Below are positions 1 to 64,000 of a DNA stretch of 64,000 nt, piece after piece. The notes beneath the pieces were generated by a model. That model searched no databases. It worked only from the letters and a program-made list of their open reading frames with translations, and was not told the DNA's origin. Each line of letters opens with the position of its first letter. Within the stretch, counting starts at the first letter, position 1. The position numbers were made by a program, and so were the translations under genes. The stretch is from Heyndrickxia ginsengihumi (GTDB lineage: Bacteria > Bacillota > Bacilli > Bacillales > Bacillaceae_C): assembly GCF_011008565.1 (NCBI RefSeq), contig NZ_JAAIWK010000018.1, positions 1 through 64,000 of the forward strand, given 5' to 3'.

Positions 1-44
1 AAGGCAGTTTGTTGTCTGAACTAGAACAACAAACTGCCTTTTTT
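1..44 (+). terminator. Rho-independent terminator at the window edge
   Basis: A 15-bp perfect inverted repeat (1-15 with 26-40) around a 10-base loop is followed by a T run to position 44. It should end a gene that lies to the left of the window. Confidence 0.85.
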
Positions 45-90
45 CTGCCTTTGCTAAATCAATTTATATAAAAACGTAAGATTTTCAGTG

Positions 91-158
91 GCCTCGCTGC
101 ACGCCTGCGGGGTCTCATCTATTCCGCTTTTCCCGCAGGAGTCTCACATCCTTCCGCT
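91..158 (-). repeat. GC-rich dispersed intergenic repeat, partial copy A
   Basis: This stretch is almost identical to the right-hand part of the copy at 247-384. Shared words are CTGCACGCCTGCGGGG and CCCGCAGGAGTCTCACATCC. It is far more GC-rich than its surroundings and has no coding potential. It lacks the left half of the full element. Confidence 0.8.
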
Positions 159-246
159 CTATTCATCTTATTCTCAACAATACTGCCTCTTAAAAAGTAA
201 AAATTTTTTAAACGGTTATTCTTGGATACTTATTGTTTTTTCGTGA

Positions 247-384
247 ATCAAGAGGTTAATTTCCGCTCCAGGATACTACCTTTCCGCGGGCGAATGCTGA
301 GCCTCCTCGGCGCTGCACGCCTGCGGGGTCTCATCTATTCCGTTTTTCCCGCAGGAGTCTCACATCCTTCCGCTTCAATCGACT
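247..384 (-). repeat. GC-rich dispersed intergenic repeat, full-length copy B
   Basis: Read on the minus strand this is a complete unit. It starts with GATTGAAGCGGAAGG, continues through ACTCCTGCGGG, GACCCCGCAGGCG, GAGGAGGCTC and CGCCCGCGGAAAG, and ends at CTGGAGCGGAAATTAA. The copy at 26556-26690 has the same order of blocks in the opposite orientation. Internal short inverted repeats (CCTGCGGG with CCCCGCAGG) suggest a folded single strand or transcript. Confidence 0.8.
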
Positions 385-978
385 TTGTGTAAAGTTTATG
401 TGAACAACATCTGTCTAAAAAATCAATAATGATGATTAGAAAATGTGTTCCCCTAATCTACGTTGTTTTTTCATTAAAAGGAGGTTTGATTTCTGCAGAC
501 AGAATATGAAAACAACTGAAAGAAATGATGTTTTACGACGCACCCTTAGATTGCAACTGATCGGTAATGACCAAGTCCATTTACCTTTTTACAACAATAA
601 AAAGGATTTTCATAGTTTGCATAGAAGTAGTTAAAAATAGTCATATGTATCAATAAAACATGTGAGAATGTACATGGAAAAAATAGTCATGATTTATCCC
701 AGCATGACATTCCAATTGGCGGCTGTACATCGATTTACGAAAGCAAATGGAACTAAGTGGCCATTAAATAAACTTAACATATAAAGCCCGCAAGCAAACC
801 TTTAATGTCCATTTAATGGCCTCGATTCGTCGTAACAATGATATACAATTTTTAATGTCCCGTCCCATAATTGTAATTTTACACTGCGTTAATTGAATCT
901 TAATTTATCATTAGTAAACAGTGTATACAATTTAATATATGAGAATTACAATCTTCTTACATGATAAAGGAGGATATT
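385..978. other. Non-coding gap before the first small gene
   Basis: About 590 bases of AT-rich sequence. Short open frames exist but none has a ribosome binding site or recognisable product. TATACAAT near 931 could be a -10 element for the small gene at 979, but I see no good -35 at the right distance. Confidence 0.5.
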
Positions 979-1077
979 ATGGGAATTTTACTCAATACAT
1001 TTTTCCTATTTATACTGGCATCATCATTCATCTATATTTTTTATTTAACGTACTTTACGGATGCAAATGAATCTTAA
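979..1077 (+). CDS. Very small hydrophobic membrane protein (32 aa)
   Basis: The start is chosen from a strong ribosome binding site, AAAGGAGG at 967-973, five bases before the ATG. The 32-residue product begins MGILLNTFFLFILASS, has one hydrophobic segment over about residues 4-23, and ends in a short acidic tail. I do not recognise the family. Single-helix proteins of this size can be subunits of membrane complexes such as cytochrome bd, but nothing next to it points to a partner. No terminator follows directly. Confidence 0.55.
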   Translation: MGILLNTFFLFILASSFIYIFYLTYFTDANES

Positions 1078-1494
1078 AGGTTGACTTACTAATGAAGCAT
1101 TCGTTTGAAAGACAAGATGTCGACTGCTTCAAATTTAATGTTTATAGACTGAAACATCATTCCCACAGTTATCATATAGCTGTTTTTTATTTTCTCCTAT
1201 GTACCCCCGAAAAAAATAATCGCCGAATCTTTTTCCCATCCAGCCAGAAATGTTTTTTTTTGCAGTTCTTTATCTAATGATCCCTGTAAGTAATACATCA
1301 TTAAAATTTCGAACAATTGGTCCCTCTACCTCAAACTAATTTAAAAACAGATAAAAGACGGTACAATATACTTTACTATTCCGAGTTAAGATCTCGTCAT
1401 CAACTATTTTCCATTAGGTATGATAGCAATTTTCATATGTATTTTATTAGTATATAATAATAGCAATGTACATTTGGCGAACGGAGGAAAGTCA
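1078..1494. other. Non-coding gap between two small membrane genes
   Basis: The sequence is AT-rich with no convincing gene. A TATAAT hexamer at 1453-1458 lies about 40 bases before the start at 1495 and may be its -10 box, although the -35 region is weak. Confidence 0.4.
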
Positions 1495-1665
1495 ATGGAA
1501 AAACTAGCAATATTTGTTGTATGTATTATGGTCGCCATCATCTTAAAAGCAATCATAACGATCCTATCGACTATTTTCTTAGGTATTGGTCTTATTGTAC
1601 TGTTTAGCTGGCTATATGAAAAATTTTCCAAAAAAAACATACATGATAAAAAGGGAATTTTTTAA
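1495..1665 (+). CDS. Small hydrophobic protein (56 aa), unknown function
   Basis: The ATG at 1495 has GGAGG at 1483-1487 with seven bases between, which makes it better than the in-frame ATG upstream at 1420. The product begins MEKLAIFVVCIMVAII. Residues about 3-42 are almost wholly hydrophobic, enough for one long or two short membrane helices, and a basic tail (KFSKKN, DKK) follows, probably cytoplasmic. I do not recognise it. There is no obvious terminator before the next gene. Confidence 0.55.
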   Translation: MEKLAIFVVCIMVAIILKAIITILSTIFLGIGLIVLFSWLYEKFSKKNIHDKKGIF

Positions 1666-1943
1666 ATGAATTTCCTTCCAAATTCCATCATTTTTTTTCC
1701 TCGCCATTTATATTTTTCATAAAAATCATCTGCCATCTTAATAAAAATGAATAGCATAACTTTACATTAGATCTTCTAGTACTACAAGAATGCCACACTC
1801 CTTTTACAAAGTGATACCCATTATAGCTGTTAAGAAAATATTAAGTCTTGATTGATATGCTCTACGAGAAGATAATCACAAATCAAATTTTCTTTAATCA
1901 TGTGTAAAGTAAACGCGATTATTTCTTACAAGGAGTTGATCAA

Positions 1944-3500
1944 GTGTCTGAATTGACGAAAAGACTACACCAAGTATTGGCTAAATCTAAAGATTCTTTT
2001 ATTCAAGAAGATGGACAATGGTATTCAACCAATGAATTTCTAACCGAAATTGAAAAGATCCAACACTATTTAATTGCCGCAAATGTTCGCCCTGGTGATC
2101 GAATTCTTGTGAGCTATCCAAATTCATATCAATTTGCCTATATTTATTTTGCAATTATCGACTATGGTGCAGTTGTTGCATCAATTAATCCTAATATGCC
2201 CGAATTTGAATTGAAAACTTTTATAGAAAGGGCAAATCCAATTTGCGGCTTCGTAGGTGAAGAACATGCAGCTTTTCTTTTTCATTCAAACAGAAAAGTT
2301 CATACGTTAAAAAATCTATTTGTACTAAACTCGGCATCAAATGAGTTGAAACGGTTTGAATATCTTCAGGAAGATTGGTATGAAACAACAATACCAGTCG
2401 TATCAAATCCTCCTTCCATTCCAGAACCTTCTGATGATGCTGTTGCTATCTTATTATATACTTCAGGGACGACTGGTAGACCGAAAGCTGTAGGCTTAAT
2501 GCATAAACATATTTTAGCTGCAGCAGAAAATATCATACGTTCTCATCAACTTAGTTGCAAGGACATCACATACTGCTTTTTACCATTGTTCCATATTAAT
2601 GCGCAAATTGTTGCGCTAATCTCTACCTGTTTATCTGATGGAAAAATAATCATCGCACCTAAGTTTAGTGCTTCAAAATTTTGGAATATCATACAGGAAA
2701 ATGGCGTCACATGGGTATCAGCTGTACCCGCGATTATCTCTATTCTCCTTAATACGCCTCAACCTGACAATATACCTTCTTCCTTAAGATTTATTCGTTC
2801 GGCATCGGCACAACTTCCTAGCTTACATGCAAAACGTTTTGAACAGATGACAGGAATACCGCTCATTCAATCTTATGGCATGACGGAAGCTGCTAGTCAA
2901 ATTTGTGTGAATCCACTGCCACCAGGAAAAAGAGTTTTAGGTTCGGTAGGATTGCCAGTTGGCCTAGAATTGCGAATTGTCGATGATAACGACAAAAATG
3001 TAGAACCGATGAACATTGGAGAAATTACGATCCGCGGGAACAATGTTATTACCTTTTATGAACAAGCTGACAACCAACACGATTTTCGAAATGGCTGGTT
3101 CCATACAGGGGATTTAGGCTATATCAATGATGAAGGATATGTATTTATCGTCGGTAGAAAAAAGGAAATGATCAATCGCGGTGGGGAGAAAATAAGTCCA
3201 TATGAAGTAGAAGATGTAATCCGCCAAATTCCAACTATTAAACAAGTTGCCGTTATTGGATTACCACACCCTGTTTACGGGGAACAAGTTGCCGCATATG
3301 TCATTTCATCTTTACCTAATGTAGATCCAAAAGAAATGATAAAAGAAGTGACATCCCACTGTCAAAACGCTTTATCAAACTATAAATGCCCTGCTATAGT
3401 AAAGGTTGTAAAAGAAATACCCGTTGGTCCTACTGGAAAAATTCAACGAAAGAAATTGAAAGAAATGGAAATTGCCTATTCTAAAGTTCAAAATCACTAA
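1944..3500 (+). CDS. AMP-forming acyl-CoA ligase, oxalyl-CoA-synthetase-like
   Basis: A 518-residue ANL-superfamily enzyme that should activate a carboxylic acid with ATP to an acyl-adenylate and then to the CoA thioester. The GTG start has AAGGAG eight bases upstream. Visible core motifs are the phosphate loop YTSGTTGRPKAV (about residue 172), SYGMTEAA (about 312), the TGDL aspartate motif, the hinge [16 protein letters not shown], and the C-terminal lysine in PTGKIQRKK. The stretch around PLFHINAQIVAL and SLRFIRSASAQL resembles the AAE3/Pcs60 oxalate-CoA ligase branch more than long-chain FadD. That assignment is inference; a short- or medium-chain acid remains possible. It is monocistronic, with its own terminator. 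Confidence 0.8.
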   Translation: MSELTKRLHQVLAKSKDSFIQEDGQWYSTNEFLTEIEKIQHYLIAANVRPGDRILVSYPNSYQFAYIYFAIIDYGAVVASINPNMPEFELKTFIERANPICGFVGEEHAAFLFHSNRKVHTLKNLFVLNSASNELKRFEYLQEDWYETTIPVVSNPPSIPEPSDDAVAILLYTSGTTGRPKAVGLMHKHILAAAENIIRSHQLSCKDITYCFLPLFHINAQIVALISTCLSDGKIIIAPKFSASKFWNIIQENGVTWVSAVPAIISILLNTPQPDNIPSSLRFIRSASAQLPSLHAKRFEQMTGIPLIQSYGMTEAASQICVNPLPPGKRVLGSVGLPVGLELRIVDDNDKNVEPMNIGEITIRGNNVITFYEQADNQHDFRNGWFHTGDLGYINDEGYVFIVGRKKEMINRGGEKISPYEVEDVIRQIPTIKQVAVIGLPHPVYGEQVAAYVISSLPNVDPKEMIKEVTSHCQNALSNYKCPAIVKVVKEIPVGPTGKIQRKKLKEMEIAYSKVQNH

Positions 3501-3514
3501 TTATTGTAGGAACA

Positions 3515-3567
3515 TACTAACATTAGTGCACAAACCTAGCCCATAGTTTATGCTACTAATGTTAGTA
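3515..3567 (+). repeat. Perfect 13-bp inverted repeat after the acyl-CoA ligase gene
   Basis: TACTAACATTAGT at 3515-3527 is matched exactly by its reverse complement at 3555-3567 around a 27-base loop. It starts 15 bases after the stop codon and has no T run. It could stabilise the mRNA 3' end or be an operator-like site. Confidence 0.6.
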
Positions 3568-3598
3568 GAAAATAATAATATTTTTAAACTTTATTTAC

Positions 3599-3627
3599 CA
3601 CGTTGGACATATGTCCAACGTGTTTTT
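3599..3627 (+). terminator. Terminator of the acyl-CoA ligase gene
   Basis: A 24-base perfect palindrome (CACGTTGGAC, ATAT, GTCCAACGTG) is followed by five T residues. Confidence 0.85.
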
Positions 3628-4060
3628 ATTTAAAAATTTTGCACGAAACTCTATAATATTCCCCCACCTCCTAGACTTACACGAATAATCCAATCAAAAA
3701 GCTCCTACTTTTTTGTTATTCACACTATATTAAAGGGATTTTCTAATAAATTATACATTCTTCATGAACGATCTTATTCTTTTATTTGCAATAAGCAACT
3801 TTTTATTAAATACAATTTCGCCGCTGTGGAATTTTCTATAGGAAGTGAGATAAACTTAAATAATAGAAATGACTTTTAATAGTATGCATAAAGTTTTCTC
3901 ATTACTGTAATAAAGTTTCAGTTTATCTACAAAAATGCAATGACAAATAGATCAAAGTGTCCCCCTCTAGAGGGATCAACATTCATTAAAAAAGGAACAA
4001 ATAATGGTAAACAAACTTTTTAACTTAATGATATCGATATTTCAATTATTGATTTAATAC
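3628..4060. other. Non-coding AT-rich gap
   Basis: No coding frame with a ribosome binding site, no strong hairpin and no recognisable regulatory site is visible here. Confidence 0.5.
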
Positions 4061-4188
4061 GATTCAATTGAAGTGGAGAGTTTTGCGGGATCAGCATGTC
4101 AATAGAGAATCCTACAGTGGCTTACGATAATGAGGCTCCCTGAACGCCCACGGAAAGCGAACGTCAGAGCGGAAATGATCACTCAAGT
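4061..4188 (+). repeat. Degenerate copy C of the GC-rich intergenic repeat
   Basis: The block order of the family is still visible on the plus strand: GATTCAATTGAAGTGGAG, TTTTGCGGGA, GAGGCTCCCTGAACGCCC, ACGGAAAGCGAACG and AGAGCGGAAATGA. The middle part has diverged strongly, so this is an old copy. Confidence 0.6.
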
Positions 4189-4207
4189 TTAAAACACTTT
4201 ATAACCT

Positions 4208-4234
4208 AAAACGGCAGCTTCATGCTGCCGTTTT
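4208..4234 (-). terminator. Terminator after ssuB
   Basis: AAAACGGCAGC and GCTGCCGTTTT pair around a five-base loop, 15 bases beyond the ssuB stop codon. The hairpin is symmetric and could work in both directions. Confidence 0.8.
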
Positions 4235-4248
4235 AGTTCTTTATTCAC

Positions 4249-4998
4249 TTAAGCAAAGGAATGCTTCTTATCTTGTTCCTGCGGATGAACAATATGTTTT
4301 AAAATTTCTTCAACATGTCTTGTAAATAATGGATTTGACCGTTTTCTTGGACGTGATAGGCTGATAGATTGATCGAGTACAATCTTCCCTTCTTCTAATA
4401 AGACAATGCGATCAGCCAATCTTACTGCTTCTTCGACATCATGTGTTACTAACAGAGCTGTCATTTTATTATCTCTCCATATGTCCTCGACTAAATTCTG
4501 CATTTCTAACCTCGTTAAAGCATCTAATGCACCGAGCGGTTCGTCCAAAAGCAGTAGTTTTGGTTCATGGACAAGAGCCCGAGCCAACGCTACCCGCTGT
4601 TTTTGACCACCAGAAAGAACAGATGGAAATTGGAAGGCACGATCCTCTAAACCTACTAATTTTAAAGCTTTGTATGCTTTTTCCTTCCAAAGACCCTTTA
4701 AACCAATTCCGACATTTGGCAGAATTCTCTTCCAAGGAAGAAGCCTCCCATCTTGAAACATCATACGGGCATGATGGTTTACACCTTTTAATTCTTCCCC
4801 ATCAATCGTTATCGTTCCACTATCAATCTTTTCTAAACCAGCAATTGTTCTTAGCAACGTACTTTTTCCACATCCGCTTTTTCCAACAATTGCAATGAAC
4901 TCTCCTTTTTCTATAGATAAGTTTATTCCTTTTAAAACATCTAGCTTACCATAAGACTTTGTTACATGTTTAATTTGGATTTGTTTATTTTGAACCAT
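4249..4998 (-). CDS. ssuB: Sulfonate ABC transporter, ATP-binding protein SsuB
   Basis: The cytoplasmic ATPase that drives uptake of alkanesulfonates or a related sulfur source through SsuC. The 249-residue protein has Walker A GKSGCGKST at 39-47, a Q-loop at MMFQD (79-83), the ABC signature LSGGQ at 128-132, Walker B LLLLDEP at about 148-154 and the switch histidine in VTHD at 184-187. The start is placed at MVQNKQIQ because AAGGAGG lies ten bases before it; an ATG nine codons earlier sits ahead of that site. It is the last gene of ssuA-ssuC-ssuB. The SsuB/TauB branch is shared with nitrate, taurine and pyrimidine-precursor transporters, so the substrate is inferred from the binding protein and the nearby ssuE. 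Confidence 0.85.
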   Translation of the reverse strand: MVQNKQIQIKHVTKSYGKLDVLKGINLSIEKGEFIAIVGKSGCGKSTLLRTIAGLEKIDSGTITIDGEELKGVNHHARMMFQDGRLLPWKRILPNVGIGLKGLWKEKAYKALKLVGLEDRAFQFPSVLSGGQKQRVALARALVHEPKLLLLDEPLGALDALTRLEMQNLVEDIWRDNKMTALLVTHDVEEAVRLADRIVLLEEGKIVLDQSISLSRPRKRSNPLFTRHVEEILKHIVHPQEQDKKHSFA

Positions 4999-5038
4999 TC
5001 CATTCACTCCTCCTTCTTGCAACATTCTTTTTTATTCC

Positions 5039-5806
5039 TTACCGTGATTCGTTCCACTTTAGCCAATTTCTTTCGCATAATTTGGCAATAATGTCTGATA
5101 ATTTACCAAATAACGAATAGATTAATATACTTAAAACGATGACATCCATTTGCATAAAATCGCGCGCATTCATCGCCATATACCCAATTCCAGATGAGGA
5201 AGAAATTGTTTCTGCTACGATTAAAGTTGTCCACATAATTCCGAGAGCATATCGTATACCAACTAAAATCGATGACAATGCACCAGGTAAAAATACTTTA
5301 AGAAACAAAGGCACTCCCTTTAATCCATAAGCTTTCCCCATTTCAATCAAACCTTTGTCTACGGACTTTATCCCGTGGTACGTGTTGATATAAATAGGGA
5401 ACAACACCCCTAAAGCTACTAAAAATACTTTGGATGTTTCATCAATGCCAAACCATAGAATAACTAGTGGGACTAGTGCCAAATGTGGAATATTTCGAAG
5501 CATTTGTATCGATGTGTCAAATAACAAATCTGAAATTTTAAACATTCCATTGAAAAGTCCAAGCAAAAAGCCAATAGATCCGCCAATGACAAATCCTGCC
5601 AGCGCCCTCCATAAGCTTATTGAGATGTTTTGATACAATTCGCCTGTAGCTGCAAGACGAATTCCAGCCTTCAATACATCTGTTGGGGCGGGTAAAATTC
5701 TCGTTGGAATCACCCCAAACTTGCATAAGCTCTGCCAAATAACGACTATGAGAAGCGGGACCATCCAAGGCATGAATACGCTCATCCATCTTTTTTCCAA
5801 ACGCAT
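5039..5806 (-). CDS. ssuC: Sulfonate ABC transporter, permease SsuC
   Basis: The inner-membrane channel subunit of the sulfonate importer, 255 residues. About six hydrophobic segments are visible, starting near residues 10-27. The EAA-type coupling loop that contacts SsuB is recognisable around EMGKAYGLKGVPLFLKV with the usual Gly spacing. TAGGAGG stands seven bases before the ATG. It follows ssuA by 17 bases and precedes ssuB by about 40, so the three should be one transcript. The family also includes taurine and nitrate permeases, which sequence alone does not separate. Confidence 0.85.
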   Translation of the reverse strand: MRLEKRWMSVFMPWMVPLLIVVIWQSLCKFGVIPTRILPAPTDVLKAGIRLAATGELYQNISISLWRALAGFVIGGSIGFLLGLFNGMFKISDLLFDTSIQMLRNIPHLALVPLVILWFGIDETSKVFLVALGVLFPIYINTYHGIKSVDKGLIEMGKAYGLKGVPLFLKVFLPGALSSILVGIRYALGIMWTTLIVAETISSSSGIGYMAMNARDFMQMDVIVLSILIYSLFGKLSDIIAKLCERNWLKWNESR

Positions 5807-5823
5807 TTTTTCTACCTCCTATC

Positions 5824-6774
5824 TTATTTCATGACATTATCCATGACGTTTATTTTTTCGGGTACAATTTTTTCATTGTAAAATAAATCAGCGATATCTT
5901 GTTGTTCATTCATAATATTAGTCGATAATGAATCGACACCATAAATCCGTCTGTCAACTGCTCGTTGAATCACTTTCTTATTCATTTTCATATCCTTTGC
6001 CAACATATCAATGAGTTCTTTATGGTGATCATTAGCCCAATCCATTCCATTACTAATTTCCTTTACTATTACTTGAACGACATCTTTATGGTTTTGTGCA
6101 AACTTCTTACTTGCCAGGAAAAAATCTCGATCGGTAGTTAATCCTTTACCGTTAGCAAGTAATATCGCTCCTGTATTGATTTCAGTTGATGCGGTATATG
6201 GATCCCATACTACCCACGCATCAACTTGTCCTCGTTGAAAAGCAAGGCGAGCATCTCCTGGTGACAGATCAATCGGTTTTATATCTTTCATTGTTAATCC
6301 GGCCTTTTGCAAAGCCTTCAACAATAAGTAATGTGAACTTGTCCCTTTCGAGAATGCAATTTTCTTTCCTTTTAAATCAGCAAGAGATGTAATGGTTGAT
6401 CCCTTAGGCACCAAAATTCCACTGCCTTCAGATTTAGATTTGCCCGCAGCAACATAAACAAAAGGCACTTTTGCAATTTGCGAAAATACAGGCGGAGTAT
6501 TGCCTGTTCTTCCAAAATCAATACTTCCTGCATTTAAAGCCTCTGTCAGCGCCGTACCATCTTGAAATTGCTTCCATTCAACTTTATATCCTTGCTTTTT
6601 TAACTCTAAATCTAGTTCGCCTAATGATTTCACAATTGCGAGTGGATCACCCTTTTGGTAACCTATTTTTACAACCTTTTCATCACTTTTAGTAGTTGAA
6701 CTACAACCTCCGAGTACCAATCCAAATACTAGAAGGCAAGTTACAAATATGTTTAATAAAATTGTTTTTTTCAT
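5824..6774 (-). CDS. ssuA: Sulfonate-binding lipoprotein SsuA
   Basis: The extracellular substrate-binding protein of the importer, 316 residues. The start is taken at MKKTILLN because it gives a normal lipoprotein signal: positively charged start, hydrophobic stretch, lipobox LGGC with the lipidated Cys at about residue 24. AAAGGTAG lies upstream. The mature part has the SsuA/TauA pattern: KIGYQKGDPLAIVK at the start of the periplasmic-type fold, NAGSIDFGRTGNTPP, and a central AFSKGTSSHYLL. It starts eight bases beyond the stop of the acyltransferase gene, so it is either co-transcribed with that gene or uses a promoter inside it. Confidence 0.85.
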   Translation of the reverse strand: MKKTILLNIFVTCLLVFGLVLGGCSSTTKSDEKVVKIGYQKGDPLAIVKSLGELDLELKKQGYKVEWKQFQDGTALTEALNAGSIDFGRTGNTPPVFSQIAKVPFVYVAAGKSKSEGSGILVPKGSTITSLADLKGKKIAFSKGTSSHYLLLKALQKAGLTMKDIKPIDLSPGDARLAFQRGQVDAWVVWDPYTASTEINTGAILLANGKGLTTDRDFFLASKKFAQNHKDVVQVIVKEISNGMDWANDHHKELIDMLAKDMKMNKKVIQRAVDRRIYGVDSLSTNIMNEQQDIADLFYNEKIVPEKINVMDNVMK

Positions 6775-6781
6775 GTTGTCA

Positions 6782-7954
6782 CTACCTTTGCGATAAACTT
6801 GAAATAGCTCTGGTTGTATTTGGCTTTTTCTTTGTTCTTTGACCGACACAATATGATATATATGGGATTTTCCCAATACAATACGAAAGAATCATAGAAC
6901 TCACATAAACAAATAAAATGGCGATTGGAATTGACAAATAGAAAAGCCAGTGAACATTCGCAATTCTAGGAATATATTGATTTACAATATATATTGGAAA
7001 CGGCTGAACAAGGTACATTCCAAAGGAAGTACTGGAAGCGATACCGACAAATCGGCTAAATCCTTGCCAATTTCTTCTTGTCCTTCTTTCTGCCCACTTT
7101 CTGCCAAGATAAAGCATTACCGCAATTACAAATAAACTGTATGGAAGGAATACTGGCTGATGGACAGATTGAGCTTTATGATCACTTTCATGTAAGATCG
7201 CCCTGTCAAGATAGTAATGCCCCCACATGCAAATGATTCCCAGAAAAAGGATGGCCCCTATAAGCCGATAATGTTTTTCTATAAATTTGCAAATCATGTC
7301 ATAATGACAAGCAACAATGCCACCTGTTACAAACCAGCATTGATAAGTAACGAAAAAGACACCGTAATTTGTTAGCAAATATGGCCAGTTTGATTGATCT
7401 AAATGTGGGATTGCAAATTTATAAAATGACATTAATAATAGTTGAAATAAAAAACTCCATATAAAAATTTGCAAATGCCATTTTTCATATTTACGCAAAG
7501 CGAAAAGCAGCATCGGGAAAACCAAATAGAATTGAAAAGTAATCAGCAGATAGTAAATATAAAATTGGTCTCCGTGTATGAGGGAAAGCAATAAAATCTT
7601 TAAAAATCCCATAAATGACCCGTGTAAATCAATTTCATAAGTACTTTCAAATAAAATGTAGACTACATTCCAAACTAGATACGGAATCGCTATTAGAAAT
7701 AATCGTTTCTTCAAAAACGAAAAAACATGGAATTCTCTATGATGATAAGTAATAAACAATACTAACCCTGTAATAAACATAAAAGCCATACGGGTAACAT
7801 GCATGGATGAGTGGATGGCGGAAAGTGCTAAAAATTCTGTAGTCCAATCTTTTAACTGACTGGTAAAAATACTTGTAGTATGAACAGATAATACCCCGAA
7901 CATAATCAGCATCCGCATAAAATCAATTTCGTAAAGATACTTCTTTTTTGGCAA
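6782..7954 (-). CDS. Membrane acyltransferase, acyltransferase-3 family
   Basis: A roughly 390-residue polytopic protein with about ten hydrophobic segments. It starts with the family pattern EIDFMRMLIMFGVLSVHTT, in which the conserved His sits in the first membrane helix. The family moves acetyl or other acyl groups onto surface polysaccharides or glycolipids, and it resembles B. subtilis YfiQ/YkrP-type proteins. I prefer the TTG at 7954, about 11 bases after AAAGGAGG; an in-frame ATG ten codons upstream lies before that site. It sits oddly between ssuE and ssuA and has no obvious link to sulfur metabolism. Its acceptor is unknown. Confidence 0.75.
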   Translation of the reverse strand: MPKKKYLYEIDFMRMLIMFGVLSVHTTSIFTSQLKDWTTEFLALSAIHSSMHVTRMAFMFITGLVLFITYHHREFHVFSFLKKRLFLIAIPYLVWNVVYILFESTYEIDLHGSFMGFLKILLLSLIHGDQFYIYYLLITFQFYLVFPMLLFALRKYEKWHLQIFIWSFLFQLLLMSFYKFAIPHLDQSNWPYLLTNYGVFFVTYQCWFVTGGIVACHYDMICKFIEKHYRLIGAILFLGIICMWGHYYLDRAILHESDHKAQSVHQPVFLPYSLFVIAVMLYLGRKWAERRTRRNWQGFSRFVGIASSTSFGMYLVQPFPIYIVNQYIPRIANVHWLFYLSIPIAILFVYVSSMILSYCIGKIPYISYCVGQRTKKKPNTTRAISSLSQR

Positions 7955-8161
7955 AAGTTTAGAAACCTCCTTTATTTTCAACATTTTGCAGGTGATTTCT
8001 ATTAGGAACCCCTGCTACCTCTATGAAAATATCATGCGAAACTTAATTTTTAGTTAAATCAGTATGTGTATCATGTTTGTTTCTCATTACTTCTAATTTC
8101 TTTATTATGAATTTCCTCTGTTTATTGATTGTCATTTTTAAGATCATATTAGCGAAAATAA

Positions 8162-8207
8162 AATAAGGGTGCTGACCGTTATTTATTAACTAGTCAGCAC
8201 CCTTATT
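8162..8207 (-). terminator. Terminator after ssuE
   Basis: AATAAGGGTGCTGAC and its exact reverse complement flank a 16-base loop, and on the minus strand a T-rich stretch follows. It lies 46 bases past the ssuE stop codon, which suggests ssuE is transcribed alone. Confidence 0.8.
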
Positions 8208-8252
8208 GCTATATTAAAATCAAGACTTCCATTTATTTTAATAGGAAAGATG

Positions 8253-8807
8253 TTAATGATGGACATATGTAGATGCAGCATGGATTAATTTAATTAATTC
8301 CTGTACTTGGCTTTCAAGTCTCAATAAAATATCTTCATTGACAATTGGATGGTTTGAATTATTTTTTTGAATAAATTGTTCTAGAACATATACCCCTCTT
8401 AATAGTTCACCTTTCATATTCGACAAAAGCGGTTTAAATGCAAAATCGACAGCCAATAAATGTGATTGACTTCCACCAACCATTATTGGCAACACTGGTG
8501 TATCTTGAAATACATCCTCTGGCAATAAATCTAATAAAGCTTTTAGTACACCCGAATAGGAAGCTTTATAAACCGGAGACCCGATAATCACTGCTTTTGC
8601 TGATTGAATTTGTTTGCTTATTTCTTGAATGATTTTACTATCAAATCGTGCATAAAATAGATCTTCTGGTGACACATCGCGAACGGAATAAAAGCTTGTT
8701 GTTAATCCTTCCTTTTCAACTTGCTTTTGTAGATAGTACAAGGCAGCTTCTGAGGAAGACGTTGCTGACGGACTCCCCGATATAATAATCACTTCGCTCA
8801 TTTTCAT
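8253..8807 (-). CDS. ssuE: NADPH-dependent FMN reductase, SsuE-like
   Basis: A 184-residue flavodoxin-like reductase expected to supply FMNH2 to a monooxygenase that releases sulfite from sulfonates. Visible features are the N-terminal phosphate-binding loop ISGSPSATSSS (about 8-18), AVIIGSPVYKASYSGVLK, and LPIMVGGSQSH, typical of SsuE. The start could be either of two ATGs two codons apart; AGGGTG lies just upstream. A SAM riboswitch precedes it, so expression should rise when S-adenosylmethionine is low. The partner monooxygenase SsuD is not in this window. Confidence 0.8.
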   Translation of the reverse strand: MKMSEVIIISGSPSATSSSEAALYYLQKQVEKEGLTTSFYSVRDVSPEDLFYARFDSKIIQEISKQIQSAKAVIIGSPVYKASYSGVLKALLDLLPEDVFQDTPVLPIMVGGSQSHLLAVDFAFKPLLSNMKGELLRGVYVLEQFIQKNNSNHPIVNEDILLRLESQVQELIKLIHAASTYVHH

Positions 8808-8828
8808 TCACCCTAACCCTTCCTAAAT

Positions 8829-8980
8829 AAAAAACCTCTTTTCTAAAGAAGAAAAGAGGCAGTTTACGGTAATAAACTCTTATCTTCCAAGAATAATTTC
8901 TTGCTGGAATTAGCACCATTCCACTATGTGGCGGTTGCTGAGGTTTCCACGGGCCAGTCCCTCGACCTCTCTTGATAAGA
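8829..8980 (-). ncRNA. SAM (S-box) riboswitch with terminator, upstream of ssuE
   Basis: On the minus strand the leader carries the S-box hallmarks in order: CTTATCAAGAGAGGT, GGGACTGGCCC, AACCTCAGCAACC, GGTGCTAATTCC and the closing GATAAG. P1 pairs 8974-8979 with 8879-8884. Next come a short hairpin (AGTTTA/TAAACT) and a terminator stem at 8835-8859 with six Us at 8829-8834. The established mechanism is that SAM binding stabilises P1, lets the terminator form and stops transcription. The target here is ssuE. Confidence 0.93.
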
Positions 8981-9006
8981 TGTATAGATATACTGATTTT
9001 TATTAG

Positions 9007-9033
9007 TTTATAATATTTCAGATTATAACACAA
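9007..9033 (-). promoter_or_regulatory. Possible promoter of the SAM riboswitch leader
   Basis: TTGTGT (9028-9033) and TATAAA (9007-9012) are 15 bases apart on the minus strand, between the argH stop and the aptamer. The spacing is short, so this is tentative. Confidence 0.35.
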
Positions 9034-9049
9034 GTAATTTACGCTTGAT

Positions 9050-10435
9050 CTAACAAAACATTTTTTCGAGTTTTTCCTCTGCCAATTCGAGCTGTTTCAG
9101 CACTTGTTGATGCCCTGTTCCCCCAATACTATTACGTGCCTCAACGACATGCTTTGGCTCCAACACTGCATATATATCTTCTTCAAAAAGAGGACTAAAT
9201 GTTTTATATTCATCAATGGATAATTGTAATAAATACTTTTGCTGCTGAATGCCATATAAAACAATTTGGCCGATAATTGCATGTGCTTCTCTGAAAGGTA
9301 ACCCTTTCGTTACTAAATAATCAGCAATGTCTGTTGCATTTGAATAGTCATTGGATACGGCATTATACATATTTTCTTGTTTAACTGTCATTGTAGCAAT
9401 CATTGGCGCAAGTAATTTTAATGCACCATCAAGTGTATTTACCGTATCAAATATTCCTTCTTTATCTTCCTGCATATCTTTATTATAAGCAAGCGGCAAG
9501 CCTTTCAGCACGGTGAGTAAGCCGATTAAGTTGCCATACACTCTTCCTGTTTTTCCGCGTAATAATTCTGGAACATCCGGGTTCTTTTTTTGCGGCATAA
9601 TGCTTGAGCCAGTACAAAAAGAGTCATCTAACTCGATAAATTGAAATTCTTGGCTTGACCATATAATCATTTCTTCTGATAGTCTAGAAATGTGTGTCAT
9701 AAGAATTGAAGCATTTGCTAAAAATTCGAGCACAAAATCACGGTCACTTACCGCATCTAAGCTATTAGGATAAACGGTTGAAAAAGCTAATAGCTCACTT
9801 GTCCGCTCTCTATCAATTGGAAATGTTGTTCCAGCAAGCGCCCCAGCTCCAAGCGGCAGCCAATTTGTCCGTTTTATACTATCGGAAAATCTTTCTTTAT
9901 CACGCTCTAACATCCAAAAATAAGCAAGTAAGTGGTGTGCGAAAAGAATCGGCTGTGCTCTTTGTAAGTGGGTATATCCAGGCATAATAGTATCAACATT
10001 ATGTTTTGCCTGCTCTACTAATGCTTCTTGAACTTTTGTAATTAATTCAATCATCTCATTCGTTACTTTACGTACATAAAGATGCATATCGGTAGCCACT
10101 TGATCATTTCTACTGCGGCCAGTATGTAGTTTACCACCGACAGGGCCAATCTCATCGATTAGCATCTTTTCAATATTCATATGTATATCTTCATGTTCAA
10201 CTAAAAACTCAACTTGACCAGCTTGAATTTTTTCAGCAATTGTTTGAAGACCTTTCTGAATCGTATCAGCATCTTCTTTCGGAATAATGCCGCATTCTCC
10301 AAGCATCGTTACGTGTGCAATGCTTCCTTCAATATCTTCAAATGCAAGCTTTTGATCATAAGAAATGGATGCTGTATATTCTTCTACTAGTTTATTTGTT
10401 TCTTTTGTAAAACGACCGCCCCATAATTTTGACAC
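9050..10435 (-). CDS. argH: Argininosuccinate lyase
   Basis: Splits argininosuccinate into arginine and fumarate, the last step of arginine synthesis. The 461-residue protein begins with SKLWGGRF and contains the superfamily signature [12 protein letters not shown] near residue 280, which carries the catalytic Ser loop. I use the GTG start at 10435 because GGAGG lies nine bases before it; an ATG five codons upstream overlaps that site. It is the final gene of the arginine operon, 78 bases after argG with two hairpins in between. Confidence 0.95.
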
Positions 10436-10450
10436 AATCCGTACCTCCAA

Positions 10451-10507
10451 CTTTCATAAGTAGTATATTATATGAAAGGATTGTGAACCTATTCGGGACA
10501 CAATCCT
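10451..10507 (-). other. Tandem hairpins between argG and argH
   Basis: AGGATTGTG and CACAATCCT (10477-10507) form a nine-pair stem. CTTTCATA and TATGAAAG (10451-10478) form a second stem that shares two bases with the first and ends just before the argH ribosome binding site. No T run follows, so mRNA processing or translational control is more likely than termination. Confidence 0.5.
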
Positions 10508-10513
10508 CCAATC

Positions 10514-11728
10514 TTATTTATTTAACATTTTTTCTTTTTCATGAATTTCTGCATACACTTTTGTTGGTAATCCCCAAAGTTTAATAAAGCCAACTGCAGC
10601 ATTATGATCAAATGTATCTCCTTTTAAATAAGTGGCTAGTTCTTCATTATATAAGCTATAAGGAGATTTACGTGCCACAACATCGTGATGACCTTTAAAT
10701 AATTTAATTTTCACTGTTCCAGTCACCGTTTTTTGTGTTTCATTTACAAAAGCGTCAAGAGCATTTTTTAATGGTGAATACCAAAGACCTTCATAAATAA
10801 TTTTAGCCAATTGTTGATCTACCGTTGTTTTAAATTGCGTAACTTCACGTGGAAGTGTTAAAAATTCGAGCTCTTTATGCGCATTAATTAAGACTAATGC
10901 AGCAGGATTTTCGTATACTTCACGGGATTTAATACCAACGAGGCGATTTTCGATATGGTCAATTCTTCCAACTCCATGTTTTCCTGCTAATAGATTTAAA
11001 GTTTCAATTAATTTAACAAGCCCCATCTCTTCACCATTTAATGCAACAGGAACACCTTGTTCAAATGTAATTTCAATATATTCCGGTTTATCAGGTGTCA
11101 TTTCGATTGGCGCTGTCCAGTCAAATGCAGCTTCAGGAGCTTCATTCCATGGGTTTTCTAACACGCCTGCTTCGCATGCTCTGCCCCAAATGTTTGCATC
11201 AATAGAAAATGGATTATCTAGGTCAATTGGGATTGGAATTCCGTTTTTTTCTGCATAAGCGATTTCTTCATCGCGCGTCATCCCCCACTCACGGACAGGC
11301 GCAACGACTTTTAAATTTGGATTTAATGCTTGCACAGATACTTCAAAACGCACTTGGTCATTCCCTTTACCAGTACAGCCGTGTGCAACAGCGACAGCTC
11401 CTTCTTGTTCAGCAACGTCGACAAGTAGTTTTGAAATAAGCGGACGACTAATTGCAGATGATAGCGGATATTTTCCTTCATATAAAGCATTGGCTTTCAA
11501 TGCCGGCAGAATATAGTCCTTTGCAAGCATTTCTTTTGCATCAATCATCACTGCCTTAATTGCACCAACATTTAAAGCTTTATCTCGAATCGCACTCAAA
11601 TCTTTTCCTTCGCCAACGTCAGCTCCCATTGCAATTACATCGTATCCGTACTTTTCTTGGATCCATTTAACAGAAACAGATGTATCTAAACCACCAGAAT
11701 AAGCTAAAACAATTTTCTCTTTTGCCAT
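10514..11728 (-). CDS. argG: Argininosuccinate synthase
   Basis: Joins citrulline and aspartate using ATP to give argininosuccinate. The 404-residue length is typical. The PP-loop [11 protein letters not shown] (about residues 9-19) binds ATP, and [14 protein letters not shown] (about 115-128) is the citrulline/aspartate-binding signature. An 80-base gap with an ARG-box-like site separates it from argF, so argGH may have its own promoter or internal control in addition to read-through from argC. Confidence 0.95.
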
Positions 11729-11769
11729 GATTCGTCTCTCCCTATCTATTATGAATAAATAATATTATT

Positions 11770-11787
11770 ATTGAATTTTTATACATT
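11770..11787 (-). promoter_or_regulatory. ARG-box-like operator upstream of argG
   Basis: The minus strand reads TGTATAAAAATTCA, which matches the arginine repressor consensus TGAAT-W4-ATTCA at 13 of 14 positions. It lies about 45 bases before the argG start. This is a candidate site for AhrC/ArgR. Confidence 0.6.
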
Positions 11788-11808
11788 CTTATCATAACAA
11801 AATAAAGA

Positions 11809-12759
11809 TTACTTTTCCAGTAGTTTTTTCAAAATTGCTTTATGGGCATGCAATCTATTTTCCGCTTCATCAAACACAGCCGAATGAGGTCCGTCTATTA
11901 TCTCTGCTGTTACTTCTTCACCGCGGTGTGCTGGCAAACAATGAAGAAATAAATAATCTTCTTTGGCAAGCTTGCATAATGATTCATTTACTTGATAAGC
12001 TGAGAACGCCTGCAACCGTTTTTGAGTTTCTTCCTCCTGCCCCATACTCGTCCATACGTCTGTAATCACAACATCAGCGTCTTTGATCATATCTTCAGGA
12101 TCATGACCAAATTCAACTTGTAATCCTTTTGCTTGTGCTTCTTGTTTGACTTGTTCAACAATTGCCTGATTAGGTTCATACCCTTTCGGAGATGAGACGG
12201 ATATATGAATTCCCACTTTCATTGCACCTTCCAGCAAAGAATGGCACATATTGTTGTTGCCGTCCCCGATATAGCATACTTTCAAACCGGAGAGTTTTCC
12301 TTTATATTCATAGATTGTCAGTAAATCTGCAATTACTTGTGTTGGGTGATGCAGATCAGTTAAGCCATTTATAATTGGTACTGTTGCATACTTGGCAAAT
12401 TCTTCAACTGTTTCATGGGCAAAAGTACGGATCATTAAAGCATCAACATATCTAGAAAGAACTTTCGCTGTATCATGAATAGTCTCACCGCGTCCGAGTT
12501 GGATGTCTTTTGAACTTAAAAATAATGCTTCTCCACCGAGTTGAAGCATGCCAACCTCGAAGGCAACCCGTGTACGTGTTGATGATTTTTCAAAAATCAT
12601 GCCTAGCACTTTACCTTTTAAATATGGCTTTGCATTTCCTTGCTTCTGTTCTTTTTTTAAATGAACTGCCTCTGAAAGCAGTTCATTTATTTCTTCTGTT
12701 GATAGTTCACCAATTGTTAAAAAATCTTTTTTCTTCTTTGTTTCAACATATTGACTCAT
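11809..12759 (-). CDS. argF: Ornithine carbamoyltransferase
   Basis: Makes citrulline from ornithine and carbamoyl phosphate. The 316-residue protein has the carbamoyl-phosphate loop STRTR at 60-64, the HPTQ motif (LHHPTQVIADL), and the ornithine-binding Cys motif HCLPAHRGEEV near residue 268. The HCLPA motif identifies it as an ornithine rather than an aspartate transcarbamoylase. It follows carB directly (18 bases), matching the B. subtilis arrangement. Confidence 0.95.
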   Translation of the reverse strand: MSQYVETKKKKDFLTIGELSTEEINELLSEAVHLKKEQKQGNAKPYLKGKVLGMIFEKSSTRTRVAFEVGMLQLGGEALFLSSKDIQLGRGETIHDTAKVLSRYVDALMIRTFAHETVEEFAKYATVPIINGLTDLHHPTQVIADLLTIYEYKGKLSGLKVCYIGDGNNNMCHSLLEGAMKVGIHISVSSPKGYEPNQAIVEQVKQEAQAKGLQVEFGHDPEDMIKDADVVITDVWTSMGQEEETQKRLQAFSAYQVNESLCKLAKEDYLFLHCLPAHRGEEVTAEIIDGPHSAVFDEAENRLHAHKAILKKLLEK

Positions 12760-12777
12760 AGATCTCTTCCTCCCTTT

Positions 12778-15700
12778 TTATACTTCTACTACAAAACGTT
12801 GAAAATCATTAAGAGCTTTCGCTTGAATAACTGATGGTTGTTTCATGACAGAAACAATTGACTGAAATGTATCGATGCTTGTAACAAGCGGAATAGAAAA
12901 ACGCATCGCTTGTTCACGAAGGGCATTTCCGACCGTACTTTTATCTCTACCTTTTGTAGGAATAATAACAGCTGCTTTTACATCATTTTCGCTAAAAAAT
13001 GATGGTACGTTTTCTGTCGTCAGCATTTCAGCTGCAATTCCATGTTGACGTAAATAGGCCGCCGTTTTTTCTGTTGCAACAAATTGAAAGCCATTATCGT
13101 ATAACGATTTCATCATCGGCAGTGAATCGGCCTTATATCGATCGGTAACCGAACAAAAGATATATGGTTTCGCTTCACTCATTTGTTCAAATGCAGGATA
13201 CTGGGTGGAGATTAATGCTTTTTGCAATGCTTTTTCCACATTTTCATCAATTCCTAACACTTCTCCTGTTGATTTCATTTCAGGACCTAACACAGGATCA
13301 ACATTTTTTAATTTTGTATAAGAAAAAATAGGTGCCTTTACTGCAACTAAATTTGGTTCCATTGCAAGACCGGACTGCTTCAATGGCTGACCAGTTTGCG
13401 CAAGAATGCCATAATCAATAATTGGAATACCAGTTACTTTACTTAAAATCGGCACTGTTCTTGATGCCCGCGGGTTAACCTCCAACACATAAACAACATC
13501 ATCATGAATGACAAACTGAATATTGGCGACACCAACAATTTCCCCTTTCATACAAATCTTCTCAGCATAATCTACTAACATTTGCTTCTGTTTATCTGTT
13601 AAATGCTGGGGAGGGAAAACTGCAATACTATCTCCAGAGTGGACACCCGCTCTTTCAATATGCTCAAAAATCCCTGGGATCCAAACGTTCTTTCCGTCAC
13701 TAATACAATCAAGTTCGCATTCTAGTCCAGGAACATATTGGTCTATCATTAAAGGCCAATTTTTTTCTTCCGTATAGTGTAATGTTTGAATATATGCATC
13801 AAGCTCATGTTCATGATAAAAAATAAACATCGATTGCCCGCCGATCACATATGAAGGACGAACGAGTACTGGAAACTCTAACGTTTTCGCAGCGTTCTTC
13901 AGCATTTCGACATCATGAGCTACTTTTCCTTTAATATGTGGAATATTTAAGTCATTTAATAATGAATAAAACAAGTCACGATCTTCTAATCTATCCATCG
14001 CTTCAACACTTGTTCCAAACAATGGTACTCCTGCTTTTTCTAAAGCGCCTGCGACATTAATCGCTGTTTGACCGCCGAATTGTGTAAATACACCGGCAAC
14101 ATTTTCTTTTTCAATAATGTGTAAAAGGTCTTCTGGGCGCAATGGTTCAAAATAAAGCTTATCAGCAATAGAAAAGTCGGTGCTTACTGTTTCAGGATTG
14201 TTATTCACTACAATCGTTTCAAAACCAAGCTTTCTTAAAGCCATCACCGCATGAACAGAGCAATAATCAAACTCAATCCCTTGACCGATTCGAATCGGGC
14301 CCGAGCCAATGATTAGTACTTTTTTCCGATCGGATACTTCTACTTCATCTGTCCCGCCCCATGTTGAATAGTAATACGGAGTAACAGCTTCAAATTCTGC
14401 CGCACAAGTATCAACTAACTTATAGACAGGCTTCAATCCCAACTCTTTTCTTTTTGTGCGAACCTTGTCTTCACTGCAATTTAATAAATCACTTAGACGT
14501 TCATCACTAATATTCACTTTTTTTGCCTTTGCCAATATTTCAGTTGGAACAGTTTCAATTGAATATTCATTTAATTGCTTTTCAATATCTATAATTTTTT
14601 TAATTTTTTCTAAAAACCAACGGTCAATCTCTGTATATTGATGAATTTCTTCTATACTTAATCCTTTTATCATCGATTCAGCAATCGCAAATATTCTTAA
14701 ATCACTTGCTTCAACTAAATAAGGAATAAGTGCTTGAATATCCATCTCTTTGAAAAAAGGATGAAATAAACTTGATAATCCCATTTCTAGCGAACGAATT
14801 CCTTTATTAAGTGCTCCTTCAAATGTACGATCAATCGCCATTGTTTCTCCTGTTGCTTTCATCTGTGTCCCAAGTGTGCGATCCGCTTCTGAAAACTTAT
14901 CAAATGGAAAGCGTGGAAATTTGACGACAACATAGTCTAATGCAGGTTCAAATGATGCGAAAGTATGACCTGTTACTGGATTGATAATTTCATCTAAATG
15001 GTATCCGATTGCACATTTCGTGGCGATGCGGGCAATCGGATAACCTGTCGCTTTCGATGCCAATGCTGATGAACGGCTTACCCGTGGATTCACTTCAATA
15101 ATATAATATTGATCTGAATAAGGGTCGAGTGCAAATTGAATATTGCATCCACCAATAACCCCAAGTGAACGAATGACTTTTAAAGACGCATTTCTAAGCA
15201 TCTGATATTGTACATCTGATAAAGTTTGCGATGGTGCAACAACAATCGAGTCGCCGGTATGAACGCCAACTGGATCAATGTTCTCCATATTACAAACGAT
15301 AATGCATGTATCATTTTCATCACGAACAACTTCGTATTCTACTTCTTTCCAACCTTTTATACTTTTTTCAAGAAGGACTTGATGAATCGGGCTTAGCTCA
15401 AGGCCTTTCTTTAATACTTTCTTTAGCTCATCATCATTTGCCGCAAAGCCGCCTCCGGAACCTCCGAGTGTATATGCCGGACGAATAATAACTGGATAAC
15501 CGATCTCATGTGCGAACTTAAAACCTTCTTCAACACTTTCAATAATTTTCGATTGCGGAATCGGTTCATGAATGTCAATCATTAGTTGGCGGAATTTTTC
15601 ACGGTCTTCCCCTTTTTGAATGGAGTCAACAGATGTACCAAGTAATTGCACATTATATTTTTCTAATAGACCGAATTCATATAATTGAACAGTTAAGTTT

Positions 15701-15987
15701 AACCCTGTTTGCCCTCCCAATGTCCCAATAATTCCATCAGGCTGTTCTATCTTTAAAATCGCTTCTATCGATTCTACTGTTAACGGTTCAAAATAAATTC
15801 GATCTGCAATTTCCTCATCTGTCATAATTGTTGCCGGATTGCTATTTACGAGAACAACTTCGATTCCGTCTTCTTTTAAAGCTAGACAGCTTTGTGTGCC
15901 GGCATAGTCAAATTCTGCTGCCTGGCCGATTACGATCGGACCAGAACCGATTACAAGTACTTTCTTTATCTCTTTATTGATTGGCAT
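12778..15987 (-). CDS. carB: Carbamoyl-phosphate synthase, large subunit (arginine-specific)
   Basis: Makes carbamoyl phosphate from ammonia supplied by CarA, bicarbonate and two ATP. The protein has two homologous halves, each an ATP-grasp synthase: KKVLVIGSGPIVIGQ starts the first and KKVLIIGSGPIRIGQ (about residue 555) the second, followed by the C-terminal allosteric domain. The start at MPINKEIKK is 14 bases inside the carA end, implying translational coupling; a GTG four codons upstream is possible. Length is about 1069 residues. The operon makes this the arginine enzyme; a pyrimidine-linked copy would lie elsewhere. Confidence 0.95.
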   Translation of the reverse strand: MPINKEIKKVLVIGSGPIVIGQAAEFDYAGTQSCLALKEDGIEVVLVNSNPATIMTDEEIADRIYFEPLTVESIEAILKIEQPDGIIGTLGGQTGLNLTVQLYEFGLLEKYNVQLLGTSVDSIQKGEDREKFRQLMIDIHEPIPQSKIIESVEEGFKFAHEIGYPVIIRPAYTLGGSGGGFAANDDELKKVLKKGLELSPIHQVLLEKSIKGWKEVEYEVVRDENDTCIIVCNMENIDPVGVHTGDSIVVAPSQTLSDVQYQMLRNASLKVIRSLGVIGGCNIQFALDPYSDQYYIIEVNPRVSRSSALASKATGYPIARIATKCAIGYHLDEIINPVTGHTFASFEPALDYVVVKFPRFPFDKFSEADRTLGTQMKATGETMAIDRTFEGALNKGIRSLEMGLSSLFHPFFKEMDIQALIPYLVEASDLRIFAIAESMIKGLSIEEIHQYTEIDRWFLEKIKKIIDIEKQLNEYSIETVPTEILAKAKKVNISDERLSDLLNCSEDKVRTKRKELGLKPVYKLVDTCAAEFEAVTPYYYSTWGGTDEVEVSDRKKVLIIGSGPIRIGQGIEFDYCSVHAVMALRKLGFETIVVNNNPETVSTDFSIADKLYFEPLRPEDLLHIIEKENVAGVFTQFGGQTAINVAGALEKAGVPLFGTSVEAMDRLEDRDLFYSLLNDLNIPHIKGKVAHDVEMLKNAAKTLEFPVLVRPSYVIGGQSMFIFYHEHELDAYIQTLHYTEEKNWPLMIDQYVPGLECELDCISDGKNVWIPGIFEHIERAGVHSGDSIAVFPPQHLTDKQKQMLVDYAEKICMKGEIVGVANIQFVIHDDVVYVLEVNPRASRTVPILSKVTGIPIIDYGILAQTGQPLKQSGLAMEPNLVAVKAPIFSYTKLKNVDPVLGPEMKSTGEVLGIDENVEKALQKALISTQYPAFEQMSEAKPYIFCSVTDRYKADSLPMMKSLYDNGFQFVATEKTAAYLRQHGIAAEMLTTENVPSFFSENDVKAAVIIPTKGRDKSTVGNALREQAMRFSIPLVTSIDTFQSIVSVMKQPSVIQAKALNDFQRFVVEV

Positions 15988-17056
15988 AAGTAAAAACACC
16001 CGCTTTTTGTTGAACTTGTTGTAAAAATTGAGTAAAAATATATTCTGTATCCTGTGGTCCAGGATGGGCCTCCGGATGAAATTGAACAGTCATAATTGCT
16101 TTGTTTTGATAAATACATCCTTCGACAGTTCCATCGTTGACATTACGGAATACAACTTTCATCACGGTTTCATCAATTGATTCATCTTCAACAACATAAC
16201 CATGATTTTGGGATGTAATAAACACTTTTCCTGTACGGATATCTTTTACTGGATGATTCCCACCGCGATGTCCAAAAGGTAGTTTTTTCGTTTTGGCGCC
16301 ATTTGCAAGTGCTAATAATTGATGACCTAAGCAAATTCCAAGAGTTGGGAACGATTCGCTTACTTGTTTGATCTCTGGTAACCATTGTTGCAGCTGCATT
16401 GGATCTCCAGGACCATTAGAAAGCACAACCCCATCTGGTTGCAAAGCTTTGATTTGCTCACACGTATAGTTATATGGAACAATCGTCACTTTACATTGAT
16501 GCTTTAATAAATAGTCGACGATAGATTTTTTATAACCAAAATCCATCAATACAATATGTTTAGTGCCTTCCCCGCATGTTTTTAATGCTGTTGTCGAAAC
16601 TTTTGGAATATAAAAGCCATTATCTGAGGCCGGTAGTTGTTTCGTTTTATCAGTTGTTAATAATCCTTTAACTGTTCCATGCTTGCGAATTGTTTTCACA
16701 AGCGCCCTAGTATCGACACCTGTTAAACACGGGATATTAAATTGCTGTAAATAAGAGATAGCCGAGAATTCCGCTTTATAAAAGCTAGGTTCCTCACAAA
16801 TCTCTCCCGTAATCATTCCATGGGCGGCAACCTTTATGCTTTCATAATCTTCCTCATTTACTCCATAATTTCCAATTAACGGATAGCAAAATACAATTAT
16901 TTGTCCTGCATAAGAAGGGTCTGTCATAATTTCTTGATAGCCTGTCATGCTCGTATTAAAAACGACCTCTCCGACAGTGTGAACATCTTGTTCCTCTCCA
17001 ACAAAATGTCCTTCAAACATTTCCCCCGTTTCGAGAATGATATAACCATTTTTCAA
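15974..17056 (-). CDS. carA: Carbamoyl-phosphate synthase, small subunit (arginine-specific)
   Basis: The glutaminase subunit that delivers ammonia to CarB. The 360-residue protein has the N-terminal CarA domain (STSMTGYQEIMTDPSYAGQ-type sequence) and a class I glutamine amidotransferase domain with the nucleophile in GICLGHQLLAL (Cys near residue 242) and the later His in VQFHPEAHPGP. The start is 25 bases after argD. It overlaps carB by 14 bases. Confidence 0.95.
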   Translation of the reverse strand: MKNGYIILETGEMFEGHFVGEEQDVHTVGEVVFNTSMTGYQEIMTDPSYAGQIIVFCYPLIGNYGVNEEDYESIKVAAHGMITGEICEEPSFYKAEFSAISYLQQFNIPCLTGVDTRALVKTIRKHGTVKGLLTTDKTKQLPASDNGFYIPKVSTTALKTCGEGTKHIVLMDFGYKKSIVDYLLKHQCKVTIVPYNYTCEQIKALQPDGVVLSNGPGDPMQLQQWLPEIKQVSESFPTLGICLGHQLLALANGAKTKKLPFGHRGGNHPVKDIRTGKVFITSQNHGYVVEDESIDETVMKVVFRNVNDGTVEGCIYQNKAIMTVQFHPEAHPGPQDTEYIFTQFLQQVQQKAGVFTYANQ

Positions 17057-17081
17057 TGTTCTTAACCTCCTTGTGCGCTAA

Positions 17082-18281
17082 TTATGCATTTGTAAAAACG
17101 TCCTTCAAAACTGCTGACATTTTTTCGATAAAACAATCAATCTCTTTTTTTGTAACCGTAAGTGGCGGCAGTAATCTAACGACTTGTGCGCCAGCTGATA
17201 AGATTAATAGTTTCTCCTCTAACGCTTTCGCTACAATATTTGATACATTATCGGCAAATACTAATCCGATGAGCATTCCTTTTCCGCGGATCTCTTTAAT
17301 CTCCGTAAACGATGATTGTAGCTCGTGTAGTTTCGACCATAGATACTCGATTTGTTCTTCACAATGTTTAACGATATCTTCCGAAATAAAAGTCTGCAAT
17401 GTTGCAAGACCTGCTGTTGCAGCTAGTGGGTTTCCTCCGAAAGTGCTTCCGTGAGTTCCTGGTGCAAAAGCCTCAGCAATTTCTTTTTTAGCTAGCATTG
17501 CACCTATTGGAAATCCCGAGCCTAATCCTTTTGCAAGTGTTATAACATCCGGCTCAAAACCGTATTGTTCATATGCAAATAATGTACCAGTTCGCCCCAT
17601 CCCTGTTTGCACTTCATCCACGATGAGTAAAATTCCATTTTGCTTACAAATTGAAACGAGTGCATCAATCCACTCTTTCTCTGCGGGAATAACCCCGCCT
17701 TCACCCTGTACAAGTTCAAACATGACAGCAATTGGGTCAATTTCTTGTAATGTTTCAAGCTGTGAAAAATCATTATATGATAAGTATGTAAAACCTGGGA
17801 GGATTGGTGCAAATCCCTTTTGGATTTTTTCCTGCGCTGTCGCAGATAATGTTCCAAGTGTACGTCCATGAAATGAATGCTCAAATGTTACGATTGTACG
17901 GTTTTGCTTTTCTCCTTTTTTTTCTGCAAATATTCTGGCAAGTTTAATCGCAGCCTCATTTGCTTCTGCACCACTATTACAGAAAAATGCCTGATCAAAT
18001 ACTGAAACATTTGTTAATAAATTTGCTAGATCTTTTTGAGATTGAATTTCGTATAGGTTTGATGTATGCCATATTTGACTTAATTGTGACATCAATTTTT
18101 CTTTAACTTGATCAGGTACATGACCTAAATTACAAACTGCAATACCAGAGGTGAAATCTAGAAATTTATCTCCGTGCTCATCCCAAACAAAGCTTCCTTC
18201 TCCTTTCACAAATGTAATGGGAAGGCGGGAATAGTTATTCATAAGGGAAGACTTTTCTTTTGTCATTAATGATTTATCCAT
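17082..18281 (-). CDS. argD: Acetylornithine aminotransferase
   Basis: Transfers an amino group from glutamate to N-acetylglutamate semialdehyde with pyridoxal phosphate. The 399-residue class III aminotransferase shows FTSGIAVCNLGH, the cofactor motif CNSGAEANEAAIKLAR, the Asp region LLIVDEVQTGMGRTG, and the Schiff-base lysine in TLAKGLGSG. The ATG overlaps the argB stop by eight bases (ATGGATAA), which signals translational coupling. GGAAAGGAAG sits about eight bases upstream, inside argB. Confidence 0.93.
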   Translation of the reverse strand: MDKSLMTKEKSSLMNNYSRLPITFVKGEGSFVWDEHGDKFLDFTSGIAVCNLGHVPDQVKEKLMSQLSQIWHTSNLYEIQSQKDLANLLTNVSVFDQAFFCNSGAEANEAAIKLARIFAEKKGEKQNRTIVTFEHSFHGRTLGTLSATAQEKIQKGFAPILPGFTYLSYNDFSQLETLQEIDPIAVMFELVQGEGGVIPAEKEWIDALVSICKQNGILLIVDEVQTGMGRTGTLFAYEQYGFEPDVITLAKGLGSGFPIGAMLAKKEIAEAFAPGTHGSTFGGNPLAATAGLATLQTFISEDIVKHCEEQIEYLWSKLHELQSSFTEIKEIRGKGMLIGLVFADNVSNIVAKALEEKLLILSAGAQVVRLLPPLTVTKKEIDCFIEKMSAVLKDVFTNA

Positions 18282-19059
18282 TGATTAGGACTTCCTTTCC
18301 GATGATTTTTGAACCGATTTGTTTGCCACTTGCAAGTTTTAATAATCCATTTTCCTCTAAACCATTGATAATCACTACTTCTTTTACACCGGACTCAATA
18401 CATTCACAGGCAGCATGTACTTTCGGAATCATTCCACCTGTAATAATCTTTTCATCTATTAACTGCTCGACTTCATCTAAGGTCAGCTGGGAGATAACTT
18501 TATCCTGTTTCATTACGCCAGGTACATTTGTGATCATCCATAACTGCGCGTTTAGTGCTTTAGCTATTGCACTTGCAGCAGTATCAGCATTAATGTTAAG
18601 ACGCTGACCGTTTTCATCGAGTGCAAGTGGTGAAATAACCGGAATATAGTTTTCATTTAGTAATTCTTTCACGATATCGTGTTTTACTGATAAAATATCA
18701 CCAACGAATCCTAAATCTGAATCCTTTTGTTTTCCAAGCAATAATGATCCATCAATCCCACTAATTCCAACAGCTTTCCCACCACATGCAGTAAGTTTTC
18801 TACTAATCTTTTTGTTGACAGATCCCGATAAAACCATCTCGACGACATCTAGTACAGGTTCAGTTGTCACTCTCAAGCCATTCATAAAAGTGGTTTCAAT
18901 TTCCATTTGTTCAAGTAAATTAGAGATTTCCGGCCCCCCACCATGAACGATAATTGGTTTTAATTGATAGTCTTTTACTAATTGAAGAATACTTTTATAA
19001 AATGTTTCTGGCAGCTGTTCTAAAATACTTCCACCACATTTAATGACGACATAAGACAA
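18274..19059 (-). CDS. argB: Acetylglutamate kinase
   Basis: Phosphorylates N-acetylglutamate, the second step of the acetylated ornithine pathway. The protein (261 residues from the chosen start) begins SYVVIKCGGSI and has the glycine-rich VHGGGPEIS loop (about 39-47) and LNINADTAASAIA of the amino acid kinase fold. Two TTG codons three apart could start it. The second, at 19059, lies nine bases after AAGGAG and is preferred; the first would start immediately after it. Confidence 0.93.
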   Translation of the reverse strand: MSYVVIKCGGSILEQLPETFYKSILQLVKDYQLKPIIVHGGGPEISNLLEQMEIETTFMNGLRVTTEPVLDVVEMVLSGSVNKKISRKLTACGGKAVGISGIDGSLLLGKQKDSDLGFVGDILSVKHDIVKELLNENYIPVISPLALDENGQRLNINADTAASAIAKALNAQLWMITNVPGVMKQDKVISQLTLDEVEQLIDEKIITGGMIPKVHAACECIESGVKEVVIINGLEENGLLKLASGKQIGSKIIGKEVLING

Positions 19060-19133
19060 CGTTGACAACTCCTTATATTTAATTATTAAACTGAATAAAT
19101 ATACATTTTTAACAATACAAATGCACTGTTTTC

Positions 19134-20369
19134 TTAAGTTCGATAGGATGCATTAATTTTCACATAATCATATGTTAAATCGCATCCCCATGCAATTGCT
19201 TCATCATTTCCATCTTGTAACGCAACGAAAATTTGAACCGGGTCACTTTCCTTCATATATTGGGTAGCCTCTTCTTCAGAAAAATCAACAGGAACGCCGT
19301 TATGCACTACTGTAATCGATCCAAGCGCAATAGAAATTGACATGGGATCGACTTTAACTCCGCTATATCCAATTGCATTAATGATTCTTCCCCAATTGGC
19401 ATCTGCTCCAAATATCGCAGTTTTAACGAGGTTTGAACCGATGACTGTCTTGCTTAATGTTTTGGCATCTTCTTTTGTTTTAGCACCTGTAACCTTTACT
19501 TCTACTAATTTCGTTGCACCCTCACCATCTTTAGCGATATATTTAGCTAATGATTGACAAACGTATGTGAATGCTTCGTAGAATTGATCCCAATAAGGAT
19601 TGTTTACTGAAAGCTGTTCATTTTCTGCCATTCCATTTGCCATTGCTACAACCATATCATTTGTACTCGTATCGCCATCAACCGTGATCATATTAAATGT
19701 ATCGTTAATAATATTGCTTAAAGCATACTGCAAAGATTCCTGTTCAATATCGGCGTCAGTCGTAATAAATGACAACATCGTCGCCATATTTGGGTGAATC
19801 ATTCCTGAACCTTTGGCAGCTCCTGCAATTGTAATTTCAGTTCCATTTATCTCTACCTTTACACATACATGTTTTGTAAAAGTGTCTGTTGTTAAGATTG
19901 CTTTTTCAAAATTTATAATATCCTCTTGTTCGACCGAAATGTTGGCAATTCCATTTCTAATTTTTTCAATTGGTAACGGTTCTCCGATAACACCTGTAGA
20001 ACTTACACCCACTAGATGTTCTTTAGTTCCAACTTTTTCTGCATACCATTTTCTCATCAAATAAGCTTGTTCAAGCCCCTTCTCTCCAGTATATGCATTT
20101 GCATTTCCGGAATTAATAATCATACCTTGTAATTGTTTATCAATTGATATGCTTTCTTTTGTCACTGTGATTGGTGCAGCTTGAAATTGGTTAGTCGTGT
20201 ATACCGCTGCAGCATTTGCAGGTACTTCTGAATAAAGCCATGCTAAATCTGGACGCTTCCGTTTTATACCGCAATGGAACCCTCCGGCACGAAAACCTTT
20301 TGGACTATTAACTGAACCTTGAGTTATGTAATATGATGCAGCATTTGTTTTCTCATAAAGTTTATTCAT
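19134..20369 (-). CDS. argJ: Glutamate N-acetyltransferase / ornithine acetyltransferase
   Basis: Recycles the acetyl group from acetylornithine to glutamate, and in many bacilli also makes acetylglutamate from acetyl-CoA. The 411-residue precursor carries the self-cleavage site HPNMATML, where Thr197 becomes the N-terminal nucleophile of the beta chain. KGSGMIHPN precedes it as in the family. No separate argA/argE gene is in the operon, which fits the cyclic pathway. Confidence 0.95.
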   Translation of the reverse strand: MNKLYEKTNAASYYITQGSVNSPKGFRAGGFHCGIKRKRPDLAWLYSEVPANAAAVYTTNQFQAAPITVTKESISIDKQLQGMIINSGNANAYTGEKGLEQAYLMRKWYAEKVGTKEHLVGVSSTGVIGEPLPIEKIRNGIANISVEQEDIINFEKAILTTDTFTKHVCVKVEINGTEITIAGAAKGSGMIHPNMATMLSFITTDADIEQESLQYALSNIINDTFNMITVDGDTSTNDMVVAMANGMAENEQLSVNNPYWDQFYEAFTYVCQSLAKYIAKDGEGATKLVEVKVTGAKTKEDAKTLSKTVIGSNLVKTAIFGADANWGRIINAIGYSGVKVDPMSISIALGSITVVHNGVPVDFSEEEATQYMKESDPVQIFVALQDGNDEAIAWGCDLTYDYVKINASYRT

Positions 20370-20399
20370 CGTTATCCTCCAATAGTTGTAAATTTTTCA

Positions 20400-21437
20400 T
20401 TAAGGAAAAATTGGTGCAGATGCTAATCCTGCTGATCGATCCCAGCCATTTACGAGATTCATATTTTGAATAGCTTGACCACTCGCTCCTTTTACAAGAT
20501 TATCAATAACTGAAACAATGATTAAACGATCAGTTCTCTCATCCACGTATAAACCGATATCGCAATAATTAGAGCCATATACTTCTTTTGTTGCAGGAAT
20601 GTTTCCTATTGGTCTAACCCGAACAAATTCACTATCTTTAAAGATATCTTCATAGTATTGATGGACCTCGTCAATTGTTCCTTTTTTTACTAATTTCGTA
20701 TACATTGTACACATAATTCCTCGTGTCATAGGAATTAAATGTGTTGTAAAAGATATGTTCACTTTGTTACCCGTCACATCAAAAATACTCTGTTCAATTT
20801 CTGGAATATGTTGATGATGTCCGATTTTATAGGCGTTTACGTTTTCATTTACTTCACTAAATAAGCTTCCAACTTTTGGTTTCCTACCCGCTCCAGATAC
20901 ACCTGTCTTTCCATCAATAATGATCGAATTAGGATCAATCCACTCACCTTGTAATGCTGGTAATAAACCGAGCAGTGTTGCAGTAGGGAAGCACCCTGGA
21001 TTAGCAATTAATTGACTATTTCTTATTTTTTCTTCATTATATTCTGCAAGCCCATATACAGCTTTACTTAAATACTCAACATTTTCATGTTCAAATCCAT
21101 ACCAATGAACGTAATCATCCCCATTCCTTAGCCTAAAATCACCGGAAAGGTCTATGCATTTAATTCCTTTTTCCAAGCATAACGGAATGATCTTATTTGC
21201 CACTCCAGAAGGTGTAGCAAAAAACAATAACTCGACTCGACTCGCAATCTCATTTATATTGAAGGTATCTAATTTCATATGAATAATATCTTGAAACTGT
21301 GGATATTGTTCAGTTAGTAAACTTCCAGTTGTACTATTAGAAATGAGTACTTCAATGCTCGCATATGGATGTTGTAGCAATAAGCGTATGAGCTCAGCTC
21401 CACTATATCCGTTTGCACCAACAATACCAACTTTCAC
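20400..21437 (-). CDS. argC: N-acetyl-gamma-glutamyl-phosphate reductase
   Basis: Reduces acetylglutamyl phosphate to the semialdehyde with NADPH. The first gene of the operon. The dinucleotide loop GANGYSG is at 7-13 and the catalytic Cys is C149 in NPGCFPTA. I place the start at the GTG at 21437, nine bases after AGGGAG, giving 345 residues; an in-frame ATG three codons upstream directly abuts the AGGGAG. A good promoter lies about 35 bases further upstream. Confidence 0.95.
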   Translation of the reverse strand: MKVGIVGANGYSGAELIRLLLQHPYASIEVLISNSTTGSLLTEQYPQFQDIIHMKLDTFNINEIASRVELLFFATPSGVANKIIPLCLEKGIKCIDLSGDFRLRNGDDYVHWYGFEHENVEYLSKAVYGLAEYNEEKIRNSQLIANPGCFPTATLLGLLPALQGEWIDPNSIIIDGKTGVSGAGRKPKVGSLFSEVNENVNAYKIGHHQHIPEIEQSIFDVTGNKVNISFTTHLIPMTRGIMCTMYTKLVKKGTIDEVHQYYEDIFKDSEFVRVRPIGNIPATKEVYGSNYCDIGLYVDERTDRLIIVSVIDNLVKGASGQAIQNMNLVNGWDRSAGLASAPIFP

Positions 21438-21471
21438 GTATTTCATCTCCCTGTATTGATGTATGTGCATT

Positions 21472-21503
21472 ATTATAATATATATTGTATGAATATACAA
21501 TCT
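21472..21503 (-). promoter_or_regulatory. Promoter of the arginine operon with operator-like palindrome
   Basis: On the minus strand TTGTAT (21495-21500), a 17-base spacer and TATAAT (21472-21477) form a SigA-type promoter. The -35 lies inside the palindrome TTGTAT-N4-ATACAA (21485-21500). A weaker ARG-box match (TGAATATACAATCT, 21490-21503, 11 of 14) overlaps it. A repressor here would block polymerase. Confidence 0.7.
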
Positions 21504-21734
21504 TAAAAATTGAAATAATAAATTATTTTTTATTACATTCTAAATATTTTCTGCCTAAATCTATGTTTCATCATTCGTTTGTAGCGCTTTCCTTTATAAT
21601 CATATGACCTTTTTTCATATATGAATTCAAACGTTTATATGATGTAGAATTCTGCATCATTGTTATGTATAAAACAATATAAACGAACAAAAGTGTTTGT
21701 TTCGTCTAAAAGGCTGAGACAAATGTATATTAAC

Positions 21735-21845
21735 GAAAGAAAACCCGAATATTGCAGCCCTGGTCTGCACTGCGGGGTCTCACCGATGCCTATCCTCCCG
21801 GCAGGAGGTCTACGTATATTTCCGGAGCTGATTTGTGCAATGTTC
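21735..21845 (-). repeat. Diverged copy D of the GC-rich intergenic repeat
   Basis: The words TGCGGGGTCTCACC, CTCCCGGCAGGAGGTCT and TTTCCGGAGCTGAT follow the order of the family in the same orientation as the copies at 91 and 247, with many substitutions. It fills part of the 620-base gap between argC and the MFS gene. Outside it, the promoter and the terminator at 21984, I see nothing in that gap. Confidence 0.6.
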
Positions 21846-21983
21846 TTCTTTAGCTAATCACTTTTAAGCATTTTCCCAGCCCACGAAAGATTGTTTACAT
21901 TTTTTATTCTTTTTAATGTAAATTGCCGATAAAAAGAGTTCGTTTTCCTCACCTTATCCCTACTATTAATATAGTAATTTAAA

Positions 21984-22017
21984 AAGTGGTTCAGAATGAG
22001 ACCATTCTGAACCACTT
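21984..22017 (-). terminator. Terminator after the MFS exporter gene
   Basis: AAGTGGTTCAGAATG pairs perfectly with CATTCTGAACCACTT around AGAC, 42 bases past the stop codon; the minus-strand side continues TTTAAA. Confidence 0.8.
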
Positions 22018-22058
22018 ATCGACAAATTGAAACCGTAAGTACATCTCAACGATAATAT

Positions 22059-23597
22059 CTATTCTAATTCACTCTTTAATACTTTTTTCGATTCCTTTTC
22101 ATTTGTATTACTTATTTTTTGACTTTCATATGGCGTTACACGTTTCATAAAGAATACGAGAATAAATGCAATGAGCATAATTCCTACAGAAACTAAGAAA
22201 GCATCGTTTATTCCTTCAACTACTGCCTTCATCCCAATATGCTGCTTCATTTGTGCGATTGCATCTGGTGAAGGGTGACCAGTTAATTTACTCATCGCTT
22301 TTTCTGTTAAATCTTTTGCGTGCGTTTCAGTGCGATTTGACATGATTGAAACTAAAAATGCAGAACCAATTGCACCAGATACTTGTTGTAACGTGTTATT
22401 CATTGCAGTACCGTGGGCATTTAATTTTCCTGGTAATTGGTTTAAACCGTTTGTCATGACAGGCATCATAATCATTGACATTCCAAACATACGCAAAGTG
22501 TACAATATAATTAATTCAGTGTATGTTGTTGTAAGTGATAATTGGCTGAAAAAGTAAGAAGTTACAATTGTAATTGCCAATCCAATAATCGCTAATATTT
22601 TAGCACCAATTTTATCGAATAAAATCCCTGTTATTGGCGACATAATCCCCATTAATATTGCACCAGGGAGCATCAACAAACCAGAATGCAATGGTGTGAT
22701 ACCTCTTATATTTTGCAAATATATCGGTAATAAAAGCATTCCTGCAAACATCCCTACCATGATTACAATCATGATAACTGAAGATAGTGCAAACATTGGA
22801 TACTTATAAATTCGAAATTCTAGCATCGGTTGATCCAAAACAAGCTGACGCCAAATAAATAAGATTAAAGAGACGGCACCAACAATAATCGTTCCATAAA
22901 CAATAGGGTTATCCCAGCCTTTATTACCTGCACTACTAAATCCATATAATAAACCACCAAATCCAATAGTTGACAATACTAATGATAAAAGATCAAGACG
23001 TATATTGACTTTTTCTTTATGATCTTTTAATAAAAAGATTGCAAGGATAAATATAAGTGCAGCGATCGGTGTAACAATGTGGAATAACATTCTCCATGAG
23101 TAATGCTCTACAAGCCATCCAGACAATGTAGGACCTATTGCAGGGGCAAAAATCATAACTAGGCCAAAGATCCCCATTGCCCCACCACGTTTTTCAACCG
23201 GGAAGCTTGTTAATAATACATTCATTAGTAATGGCATCATGATTGCTGAACCTGATGCTTGAATGAGACGCGCCAATAATAAAGTCGAAAAATTAGGTGC
23301 CACGCCCGCGGTAATTGTACCGATTGTGAATAATCCCATCGCAACTAAAAATAAGCGGCGCACTGAAAATTTTTCAATTAGGAATGCCGTAGTTGGAATC
23401 ATAATCCCATTGACAAGCATATATCCTGTAGACAGCCATTGTACCGTCGAAGTTGAAACATTTAAGTCTTTCATAATCGAAGGTAACGCAACGTTTAATA
23501 ATGTTTCGTTTAAAAGAGAAATGAACGCTCCAATCAGTAAAATGGTGATAATCCCGTAAGGAACCTTCTTTTCTTCAACCATTGTTGTTGTACTCAA
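22059..23597 (-). CDS. Multidrug efflux transporter, MFS DHA2 (EmrB/QacA/LmrB-like)
   Basis: A 512-residue proton-driven exporter with about 14 hydrophobic segments. Motif C-like LARLIQASGSAIMMPLLMNV and GWLVEHYSWRMLFHI are characteristic of the DHA2 group, which includes LmrB of B. subtilis. The first codon is a TTG about 12 bases after AAAGGAG; an ATG five codons in (23582) is an alternative. It is divergent from a TetR-family gene with a palindrome between them, so it is probably repressed until its substrate appears. The substrate cannot be read from sequence. Confidence 0.85.
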   Translation of the reverse strand: MSTTTMVEEKKVPYGIITILLIGAFISLLNETLLNVALPSIMKDLNVSTSTVQWLSTGYMLVNGIMIPTTAFLIEKFSVRRLFLVAMGLFTIGTITAGVAPNFSTLLLARLIQASGSAIMMPLLMNVLLTSFPVEKRGGAMGIFGLVMIFAPAIGPTLSGWLVEHYSWRMLFHIVTPIAALIFILAIFLLKDHKEKVNIRLDLLSLVLSTIGFGGLLYGFSSAGNKGWDNPIVYGTIIVGAVSLILFIWRQLVLDQPMLEFRIYKYPMFALSSVIMIVIMVGMFAGMLLLPIYLQNIRGITPLHSGLLMLPGAILMGIMSPITGILFDKIGAKILAIIGLAITIVTSYFFSQLSLTTTYTELIILYTLRMFGMSMIMMPVMTNGLNQLPGKLNAHGTAMNNTLQQVSGAIGSAFLVSIMSNRTETHAKDLTEKAMSKLTGHPSPDAIAQMKQHIGMKAVVEGINDAFLVSVGIMLIAFILVFFMKRVTPYESQKISNTNEKESKKVLKSELE

Positions 23598-23627
23598 GTA
23601 ATAAATTCTCCTTTCGTTTATACCACA

Positions 23628-23645
23628 GGTTCAATTATTTGAACC
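23628..23645. promoter_or_regulatory. Probable TetR-family operator
   Basis: GGTTCAA-TTAT-TTGAACC is a perfect palindrome with a four-base centre, 31-48 bases before the MFS start codon and inside the divergent intergenic region. Its position suits repression of the exporter by the neighbouring regulator. A TATAAT at 23754-23759 could serve the regulator's own promoter, but its -35 is poorly spaced. Confidence 0.6.
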
Positions 23646-23800
23646 TTGATTATAAATCATGTAATTTATAATATACTCTCAAATAACTTTTTTCAAGTGA
23701 AATGTTAATTTAAGTAATAGGTATTATTTGTCTATCCTTTAAAAATAGGCTACTATAATGTTATAGATTAATTATTGTGAAATTATAGGTGATATTTAAC

Positions 23801-24700
23801 ATGAATGATCGTAAGCAGCACGTAATGAATATAGCTCGGCAATTATTTGTCAATAATGGTTTTCAAACCACCTCTATTCAGGAAATTATTGAACAAAGCG
23901 GAATTTCAAAAGGAACCTTCTATAATTATTTCTCTTCCAAAAAAGAATTACTCATCAGTATCATTAATGACTCTCATGAAATATTAGAAAATGAACGTAA
24001 TCAACTATTACTTGGTCAAAGTCCAACAGATGTCGATATCTTCAAAAGCCAAATTCTGTTATCCCTTGATATAAATAAAAGATTCCAATTAATTACGCTC
24101 GTTCAAGAAATATTTTATTATAACGATCCTGATTTAAATGATTTTATCGAGAGAATACATCTTAAAGATCTTAAGTGGCTATATCGGCGTCTTATTGATC
24201 TTTTTGGCGAAGAGGCAAAGCCATACTTATTGGACTGCAGTATTATGTTTTATGGAATGCTTCATCAAAATTTGCGTTTTTATTTTATGAATCATTCAAA
24301 GAAACTACATGTGAATGAATACCAAGTTGTTAACTATACAATTAATCGCTTGCTAGGAATGGTAAAGGAAGTATCGATGGCAAAGGAAATATTATTAGAA
24401 GAAAATATATTTGAACATTGGTATCCTTCTTCAGAGGAAAATAATATTGAAAGATCATTAGAGGATGCCATTGCCCAGGTGAAAAAGGTGATCAAGGAAA
24501 ACGTCTCAGAAGGTGATCAAGACAATATACTGGAGCTAGTAAACTTTCTTGAAGAAGAGCTTAAAGAAACGAAGCAACCGAGGAAGTTTGTAATTGAAAG
24601 CGTATTAACTTCTTTAGGAAATTATCTTGCTATTTTCGATATAAAGGAATTACAACAATTACAAAAAGTGATTGAACATTTTTTAACTTATGAAAAATAA
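23801..24700 (+). CDS. TetR/AcrR-family transcriptional regulator
   Basis: A 299-residue regulator. Residues about 4-50 form the helix-turn-helix domain (IARQLFVNNGFQTTSIQEI, then SGISKGTFYNYFSSKKEL). The long C-terminal ligand-binding part is about 100 residues larger than the usual TetR size and its last third is rich in charged helices. The ATG at 23801 follows AGGTGA at eight bases; an in-frame GTG four codons earlier lies within that site. It probably controls the divergent exporter and itself. Confidence 0.85.
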   Translation: MNDRKQHVMNIARQLFVNNGFQTTSIQEIIEQSGISKGTFYNYFSSKKELLISIINDSHEILENERNQLLLGQSPTDVDIFKSQILLSLDINKRFQLITLVQEIFYYNDPDLNDFIERIHLKDLKWLYRRLIDLFGEEAKPYLLDCSIMFYGMLHQNLRFYFMNHSKKLHVNEYQVVNYTINRLLGMVKEVSMAKEILLEENIFEHWYPSSEENNIERSLEDAIAQVKKVIKENVSEGDQDNILELVNFLEEELKETKQPRKFVIESVLTSLGNYLAIFDIKELQQLQKVIEHFLTYEK

Positions 24701-24756
24701 AGACCCTCTTTTTATAAGTCTACGATGTAGATGTAAAGGAAAAATACCTTAAATAA

Positions 24757-24780
24757 AAAAAGACCCTGACGGGTCTTTTT
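24757..24780. terminator. Bidirectional terminator between tetR and csp
   Basis: AAAAAGACCC and GGGTCTTTTT flank TGAC. A and T runs on both sides let it stop the regulator gene on the plus strand and the cold-shock gene on the minus strand. Confidence 0.85.
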
Positions 24781-24781
24781 A

Positions 24782-24982
24782 TTATAATTTTTCTACATTT
24801 GCAGCTTGAGGACCACGAGCACCGTCTTCAATATTGAAAGATACTTGTTGACCTTCTTCTAAAGTTTTGAATCCGTCGCCTTGAATCGCTGAGAAGTGAA
24901 CAAATACATCGCTTCCGCCTTCACGTTCAATAAATCCGTAACCTTTTTCTGAATTAAACCATTTTACTTTACCTTGTTCCAT
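24782..24982 (-). CDS. csp: Cold-shock protein (CspA/CspB family)
   Basis: A 66-residue single-domain nucleic-acid chaperone that binds single-stranded RNA and keeps mRNAs unfolded. RNP-1 (KGYGFIE) and RNP-2 (VFVHFS) are intact, as is the C-terminal [15 protein letters not shown] lies before the ATG. Its promoter is strong and the leader is about 110 bases long. The sequence is close to B. subtilis CspB and CspD, and I cannot decide which. Confidence 0.95.
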
Positions 24983-25127
24983 TTGTATTGCCTCCTAAAG
25001 TATTCACTAATAAAATACTATCCTTGCTCAATTGATTCAGGCGATAAGTTTCAAAACTGTCTCTTTCCTTAATAACCGAACAAAAATAATTCTCCTATAT
25101 TGTATCTTACTTTAATAAAATTGTCAA
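24983..25127 (-). promoter_or_regulatory. Strong promoter and long leader of the cold-shock gene
   Basis: TTGACA (25122-25127), exactly 17 bases, and TACAAT (25099-25104) make a near-consensus SigA promoter. Transcription would begin near 25092, leaving an untranslated leader of about 110 bases. Such leaders in csp mRNAs commonly fold in a temperature-dependent way. Confidence 0.75.
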
Positions 25128-25164
25128 ATCACTATGACAAATGATCTAGTTCCGAAAAGCTTCT

Positions 25165-25914
25165 TTATTCTTCGTAAATCATTTTAATGGTCATTCCACC
25201 ATCGATCACAATATTTTGTCCTGTGATAAAATCATTTTCTCGTTCTGTTAAATAAAAACATCCTTTTGCAATATCAAGCGGTTTTCCAACACGCCCTGAT
25301 GGGTGCTGGTCATGATCTTGCTCTGTCAACTGATTATAATTTTTTGTTTCGATCCATCCTGGACTAATGGAATTGACGCGAATATGATAAGGACTAAAAG
25401 ATATCGCCATCGCGTGTGTTAAGGCGACAATGCCCCCTTTTGTTGCTGCGTAAGCCTCAGTATTAGCTTCAGACATAAATGCCCGTGTTGAAGCCATATT
25501 CACAATTGCTCCACCATCCACATTTTTTTTCATATACTTAGCTGCTTCACGTGAACAAAGAAAAACACTTCGTAAATTTGTATGTATTATATTTTCCCAC
25601 TCTTCTACTGTTAGCAATAAAGGATCTTTCCATTTTGATATTCCCGCATTATTAATTAATATATTAATTTTTCCAAAAAGCTCATTTGTTTTTGCAAATA
25701 AACGGACAATATCATCAGGGTTTCGCACATCTGTTTGAATAAAGACAGCTTCACCGCCTTTTTCTTTTATATAGTTAGCAACAAACTCTCCCGTTTCCTG
25801 ATTTGTTTCGGCCACAATCACTTTTGCATGTTTCCTTGCATATTCTTCTGCAACTTTCCTTCCAATACCACTTCCAGCGCCAGTTATAACAGCTACTTCA
25901 TCTTCAAAATTCAT
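25165..25914 (-). CDS. Short-chain dehydrogenase/reductase
   Basis: A 249-residue classical SDR. The cofactor loop TGAGSGIG is at 11-18, NNAGIS follows near residue 90, and the catalytic Tyr and Lys are in YAATKGG. The C terminus ITGQNIVIDGGMT is typical of the glucose-1-dehydrogenase/FabG-like group. AAAGGGTG precedes the ATG. The substrate is not predictable. It stands alone, with no conserved neighbour. Confidence 0.85.
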   Translation of the reverse strand: MNFEDEVAVITGAGSGIGRKVAEEYARKHAKVIVAETNQETGEFVANYIKEKGGEAVFIQTDVRNPDDIVRLFAKTNELFGKINILINNAGISKWKDPLLLTVEEWENIIHTNLRSVFLCSREAAKYMKKNVDGGAIVNMASTRAFMSEANTEAYAATKGGIVALTHAMAISFSPYHIRVNSISPGWIETKNYNQLTEQDHDQHPSGRVGKPLDIAKGCFYLTERENDFITGQNIVIDGGMTIKMIYEE

Positions 25915-26024
25915 TGACTCACACCCTTTTCTAACTATAAATATCTATTATTATAATCTATTTTAAATCTCGTTCAAAAAAAGTAATTGAATGAATTGAA
26001 CCATGAAGTAAAATTCAAAACAGC

Positions 26025-26480
26025 CATTCAAAAAGGGGGAATTAGCAGTTTTATGACCTTCTTTTGCATCCTTCTCTTCAGAGCTTTGTAAATGTTCATT
26101 ATTATCAATAACCGTTTCTTTGAGAAGGTTTAAATGTTCCTTTACTTTTGGATACTCGAAAAGAGCTTTTTCCTTTTCAATTCCGTCAATAAGTTATGGC
26201 AATAAGCGATTTCATCTTTCAAAACATCGGTTATATTTTTTGACAAGCAACTTGTTTTTCATAGATGACTCATCTATCTGATAAATAACTTTTCACAGTT
26301 TCTTAGAACAGTCCATCAGTATTTCTCTCGGTTTTCATTTGGTTGCAGCAAGCTTTTGTATAGGTAGCATCTACAATAATAGCTTTACTCTTTATAATTT
26401 TTTCAATGACAATTTCAACGGTTTTATTGATTAACAGATTTAAAAGATTTACATCTTTTAAACTCGTTTGAAATTGATAT
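26025..26480 (-). pseudogene. Decayed transposase remnant, IS1182 family
   Basis: Minus-strand translation in shifting frames gives LLINKTVEIVIEK, SKAIIVDATYTKA, DESSMKNK, then YPKVKEHLNLLKETV and GHKTANSPF. These occur in this order in IS1182-type DDE transposases; IIVDAT carries a catalytic Asp. Stop codons and frameshifts break it, and both ends of the gene are missing. No terminal inverted repeats are recognisable. It accounts for most of the 870-base gap at 25915-26783, together with the repeat copy at 26556. Confidence 0.75.
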
Positions 26481-26555
26481 GATCATTATACAGCAAAGAA
26501 GGCATAATCCCTTAATAATGAGGAATGATACTAGCCTAGGTAAAAAACGTGGTTG

Positions 26556-26690
26556 ATTGGAGTGGAAGTCGGCGAAGACACCTGCGGTAGTAAGGGGCAG
26601 GGGAAACCCCGCAGGCGCAAAAGCACTGAGGAAGCTCCCCTCCCCAGCCCGCCCGCGGAAAGCGAAACCGCCTGGAGCAGAAATCAATAG
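26556..26690 (+). repeat. GC-rich dispersed intergenic repeat, full-length copy E
   Basis: The complete element in plus orientation: GATTGGAGTGGAAG, CACCTGCGG, AACCCCGCAGGCGCAAAAGC, GAGGAAGCTCCCC, CGCCCGCGGAAAGCG and CTGGAGCAGAAATCAA. It is the best-preserved counterpart of the copy at 247-384. It lies just beyond the dead transposase. Confidence 0.8.
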
Positions 26691-26740
26691 CTCAATTTAC
26701 TATCACAATCTAAATTAAAGGGACTTTTTCAATGCCCTCC

Positions 26741-26768
26741 AAAAAAACGTCCTTTTTTTAAAGAGACG
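26741..26768 (-). terminator. Weak terminator after the His-rich gene
   Basis: On the minus strand CGTCTCTTT pairs imperfectly with AAAGGACG and is followed by seven Ts. Confidence 0.5.
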
Positions 26769-26783
26769 CTCTTCCCTGCATCA

Positions 26784-26984
26784 TTATTCTTCCCTATGAC
26801 CATATCCCCCGTGTACATATCCATGATGGTAGTGATACGGATGTGGATGGTGATATGGATATGGGTGTGGATGATGGTACGGATAAGGATGTGGGTGTGG
26901 ATGATAACTATGATGATAACCGCCGTATGATTGGTAATTTATAGGCATGTTTCCATTGTAAATTGGTCTTGAGTCTGACATCAT
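26784..26984 (-). CDS. His/Tyr/Pro-rich small protein with tandem repeats (66 aa)
   Basis: The protein has 16 His, 13 Tyr and 11 Pro in 66 residues. Its core is three near-identical copies of PHPYPYHH. There is no signal peptide or membrane segment. AAGGAG lies upstream of a double ATG. I do not recognise a named family. Such composition suggests metal binding or a cross-linkable spore-coat or surface protein; this is inference. CATAGGGTA upstream resembles a SigE/SigK -10 element, but I see no matching -35. It has its own leader and a weak terminator, so it is monocistronic. Confidence 0.7.
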   Translation of the reverse strand: MMSDSRPIYNGNMPINYQSYGGYHHSYHPHPHPYPYHHPHPYPYHHPHPYHYHHGYVHGGYGHREE

Positions 26985-27140
26985 TTCACTCCTTTTTCTA
27001 TTCTCATATACCCTATGCTAAATATATAGAAAAAGTTGTATATGTACCTACAATACTAAAAAACAATGAAAACATCTATAAATGCTGGCACCCGCTTAAA
27101 GCTAATTAACCATATGTGATTTTAATATAAAAAGCGTATT

Positions 27141-28523
27141 TCAATTTAAATGGCTATGTTTTCTCCCGTACATGAAATAAACTACTCCCCCAATGGCAAT
27201 CCAAATGATAAAAGCTTTCCAAGTTAATGATGGTAAACTGGACATTAAATATATACAACATGCTGCGCTTATTATCGGGAGCAATGGTACTAACGGTACT
27301 TTAAATGCCCGTTTAAGATTTGGATGGGTTTTTCTCATTATAATGACTGCAATCGAGATAAGAGAAAAAGCTGCCAACGTTCCAATATTCACTAGGTGTG
27401 CTAATGTAGTTAAATCAACAAACCCTGCAATTGTTGCAGCAACCAAACCAGTAATCCATGTATTTACATACGGTGTCTTATACTTTTTATGGACAGTAGA
27501 AAATATCTTCGGCAGCAATCCATCACGACTAATGGCAAAGGAAATCCGAACTTGGCCGTACATCATAACAAGTAATACCGTTGTAATACCAGCTAATGCC
27601 CCAAAAGAAATTAGTCCAGCGATTTTATAATGCCCAATAAATTTAAGTGCGAATGAAACAGGATCATTTACATTCAATAAATTATATGGAACAATTCCGG
27701 TAAGAATTAGGGAAACTAGTATGTATAAAATGGTACAGACGGCAAGCGAAGAAATAATTCCAATTGGAACATTTTTTTGGGGATTTTTCACTTCTTCTGA
27801 TGCAGTTGCCACAGCATCAAAACCTAAAAAAGCAAAAAATACTGTTGCTGCACCTGTTAAAACACCGCTAAATCCAAATGGCATAAACGGATGCCAATTA
27901 CTCGGTTTAATATAAAACACACCGACAAGGATAAATCCTAAGACAACAATAAGTTTCACAGCTACCATAATGTTATTTATTTTCGCACTACTTTCTACAC
28001 CACGTGATAATAGTGTTGTAATAAGTAAGATTATGAGAATAGCAGGCAAATCAACCACCCCCCCATGGCCACTGCCGGGAGCTGACGACAATATCTTTGG
28101 AATATGTAAACCAAAACCATTAAGTAATGATTGGAAATATGCAGACCAGCCTGTTGCTACAGATGAAACAGCTAATAAATATTCAAGCATTAAGTCCCAG
28201 CCGATTAAAAAGGCAAAAAATTCCCCCATTGTTGCATATGTATATGTATAAACACTTCCTGAAATTGGCACACTTGATGAAAATTCCGCGTAACAGAGCG
28301 CTGCTAGTGCACAAGCAATTCCAGCTAATATAAACGAAATAATGAGTGCTGGACCTGCAGACTGTGCAGCGACAATTCCTGTCAATACAAATATTCCTGT
28401 CCCAATAATGGCTCCAATTCCTAATAATGTTAGATCTAATGCTCCTAAAGTTCTTTTTAAAACATGTCCTTTACTCTGCTCTAACATCATATGGATAGAT
28501 TTCTTTCTAAACAAATTATTCAT
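27141..28523 (-). CDS. Amino acid permease, APC superfamily, copy 1 (YfnA-like)
   Basis: A 460-residue transporter with about 12 hydrophobic segments. The first helix carries GIGAIIGTGIFVLTG, the unwound substrate-binding motif of the CAT-type cationic amino acid transporters; FFAFLGFDAVATASEEVKNP is also conserved. The ATG at 28523 is favoured over the GTG three codons upstream because it aligns with the start of copy 2 and AGGGTGA lies about six bases before it. It is a tandem duplicate of the gene at 28882-30315. No terminator is evident after it. Confidence 0.88.
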   Translation of the reverse strand: MNNLFRKKSIHMMLEQSKGHVLKRTLGALDLTLLGIGAIIGTGIFVLTGIVAAQSAGPALIISFILAGIACALAALCYAEFSSSVPISGSVYTYTYATMGEFFAFLIGWDLMLEYLLAVSSVATGWSAYFQSLLNGFGLHIPKILSSAPGSGHGGVVDLPAILIILLITTLLSRGVESSAKINNIMVAVKLIVVLGFILVGVFYIKPSNWHPFMPFGFSGVLTGAATVFFAFLGFDAVATASEEVKNPQKNVPIGIISSLAVCTILYILVSLILTGIVPYNLLNVNDPVSFALKFIGHYKIAGLISFGALAGITTVLLVMMYGQVRISFAISRDGLLPKIFSTVHKKYKTPYVNTWITGLVAATIAGFVDLTTLAHLVNIGTLAAFSLISIAVIIMRKTHPNLKRAFKVPLVPLLPIISAACCIYLMSSLPSLTWKAFIIWIAIGGVVYFMYGRKHSHLN

Positions 28524-28549
28524 TCTTTTCACCCTATGTTACTATTTTT

Positions 28550-28604
28550 TATAGTCTGAAAACTACACTTTATGTAGTATATTGTCGATTGATATAATTG
28601 TCAA
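28550..28604 (-). promoter_or_regulatory. Promoter of permease copy 1 with CodY-like box
   Basis: TTGACA (28599-28604), 17 bases and TATACT (28576-28581) give a near-consensus SigA promoter. Just downstream, at 28550-28564, AGTTTTCAGACTATA matches the CodY consensus AATTTTCWGAAAATT at 11 of 15 positions. The same arrangement precedes copy 2. Confidence 0.75.
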
Positions 28605-28771
28605 TTGTCATTTCAAACTTTCAACAATTCTTCAAATCCATTAACTCATTTACAAGCCTCTTCAGAAAGCGCGTAATGAGTGGTGTCACCATAGGAATGC
28701 ATCGAAACTATTTCAATTTAATTTCGCTAAAAACAGCTACTAAAACTTGTTCAGAGAATCTATCCAATAAA

Positions 28772-28816
28772 AAAAGCACCCTGTAAATGTTAGCTTATTG
28801 CCTAACATTTACAGGG
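28772..28816 (-). terminator. Terminator after permease copy 2
   Basis: CCCTGTAAATGTTAG pairs exactly with CTAACATTTACAGGG around an eight-base loop; on the minus strand a T run follows. It separates the transcripts of the two paralogous permeases. Apart from this and the copy 1 promoter, the 358-base gap holds nothing I recognise. Confidence 0.85.
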
Positions 28817-28881
28817 CAATTCAACTTTATGTTTGTTTGTATCCTTTAGGTGATCATAGAAATTGATCACTCTCAAATTCA

Positions 28882-30315
28882 TTATCTCTTATTTAGCTCA
28901 GAGTCATTAATCGTATGATTAGCCGTTTTTGAATGATTTAAATGACTGTGTTTCCTAGCGTATAAGAAATATACAATAATACCGATTACAAGCCAAATAA
29001 CAAATGCTTTCCATGTAATTGCCGGTAAATTGAGCATTAAGTAAACACAGCAGAGTGCACTTATAATCGGCAAAATTGGCACAAGCGGAACTTTAAATGA
29101 TCTTTTTAAGTTTGGATGGGTTTTTCTCATAATAATTACTGCAATTGAAATAAGTGTAAAGGCAGCAAGTGTACCAATATTCACTAAATGAGCCAATGTT
29201 GTAAGGTCAACGAAGCCAGCAATTACAGCAGCAATAATTCCGGTAATCCAAGTATTTACAAAAGGAGTTTTAAATTTCGGATGTACTGTTGAAAAACTCT
29301 TAGGTAACAGACCGTCACGACTCATAGAAAATGTAATACGAACTTGTCCATATGCCATTACAAGTAAAACTGTTGTTATTCCAGCAAGTGCTCCAAATGA
29401 AATTAATCCAGCCATTTTATCATGATTAATAAATTTAAGTGCAAACGATACAGGATCGCTAACATTTAATTTTGTATATGGCACAATGCCAGTTAAAATT
29501 CCCGAAACGACAATGTATAAAATTGTACAGATTCCCAATGATGCAATGATCCCAATCGGTACATTTTTTTGTGGCTTTTTTACCTCTTCTGAAGCAGTCG
29601 CTACCGCATCAAATCCTAAATAGGCAAAAAATACTGTAGCTGCTCCTGTCACTACTCCATGAAAGCCAAAAGGCATAAAAGGATGCCAATTATCAGGTTT
29701 TACATAACCGATACCCGTCACAATAAATCCTAAAATAACAATTAATTTAATAATAACCATTATATTATTAAATCGCGCACTACCTTGAACACCTCTTGAT
29801 AGTAGCATTGTTATAAATAAAATAATTAATACAGCAGGTAAATCAATAATACCACCATGTCCACTTCCTGGTGAAGATGATAGAATTTTCGGTATATTTA
29901 CACCAAATCCACTTAATAAAGATTGAAAATATGCTGACCACCCTGTTGCAACAGACGAAACTGCCAATAAGTATTCAAGCATTAAATCCCATCCGATTAA
30001 AAAGGCAAAAAACTCTCCAATTGTTGCATATGTATACGTATATACACTTCCCGCAATAGGTACACTTGATGAAAACTCCGCATAGCATAATGCTGCTAAA
30101 GCACAGGCAATCCCTGATAATATAAATGAAATCACAAGAGCTGGACCAGCAGATTGTGCAGCAACAATGCCAGTTAATACAAAGATCCCAGTACCGATAA
30201 TTGCCCCAATACCTAAAAAGGTCAAATCCAGTGCCCCTAGCGATCTTTTCAAAGCATGTGCTTTACTCTGATCTAGCATTGTTTCGATTGATTTTTTTCT
30301 AAATAAATTCCCCAT
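28882..30315 (-). CDS. Amino acid permease, APC superfamily, copy 2 (YfnA-like)
   Basis: A 477-residue paralogue of the preceding permease, matching it along its whole length with mostly conservative changes. The N-terminal GAIIGTGIFVLTG and FFAYLGFDAVATASEEVKKP motifs are the same. It differs mainly in an extra C-terminal tail of about 15 residues (SKTANHTINDSELNKR). AAGGTGA precedes the ATG. Both the coding region and the promoter are duplicated, yet a terminator separates the copies, so they are independent units. They may differ in substrate or timing. Confidence 0.88.
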   Translation of the reverse strand: MGNLFRKKSIETMLDQSKAHALKRSLGALDLTFLGIGAIIGTGIFVLTGIVAAQSAGPALVISFILSGIACALAALCYAEFSSSVPIAGSVYTYTYATIGEFFAFLIGWDLMLEYLLAVSSVATGWSAYFQSLLSGFGVNIPKILSSSPGSGHGGIIDLPAVLIILFITMLLSRGVQGSARFNNIMVIIKLIVILGFIVTGIGYVKPDNWHPFMPFGFHGVVTGAATVFFAYLGFDAVATASEEVKKPQKNVPIGIIASLGICTILYIVVSGILTGIVPYTKLNVSDPVSFALKFINHDKMAGLISFGALAGITTVLLVMAYGQVRITFSMSRDGLLPKSFSTVHPKFKTPFVNTWITGIIAAVIAGFVDLTTLAHLVNIGTLAAFTLISIAVIIMRKTHPNLKRSFKVPLVPILPIISALCCVYLMLNLPAITWKAFVIWLVIGIIVYFLYARKHSHLNHSKTANHTINDSELNKR

Positions 30316-30346
30316 ACATTCTCACCTTAGATGTTTTATTTTTTAA

Positions 30347-30399
30347 TATAGTCTGAAAACTACAATTACTAGTATATTGTCGAATTTTGTAATTGTCAA
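30347..30399 (-). promoter_or_regulatory. Promoter of permease copy 2 with CodY-like box
   Basis: TTGACA (30394-30399), 17 bases and TATACT (30371-30376), then the same AGTTTTCAGACTATA box at 30347-30361. The spacer sequences of the two copies have diverged, but both promoter boxes and the CodY-like box are unchanged. Confidence 0.75.
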
Positions 30400-30789
30400 T
30401 TATTTTTTATTTTTATCAGTATAATTTTTCAATATAAATTATTCATTCTATTTTGAATAATATTTCATTAACAATAATAGTTTTATGTGTATATAGAGAA
30501 TTTCTTTACGCTACTTAAAAATATTTGCGATTATAGTTTTAACTTTTTTCAATGATGTTATTCTTTATTATCCTGATATTATATTAATATCATTCCTTCA
30601 TGCACTAGTGTCTATAACAATGATCATCATCGATGTAGCAGAGATCTCCAATATAGTTTATAAAACGACTTTATTAAACGATTGGATGAAGAAAATCGAA
30701 TATTGGCATATTAATATACAACAGTGTTTCGTTGTCATATAGATGAATATTACACCCAACAAACTATAGTTTTATTAAATAGAAAAAAG

Positions 30790-30822
30790 AGTTCAGAAAG
30801 ATCTCATTCTGAACCCTTTTTT
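30790..30822 (-). terminator. Bidirectional terminator downstream of sbcC
   Basis: GTTCAGAA pairs with TTCTGAAC around an eight-base loop, with A and T runs on both sides. The nearest gene that could use it is sbcC, about 190 bases away. Confidence 0.65.
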
Positions 30823-30892
30823 TAAAAATTCTATGTTACTCGAATTTTTTATCTGCTATGTTATTTATATTGTTTCACTCATCACTGCAATT

Positions 30893-30962
30893 GAACTTTG
30901 AAATTGATTTTCACTTCAATGCTTGCTTTCTGCAGGAGTCTCCTCCCTTGTACCCGAATCAA
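30893..30962 (-). repeat. Fragment F of the GC-rich intergenic repeat
   Basis: GATTTTCACTTCAATGCTTGCTTTCTGCAGGAGTCTCC and following bases keep the CTTTC-TGCAGGAGTCTC core of the family, but the central part is deleted. A similarly shortened copy lies at 40278. Confidence 0.5.
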
Positions 30963-31011
30963 ACTAGTATAATAATAGGTATTTTATTGAGCTACACCTT
31001 TGGACTACGCT

Positions 31012-34000
31012 CTATTGGAGAAATTGAAATGCTGTATGACTGCCAGTCTGCGTTGAAATAACTTCAAGACGCGCATTTATACGCTCTTTTAACTCTGGAA
31101 CGTGTGAAATAATACCTACTAATCGTCCGCTCGATTGAATTTCTATTAAACTCTCTATTGCCTGATCTAAAGATTCTGGATCAAGTGTTCCAAACCCTTC
31201 ATCAATAAACATCGTTTCGAGGGAAACTCCGCCTGCATATTGCTGAACAACATCGGCTAAACCTAAAGCTAATGAAAGTGCTGCTTTAAAGCTTTCTCCT
31301 CCTGATAATGTTTTAACATGTCTTTCCTGACCCGTATATTCGTCAAAAATCAGTAATTCTAAACCGCTTTGTACATTTCCCTTAGATCGCTCTTTCTTCC
31401 TTCGTAATTTGTACCGTCCGCTTGTCATTTTATACAAACGGTAATTTGCAACTTGTAATATATCATCAAGAAAAGCTGCAAGCACGAAACGTTCAAACGT
31501 AATTCGATACGTATTTTGACCTTTTGCGATATCCGCTAAATGACCAATGAATTTATATTGCTGCTCAGATTTCTTCATTTGTTCATTAATTGTTTCTACT
31601 TTTTGTTTAATATCTGAATGCTTCTGAATTTGTATTTTTATGCTTGTTTGTTCGTTTAACAGGTCAGTAAGTGACTGTTCTAATTCCATAAATTGTTTTT
31701 TAAGCATTTGCACGTCTGGCATTTCCACATCTTTTAATTTATTTACCATATATTGCAATCGATCACAAACAGAGCGATATTCTTCTCTATATACTTGAAC
31801 ACTCTTCTCTAATAGTGAAATTGTTTGTTGATCACGCTTAGAATCATGATAATGCTGGAAACTGTTAAACCCCTGTTCTTCTAGCAAGTGAATAAATTGT
31901 TGTCGTTCAACTTTTAATTGCTCTTCAATCTTCTTAACAAGGTCTTGTAACTGTCCATAGGCAGCTATGCATGCTGAAACATGTTCTTTTTGTCGCTGTA
32001 CTTGAGTTCTAGCAAACTCAAATTGTTGTTCTAATTCTTGTTTTTTTACGTTTAAATCATGAATTTGTTTCTCAAATTGTGCTTTCGTTCGAATTGCTTC
32101 AGGCAGCGACTGGAGAGCATACTCATATGCTGATTTTTTATCAAAATATTGATGCTCCATCGTTCGTTCTTGCTGGATCGATTTCTCAAGTGCTTCAGAT
32201 AAACAATTCTGCTTATCTTCTAAATTCTTTAGTTCACTGTTTATCTTTTCTAGTGCTTCAACTTTTTGCTGTTGTGATTGCAAGCGGGAGACAATCGTTA
32301 TTTTTTCCTTCTGCAACTGTTTCTGGAATAAATCAATATCCTTTAACTCAACTTCTGGATTTTTCTTTTTAATCGTCATCATGAGGTCGTCGACGCGTTC
32401 AGTCATGATCTTTATCTCTGCTTGCAGTTGCGAACAGCTCGCCTCTATTTCAGCCCGACGATTTTCAAGCATCGTTAGTTTCTCTTTCGCAGATTTTAAA
32501 TCAAGCTCTGACGGAATTTCACCATGTTTTTCTGCTGCCCTTGGATGATGTGTTGAGCCACAAACAGGGCAAGGAACCCCTTCAGTCAATTGCTCTGCCA
32601 ATATACTTGCTTGTGCCAATCGCCATTTATCCTGAAGATAGTCATAAGTCGAATTTGCATCCTTTAGCTGTAACTTAATATCATGTAACTGTCTGTCTTT
32701 TTCTAAAAATAATTGATTGGCATTGTTAATTCGTTTCCATTCATTGATCACTTTTTCTATTCTTTGAACAGTATCTGTCACGATTTCTAATTCACGTTCG
32801 GTTTCAACGATTTGTATTTTCGTATTATTTGCCTCAAGTTGTTGTTCCCTTAAACTCGTAAGCTTTTTCGTTGCGTCGCGGAGATTCTGCTCTAATGTTG
32901 CCGTTTGTTTTTTATATTGATTGTATTGATGTTTATAGTGTTCTACATCCATTTCACGCTTGGCAAGTGTTTCAACTTGTTCACGCATATTATTCAATGT
33001 TGTAAGCTGCTCTTGAATTGATAATCGTAAAGGCTCTTTATCCACTTGCTGTTTATATTGATGCTCTGCTTCTTGCAAAGTTTGTTCTGCTTTTAACAAT
33101 CGCATTTCCGCCGCTTTTAACTCGTTCGCACGATCGTCCTTTTCTTTTTTTAGACGATGGCATATTTTCTCCTGATGTTCAAGCTTTTGGGCCTTATATG
33201 CAAATTCAATTTCGACTTGTTTCAATTGAATTTCTTGTTTTTTTACTTCTAATGCTTCCTTTTCATGCATTAATTGATTTTTCTCTTCCAATTGTTTAAT
33301 TAACGCTTCTGCATCGTCATACTTCTTTTTTGCGTGATCACGGTCATATTTTTTTTGATTGTATTGTAACTGTAATTGTTCTAATAATTGTATATGCCGC
33401 TTAATTTCTTGGTCTAATAGCGGTAATATCAACACATCATTCGGATGCTCTTCTTGTAATAAGATCTTCAGCTCTTCATTTTCTCTAAATGAAATTTCTC
33501 TTAACACTTTACTCCGTTCTTCTAATTTGCTTTCAACCGTTTTCTTTAAAAGCGTCGCTTCATCTTTTAACTTTTCTTCAATTCTTTTGTATAGTTCGGT
33601 ATGGAAAAGGCGCTGAAGAATGACTTCTTTTTCTTTACTATCTGAAACGAGTAATTTACGGAATTCTCCCTGTGGGATCATTAAAATTTGTCTAAACTGA
33701 TTCACATCTAATTGAAGCAGCTCTTTTATTTTTTCATCTGTTTCACGAACATTTGCAGCAATAATTTGTTTATCACCATGCTCATTTAGTTGATATAATT
33801 CCGCTCTTGCCCCTATTGTTTTGTATCCTTCCCCCCGGGTTTTCTTCTTTTCTTGCTGCGGTGCCCGCCAAATATAATATTGCTGATTACGCAATGAAAA
33901 GGTTAAAGATACTTCTGTTTCTGTTTCATCATTTGCAAACTGACTTCTTAGCTCATTTCCTATTCGATCCTCACCACTTGCACGCCCATATATTGCAAAA

Positions 34001-34146
34001 CATATACCATCAAAAATGGTTGTTTTCCCAGCTCCAGTTTTTCCAGAAATCACAAACATCGTTTGATTTCCCAATTTTGTGAAGTCTATCACTTCTTTTT
34101 GTGCGTATGGACCAAACGCTTGCATAGTTAATACTAAAGGTCTCAT
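31012..34146 (-). CDS. sbcC: Nuclease SbcCD, ATPase subunit SbcC
   Basis: The SMC/Rad50-like partner of SbcD, which opens hairpins and processes double-strand breaks. The 1044-residue protein has an N-terminal Walker A (GKTGAGKTTIFDGICFA, about 35-50), two very long coiled-coil arms rich in Gln, Glu and Lys, and a zinc hook CPVCGS near residue 525 at the turn. The C-terminal half of the ATPase shows LSGGESFKAALSLALGLAD and Walker B MFIDEGFG. It overlaps the sbcD stop by four bases (ATGA), so the two are co-translated. Confidence 0.95.
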   Translation of the reverse strand: MRPLVLTMQAFGPYAQKEVIDFTKLGNQTMFVISGKTGAGKTTIFDGICFAIYGRASGEDRIGNELRSQFANDETETEVSLTFSLRNQQYYIWRAPQQEKKKTRGEGYKTIGARAELYQLNEHGDKQIIAANVRETDEKIKELLQLDVNQFRQILMIPQGEFRKLLVSDSKEKEVILQRLFHTELYKRIEEKLKDEATLLKKTVESKLEERSKVLREISFRENEELKILLQEEHPNDVLILPLLDQEIKRHIQLLEQLQLQYNQKKYDRDHAKKKYDDAEALIKQLEEKNQLMHEKEALEVKKQEIQLKQVEIEFAYKAQKLEHQEKICHRLKKEKDDRANELKAAEMRLLKAEQTLQEAEHQYKQQVDKEPLRLSIQEQLTTLNNMREQVETLAKREMDVEHYKHQYNQYKKQTATLEQNLRDATKKLTSLREQQLEANNTKIQIVETERELEIVTDTVQRIEKVINEWKRINNANQLFLEKDRQLHDIKLQLKDANSTYDYLQDKWRLAQASILAEQLTEGVPCPVCGSTHHPRAAEKHGEIPSELDLKSAKEKLTMLENRRAEIEASCSQLQAEIKIMTERVDDLMMTIKKKNPEVELKDIDLFQKQLQKEKITIVSRLQSQQQKVEALEKINSELKNLEDKQNCLSEALEKSIQQERTMEHQYFDKKSAYEYALQSLPEAIRTKAQFEKQIHDLNVKKQELEQQFEFARTQVQRQKEHVSACIAAYGQLQDLVKKIEEQLKVERQQFIHLLEEQGFNSFQHYHDSKRDQQTISLLEKSVQVYREEYRSVCDRLQYMVNKLKDVEMPDVQMLKKQFMELEQSLTDLLNEQTSIKIQIQKHSDIKQKVETINEQMKKSEQQYKFIGHLADIAKGQNTYRITFERFVLAAFLDDILQVANYRLYKMTSGRYKLRRKKERSKGNVQSGLELLIFDEYTGQERHVKTLSGGESFKAALSLALGLADVVQQYAGGVSLETMFIDEGFGTLDPESLDQAIESLIEIQSSGRLVGIISHVPELKERINARLEVISTQTGSHTAFQFLQ

Positions 34147-35288
34147 TTTATTAAACTCTCCCTTTTCACTTCATCAATCATTGAAGCCAACCATTTTTCC
34201 TTCTCTTCTGTAAACTGGGCAGTTGTCACTTCGCGATAAAATTCTTTAAATAGCAAAAGTTCATTCTTTTCCTGGCTTTTCATCGATTGAAACAAACGCT
34301 TTTCCTTCAAATCTTTTTGTTCGATCTTTCTTTCCAAATGTAGGACATTCGGGTATATTTGCCGAAGCTTCCCCATTGGGTCAATAATGGCATCCTCATC
34401 AAGTAAGGTAATTTTTAAGTAATCCTCGACATTCTGTTTTGTATAAAAGGAAGCATCTAAGAGCTCATCCATATATCCTTCAAGCTCGCGCATATCCCGT
34501 TTTGGCACTAATGATTTTGTTTCAATTTGAACATTGCCTTTGTCATCCATCTCTACGATTAATACTTGTTTTTTTTGCTTTGCTTCTGAAAAAGAATATT
34601 TTAATAGTGAACCAGAATAACGGATTCTATCATGATGAATCGCATCTGGACTATGCAAATGACCTAAAGCTGTATAACTAAATGGCTCAAAATATTCTTG
34701 AGAAACACAGCCAGAGCCGCCAACTGACAACATTCTTTCAGATTCAGTTGTTTTCCCTCCTAACACAAAAGCATGTCCAATAAACACATTAGGCTCACTA
34801 GTATTTAAGCCTTCTTCAATGCGCCCAATTACTGATTTCATCGCCTCATCATGGCTATGAATGGATGGATCATCAAGAAGCTCTCTTACAATACCAGGCT
34901 CTGCGTAAGGAATTAAATAAAAGTTAGCACCATTTAAACGGATGGGTTGAAAATCATTTGTTAATTTTCCTTGCATATAAAACTGACTATTTTTATACCA
35001 AGACGAACCAAAGGATAGACGCTCTGCACTATCATGGTTCCCTGAAATCGCTAAAATTGGTGTTTGTAATTCAACGTTAATGCTATATAAAACTTCATCT
35101 AATAGTTCAACCGCATCTGTAGGCGGTACAGAACGATCATATAAATCTCCGGCAATAATGACGGCGTCAGGTTTTTCTTCTTCAACTAATTGAACAAATT
35201 GATTAAGAATAACTCTTTGTTCTTCTGTCATATAAATACCGTGCACGAGTTTTCCTAAATGCCAGTCCGCTGTGTGAATAAACTTCAA
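34143..35288 (-). CDS. sbcD: Nuclease SbcCD, exonuclease subunit SbcD
   Basis: The Mre11-like metallophosphatase that cuts DNA ends handed over by SbcC. The 381-residue protein starts MKFIHTADWHLGK, with metal ligands Asp8 and His10, then shows AGDLYDR and SGNHDS. The later histidine motif is in SYTALGHLHSPD. It is the first gene of the sbcDC pair. TATAAT lies in its upstream region near 35330, but I could not match a -35. Confidence 0.95.
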   Translation of the reverse strand: MKFIHTADWHLGKLVHGIYMTEEQRVILNQFVQLVEEEKPDAVIIAGDLYDRSVPPTDAVELLDEVLYSINVELQTPILAISGNHDSAERLSFGSSWYKNSQFYMQGKLTNDFQPIRLNGANFYLIPYAEPGIVRELLDDPSIHSHDEAMKSVIGRIEEGLNTSEPNVFIGHAFVLGGKTTESERMLSVGGSGCVSQEYFEPFSYTALGHLHSPDAIHHDRIRYSGSLLKYSFSEAKQKKQVLIVEMDDKGNVQIETKSLVPKRDMRELEGYMDELLDASFYTKQNVEDYLKITLLDEDAIIDPMGKLRQIYPNVLHLERKIEQKDLKEKRLFQSMKSQEKNELLLFKEFYREVTTAQFTEEKEKWLASMIDEVKRESLIK

Positions 35289-35425
35289 AACGATACCTCC
35301 GAGAAAAAATAATTTACTTATATTATAGCAAATGCTGTGAATAATTTAATTTCATCCGTCTTATACATTTTTATAAGATTTTTTCCAAATGGGTAGAATC
35401 TTTATATGTTTATAGTATAAAATGC

Positions 35426-36031
35426 TTGTGGGGGGTGATTACAATTTATCGTTTCGGATATCATGTCGTTCATATATTCTTATTATTAGTGGGAGGCAAG
35501 CTAAAAGTAGAAAACAAACATAAAATTCCCGCTGCCCCTTTCGTTGTTGTCTGTACCCATCGCACATGGTTAGATATCATTTTTTTAGCGTTAGCGATTT
35601 GGCCTCATCAAGTGTATTATATGGCGAAGCAAGAATTATTCACAACAAAATTTCTAGGCTGGTTAATCACAAAACTGCATGCGTTCCCAGTAAATCGTGA
35701 GAATCCAGGACCTAGTTCATTAAAGACACCACTGAAATTATTGAAGGCAGGAAAAATCGTTGGCATTTTCCCATCTGGAACAAGATTTGGCGAGCACACA
35801 TCATTAAAGAGAGGTGCTGTAACGATTGCATTAAAAGCAAATGTTCCAATCGTACCTGCTATTTATGAAGGTCCAAAATCTTTCAAAGAACTATTGAAAC
35901 GAAAACGAAAGCTCATTCGTTTCGGTGATCCGATTATTTTGGAAGATGGACAACGAGCAACGAAAGAAATGATAGAAGAAAAAATGATACAATTGCAGCA
36001 AACATTTGATCATTTAAAACAAATGAAGTAA
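35426..36031 (+). CDS. plsC: 1-acyl-sn-glycerol-3-phosphate acyltransferase (PlsC family)
   Basis: Adds the second acyl chain to lysophosphatidic acid in phospholipid synthesis, at the membrane. The roughly 200-residue protein has a hydrophobic N terminus, the HX4D catalytic motif as HRTWLD (about 46-51), then FPVNRENPGPSS and the glycerophosphate-binding FPSGTR. It resembles B. subtilis YhdO. The start is uncertain: TTG at 35426 or GTG at 35435 both overlap the G-rich Shine-Dalgarno-like run, and a rarer ATT a few codons later would have better spacing. Confidence 0.85.
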   Translation: MWGVITIYRFGYHVVHIFLLLVGGKLKVENKHKIPAAPFVVVCTHRTWLDIIFLALAIWPHQVYYMAKQELFTTKFLGWLITKLHAFPVNRENPGPSSLKTPLKLLKAGKIVGIFPSGTRFGEHTSLKRGAVTIALKANVPIVPAIYEGPKSFKELLKRKRKLIRFGDPIILEDGQRATKEMIEEKMIQLQQTFDHLKQMK

Positions 36032-36047
36032 TCGATATTTTTACATA

Positions 36048-36091
36048 GTGAGGCGGTATATTCAAAAAATGGAATATACCGCCTCACTTTT
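36048..36091 (+). terminator. Terminator after plsC
   Basis: A 16-bp perfect stem (GTGAGGCGGTATATTC and its complement) with an eight-base loop is followed by TTTT. Confidence 0.88.
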
Positions 36092-36146
36092 ATGCTAGAT
36101 TTACTAGATCAGCACCTAAACTTTTGAAAAGAGAATGAGTCAAAAG

Positions 36147-36176
36147 AAAAAGACACTCTATGAAAAGTGTCTTTTT
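36147..36176 (-). terminator. Terminator after yneJ
   Basis: AAAAAGACACT and AGTGTCTTTTT pair around an eight-base loop 18 bases past the yneJ stop codon. Confidence 0.8.
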
Positions 36177-36194
36177 TCTTTTTTATATTGAAAT

Positions 36195-36677
36195 TTACAT
36201 TTTTACTTCTGGATTTAATTTAGACAGTAACTTCTTGTACTCAATATACATAGCAACACGCCACGGAAGAATCATCGCAAATGCTAATATGAAAAACATT
36301 CCGCTTAACTGACCAACATGAATAGACGAACTTAAAATAAGTTTCATAACTAATCGAATGATTAACAGTCCAATTAAAATAAATGGAAACGCTTTTGAAC
36401 GTTTTAAATAAATTTGATGATCACGTATTTCAAATTTAGATGTTTTTATGAGAAAAATTGAAAATACCAAACCAATTAAAATTGATTCTAATATTTCTTC
36501 AGATGTCACACGAAAAAAAGGAAAAATAAACATCAATGCGCCAGTACTCATAAAAAACGGCGGCAAAATAAGTTTTTTTGCGGAAACGACAGGTCTCTTT
36601 TGGCCTTTTAATCGAATGAAAATAACTAAAGATCCCATTAATATTGCAATAATAAATGAAATAATGATTTCTTCCAT
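36195..36677 (-). CDS. ccdC: CcdC-like membrane protein (YneJ)
   Basis: A 160-residue membrane protein with four or five hydrophobic segments and an N terminus beginning MEEIIISFIIAILMG. Length and position after ccdA and yneI match B. subtilis ccdC/yneJ. The B. subtilis gene has been studied with cytochrome c maturation, but its role was reported as non-essential, so its function remains unclear. AAGGTAA precedes the ATG. Confidence 0.8.
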   Translation of the reverse strand: MEEIIISFIIAILMGSLVIFIRLKGQKRPVVSAKKLILPPFFMSTGALMFIFPFFRVTSEEILESILIGLVFSIFLIKTSKFEIRDHQIYLKRSKAFPFILIGLLIIRLVMKLILSSSIHVGQLSGMFFILAFAMILPWRVAMYIEYKKLLSKLNPEVKM

Positions 36678-36792
36678 TTAATTTACCTTCTTTTTTAGAT
36701 GATCATGTAATGCAAGTTCCTACTAATATAAAAACATAGTTGCATTCACTTGTCTAGTTTCTTGTGAGATTTATTTATCTTCGCCTTTCTAA

Positions 36793-37152
36793 CTATTGCA
36801 TTATGCGATTAATTGCATCAAGGACACTTGCTTCGTCAAATGGTTTCACAATAAAATCCTTTGCTCCTGCCTCAATCGCTTCAACAACTAGCTTTTGCTG
36901 ACCTAAAGCAGAACAAATAATAATTTTTGCATCAGGAAACTCATCAAGAATTCGCGTTACAGCCTCCATTCCTGTCATTTCCGGCATGGTAATATCCATA
37001 GTCACTACATCAGGTTTCAATTCACGATAAAGCTCAATCGCCCTATATCCATTTTCTGCCTCACCCACTACTGAATGGTTTCCACTTTCCAACATTTTCG
37101 TTAATGTTAATCGCATAAATTTAGCGTCGTCAACTATTAATACTCTTGCCAA
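36793..37152 (-). CDS. yneI: CheY-like single-domain response regulator (YneI/CcdB)
   Basis: A 119-residue stand-alone receiver domain. The phosphorylation machinery is complete: acidic pair Asp8-Asp9, phospho-acceptor Asp53 in TMDITMP, and Lys103 in VKPF. There is no output domain. It lies between ccdA and yneJ as in B. subtilis, where it is called yneI or ccdB. No kinase is nearby, so its partner must be encoded elsewhere. Confidence 0.88.
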   Translation of the reverse strand: MARVLIVDDAKFMRLTLTKMLESGNHSVVGEAENGYRAIELYRELKPDVVTMDITMPEMTGMEAVTRILDEFPDAKIIICSALGQQKLVVEAIEAGAKDFIVKPFDEASVLDAINRIMQ

Positions 37153-37188
37153 AGAAAAGACCTCCCCTAACTTAATGAAACAAATATG

Positions 37189-37896
37189 TTAAAAACCTTG
37201 AAATCCATCAAACAGCATACTTAAATAACTAGTAACAATTGTCATCCAATTAAAAAAGAGAAAAAACCCCATTACAACCATTAAATATCCACCAATTTTA
37301 ACAACAAGATTACTATAAAGGCGTATCCATTTCAGCTTTCCGATAAAAAAGGAAAGCGCTAAAAAAGGAATCGAAAACCCTAATATATAGGTAAACATAT
37401 ATAGGGAGGCAGAACTAGGATTGGTCATTCCTAAATAAATTAAAGAAGCCAATATAGGGCCTGTACATGGTGTCCATCCGGCTGCATATGCAATTCCGAT
37501 CAGCATTGAGCCGATATATCCAACTGGCCGATTCTTAGGATGAATGCGATAATCTCTCATTAAAATGGAAGGTTTAAAAACCCCTGCAATCATTAACCCG
37601 AACACTATTAATAAAACGGCGCCGCATTGCCTAATAACATCCTGGTAATCTTTAAACCATTGACCAATGAAGGAAGTACCAAAGCCTAGTGCAATAAAGA
37701 TAATTGAAAACCCAACTAAAAAGAAAAAAGCGTGAAGCATGCTTCTTTTATGTAGCCTTCCATTTTCCGTATTCAATTCATTTACACTTACGCCTGTTAT
37801 ATATGAAATAAACGCAGGATATAATGACAAGCAACATGGTGAAATAAAACTCATGACTCCTGCTCCAAAAGAAATTGCTATATTTATATCAGCCAT
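37189..37896 (-). CDS. ccdA: Cytochrome c biogenesis thiol-disulfide transporter CcdA
   Basis: Carries reducing equivalents across the membrane to keep apocytochrome c cysteines, and spore thiol proteins, reduced. The start at MADINIAIS (37896) has GAGGAG eight bases upstream and gives 235 residues, the family size. Six membrane segments are visible. The first redox Cys is in [13 protein letters not shown] and the second in the GWTPCTGPI motif. A longer reading from 37923 lies ahead of the ribosome binding site. Confidence 0.92.
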
Positions 37897-38265
37897 TTCT
37901 ACACTCCTCAATGACCCTACCATTATTTTATCAGATTAAATAAATATTTTTTAGTTTCTTTTTAGTAAAATTTTTTTACACACTTTTACGTTTTTCATCA
38001 GTTTGTTTCACCATATTGCAAATCTCATCATCGTCTTTATCATTCATTTACAAGTTAAGACAAAAATAACAATAATACATATTTGAAAAAATGATGTTTT
38101 CCTTACAGTTAGCTCCTATGTGATGTTTCGTTGCTAACGTATAAGCAATCTATTCTAATAGGTGCAGAAGATTATAGCCACAAATAGATCAATACAGAGA
38201 GGAATTTAGATATATTCAACCATGATTAAATTTTATTTGTTGGATATTTTAATCCGTTTGCACGC
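37897..38265. other. Non-coding gap upstream of ccdA
   Basis: AT-rich sequence with no gene and no strong hairpin. It must hold the ccdA promoter on the minus strand, but I cannot assign its boxes. Confidence 0.4.
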
Positions 38266-38290
38266 ATAAAAAAAGATATTTTCATGCCTA
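38266..38290 (-). terminator. Weak terminator after the 97-aa membrane protein gene
   Basis: On the minus strand GCATGAAAA and TTTTTTTATGC form an A/U-rich stem directly after the stop codon. Confidence 0.4.
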
Positions 38291-38584
38291 TTATTCGTAT
38301 TTTTCATCTTTCCCCGCTTCAATTAAAAGAAAGATCGCTGAAATAATATGCATAACCATACCAACAATAGGAATCCACCCTACACAAGATGTTATAATCC
38401 CTAAAATATGCCCCGTTCTTTTTTTATTCTCATTAATCGTAATAACAAGCGCAACGATGTGCAGTGCCAGCATAAAGACTAACGGAGTCCAAAACAGTCC
38501 AAGTACAATTGTCCCCCCGATTAGCGGAAAACCCAATAATGCCTCCAAACCACCTGCGACCCATTTTAATACCCTACTTGTCAT
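38291..38584 (-). CDS. Small membrane protein (97 aa), unknown
   Basis: The ATG has GGGAGAGG about seven bases upstream. The product has three hydrophobic segments: residues about 14-34, 36-50 and 57-88. A lysine-rich loop (NENKKRTGH) separates the second and third, and the acidic tail is GKDEKYE. The arrangement resembles small DUF4064-type membrane proteins, but I cannot assign the family with confidence. It is monocistronic. Confidence 0.6.
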   Translation of the reverse strand: MTSRVLKWVAGGLEALLGFPLIGGTIVLGLFWTPLVFMLALHIVALVITINENKKRTGHILGIITSCVGWIPIVGMVMHIISAIFLLIEAGKDEKYE

Positions 38585-38907
38585 CAGAATCCTCTCCCTT
38601 ATTGTCTTTATTTATATTTATTAAGCCTTCACATTATTATTCAAGCAATGAAAGTCCTGCTCTAATTTCCTATATTATGCTTCATTCACACATTAAAACA
38701 CTATTTTACAGCCTAATTCTCATTAATAATAATCCTTTTTACAGAGACTAAGCGAAAGCGTAAAATGGTGAGCAGTCTTTTATTGCTTACAATAAATATG
38801 CTAGCTGGGAGGATCTCACAAAATAAAAGGGTCCTTGAACCCCTCCACGATATATAAGGAATGGCGAATATTTAAATACTCGCAGTTAAAAAACTAGTAC
38901 AAATCAT
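38585..38907. other. Non-coding gap
   Basis: No gene with a ribosome binding site. A short GGGTCC/GAACCC hairpin near 38850 is the only structure noticed. Confidence 0.4.
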
Positions 38908-38941
38908 AAACGAAGTCCTTTATCAAAAAAGGACTTCGTTT
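38908..38941. repeat. Isolated terminator-like hairpin
   Basis: AAACGAAGTCCTT and AAGGACTTCGTTT form a 13-pair stem around eight bases. No adjacent gene reads into it. It lies directly beside a copy of the GC-rich repeat. Confidence 0.6.
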
Positions 38942-38943
38942 CC

Positions 38944-39030
38944 ATAGGCTGATGATGAGCTGCACGCTTCTGGGGTTTCACCTTTCCCGCTTTTTCCACA
39001 GGAGTCTCGCATCCTTCCGTTCTAATCAAT
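38944..39030 (-). repeat. Copy G of the GC-rich intergenic repeat
   Basis: GAGCTGCACGCTTCTGGGG, TTCACCTTTCCCGC and CCACAGGAGTCTCGCATCC follow the same order as in the copies at 91 and 247 with moderate divergence. The left half of the full element is absent, as in copy A. Confidence 0.75.
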
Positions 39031-39163
39031 GAAAGTATTAAGCATGAAAAATAATATAAGATGACATACAATATATTTAAGAATGTTCATGAGCCAATTA
39101 TTTTTCGATACAAAGGGCAAAATGAGGCAATTAAACATTATTAAATCATTTCTCTACCGACAT

Positions 39164-39209
39164 AAAAAGACCGCCTTCTGCTTAGTTTTCAACAGAATGA
39201 ACGGTCTTT
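39164..39209 (-). terminator. Terminator after yneF
   Basis: AAAGACCG pairs with CGGTCTTT, with an inner TTCTG/CAGAA stem, and five A residues at 39164-39168 give a U run on the minus strand. Confidence 0.75.
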
Positions 39210-39316
39210 GATTAAAATATTTTTTAAAAAAGTCATAAATTAATTTTATATGAAGAAAAGTTCATCAAATTTATTTTCAAGAAACCTCTTGAGACTTATG
39301 TGCACATAAGGAATGA

Positions 39317-39532
39317 TTACTTCATTTGTTTATTCATTGCATTCATCATTTGATTGATTTTCTTCTGGGATGGTTTCATCCCCATTTGAGTCATCATCAT
39401 TTTTAACATTTGTTCATTAATCGGTGGATTTTTCTTTAAGTAGTTCATCATATATTTACGAGCGATAAAAAATCCAATTACAATACCTACTAGTATGCCG
39501 ACAATAGCTACTAGAATTAAAGCCCAAGTCAT
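39317..39532 (-). CDS. yneF: YneF, small membrane protein (UPF0154)
   Basis: A 71-residue protein with one N-terminal membrane helix (residues about 4-25) and a Met-, Lys- and Gln-rich cytoplasmic tail containing [17 protein letters not shown], the family hallmark. Position after tkt and sirA matches B. subtilis. Function is unknown. GGAGG precedes the ATG. Confidence 0.92.
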
Positions 39533-39604
39533 AATATACCTCCTTCACTCACATAGTTACAGTGTACTAAATCCTTCATTATTATACAATAGTTTCAAGT
39601 CGTT

Positions 39605-40051
39605 TTATACGTATTTTCTTTCTTTTATCGGACGAATCCAGCCAAATTTATGATTGTCAAAATCAATTGCAAATAAGTAGCCGTTAAAGGCTCTTATTCC
39701 TTCAAAAAAGATTGACTCAGCATCTAAACTGCCGTATACGTCTAATCGCACATATTGTTTTTCTATTGTAACTTCTATAAAATCCCTATCATTTTTAATT
39801 GAGAGCTGATAACTGCCAGTTTGGTTTACGTAATCCCATTGATTTGAAAACGTATTCTTTATAATTTGATATAAGGTTAACATTGGAATTGGGTTTGTAA
39901 TATAATGAATTTGCCTACTAATAATCTTTCGCATTTTTCCGGACACATGTACATATTGATGGAACAAATCATGAAACATTCTCTCTCTACCGTGATAGTA
40001 CTTTGCAACATCTTCATCAATTAAATAAATATAATATGTCCTCGTCCTCAC
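39605..40051 (-). CDS. sirA: Sporulation inhibitor of replication SirA (YneE)
   Basis: A 148-residue inhibitor that binds domain I of DnaA at the onset of sporulation and blocks new rounds of replication. The GTG at 40051 has TAGGAGTGG upstream and gives exactly the length of B. subtilis SirA; an in-frame ATG 22 codons earlier has no such site. Conserved patches include YYIYLIDEDVAKYYHGRE, QIHYITNPIP and the C-terminal GWIRPIKERKYV. A Spo0A box lies about 95 bases upstream. Confidence 0.92.
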   Translation of the reverse strand: MRTRTYYIYLIDEDVAKYYHGRERMFHDLFHQYVHVSGKMRKIISRQIHYITNPIPMLTLYQIIKNTFSNQWDYVNQTGSYQLSIKNDRDFIEVTIEKQYVRLDVYGSLDAESIFFEGIRAFNGYLFAIDFDNHKFGWIRPIKERKYV

Positions 40052-40143
40052 GTAAGATCCACTCCTACTTTTATCATTACTATTAATATACTTGATAGGA
40101 GATAAAATGTATGTCATAAATTGATCTAAAATTCGGTATTTTT

Positions 40144-40150
40144 TGTCGAA
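40144..40150 (+). promoter_or_regulatory. Spo0A box upstream of sirA
   Basis: TGTCGAA matches the Spo0A consensus exactly. It lies upstream of sirA in the gap at 40052-40344. B. subtilis sirA is activated by Spo0A, so conservation of the site is expected. A second weaker match, TGTCAAG, follows at about 40176. Confidence 0.65.
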
Positions 40151-40277
40151 ACTGTTTATTTTTCAAGTATTCATTGTCAAGTAGGTCATATCTATTTGTT
40201 TATGTGAAATAGAATAGAGACTTATATAAAAAGCTCTTTTCTAAAAGGAGTGCTTTTCAATAGATTTACTTATTTAA

Positions 40278-40337
40278 TGATTTTCACTTCAGCGGGCTTG
40301 CTTTCCGCAAGTGTATCACCTCCTTCACTCCAATCAA
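40278..40337 (-). repeat. Fragment H of the GC-rich intergenic repeat
   Basis: GATTTTCACTTCAGCGGGC, TTGCTTTCCGCAAG and CACTCCAATCAAAAAC keep both ends of the family but lack the central part, like the fragment at 30893. Confidence 0.5.
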
Positions 40338-40344
40338 AAACAGC

Positions 40345-40382
40345 AAAAAAAGAGATTCCATTTTAAAATGGAATCTCTTTTA
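40345..40382 (-). terminator. Terminator after tkt
   Basis: A 32-base perfect palindrome (AAAGAGATTCCATTTT and its complement) with A/T runs on both sides, 19 bases from the tkt stop. Confidence 0.88.
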
Positions 40383-40400
40383 TAAAAATCTAATTGCTTA

Positions 40401-42407
40401 TTATTTGTTTAATAAAGCTTTAACACGAGAAACGACATTTTCTACAGTAAAGCCATATTCAGAAACAACCTTGTTTCCATTTCCGCTTGCACCAAATTGA
40501 TCGATACCTAAAATTTCACCTTCATCACCTGTATAACGATCCCAACCAAATGAAGAAGCCATTTCAATTGCTAAACGTTTCTTAACATTTTTTGGTAAAA
40601 CAGTATCCTTATATTCTTTTGGTTGTTGTTCAAAGCGATCCCAAGAAGGCATACTTACAACAGCTGCATCAATATTTTCTTTTAATAATACTTGCTGTGC
40701 TTCAACAGCTAAGTTTACTTCAGAACCAGTAGCTAGAAGCAATACATCTGCAGTGTCTTTTTGTGCCGGAGAAATAACGTAGGCTCCTTTTGCAACACCT
40801 TCATTAGCATTTTTATCAGTATCTTTAATTGTAGGTAAATTTTGACGTGTTAGTACTAGCGCCGTTGGTTTATCTTTTGAAGTAATTGCTAGACGCCAAG
40901 CAGCTGCAGTCTCATTTCCATCAGCAGGTCTAATGACTGAAAGATTTGGCATTGTACGCAATGATGCCAGTTGTTCAACTGGTTCATGTGTTGGACCATC
41001 TTCACCGACAGCAATACTATCATGTGTAAATACATACGTAACAGGTAGGTTCATTAATGCGGCCAAACGAATTGCTGGGCGCAAATAATCAGAGAATACA
41101 AAGAATGTACCACCATATACGTTAACTCCACCGTGTAATGCCATACCGTTCAAAGCCGCACCCATTGCAAATTCACGTACTCCAAACCAAATATTTCTTC
41201 CTTCATATGATTCAGGAGTAAAATCTTGGTCCTCTTTCATGCGCGTATTGTTAGAACCAGCTAAGTCAGCAGATCCACCAAAAAGACTAGGAAGATTTTT
41301 GGCAATACCGTTTAAAACTTCACCACTTGAAGCACGGCTAGCTAAAGATTTTCCTTCTTCATAAACAGGGATATCTTTGTCCCAATTAGAAGGAAGTTCA
41401 CCGTCAATAGCCTGTTTCAATTGTGTTGCTAGTTCAGGATATTTGCTTGCATAATCAGCGAATAATGCTTCCCATTCGCTTTCTTTTTGTGCACCATTAT
41501 CAACAATTTCCTTTTGGAAACGTTCGTATACTTCTTCAGGAACATAGAAATCTTCTTCGAATGTCCATTTATAAGCATCTTTTGTTAATTTAAGTTCATC
41601 TTCTCCAAGCGGGGCACCATGAACGGCAGATTTACCTGCTTTATTTGGAGAACCATAGCCAATGATAGTTTTCACTTCAATCATTGTTGGACGTGAAGTA
41701 TCCTGTTTAGCTTCTTCAATCGCTTTGGCAATTTCTTCTAAATTATTGCCATCTTCTACACGTAGGTATTGCCATCCGTAAGATTTAAAACGTCCTTCTA
41801 CACTTTCTGAGAATGATTTACTTAAATCACCATCAAGAGAAATATCATTTGAATCGTAAAGAACGACTAATCGTCCTAATTTCAAATGCGCTGCTAATGA
41901 AGCTGCTTCACTTGAAATTCCTTCCATCAAGTCACCATCGCCACATAAAGCATATGTATAGTGATCAATTACATTATAATTATCTTTATTATACACACCG
42001 GCAAGATGCCTTTCAGCCATTGCCATACCAACAGCCATTGCAATACCTTGGCCTAATGGTCCAGTTGTCGCTTCGACACCTTCAGTATGTCCGTATTCAG
42101 GATGTCCTGGAGTTTTGCTTCCCCATTGACGGAAATTTTTAATTTCATCCATACTTAAATTATAACCTGATAAGTGCAACAAGCTATATAAAAGCATGGA
42201 ACCGTGACCAGCAGATAATACAAAACGATCGCGGTTAAACCACTTAGGATTTTTTGGATTATGATTCATATAACGTGTCCAAAGAGTGTATGCCATTGGA
42301 GCTGCACCCATTGGAAGTCCTGGATGCCCAGAATTTGCTTTTTGAATTGCATCAATTGACAAAGTACGAATCGTCGTAATTGCAAGTTCGTCTGTTTTAT
42401 CAAACAT
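40401..42407 (-). CDS. tkt: Transketolase
   Basis: Transfers two-carbon units between sugar phosphates in the non-oxidative pentose phosphate pathway, using thiamine diphosphate. The 668-residue protein has [14 protein letters not shown] at its start, the cofactor/Mg motif [14 protein letters not shown] near residue 155, and the second-domain motif [16 protein letters not shown] near residue 465. The ATG at 42407 follows GAGGGTG at about seven bases; a GTG three codons earlier overlaps it. It has its own terminator and lies in the conserved yneB-ynzC-tkt-sirA order. Confidence 0.97.
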
Positions 42408-42576
42408 TAAAAACACCCTCTCTTTCTATAGTTACAATCTTATCATAAGCATGTTTTCACGATAATACAACTATTTTACAATAGTAGTTTAGATTTCCAT
42501 GCAAACAATTTCAAAAAAGTTCACCATTTGTCCGTTGGAATACCGAAAATTGCTCATTTTATCATTCCAAAAACAG

Positions 42577-42618
42577 CAAAAAAATAGCCGGAATCATTTA
42601 AAGTATTTTTGTGATTCC
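42577..42618 (-). terminator. Terminator after ynzC
   Basis: GGAATCA and TGATTCC pair around a 15-base loop, and a run of As at 42577-42584 gives Us on the minus strand. Confidence 0.7.
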
Positions 42619-42633
42619 AGCATCCTATTAATA

Positions 42634-42867
42634 TTAATGTAATTTTTTCTTTGTTTGAATTTCACGTAGTTTGTTCGGTGTAACTTCAGTACCTTCTTCA
42701 TCAAAAATTCTAACATTTTCAATTGTCTGTTTCATAGAAGAGCGGAACGCTTTCAAATATTCACTTCTTAATTTTGATTGTTCCTTTGCTTCTTCTTGCG
42801 TCAATCCCTGCTCTTTTGATTTTTTAGCTAATTGATTTATTCGTAATAATTTCTCTTTGGATAGCAT
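42634..42867 (-). CDS. ynzC: YnzC (DUF896), SOS-operon small protein
   Basis: A 77-residue charged protein. Its N terminus LSKEKLLRINQLAKKSK and EQSKLRSEYLKAFR form the two-helix hairpin of the DUF896 family. In B. subtilis it is part of the LexA-regulated yneA-yneB-ynzC operon. Function is unknown. Here it follows yneB by about 110 bases. Confidence 0.92.
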   Translation of the reverse strand: MLSKEKLLRINQLAKKSKEQGLTQEEAKEQSKLRSEYLKAFRSSMKQTIENVRIFDEEGTEVTPNKLREIQTKKKLH

Positions 42868-42973
42868 ATATCTGCTCCTTTAACACATAATCTTACGTTA
42901 TCTTACTAAAAAAAAATTCTTCTATCAACAAATCCGTTCGAAATTCTGCGTACCTTACATCACAAAAATATAT

Positions 42974-43986
<1,013 letters not shown>

Positions 43987-43999
43987 ATTCGATTCCTCC

Positions 44000-44013
44000 C
44001 GAATGTTTGTTCG
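44000..44013. promoter_or_regulatory. LexA (SOS) box 1
   Basis: CGAATGTTTGTTCG differs at one position from CGAAC-N4-GTTCG. It is just before the yneA start and would cover its promoter or leader. Confidence 0.75.
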
Positions 44014-44038
44014 TTTTTTGTCTAAAGAAATTATAAAA

Positions 44039-44052
44039 CGAACAAATGTTTC
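44039..44052. promoter_or_regulatory. LexA (SOS) box 2
   Basis: CGAACAAATGTTTC matches the consensus except at the last base. Confidence 0.75.
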
Positions 44053-44066
44053 CGTCAAGTGTTTTT

Positions 44067-44080
44067 CGAACTTATGTTTG
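44067..44080. promoter_or_regulatory. LexA (SOS) box 3
   Basis: CGAACTTATGTTTG fits the Bacillus SOS consensus CGAACRNRYGTTYG closely. It should serve lexA autoregulation and yneA. Confidence 0.85.
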
Positions 44081-44193
44081 TTTTATCAAAAATGTTCTGA
44101 TATAATATAAGAAAATTATGGTTAAGAAAATATTGGTATTTTTTATGCTGATGATCTGAATAATAATTAAATCGGAACGTTGAGGTGTTAATA

Positions 44194-44814
44194 ATGAATA
44201 AGCTATCTAAAAGACAACTAGATATATTGAATTTCATAAAAGAAGAAGTTAAAACAAAAGGTTATCCTCCTTCCGTTAGGGAAATAGGGCAAGCTGTTGG
44301 ACTAGCCTCAAGTTCAACGGTTCATGGACATCTCGCGAGACTTGAAAGCAAAGGACTTATTAGAAGAGATCCAACTAAGCCTAGAGCGATTGAAGTTCTT
44401 GATCATGAAGAAACCATTCCTCGTCAAAACGTTATAAATGTTCCGGTTGTTGGTAAAGTTACAGCTGGGATACCAATAACCGCCATTGAAAATATTGAAG
44501 AATATTTTCCGCTACCTGAACATTTAGTTCCGTCAGATGAACAGATTTACATGCTGGAAGTCGTTGGTGAAAGCATGATCGATGCAGGAATTCTAGATGG
44601 AGATTACGTGATTGTTCGCCAGCAGCATACCGCTAATAACGGAGATATTGTTGTCGCTATGACTGAAGATGATGAAGCAACTGTAAAAAGATTTTATAAA
44701 GAAAATGATTACTTTCGTTTACAGCCTGAAAACCCGACGATGGAACCTATTATCCTAAAAAAAGTAACGATATTAGGAAAAGTAATTGCGTTATATCGCC
44801 AAATGGTGCATTAA
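44194..44814 (+). CDS. lexA: SOS repressor LexA
   Basis: Represses DNA-damage genes until RecA triggers its self-cleavage. The 206-residue protein has a winged helix DNA-binding domain ([20 protein letters not shown]). The cleavage site is Ala91-Gly92 and the catalytic dyad Ser127 (GESMID) and Lys165 (ATVKRF). These positions equal those of the B. subtilis protein. The ATG at 44194 follows GAGGTG at about seven bases. It is divergent from yneA, sharing three operator boxes. Confidence 0.97.
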
Positions 44815-44824
44815 CCCCTTTATT

Positions 44825-44853
44825 GAAATGACAATTACGTCATTTCTTTTTTT
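44825..44853 (+). terminator. Terminator after lexA
   Basis: GAAATGAC and GTCATTTC flank AATTAC, followed by seven Ts. Confidence 0.85.
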
Positions 44854-45216
44854 GTTAAATCAATTGATAGTTTTTAAGCTTATAAAACCATTGGCAAAGA
44901 AGAATTTAAAAAGCTCTATACTAAAAGATATGTAAACTTAAAAGATTTATTCTATTAAACACAAAAAACTTATAGCATTTAAATCTACTAATTATTCTAT
45001 TTTCCGTCCATGTATACTAGTGAAAGTTTAGCATCGTCCTGCTACAATATTTTGCAAACGCAAAAAGCCCTTCATATGAAGAGCGTTTGCTGTGGATGAT
45101 GATTATAAATGTTGTAATGTTACAATCTCCATTTACTCACTTAAATATGCATGGGCACTGTAATTTTTACATAGATGATTTTTATCAGTTTTTCAAATTG
45201 CATTTGTATTTTTTAC
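44854..45216. other. Gap between lexA and the cyd-linked regulator
   Basis: The gap holds the converging terminator at 45067 and otherwise AT-rich sequence with no gene that has a ribosome binding site. Confidence 0.5.
45067..45089 (-). terminator. Terminator of the cyd operon
   Basis: On the minus strand GCTCTTCATATGAAGGGC forms a stem followed by TTTTT. It is nested in an outer GCAAACGC/GCGTTTGC stem (45054-45090). It lies about 130 bases past the regulator gene. Confidence 0.7.
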
Positions 45217-45843
45217 TTACTTCCTTTTTTGGCGATCTTCAAATATTAAAGCATAGCGAACGAGCTGAACTCTATTACTAATTTGTAATTTATGAAAAAT
45301 ATTTTTCAGATGATTTTTCACAGTGTACTCTGATATCATTAATCTTTCTGCTATTTCTTTATTCGTACTCCCCTCTGCTACCCATTGGATGATTTCTCGC
45401 TCTCTCGTTGTTAATGTTTTAGCTACTAAATAGCGTTGGACATTTTCAAACATTTCCAGCATCTGTTCCCCTACTTTTGCTGAAAAACGCTGTTCCCCAC
45501 ATACCAATTCCTGTAAATATTGTTGCCATAACTGTTTATCTAATATATTTGGTAAATATCCGTCTGCACCGCACCTCATTGCTTCGAGAAGAGAATTTAT
45601 ACTGGCCGATGATACAATGACAAGTTTCGCTAAAGGACATTTCTTTCTTAATTGTTTAATCATCTTTCCACAATCCTCTTGGAAGCCATCGCTAGCAACT
45701 ATTAAATAAATTTGTGGACAATTTCCGTTTAATTCTTCTGTAAGCTGAAAATGTTGATTTTCTTTTAAAAACTGTTCTATGCGTTCTCTTTCCTGGCTAT
45801 GTTTACAAATCAATAAAATATTAATAGCATCCAACCCTTTCAC
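45217..45843 (-). CDS. NarL/LuxR-type regulator with degenerate receiver, in the cyd operon
   Basis: A 208-residue protein built like a NarL-family response regulator. The C-terminal HTH is intact (LTTREREIIQWVAEGSTNKEI..VKNHLKNIFHKL, about 144-187). The N-terminal half has the receiver's size and pattern (CGADGYLPN) but lacks the acidic pair at the start. It has Val at the phospho-acceptor position (about 49) and Asn where the conserved Lys should be. Phosphorylation control is therefore unlikely. The start is a GTG at 45843 or a TTG three codons later. It follows cydD by 27 bases and should be co-transcribed, suggesting feedback control of cyd. Confidence 0.75.
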   Translation of the reverse strand: MKGLDAINILLICKHSQERERIEQFLKENQHFQLTEELNGNCPQIYLIVASDGFQEDCGKMIKQLRKKCPLAKLVIVSSASINSLLEAMRCGADGYLPNILDKQLWQQYLQELVCGEQRFSAKVGEQMLEMFENVQRYLVAKTLTTREREIIQWVAEGSTNKEIAERLMISEYTVKNHLKNIFHKLQISNRVQLVRYALIFEDRQKRK

Positions 45844-45870
45844 CTTCCCTAAAATAGAAACGAGCTACGA

Positions 45871-47631
45871 TTAAACCGTAACTCGGAAAAACGTTTCTTT
45901 TAAGTGCAACGGTGCATCTAATTCATATAACCGACGATAGCGTTCACTATTTTTATATAGCTCCTCATGCGATCCTTGTAATAAAATTTTCCCTTTCTCA
46001 AGAAAAATAACTTCATCCACTTTTTCAATGCCAACTAAATGATGTGTAATCCAAATCAATGTGACATCTTTTAAGCTTTCAAATATTGTCGCTAGTAAAT
46101 CTTTCTCTGTAAGCGGATCTAACCCAACAGTCGGTTCATCTAGGATAACTACTGGAGTTTTTTGTAATAGAATACGCGCTAGCGCAATTCTTTGTCTTTC
46201 ACCACCTGAAAAATTACCGCCTGCTTCTAACATTCTTGTTTGATATCCTTTTGGTAAACTTTGAATATAGTCATGAAGCTTTACTTGTTTTGCAACACGA
46301 ACTATATCTTCATCTGTCGCATTTTCATTCCCTAACCGAATATTGTTAGCAATTGTTGTATCAAATAAATGAGGATTTTGATTCAGTATTGCGATCTGTT
46401 TGGAAATATTGTAGCCAAAGGCTGCAGGCGACAAATCATTAAAGCGAACTATCCCCTGTTGTGGGAGAAGCGAACCATAAAGTAACTGAATAATCGTTGA
46501 TTTTCCTGCACCACTTCTTCCTATTAATGCAACTCTTTTCCCATGTGGGATATGAAGCGATACATTTTCGATTGCCCATTGATCGTTTTCATCATATTTA
46601 AAATAGACATGCTCACATCGTATATCCACAGTAGAAAGTGAGTGGACACCCTCGTTCTGGCTAATTGTTTTAATCATTCCTTTATTCGTAAGTTCAATAT
46701 CCTTTAACCGCTGAAAAGATTTACTATATTGAGTAATCCTTTCAATGGCATCAGAAATAGGTAGCAATGACTCGGCAATCGTAAACATTACGAGAACAAA
46801 TGCTGCAATAAGTGTTGCATTAAAGTGATGATTGATTACCATTTTGTCAGACCAAAGCATGAGTAAAAGCACACTGCCGCCAATAATCAATTGACTAAAA
46901 AAATCCCTCCATCTTCTTCCTGCATGCAATCGCTTTTCAATCTGTTTTAACGATCTTTCTTTTTCCTCATATTTCATTAAAAATGCTTCTTTATTTCCGG
47001 ACATCATCCAATCGCCAACACCTAATACAGCATCTGTTAGTTTTTGGTATAATTCGTGTCTCCCTTTATCTAATGCTTGTTTTTTTCTTTTTGACCATAT
47101 AAAAGACAAAATAGGAATGACAACGATAAGTATTAATAAATATAAAGCCATGAATAATGCAAAAGTAATATCAAAATATCCTAAATAAATGATCCACATT
47201 CCATAAACAAAAAGCGAAATAACACAAGGAAGAATTGTCCGTAAATACAAATCTTGAATATGTTCAATATCATCCGATAAAATGCCTAAAACATCCCCAG
47301 TTTTGTATCGCGAACGAATGAAAAGTGCTGCTGGTTCAAGGGTACGATATAGACGAATTCGCATTTCAGATAAAATCTTTAAAATAATATTATGGCTAGT
47401 AAGTCGTGATGCATATTGGAGCGAAGATCTGAAAATTCCAAATGCCCTTACTGCAACAATTGGGACATATAACATTAAGATATTTGGCGGTCTAAGTGCT
47501 GCTTTTGAAATTAAATAACCCGATGTAAATGTTAAGCCGGCAGCACAACATATTGCCAGCACACTTAAAACGATCGCCAACATAAAACCACGCCGATGTC
47601 TGTTCAAGTATGGAAAAAACCATGTTTTCAC
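45871..47631 (-). CDS. cydD: Cysteine/glutathione-type ABC exporter needed for cytochrome bd, CydD
   Basis: A 586-residue half-transporter: six N-terminal membrane helices (residues about 15-310) and a C-terminal ATPase with GRSGAGKST, FSGGERQRIALARILL and VVILDEP. With CydC it forms a heterodimer that exports a thiol or heme-related compound and is required to assemble cytochrome bd. It overlaps cydC by four bases. CydC/CydD naming is reversed between E. coli and B. subtilis; I name by order. Confidence 0.9.
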   Translation of the reverse strand: MKTWFFPYLNRHRRGFMLAIVLSVLAICCAAGLTFTSGYLISKAALRPPNILMLYVPIVAVRAFGIFRSSLQYASRLTSHNIILKILSEMRIRLYRTLEPAALFIRSRYKTGDVLGILSDDIEHIQDLYLRTILPCVISLFVYGMWIIYLGYFDITFALFMALYLLILIVVIPILSFIWSKRKKQALDKGRHELYQKLTDAVLGVGDWMMSGNKEAFLMKYEEKERSLKQIEKRLHAGRRWRDFFSQLIIGGSVLLLMLWSDKMVINHHFNATLIAAFVLVMFTIAESLLPISDAIERITQYSKSFQRLKDIELTNKGMIKTISQNEGVHSLSTVDIRCEHVYFKYDENDQWAIENVSLHIPHGKRVALIGRSGAGKSTIIQLLYGSLLPQQGIVRFNDLSPAAFGYNISKQIAILNQNPHLFDTTIANNIRLGNENATDEDIVRVAKQVKLHDYIQSLPKGYQTRMLEAGGNFSGGERQRIALARILLQKTPVVILDEPTVGLDPLTEKDLLATIFESLKDVTLIWITHHLVGIEKVDEVIFLEKGKILLQGSHEELYKNSERYRRLYELDAPLHLKETFFRVTV

Positions 47632-49349
47632 TGTAGTCCCTCCAACTGCGTTTTTACAAGCTCATAATATTCACCTTTTTTAGCCAATAGTTCTTCTTGT
47701 GTCCCCATTTCAGCCACTTTTCCTTCTTTTAAAACAATAATTCTGTCCATCTGTTCCATCCAATGTAAACGATGTGTTGCAAATATGACCAATTTTTTTT
47801 GAAAAAGTTTAATCATCGTTTTCTTTAACTCATATTCTGTTTCGACATCTAAATGTGCAGTTGGCTCATCTAACAATAAAATAGGGCGGCCACATAAAAA
47901 CGCTCTAGCCAATGCTACTCTTTGCTCCTGTCCTCCACTCATCGTTCTTCCACCGTTACCTATCATCTCTTCTAGGCCTTTAGGAAAGCTGGCAATAATT
48001 TCGTTAAGACCCGCTGCTTTTATAGCCTCTTTTATTTGCTCATTACTTGCATCAGGATGATAAAAAGCGATATTTTTCTTTATTGTGTCATGAAAAAGAT
48101 ACGGATGCTGTGGTATATATGTTAACTGGTGACGCCAATGATCAAATGCAAGAGATGGTAAAATGTGCCCATTCGTTTGAATCACGCCGTCAGTTGGAGA
48201 TAAAAACCCACTGAGTACGTTAATTAAAGTTGATTTTCCTGCACCGCTAGCACCGACGACACCGATTTTTTCAAACCCTTTGAATTGCAGTTGTACGTTC
48301 TTTAGTGATACATTCCGATCGCTCTCATGCTGTACGTTAATATTTTTTAATGTAAGTGTACTTTTTTCATCCCAGCTTACATGAAATGCATCAATATCTT
48401 TCGAATTTTGTTGGGTTGTTGCAATAGACTGAATATCATGTGCTGCTTCTTTGCCATCCAACGTTGCATGATAATCATTGCCAAACTCTCTTATTGGAAG
48501 AAAGTATTCAGGAGCCAATACTAAAATCGTTAACGCTGGCTGTAATAATATATGGCCATTCACTAACCTAAGGCCAAGTGAGACAGCAACAAACGCAATG
48601 GACAGCATCGTAAAGAAATCTAATGCAAATGATGAAAGGAATGCAACTCGAAGTGTTGCATTCGTCATTTTGCGATATTGATCACTAACTCTGCCAATCG
48701 TATTTGCGTGGGAACGGCTTAATCCTAGATAACGCAGTGTTGTTAATCCGCGTAAAGAATCAACAAAATGGTTTGAAAGTACACGGTATGAATCCCACTG
48801 CATATCCATTTTTTTCTGCGCTGCCAATCCTAGCAAAACCATAAACATAATTAATACAGGCATTGTGACAAATAAAATAATGGCGGAAATACGATCTTGA
48901 AAGCATACATATAGTAGAACAATGATTGGGATTATCCCCATTCCAACGATTTTTGGAATAAATAATTCAAGATATTGCCTCATTTGTGCAGTACCTTCAA
49001 GTGATAATGTAACAAGTTTTCCTGTTCCAATTTTTTGAGTAAAGGTTGGCCCGAGTTCAAAAAGTGTACTAAAAAATTGTTTTCTCAAGTCGGTGCCCGT
49101 TCTATCAGCAAAACGATAAGCAATTTTCTTGATCAACAATGAAAGACAATAACGACCAACTAAAGCACATAAAAATAATAATACCTTTTGAACTAAATTG
49201 GATACTTCCTCTCTAGCAAATAAATGTGAAATAAGATCAGCAAGATACACTGCTTGTAAAATGATGCACATACTTTGAAGTAAGGTAAGGATGCTGACCA
49301 TTGTAATAGTGATCTTGGCCCCTTTGTAAGTTAAAATTTCACGATCCAT
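47628..49349 (-). CDS. cydC: ABC exporter needed for cytochrome bd, CydC
   Basis: The 573-residue partner of the preceding protein, again six helices then an ATPase: Walker A GASGAGKST near residue 375, signature TMSGGQEQRVALARAFL and LLLLDEPTAHLD. It follows cydB by 66 bases. Located in the membrane. Both subunits are full length, so the assembly system is complete. Confidence 0.9.
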   Translation of the reverse strand: MDREILTYKGAKITITMVSILTLLQSMCIILQAVYLADLISHLFAREEVSNLVQKVLLFLCALVGRYCLSLLIKKIAYRFADRTGTDLRKQFFSTLFELGPTFTQKIGTGKLVTLSLEGTAQMRQYLELFIPKIVGMGIIPIIVLLYVCFQDRISAIILFVTMPVLIMFMVLLGLAAQKKMDMQWDSYRVLSNHFVDSLRGLTTLRYLGLSRSHANTIGRVSDQYRKMTNATLRVAFLSSFALDFFTMLSIAFVAVSLGLRLVNGHILLQPALTILVLAPEYFLPIREFGNDYHATLDGKEAAHDIQSIATTQQNSKDIDAFHVSWDEKSTLTLKNINVQHESDRNVSLKNVQLQFKGFEKIGVVGASGAGKSTLINVLSGFLSPTDGVIQTNGHILPSLAFDHWRHQLTYIPQHPYLFHDTIKKNIAFYHPDASNEQIKEAIKAAGLNEIIASFPKGLEEMIGNGGRTMSGGQEQRVALARAFLCGRPILLLDEPTAHLDVETEYELKKTMIKLFQKKLVIFATHRLHWMEQMDRIIVLKEGKVAEMGTQEELLAKKGEYYELVKTQLEGLQ

Positions 49350-49415
49350 ATTCTAACTTGGCGTATACTCGTGACAAGTTGCCATGAGGAGCCAAGTGCT
49401 CACTTCCTTTACAAC

Positions 49416-50429
49416 TTAATATTCTAAATGCTGATCTTTATGAACTCTTTTACGAAATACAATATAGCTCCAGATTGTATATCCTAGAACAAATGGCAAC
49501 AACGTTACGGCCACAATCGACATCACTGTCAATGAATATGATCCAGATGCCGCATTATAAATCGTTAAATCGTACGCCGATTTTATATTACTAATCATGA
49601 CACGCGGAAATAGTCCTACAAACAAAGAAGCAATTGTTAAGGCGATCACTGCTGCATTCATTCCAAAAGCCCAGCCATCTCTTTTTTTAGCTAAGAAGTA
49701 ACCAGAAAGAGCGAGAAAAATAACAACTAAGGCATAGATTGGAACAAGCAAACCGCCGCGTACTGAAAATAAATCGGTTGAAAAATAAGTGGCAATAACA
49801 AAAGCAATTAAAAAGATGGCGAGAATGCCAATGACTTTTTTAGCCATTTGCCGAGCACGTCTTTGTAAATCTCCAACCGTACGTAAACAAATAAATACTA
49901 ATCCATGGAAGAAACATAGTAATGTAATTGCAAGTCCGCCAAGAATCGTGTACATATTTAAATAGCTTGAAAAAGCAGCGTCCATATTCATGTTATGATC
50001 AATTGGTAAACCGTGAACAATTGCTGAGAAAACGACTCCCCATAATAGCGGCACTAGCAGACTTGCTAGAAAAATGAGCCAGTCCCACGTATTTCTCCAG
50101 TTTGAGTTGCCGACTTTTCCTCTAAATTCAAATGCCGTTCCACGCGCAATCAGCAATAATAGCATTAAGACAAGCGGTACATAAAATCCACTGAATAATG
50201 TCGCATACCAGTTTGGAAATGCGGCAAACATTGCACCACCTGCTGTAATCATCCATACTTCATTAGAATCCCAAAAAGGTCCAATTGTGTTAATTAAAAC
50301 CCGTCTCTCAACCTCGTTCTTTGCGAGGAAGCGTGTTGCCATACCAACTCCATAATCGTACCCCTCTAAAAAGAAGAAACCTACGAATAATACTGATATT
50401 AGTAGAAACCATAGCTCATTTAGCGACAA
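49416..50429 (-). CDS. cydB: Cytochrome bd quinol oxidase subunit II
   Basis: The second membrane subunit of the high-affinity terminal oxidase, about 337 residues with eight or nine helices. The N-terminal LLISVLFVGFFFLEGYDYGVGM and NTIGPFWDSNEVW are family signatures. AGGGAGG lies nine bases before a TTG at 50429, which I take as the start. That gives the length of the B. subtilis protein and a 14-base overlap with cydA. An ATG ten codons upstream has no ribosome binding site. Confidence 0.93.
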   Translation of the reverse strand: MSLNELWFLLISVLFVGFFFLEGYDYGVGMATRFLAKNEVERRVLINTIGPFWDSNEVWMITAGGAMFAAFPNWYATLFSGFYVPLVLMLLLLIARGTAFEFRGKVGNSNWRNTWDWLIFLASLLVPLLWGVVFSAIVHGLPIDHNMNMDAAFSSYLNMYTILGGLAITLLCFFHGLVFICLRTVGDLQRRARQMAKKVIGILAIFLIAFVIATYFSTDLFSVRGGLLVPIYALVVIFLALSGYFLAKKRDGWAFGMNAAVIALTIASLFVGLFPRVMISNIKSAYDLTIYNAASGSYSLTVMSIVAVTLLPFVLGYTIWSYIVFRKRVHKDQHLEY

Positions 50430-51822
50430 GGTGATACGCCTCCCTATCAAACGGATCATTCGAAATTACTTTAGGATCTTCCTGTTTCATTGATGGTCCT
50501 TGTTTTATTACACGGACAAAAAGATATACCATTACAACTGCTAAAAGTGTATATGCCCCAAGGAAAGATATGATACTGAAAAGCAATTCTCCCGATGATA
50601 CATTTGGTGATACACTGTCTGCTGTTTTCATTAAGCCAAATACAGTCCATGGTTGACGGCCAATTTCGGTCATAATCCACCCAGTGATGCTTCCAATATA
50701 CGGTAAAGACATTGCTGCTACCATGATTCGTAAAAACCATTTGCTTTCAACTAATTTTTTTCTAAATGCAAGAAATGCCCCAACAATTCCAAGAGCACAA
50801 AGTGCTAGACCGGCCAATGACATAATGCGGAAGCTCCAGAATGTTGTTCTTACTGGTGGAATATAATTTCCTTTACCGTATTTTTGTTCATATTGCTTTT
50901 GTAACGTTTCCATCCCTTTAACTTTACCGTCAAATTTTCCGTAAGATAAATAGCTTAATAAATACGGTATTTTTACTTCTGCTGTATTTTCATGTGTTTT
51001 TGGATTTATCGATGCAAGTACTGTCCATGCTGCTGGATTACCACTATCCTTCCAGAGCCCTTCACTTGCCGCCATTTTCATTGGTTGTGATTGCACTAAA
51101 TGCTTCGCCTGATCATGACCAGCAAATGCTAGCAAAACACCAGATATTAATCCGACTGTTATACCAATATGAAAGGATTTTTTAAAAAACTCAATGTCGC
51201 GTTTCTTTAACAGCATAATTGCACTTATACCTGTAATCAAAAAGGCACCTGTTGCAAAAGACCCAAAAATTGTATGTGGTAATTCAACCCATAGTTGCGG
51301 ATTTTTCACTAATGCAAAGAAATCAGTCATTTCCGCACGGCCATTGCGAACAACGAAGCCAACCGGCTCTTGCATAAATGAATTTGCTGTTAAAATCCAT
51401 ACTGCTGATAAAATCGTCCCTATTGAAACTAACCAAATACTTACTAAATGAATGCGTTTTGAGAGTCGATCCCAGCCAAAGTTCCATATTCCAATAAAAG
51501 TTGATTCCAAGAAAAAGGCAAGCAACGCTTCAATCGCTAGCGGAGCTCCAAATATATCCCCCATAAACCGTGAATAATTTGACCAATTCATTCCAAATTG
51601 GAATTCTTGCAAAATACCTGTTACAACACCAATCGCAAAATTAATCAGAAATAACTTTCCCCAAAACTTTGACATTTTTTTATAAACGTCATCTTTTTTC
51701 ACAACATAGAGCGTTTCCATAATTGCGACGATAAACACAAGACCTATTGATAATGGCACAAATAAAAAATGATAGATCGTCGTCGCAGCATATTGAAATC
51801 TTGCTAAACTTAGCGGATCCAA
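50416..51822 (-). CDS. cydA: Cytochrome bd quinol oxidase subunit I
   Basis: Oxidises menaquinol and reduces oxygen to water at low oxygen, without pumping protons. The 468-residue protein equals B. subtilis CydA in length. It starts MDPLSLARFQYAATTIYHFL with the heme-ligand His at residue 18, and contains GRQPWTVFGLMKTAD. The quinol-binding Q-loop is short, as in Bacillus. The first codon is TTG at good distance from a GGGGG run. It is the first gene of cydABCD plus the regulator. Confidence 0.93.
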   Translation of the reverse strand: MDPLSLARFQYAATTIYHFLFVPLSIGLVFIVAIMETLYVVKKDDVYKKMSKFWGKLFLINFAIGVVTGILQEFQFGMNWSNYSRFMGDIFGAPLAIEALLAFFLESTFIGIWNFGWDRLSKRIHLVSIWLVSIGTILSAVWILTANSFMQEPVGFVVRNGRAEMTDFFALVKNPQLWVELPHTIFGSFATGAFLITGISAIMLLKKRDIEFFKKSFHIGITVGLISGVLLAFAGHDQAKHLVQSQPMKMAASEGLWKDSGNPAAWTVLASINPKTHENTAEVKIPYLLSYLSYGKFDGKVKGMETLQKQYEQKYGKGNYIPPVRTTFWSFRIMSLAGLALCALGIVGAFLAFRKKLVESKWFLRIMVAAMSLPYIGSITGWIMTEIGRQPWTVFGLMKTADSVSPNVSSGELLFSIISFLGAYTLLAVVMVYLFVRVIKQGPSMKQEDPKVISNDPFDREAYHLVAK

Positions 51823-52002
51823 TGTTATCCCCCTTTTCTTTAGCTAGCTAAAAAGTACCAATTTACTTCCAGCTAACTTGTAATTTCAACTTTATTTTAT
51901 TCCTTATGAAACTGCTCCGCATAACTCTATAGAGCTATTATGATGGCTGTTTTGTGTCATAGAAGTGGCAATTTTGTAACAACTGTGACGAACTAAAGAA
52001 AC

Positions 52003-52018
52003 TATGACAAATATCACA
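52003..52018. promoter_or_regulatory. Fnr/CRP- or Rex-like palindrome upstream of cydA
   Basis: On the minus strand TGTGA-TATTTG-TCATA fits TGTGA-N6-TCACA with one mismatch. It is about 180 bases before cydA. Half-sites (TCACA at about 51982-51988, TGTGTCAT near 51955) continue in the same region. B. subtilis cyd is controlled by Rex and oxygen regulators; which protein binds here is open. Confidence 0.45.
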
Positions 52019-52025
52019 GATTTTA

Positions 52026-52060
52026 TATAAAAAAGCCCCAACAGTTATCTGCTGGGACTT
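52026..52060 (-). terminator. Terminator of the siderophore operon
   Basis: On the minus strand AGTCCCAGCAG pairs with CTGTTGGGGCT (two G-U pairs) around a four-base loop, followed by six Ts. It lies just past the sfp stop codon. Confidence 0.85.
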
Positions 52061-52065
52061 TGCAA

Positions 52066-52830
52066 TTACATGTTTAAGGAAGTAAAAGCCTCTTTTAAAA
52101 TGAAAGAACCGTTAAATTGTTTAATGTGAATTGTTTCACCGCCTAAAATAGCAAGGCTGCCGATATACCCTAAACGAGTGTCTAAGTCTACTAACAATGA
52201 GTTCTGAATAAGACTAGGTCTGTTATGAAAAGAAAGCAGCTTTGCAGGATGATTTGGACTAGAAACGCTAATATTTAATGGCGATGTCATTAACCCTTCC
52301 CCAGTTGCCTTAAGAAGGGCTTCCTTCCTTGTCCAATAGGTCAAAAAACCTGATCTTCTTTTTCGTAACGGCAAATGGCTAAGCTGCATCTTTTCTTCTT
52401 CTGTAAGTACACTCTTTTCCAATGTAAGAAAATCGATATTTGAATCAATATATTCAACATCTATTCCAATTTTGTAATTTTTAATAAAAGCTACCACAAT
52501 GACATCTTCTGAATGCGAAACAGAAAATTGAATATTTCCTCTTGTTAATGTTGGCTTGCCATGCAAATGCTTGCAATGCGGGCATATCCGTGCAATAGGT
52601 ACGAACTGAGGAGCAATATTTAATTGTACCGACAAAACAATCCTGCTTATTGTACAACCTAAAATAAAACGGACCCGATCTTGTTCCTTTTTATATGACT
52701 TCGCTCTTATTTGCTCCTCTTCACTCAACAAACGTAGATGCCATGGCTGTATATCATTGATACTACAGTACCACACATGACAATCATTCATTAACAGTGG
52801 AATCGCACGAGGCTCATACAAACTAACCAT
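52066..52830 (-). CDS. sfp: 4'-phosphopantetheinyl transferase, Sfp type
   Basis: Converts the carrier domains of DhbB and DhbF to their active form with the CoA phosphopantetheine arm. The 254-residue protein has the two-domain Sfp fold; metal-binding GIDVEYID (about 123-130), FLTYWTRKEALLKATGEGL with the catalytic Glu and Lys, and HGKP in HLHGKPTLT. It carries an extra CPHC motif (ICPHCKHLHGKP), as in some actinobacterial relatives. It lies 18 bases after mbtH and is the last gene of the operon. B. subtilis keeps sfp at another locus. Confidence 0.9.
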   Translation of the reverse strand: MVSLYEPRAIPLLMNDCHVWYCSINDIQPWHLRLLSEEEQIRAKSYKKEQDRVRFILGCTISRIVLSVQLNIAPQFVPIARICPHCKHLHGKPTLTRGNIQFSVSHSEDVIVVAFIKNYKIGIDVEYIDSNIDFLTLEKSVLTEEEKMQLSHLPLRKRRSGFLTYWTRKEALLKATGEGLMTSPLNISVSSPNHPAKLLSFHNRPSLIQNSLLVDLDTRLGYIGSLAILGGETIHIKQFNGSFILKEAFTSLNM

Positions 52831-52848
52831 TTTTATTCTCCCATCATG

Positions 52849-53052
52849 CTAATTGTTAAGTTTGAGACTATTTGGCCTCATATCCGTCCAATTTTTATTG
52901 ATGTAATTTACACAATCATCTTTACTATGTTCAGATAACACCATTTTCCAACCTAGTGGAATATCAAAACTTGCGGGCCATAGTGAATATTGCCCTTCTT
53001 CATTTAATAAAACAATAAACCTGCCTTCTTTTAGCTCAAATGGATTTTGCAT
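52849..53052 (-). CDS. mbtH: MbtH-like protein
   Basis: A 67-residue chaperone that binds and activates NRPS adenylation domains, here presumably those of DhbF. The signature is visible: NEEGQYSLWP, then PLGWKMV, then INKNWTDMRPNSL. It follows dhbF by 19 bases. Confidence 0.95.
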   Translation of the reverse strand: MQNPFELKEGRFIVLLNEEGQYSLWPASFDIPLGWKMVLSEHSKDDCVNYINKNWTDMRPNSLKLNN

Positions 53053-53071
53053 TGCAAATCTCTCCCAGCAT

Positions 53072-56000
53072 TTAAAGTATCATTTGATTTTTTTCTTTCA
53101 TTAATCGCATTAAAATTTGACCTATTTCAAAAAGCGGACCTGGTTGACAAAGATCTTTATGTCTACAATGAATGTCATACTGAAAAATATTTCCTGAAAC
53201 AAAAGGCCGCCATTCATCTGGACTTATTGGATCAAACCATTCAGGTATTACTGTCGACCTAAAGAAGAGAATATCTCCTTCAAATTGTTTTGGTTTATAT
53301 TCACTTAAAATACGAACAGAATTTTTATACGTCTCTTTTAAGTTAATAATCGTCTCTTCATCTAAACTAGCTAATGCACTTCCATGACGGAGAAGAATTT
53401 CAATAGTGTTACTTTGTGTTAAATTTTTTTCACATATATCCTCTGGTTCAAATCCTCCTAAAGCTAAAAGTGCGATGAGCACTTCTTCTTCTTTCGGTAC
53501 TTGAGCAATAGGAAGAAATTGACTTGGATATGAGTCTAGCATTACTACGAGTGAAACTTCATCTCCCTGTTTTTGTAGCTCTGTCGCCATGGCATGGACA
53601 ACATTCCCCCCAAGTGACCATCCTAATAAATGATACGGTCCTTTTGGTTGAACAGATTTTATTTGGCAAATATATTCGAGCGCCATTTCATCCAATGTTT
53701 TCGGTAATGGCTCATTCCTTTCAATCCCTCTCGCTTGCAATCCATAAATTGGAAAATCCTTTTCTAATGACGTCATCAAACCGGCATAGCACCAACTAAG
53801 TCCGCCTGCAGGATGTACGCAAAACAGCGGCAAGTTGTTTCCAGACGTTCTAAGCGGCAATAACATTGCTAATGAATTTTGACTGCTTCCTACCTCAAGT
53901 TTTTCTACAAGACTTGCAATCGTAGGAGCTTCGAAAAGATCTCCAATACTTAATTCCGTTCCAAATACATCACGAATTCGGCTCATTAATTGAACAGCCA
54001 ACAGGGAATGACCGCCTAGCTCAAAAAAGCTTTCGCTAACACTGACTTTGTTCAACTGCAAAATTTCTTTAAATAAGTTACACATAATCTCTTCTTGAGG
54101 AGTACGCGGGCCTCTGTCTAATCGTTCCATTTCTATTTCAGGAGCAGGCAATGCTTTACGATCTAGCTTTCCATTCGGTGTCAACGGTAAACTTTCTATG
54201 GACATAAAAAATGATGGTACCATATAACCAGGGAGAACATTTGCTACATAGTTTCGTAAATGCTCTGTCGTTCCTTTCATACCTTTTTTATAAACTATAT
54301 ATGCTACAAGGCATTTATTATTTGGATAATCTTCACGAACGACGACCCCTACTTGCTCTATAGCGGGATGTTTAGCAAGAACCGCCTCGATCTCACCTAT
54401 TTCGATACGAAAACCTCTTATTTTTACTTGCTGATCTGCCCGTCCTACATATTCTAACAGTCCATTGGCATGCCACTTAGCCAGATCTCCTGTTCGATAC
54501 ATTCTAGACCCTGGCTGGCCATACGGATTGGCTATAAATCTTTCTGAAGTTAAATCAGGTCGTCCCAAATACCCGCGTGCCAGTCCTGGACCTGAAACAT
54601 ACAATTCTCCTACAACTCCCGGCGGTACTATTTGTAGCTCTGAATCCAGCAAATAAACATCTAAGTCAGAAAGACTGCAACCTATTAAACTGTTACGGCT
54701 TTCAGCAACCATTTTTTCATTTAGCTCTATATACGTAACATGAACTGTTGTTTCCGTAATGCCGTACATATTAACTAATTTTGGCTGCATGTCGTCATGG
54801 CGCCTGTACCATTCTTCCAATCTACTAAGTTCCAATGCTTCGCCACCAAATATGATATACCGTAGTGAGAGTCTGTTCGAAACTTCCGAATCCTCTTTAT
54901 CTGCCTGCATAAGTTGATAAAATGCTGATGGGGTCTGATTTAAGACTGTTACATGTTCATCAGCTAGTAATGCTAAAAATTGTTTTGGTGAACGACTAAC
55001 ATTATGTGAAACAATGACGAGACTACCTCCATGCAATAACGGTCCCCATATTTCCCATACAGAAAAATCAAATGCATATGAGTGGAATAAAGTCCAAATA
55101 TCATCAGCGCCAAAATGGAATAAGTGATCAGTTGATTTAAAAAGTCGGACAACATTATGATGCGGAACAACTACTCCTTTCGGCTTCCCTGTCGAACCTG
55201 ATGTGTATATAATATAGGCAGAATGGGATGGTAATAATGGTTCTGGTCGCTCACTATTGATTGGACTTGTTTCAAGCAACAGATTGATATCCTCGCGTGC
55301 TTCCAGCTCATCAACCGTGAAATGTTTTATATTCCCAATGGTCTTTATTGTTGAAGCAATATGTTTTGTTGTAAGTATACATATCGGCTGAGCATCTTCC
55401 ACCATAAATGCAAGCCTGTCTTCTGGATAATTTGGATCCAATGATAAATACGTTCCTCCTGCTTTAAGAACTGCTAACATTCCAACCACTAGCTCAATAG
55501 ATCTTGAAAAAGCTAACGCTACTACTTTTTCAGGTCCAACTCCCATAGCGATTAACAGTTTTGCAAGCTTATTTGCTTTTTCATTTAATGCACGATAACT
55601 TAGTCTTTCATTTTCAAAAATTAATGCCGTTGCATTCGGTCTCTTTTCGGCTTGCTCTTCGAATAATGCAGGTATCGTTTTCTCCGAAACTTTCGAAACA
55701 TGTTTGTTATGTTCTGGTGTGAAAAGCATTTTTCGTTCTTCTGGCAATATAATACTTAATTTATCAATTGGCACATCTGGTTTGCTCACTATTTCTTTCA
55801 ATAACTGTAAAAAACGTTCAGCCATTTTTTCAATAGTAGTTCTTCTAAATAAATCACTACTATATTCAATGAATCCATGTATACCATTAGGAGAACCGTC
55901 AGTTTTACGCCCTTCTTGCAATTCAAATGTAAGATCAAATTTCGCAGAACCTACGTGATAAAGTTCTAGTTTCGTTTCAACATCCTCTAATTCCAATCTT

Positions 56001-59000
56001 GGATCTGGAATATTTTGAAAAGCAAACATCACTTGAAATAACGGATTTTTAGACCGATACCTAGTTGGATTTAATTGTTCTACTAAAAGTTCAAATGGTA
56101 CATCTTGATGTTCAAAAGCAGATAAATCCGCATATTTTACCCGAGACAATAGTTCACTAAAACTAGGATTTCCAGCAGTATCGGTTCTAAGGACTAACGT
56201 ATTGACAAATAATCCAATGACATTTTCCAATGAATCGTGATTTCTTCCAGCAATTGGACTGCCGATTGGTATATCATTTCCTGCCCCTAATTTCGTTAAC
56301 AGTGCAGCAATTGCTGCTTGAAGTACCATGAATAAGCTAACGTTCCGCTTATGGGCAAGATCTAAAAGCTTTTGATGAAGGATGGAGTCAATGGTAAGAT
56401 CAACGATTCCACCTTCAAAACTAGATTGCATCGGACGCGGAAAATCTGTCGGTAACTCTATTTGATCGGGTAACCCATTAAGTGCATCTTTCCAGTAAGC
56501 AAGCTGCTGTGACACCTGCTTAGCCCCTTTCCTTTCATTTAGCCATTGTTGCTGGCAAATAGTATAGTCAGCATATTGGATTGGCAGCGGAGATAAAGCA
56601 TTACTGCTTTTATGACAATGGTCATGATATGCTTTAGCTAAATCACGAGTTAACGGTGTCAAAGACCAGCCATCAGCAGCAATATGATGTATAAGCAGTA
56701 ATAGTACATATTGATTGTGATTGATTTCAAATATGTTTACCCGAAAAGCAGGTTCCGTTGTTAAATCAAAACAGTAATGAATTGCCTTGTTTATTTCTGT
56801 TAAAAATTGTTTTTCATTTGTTTTAATAACCTCAAGCTTCATTTTAAAATCGTGTGGCTCAAGTATACATTGGTATGACATTCCAGTCTCATCGGACGGA
56901 AACATTGTCCGTAATGATTCATGCCGAGTAATGACATCAATTAATGCCTGTTGTAACGCTTGAATATTCAAATCTCCTTTCAACTTTATGACAACAGGAA
57001 TATTGTATGCGTCTTTTCTCCCCTCTAAATGTTGCAAAAACCATAAACGGCGTTGTCCAAATGAAAGGGGAATCTGACTAGGCCGTGGTTGTTTTTCTAT
57101 AATTGGTTTGTTTAATTGATTGTCTTCTAATTGAGCAACTAACTGTGCAACAGTTGGATATTCAAATAATTTGGCAATGGTCATATTTTTCCCTAGTACT
57201 TCACGGATTAAATTGATGAGCTGAACAGCAAGTATTGAATGCCCGCCCATTTCAAAGAAATTATCATCGATTCCAATCTCAGGGATTTGCAAAGTTTCTG
57301 AAAACAATTTACATAGCATCTCTTCCTGAGGAGTTCTAGGTTTCCTCGTTTCCACCTTCATCGTAAATTCAGGCTTTGGCAATGCATTTCGATCTAATTT
57401 ACCATTTGGCGTTAATGGCATTTCTTTTATTACGATAAATATTGATGGAATCATGTAACTCGGTAAATAATTACTTATATAACTACGGATTTCCATTTCA
57501 TTAAAAACTGTGTGTTGCCCTTGCACAATATAGGCAACTAACCTCTGACTGCCAGCATGATCTGTACCTATTTGCACTACAGCCTTTTCAACAGAGTTGT
57601 GTTTCATTAATATTTCTTCTATCTCACTTGTCTCAATCCGAAATCCGCGCAATTTAATTTGATAATCTACACGGCCAATATAATCAAGGGTTCCGTTTTC
57701 ATTCCAACGCACAAGATCTCCTGTTCGATACATTCGACTGCCTGGCGCTCCATAAGGGTTCGCAATAAAACGCTCAGCAGTTAATGCTGGCCGGTTGTTA
57801 TAACCTCGTGCAAGTCCCCTTCCTGATATGTAGAGCTCTCCAATAGCCCCCGCTGGAACAGGCTGTAAACATGAATCTAATACATAAACTTCCGTATTCC
57901 ATATCGGTTGTCCAATCGAAGGCGTCTGTTTTTGTTCATCGTTTACATTAGATAGCATCGACCATATCGTTGTTTCTGTAGGGCCATATAAATTAGTCGT
58001 CTTGCAATTTAAGTTTTTTAACGTTGAAGCAAGTTGCCCCGGTAAGGCTTCGCCTCCAACGAGTACTTTCATTCCTCTTACACTATGAGGCTGATTCGCG
58101 GCTAACATTTGCCATAGGGTAGGAGTCGCTTGCATCATTGTCACGTTGTGTTCTTTTATTAGATTGGCTATCGCTGCTGGATCTTTATTGACATCTTTTT
58201 CAGCAATAACGATCCTCGCCCCACAAATGAGCGGTAGAAAAAGTTCCAAAGCAGAAATATCAAACGAAACGGTAGTAACTGCTAACATACGATCATTCGC
58301 CGTTATGGGCATTTTATTTCGCATTGAAAACAATACATTATTTAAACTATCTAATGTCACGACTACACCCTTCGGTTCTCCTGTTGATCCTGATGTGTAT
58401 ATAATATAGGCTGGATGCATGCAAGAAACATGTTTATGAAGATTGAAAGAAGATGCATTCAATAATAGATTCTTTGTCCTCGGATCATCGATGACAATTA
58501 CATGATTAGTGAACTGCTGAATAAAGCGAGCTCTTTGGGCCTCTATATTTGTAAGTATACAAATCGGTTTTGTATTTTTTAGCATATGTGCCACTCGTTC
58601 GTCAGGATATTCTGGATCTATCGGTAAATATGCCGCTCCGGTCTTTAGCACTGCTAACAGACAAACTAGCATATCAATTGAACGGTTAAGTGTAATGGCA
58701 ACGTAATCTTCTGCTTTTACTCCTTGTGCTAACAAATAATGCGCCAAGCGATTAGCACACTGATTTAATTCATGATAGTTTAACTGTTCATCACCACATA
58801 TAACGGCTTTAGCATTTGGTGTTTCTAAAACTTGTTTCTCAAAGACATGTAAAAATCCATCATGTGGCAATGCTTGAACTGTTTGATTTCGTTCCTCCAA
58901 TAATTGCTGGTATTCATCAGCAAGTAATATATGAATGCTACCTAAACGCTGCTCTTTTTGATGGGACACTACTTTTTTAAGTAAATGGATAAATCGCTGC

Positions 59001-60232
59001 TGGTGTGATTTCAGTTCATCAATCGAATAAAGAGACGGATTTGCATCAAAATCCATTCTAAATCCGATCCCCTCTATATCATGCAAATTAATAGTAAAAT
59101 CATCGACAGGGCCATTTCCTAAATTATATGTAACCCCTCTAGCAGAACCAAAACGAAGATCATTATTAAATGGCATAATATTGATGATCGGCCCAAATAA
59201 TCTTTTATGTTCTCCTAATAATTTAAGATCACGGCGCAGCACCTCATGTCGATAACGATGATGTGCCATGCTTTCTTTTATTACTTCCCTTACATGTTCA
59301 AATAATTGTGATAGTTGCATATCCGCTTGTAATGTTAAACGAAGCGGGATCATATTCATCATCATTGCTGGAATATTCATTACATCTATACTTGGGCGAT
59401 TCAGCACAGGATATCCTAATATAATATCGTTTGTACCAGTCAGTCGATGAATATAGAGGGCAACAGTCGCAACCATTAGTTCGTACCAATTTGTATGAAG
59501 ATCATGGGCGCTTTTTTTCAGTTGTGTAGTGCTCGCAAGTGACCATTGTATCGAATTTCTTAGAAACGAATGTTGAGCATTTGCAATATGATCTTTCATG
59601 CCAACGACAGTTGGACCGTCTTTAAATTTCTCCCTCCAATATTGTTGATCAACACGATACTGTTCAGATTCTTTGTATTTCCTATCTAATTCAAGTACTT
59701 TACTAATAGGATCAAATGGTTTTCCCCCATATGGCTGCCCATTTATGATATCTGAATAAGCATTGGCGACTCTTTGAATGATAAGCTTTGCGCCAAAGCC
59801 ATCAATTGCGATATGATGTATGCGTTGATACCAAATATAGTGATTAGAAGACAGCTTAAGTAGTGCTTCCGTGAATATGGAATCTCTTTCCAAATTAACA
59901 GGATGTGAAAACTCTTCTTTCATCCACCTTATCGCTTGTTCACGAGGATCTTGTTCTGTGCTTACATCAATATAATGAAATGGCATCTCCTTAAATGGTA
60001 CAACTATTTGATATGGCCCTTTTTCATCTTCACCGAATCTAGTAAATAATGATTCTGTTTCAAATATGACTTTTTCTAACGCATGTTCAAATGTGTCAGG
60101 ATTGATATCACCAAAAATCTCGATATATTCTGCTGTATTATAAATAGGACTACTAGGATCAAGCTGTTGAGCAAACCAAATACTAGATTGTGCCTCAGTA
60201 AGAGGCAATCTAGTATTTTTCCGATCTATCAT
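53072..60232 (-). CDS. dhbF: Bacillibactin synthetase DhbF (NRPS)
   Basis: A 2386-residue two-module synthetase. Order: condensation 1 (HHIAIDGFG at 139-147), adenylation 1 ([11 protein letters not shown] about 611), carrier 1 (Ser in GGHS about 998), condensation 2 (HHIAADGWS), adenylation 2 ([11 protein letters not shown] about 1678), carrier 2 (about 2076), and thioesterase (GWSLGG about 2204). The specificity residues of adenylation 1 read DILQ-GLIWK, the glycine code; those of adenylation 2 read DFWNIGMVHK, the threonine code. It should join DHB-Gly-Thr three times and cyclise the trimer. All catalytic motifs are intact. GGAGTG lies before the ATG. Confidence 0.95.
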
Positions 60233-60295
60233 CTATATCTTCACTCCTTATTTGTTGTTCTATACTAAAAAACTCTGTAGATATGACATATTGCT

Positions 60296-60324
60296 GTCAG
60301 GCATCACATTTAGGAATGCCCGAC
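60296..60324 (-). other. Hairpin between dhbB and dhbF
   Basis: GTCGGGCAT and ATGCCTGAC form a nine-pair stem with an 11-base loop in the only long intergenic gap (132 bases) of the operon. No U run follows. It may mark RNA processing that sets the amount of dhbF mRNA. Confidence 0.45.
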
Positions 60325-60364
60325 ACATTAATCTTTACAATCTGTCCCACAAATACTTTTATCT

Positions 60365-61273
60365 TTAATTGCTAATCTTATCTAGCATGCGTGTTGATAA
60401 GAGATGCCACCATCCAGAAACCGTTGGGTTCTCAATTAGTTCCATAAAAGTGATTTCAGCTCCCCCGGTTCTCCACTGTTCAACTAAACTCATTATTCGA
60501 ATTGAATCTAACCCTCTATTCATTAAATTTTCGTGATCAGAAATGTTCGTAGAAGATTCCTGCATTAGTTCAACAATTTGCTCACGAACATCTTGTAAAC
60601 TTGTTGGTAAATATCCTTGACTTAAAACTTGATCCATCTTGTTCATCATGGAAACAATATTTTGAGTTGAAATCGTATAGGCACAACGTTTTGCTGCATA
60701 GTTGACAGCCATTTTATGTTCTTCTAAGGAAAAATCAGCCACTGCATCAGTAACAAAAAATGGTTGAATATCTTTCATAAATGCATCACTTGCCGTAAGC
60801 AAACATCCAATATGCGCATAAATCCCGCAAATAATTAACTGATCCCTTCCGGATTCTTGTAAGATATTAAGCAGATTCGTCTTTTTAAAAGCACTATACC
60901 GCCATTTCGTAATGACGATGTCACTTTCATCAGGAGCTATTTCATCAAGAATTGCTGTTTGAGCCAATTGATTCTCAACTCCATCCCCCCAAAAATCTTG
61001 AAGTAATCCCCGTTGATCTGCACGTTGTCCACCAGGCTGTCTAGAATAAATGATTGGAATGCCTAATTTGCGACATTCATTTTTTAAATGGTTGATATTT
61101 ACTATAAGCTCGGATCGCGGAGATTGCTTTTCTGTAAAAGCATTTACGAAGTAATATTGCATATCGTGAATAAGTAATGCTGCACGCTTTGGATCAGGTA
61201 TCCATTCAACCTTATTTTTTGGTAACTCTGACTGTATTGGCATTTTATAACTGGTGATAGCTGGAATAGCCAT
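60365..61273 (-). CDS. dhbB: Isochorismatase / aryl carrier protein DhbB
   Basis: A 302-residue two-part protein. The N-terminal isochorismatase hydrolyses isochorismate to 2,3-dihydro-2,3-dihydroxybenzoate; LLIHDMQYYFVNAF and the nucleophile Cys region IICGIYAHIGCL are visible. The C-terminal carrier domain carries the phosphopantetheine Ser in NRGLDSIRIM (about residue 257) and holds activated DHB for DhbF. The ATG at 61273 follows AAAGGGTG; an earlier in-frame codon at 61294 lies before that site. Confidence 0.95.
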   Translation of the reverse strand: MAIPAITSYKMPIQSELPKNKVEWIPDPKRAALLIHDMQYYFVNAFTEKQSPRSELIVNINHLKNECRKLGIPIIYSRQPGGQRADQRGLLQDFWGDGVENQLAQTAILDEIAPDESDIVITKWRYSAFKKTNLLNILQESGRDQLIICGIYAHIGCLLTASDAFMKDIQPFFVTDAVADFSLEEHKMAVNYAAKRCAYTISTQNIVSMMNKMDQVLSQGYLPTSLQDVREQIVELMQESSTNISDHENLMNRGLDSIRIMSLVEQWRTGGAEITFMELIENPTVSGWWHLLSTRMLDKISN

Positions 61274-61302
61274 CAAAACACACCCTTTCAACATAAAAAT
61301 AA

Positions 61303-62919
61303 TTATGAATTTTCAACATATAACTGATTAGTTATTATCTCTCTTAAAGCTCTCTTATTAATTTTTCCAACAGGGGTTTTCGGAAAATCATTGACGAATT
61401 CGATTCGATCTGGAATTTTATAGGTTGCCAGACCGCGCTCTTTTAGAAAATCTCTTATAGCAGTTATTTCTATCGATCTTTTTCGGCTTATCATACATGC
61501 ACATATTGCTTCACCTAGAAATTTATCGGGAATAGAGATTACTGCTACATCCAGCACTGAAGGATGGGCAAATAAATGGTTCTCAATTTCCTCTGCTGAA
61601 ATTTTCTCACCACCGCGATTAATTTGATCTTTCGCGCGGCCCTCGACAATTAAATATCCTGAATCATTCATTTTCGCTAGATCACCCGTACGATAAAAAC
61701 CATCATCCGTAAATGCTCTAGCATTATGATGGTCCGCCTTATAATATCCTCGGATTGTATAAGGTCCTCTTGTTAACAATTCTCCAACTCGTCCATGCTT
61801 CAGTTCATTATCTTCCTCATCTACAATCAAAATTTCATCATACTCAGACATTGGTTTACCTTGTGTATTAACAATAATTTCTTCAGGGTCATCTAACCTC
61901 GTATAATTTACTAACCCTTCAGCCATGCCAAATACTTGCTGTAGTTTGCAGCCAAAAATAGGCTTAACTCGACGGGCTGCTTCCGAACTAAATTTAGATC
62001 CACCAACTTGTAAAACTTGCAAGCTTGATAAATCGAACGAACGAGTGGAAACCGCATCTAACCATATATGTGCCAGCGGCGGAACGACAGCTGTAATCGT
62101 TACCCGTTCCTTTTCTATTAAGGGAAATGCTTCATCTGGACTTGGGCTAGCTGAAAGAACGATTTTTCCACCTGCATATAGTGTTCCTAATACACCAGGT
62201 GAGCTTAGCGGATAATTATGGGCAATTGGAAGAACAGCTAAATAAACACTATCCGAATTCAGTCGACATATTTCCACACTTTTTCTTAAACTATAAATGT
62301 AGTCATCGTGCATGCGCGGAATTAATTTTGATATTCCCGTACTTCCACCCGAAAGCTGAAGAAATGCAATATCATCAGACTGAATTTTTGGATAAACCAT
62401 GGGGTCCATATATAAATTGCTCAATTCTAGAAATTCTTCTGAGTCCCCGACAACAATAATATGCTTTAAATTTAAAATAGATTGTTGAACCTTCCTTGCT
62501 AATACTCTATAATCAAATCCCATGTATTCATCGGGAATAATATAGGCTTTTGCATTACAGAATTCACTAAAATAATGAATTTCATTATACCTGTGTGATG
62601 GTAAAGCAAAAACTGGAATTGCCCCTATACGAAATAAAGCAAAAATAGATTCGAAAAATTCTATTTTATTTGGTAATTGTACAATTACGCGATCATTTTT
62701 GCCGATTCCTAAGCGACAAAAACCTGCCGCAAGTTGGTCAACCTTCCTGTCAAGTTCTTGATAACTAATATGCTGATTTTGACATGTAATTGCAATTCTA
62801 TTTCCGAATGTTTTCCCCCTTTCTCTCAACATTTCACCAAAGGTCTCACCTTGCCAACAACCTTCTTTTCTATAAAACTTAGCAAAATCTTCAGGCCACG
62901 GTGTGCATCCATCTAGCAT
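61303..62919 (-). CDS. dhbE: 2,3-dihydroxybenzoate-AMP ligase DhbE
   Basis: Activates 2,3-dihydroxybenzoate as adenylate and loads it on DhbB. The 538-residue stand-alone adenylation enzyme begins [16 protein letters not shown], as in EntE/DhbE. It has [16 protein letters not shown] (phosphate loop), [22 protein letters not shown] and the C-terminal lysine in [12 protein letters not shown]. The His-Asn aryl-acid pocket motif ([13 protein letters not shown]) is present. TTGGAGG lies before the ATG; dhbC ends 17 bases upstream. Confidence 0.95.
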
Positions 62920-62936
62920 TGTTCATTCCTCCAAGA

Positions 62937-64000
62937 TTAATATTCACTAGATATTCCCATTGATAACAGCATTGTACGGAGTTTTGCAGAAGTTTCGGCC
63001 AATTCGCTATCTGCTTTTGATCCTGCAACGATGCCTGCTCCTGCATAAAGTTTCAATAAGTCGTCTTCTACTTCAGCACAACGAATTGTTACAATCCATT
63101 CACCATTTCCGTCTGCATCACTCCATCCGACCATTCCACTATAATAGTCGCGATTAAATGCTTCTATTTCTTGGATCGCTTCTTTTGCAAGATTAGTAGG
63201 AGCCCCACATACTGCCGGTGTTGGGTGAAGAGCTAATCCAAGTTCTAATGCAGTAGTTGAAGGATTAGCCAATTGTCCACGAATCTCCGTTGATAAATGC
63301 CACATTGTTTCAGTCTGGATTAGCGATGGTTCTGTCGGAACTTCTAGATTTGTACAAAATGGTTTTAAAGTTTGAGCAACTGCATCAACAACAAACTTAT
63401 GCTCATAACGATCTTTACTAGAATGCAGTAATTGTTCTGCACGGCGCTGGTCCTCTTTAGGATCTTTACTACGAGGTGCAGATCCTGCTAATGGATTAGA
63501 ACATACATATGACCCTGATTTTGAAACAAGCAATTCTGGACTTGCTCCTAGTAAGGTTCTTTTCCGCTCCCGTAACCCAGATTGCGGCAAATTGACTGCA
63601 AAAGTATAACCATTTGAATTTTGTGCTACTAAAGATTGAATGAGTTTATGAATAGCTATTTTTTTGTCAGCCTTGACATGAAGTGACCTCGCCAATACAA
63701 TTTTACTTAATTCATGATTTGTAATTTTCTTTAATGCTTTTGCAACGTATTCCCCGTACTCTTTACGTTCCGGGACAGGAGTCATTTCGTACTTTATTTT
63801 GGATAAATCTTCTTTCCGTATCTCCTCAACGAATGAAAGTGGCCCTAACTTTTCTACTTCTTTTGGCACAAATAATTGCAAAGATTTCGTATAATCAAAA
63901 GGAATTGCGCCAACGACGATTGGATCATTCATTCCTTGTAGTTTAGCATTACTTAACATTTTCCTGATCTGTTCTAACATCTGTCCTGTTCCATTGTTTA
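62937..64000 (-). CDS. dhbC: Isochorismate synthase DhbC (5' end outside the window)
   Basis: Converts chorismate to isochorismate, the first committed step to 2,3-dihydroxybenzoate. The visible 354 residues cover most of the chorismate-binding fold, including KIVLARSL, GASPELLVSKSG, NPLAGSAPRSKD, EHKFVVDAVA and GAGIVAGSKADSE. The reading frame is open to the right edge, with codons reading NNGTGQ before the first internal Met at 63980, so about 45 N-terminal residues lie beyond 64000. dhbA and the Fur-controlled promoter should also be there. Confidence 0.95.
   Translation of the reverse strand, partial: NNGTGQMLEQIRKMLSNAKLQGMNDPIVVGAIPFDYTKSLQLFVPKEVEKLGPLSFVEEIRKEDLSKIKYEMTPVPERKEYGEYVAKALKKITNHELSKIVLARSLHVKADKKIAIHKLIQSLVAQNSNGYTFAVNLPQSGLRERKRTLLGASPELLVSKSGSYVCSNPLAGSAPRSKDPKEDQRRAEQLLHSSKDRYEHKFVVDAVAQTLKPFCTNLEVPTEPSLIQTETMWHLSTEIRGQLANPSTTALELGLALHPTPAVCGAPTNLAKEAIQEIEAFNRDYYSGMVGWSDADGNGEWIVTIRCAEVEDDLLKLYAGAGIVAGSKADSELAETSAKLRTMLLSMGISSEY

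Follow-up and report, generated by a model that had tools for sequence, protein, structure and literature searches.

A pseudo-receiver NarL-type regulator gene behind cydABDC in Heyndrickxia ginsengihumi, with a candidate operator in the cydA leader

Rex and ResD are published regulators of the Bacillus cyd operon, and VpsT and CsgD are pseudo-receiver regulators. Atypical response regulators are defined by homology to the receiver domain with one or more active-site residues gone, and the switching of pseudo-receiver regulators is an open question (PMC12632262). One atypical regulator, CemR, governs energy metabolism (PMC11334517). In Escherichia coli NarL, the isolated output domain is a constitutive repressor of frdA that needs no phosphorylation and acts from a 7-2-7 site at -4/+6 relative to the transcription start, and an engineered high-affinity 7-2-7 site has the sequence TACCCCTAAAGGGGTA (PMC4549865).

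Here we describe REG, a NarL/LuxR-type regulator whose gene stands last in a cytochrome bd operon of Heyndrickxia ginsengihumi. The gene lies on a stretch of 64,000 nucleotides (contig NZ_JAAIWK010000018.1, positions 1 to 64,000), hereafter the window. Genome comparison makes it fairly likely that REG is a dedicated, phosphorylation-independent regulator of cydABDC that arose from a response regulator and binds a palindrome in front of cydA, most simply as a repressor. An earlier note on this DNA knew of no described cyd regulator of this type, and no paper on a pseudo-receiver cyd regulator resembling REG was found among open-licence full texts.

The operon and the regulator at its end

The operon runs in the order cydA-cydB-cydD-cydC-REG on the minus strand. 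cydA (50416..51822) matches the cytochrome bd subunit I models NF011677/NF011609 with scores below their curated cut-offs and aligns with cydA of all compared operons. It is followed by cydB (49416..50459; TIGR00203, 379.1 bits), cydD (47628..49349; TIGR02857, 565.4 bits) and cydC (45871..47631; TIGR02868, 543.6 bits). The cydA and cydB frames overlap by 44 nt (50416-50459), an overlap also kept in the operons of Terrilactibacillus and of the Sporolactobacillus-like group g21. REG (45217..45843, minus strand) encodes 208 amino acids from a GTG start, 27 bp past the stop of cydC. The earlier note gave the same spacing and placed the gene behind cydD, which in fact lies one gene earlier.

A hairpin with an 11 bp stem and a T-rich tail, terminator- or attenuator-like, sits at the end of cydC (45861..45885, minus strand); 3 of 200 shuffled sequences fold equally well. 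The corresponding hairpin is stronger in T. laevilacticus, and none was seen in T. tamarindi. In the window this element may lower REG expression relative to cyd, and in both species that have it, it could tune the dose of REG. Its position between cydC and REG in these two carriers weighs against REG as a dedicated regulator of the operon. No Rfam family was found near the operon. The operon sits next to a segment (42974-44814) in which lexA diverges from genes for a LysM protein and a resolvase-like protein, followed by tkt; we take this to be the lexA-yneA-yneB-tkt arrangement usual in Bacillus. The strand that carries cydA also holds, further upstream, a phosphopantetheinyl-transferase-like gene and a large NRPS gene with two modules (DhbF-like, of siderophore type; 52066-60232), separated from cydA by a terminator-like hairpin (52032-52061).

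The output half of REG is intact, as the earlier note had read it, with a GerE domain at residues 143-198 (PF00196, 6.8e-23) that supplies the C-terminal helix-turn-helix of the NarL/FixJ type. No receiver family in Pfam matches REG, and NarL and VraR align with residues 58-199. Aligned with a canonical paralog of the same genome, the pseudo-receiver (residues 1-125) has C,K in place of the D,D acidic pair, V at the phospho-Asp position, S at the Thr position and P for the conserved Lys of GYLLK; about 13 residues around beta2-alpha2 are missing. The loss of the acidic pair, the phospho-acceptor and the Lys, asserted earlier from the letters, is thus borne out. In Terrilactibacillus, the homologs carry G,N at the acidic pair and Glu at the phospho-Asp position and retain Thr and Lys. 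Neither set of residues is that of a canonical response regulator, and receiver homology minus at least one active-site residue is what marks a pseudo-receiver or atypical response regulator. Judged from these alignments, REG is a DNA-binding regulator whose phosphorylation switch is gone.

Structure prediction for the Terrilactibacillus homolog (pLDDT 75) gives a receiver-like N-terminal fold, as expected of the NarL/FixJ type, and VraR, NarL and LiaR match the model at full length (E ~1e-11). For the window protein (pLDDT 66) the output domain alone is reliable and the receiver part is poor; this model is too weak for its receiver structure to be interpreted.

As the earlier note observed, no kinase lies near REG in the window. 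All five HisKA_3 kinases of the genome adjoin five other NarL-type regulators, so that REG, unlike a canonical two-component regulator, has neither an adjacent kinase nor an unpaired one of the HisKA_3 type.

Distribution, selection and ancestry

A genome scan with the REG protein found cydABDC followed by a REG homolog (40-42% identity), likewise receiver-dead and without a kinase, in both T. laevilacticus and T. tamarindi. A profile built from these three proteins was applied to 399 genomes from the order and 400 from the class. The carriers score 430, 428 and 340 bits, and everything else listed scores at most about 204 bits. In about 80 next-best relatives examined, the active site reads D,D,D,T,K throughout, apart from Ser at the Thr position in two and Glu at the first D in one, and a kinase gene adjoins nearly every one of them. 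A fourth genome, G783 (family f15), carries cydABDC followed by a gene resembling REG, again without a kinase, whose product has V and P at the phospho-Asp and Lys positions, like the window. This genome is of low quality (75% complete, 10% contamination), with frame breaks in all cyd genes. The many small frame shifts on its contig (L156, G783:C1) are consistent with uncorrected long reads, and we read the breaks as assembly noise, not biology. By these residues, receiver loss is further advanced in the window and G783 than in Terrilactibacillus. Among the plasmid matches listed, REG-like proteins are only distant (identity at most 38.5%, several annotated as response regulators), and REG-like copies on plasmids were rejected.

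Linkage of REG to cyd, which the earlier note proposed as a check, therefore recurs in both Terrilactibacillus species and in G783. It is narrow: the arrangement is confined to four genomes, two of them sister species, and most cyd operons lack REG, including at least 13 of the same genus, family and order. In g21 a CBS-domain gene directly follows cydC, whereas in Terrilactibacillus and G783 it follows REG, which indicates that the locus is the same and that REG was gained or lost there.

The operon itself appears foreign to its genus. Four congeners carry a different cydABDC, 46-65% identical, and the window operon (45871-51822) is xenologous to theirs. In a concatenated CydABDC tree it groups with Terrilactibacillus and g21 (Sporolactobacillus-type, f15) with 100% support, apart from the four congeners, and this grouping rules out that the operon was passed down vertically in the genus. 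Its position outside the congeners suggests that operon and regulator were acquired together by horizontal transfer.

Between the two Terrilactibacillus species, REG has a dN/dS of 0.08-0.11, and the cyd genes have 0.04-0.10. In this genus, purifying selection acts on the receiver half (dN/dS ~0.09, 0.08-0.09), and the output half has a dN of 0, with zero amino-acid changes. The same place in other genera and this selection together mark the open reading frame as more than a chance one. Across genera (window against Terrilactibacillus), identity is 70% in the output domain and 26-28% in the receiver half.

These data bear on whether REG is merely a decaying response regulator without function. 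Progressive loss of receiver residues, the deletion in the window protein and the Sporolactobacillus-like cyd operons that lost REG or never had it would all suit decay. However, a dN/dS of 0.08-0.1 equal to that of the cyd genes, an output domain unchanged between two species, linkage kept across genera and the co-occurrence of the gene with the site described below make this very improbable.

In Terrilactibacillus, purifying selection also shows that the receiver half has some role, which could be to sense a ligand, a protein partner or heme/redox state and so switch cydA in either direction; VpsT, a NarL-type relative in the PDB, binds c-di-GMP. Against this, the receiver halves are divergent across genera and show no obvious conserved pocket, a dimerisation role explains the selection equally well, and the cysteines are not conserved: the window protein has six and both Terrilactibacillus homologs have none. 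Sensing by the pseudo-receiver is accordingly an explanation we regard as doubtful, and redox sensing through conserved cysteines (a PedR-like idea) is ruled out. The earlier proposal of a phosphorylation-independent cyd regulator responding to a small molecule or redox state thus keeps its first part, through the linkage, the dead receiver and the candidate site, and loses the cysteine-based version of its second.

A candidate operator in the cydA leader

The region upstream of cydA that had been suggested as the REG target (51840-52060) contains a candidate NarL-type operator. This 7-2-7 inverted repeat, TAGCTCT-AT-AGAGTTA (TAGCTCTATAGAGTTA), lies at 51922..51937 on the minus strand, 115 nt ahead of the start codon of cydA. 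A -10-like hexamer, CATAAT (51937..51942, minus strand), overlaps its edge; the hexamer was read from leader comparison and marks a putative promoter. A hexamer of this kind (CATAAT, GATAAT or TATAAC) abuts the palindrome in all four carrier leaders. The palindrome reads TAGCTCT-TA-AGAGGTA in T. laevilacticus and TAGCTCT-AA-AGAGGTA (TAGCTCTAAAGAGGTA) in T. tamarindi; the latter matches the engineered NarL site at 13 of 16 bases. In G783 the aligned position is degenerate (CAGCCCT-AT-TGAGGTA, CAGCCCTATTGAGGTA), with 3 mismatches.

The carrier genomes G000, G255 and G277 each contain the strict pattern TANCTCTNNAGAGNTA a single time, in the cydA leader, and three REG-less genomes lack it; the pattern was built from the sites it then finds, and the informative part is its uniqueness, not its presence. 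No palindrome with fewer than 3 mismatches occurs in the REG-less cyd leaders scanned. Conservation of the leader segment between the window and Terrilactibacillus exceeds 60 of 60 shuffles, and REG-less leaders stay at background. The leaders of the window and Terrilactibacillus are conserved upstream of the palindrome and not downstream of it. Genome-wide, one-mismatch sites are no commoner than in a reversed control, which makes the counts uninterpretable as evidence of a wider REG regulon; other targets are neither excluded nor claimed.

The palindrome might instead be the site of another regulator or an RNA element, with REG acting elsewhere. It lies near the presumed transcript start, where it could fold a small hairpin, and Rex is present in all these genomes. 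Yet a Rex site in the window cydA leader was sought and rejected, with none within 3 mismatches, no Rfam family matches, the presence of the site tracks that of REG, and its core is that of a related response regulator's own promoter site. Another owner for the palindrome is therefore improbable.

That related regulator belongs to a sister family of canonical, HisKA_3-paired systems in Bacilli, with one locus in the window genome (G000:C28, L031 9868-11345) and about 55 further loci. A CTCT-N2-AGAG core with at most one mismatch lies upstream of the sister kinase at 11 of 56 loci, against 0.4 expected from shuffles; these 11 loci are mutually related and not eleven independent events. The core is 70-95 nt (about 80) from the kinase start; two examples are TCACTCTTAAGAGTGA and, from the window genome, TACCCCTAAAGAGTGA. 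The latter is a 7-2-7 palindrome between the divergent kinase and YcnI-like genes (L031 11413-11428), through which the sister regulator probably controls its own expression. As the core is common to the sister promoters and the cydA leader site, the simplest reading is that REG retained the DNA code of its two-component ancestor. In the window genome the neighbours of the sister system include CsoR, YcnI-like, YdhK-like and DUF2231-like genes, which hint at a function connected with copper. A general copper link for the family is kept as a lead only, YcnI or YtkA being seen in few flanks in other genomes.

REG would thus descend from a NarL-type response regulator of the canonical kind, and the sister family has kept its HisKA_3 kinases. 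The receiver of REG, stripped of phosphotransfer residues, may now be a structural or dimerisation domain, and the output domain would keep its specificity for the CTCT-N2-AGAG core. From these comparisons we infer binding and dimerisation, the sign of regulation and the signal. A REG dimer would occupy the one 7-2-7 palindrome, next to the -10-like hexamer of the cydA promoter; should this hexamer be the real -10, the palindrome would cover the transcription start. Repression there would provide negative feedback or a set-point for cyd expression, with REG activity set mainly by the amount of REG, by read-through past the hairpin behind cydC and by how far RNA polymerase or other regulators of cyd compete with it. 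By analogy, repression of frdA by the NarL output domain is a direct precedent for receiver-independent repression.

Activation of cydA by REG is also conceivable, the -35 being poor. In that case a weaker promoter downstream would have the palindrome at about -45, and Glu or Val at the phospho site would lock the active form. An activator-dependent promoter would suit the lack of a good -35 at 17 nt from the -10-like hexamer, and the Glu of Terrilactibacillus, with Thr and Lys kept, is a possible phosphomimetic (PMC12632262). In Corynebacterium glutamicum, HrrA binds upstream of cydABDC and activates cydAB (PMC7337898). However, the conservation between the window and Terrilactibacillus lies upstream of the palindrome and not downstream of it, and the window protein has Val, not Glu, at the phospho site, and we consider activation unlikely. 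REG probably controls the promoter of its own operon through a palindrome found once in the genome, and a role as repressor or feedback element is likelier than one as activator.

Comparison with known systems

REG might be the first pseudo-receiver regulator fixed in a cytochrome bd operon, having shed its kinase, kept its DNA code, settled into feedback with one operator and one target, and moved horizontally with the oxidase; we advance this only tentatively. With it, the regulation of an oxygen-scavenging oxidase in Bacilli gains a candidate for local control. The ancestor type (kinase, receiver and site) and a kinase-free descendant are both available, each with predicted operators. Should the sister system of this genome prove to be linked to copper, a copper-related signalling lineage would be tied to a copper-free oxidase.

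The sister family, the nearest canonical relative of REG, shares with it the CTCT-N2-AGAG core, found in its own promoter, and differs in its intact receiver, adjacent kinase and lack of cyd linkage. NarL of E. coli agrees with REG in fold family, in linker and in its GerE output domain, and the candidate REG site is likewise 7-2-7; however, NarL is phosphorylated by NarX/NarQ and acts globally, whereas REG lacks phospho residues and kinase and seems local to one operon. Like REG, pseudo-receiver regulators such as ChxR, HP1043 and CemR combine a receiver-like domain with incomplete phosphotransfer residues and an intact DNA-binding domain, and are usually orphans (PMC12632262). VpsT and CsgD belong to the same group. 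None of these is known to be fixed in a cyd operon, and CemR is global, whereas REG is of NarL type and encoded inside the operon. HrrA of the HrrSA system resembles REG as a response regulator that acts upstream of cydABDC, but it has a canonical partner in HrrS, responds to heme, is global and is encoded outside the cyd operon (PMC7337898). Of the published cyd regulators of Bacillus, Rex has an unrelated fold and no consensus site in the window leader, and ResD is of OmpR type, whereas REG is a NarL-type protein.
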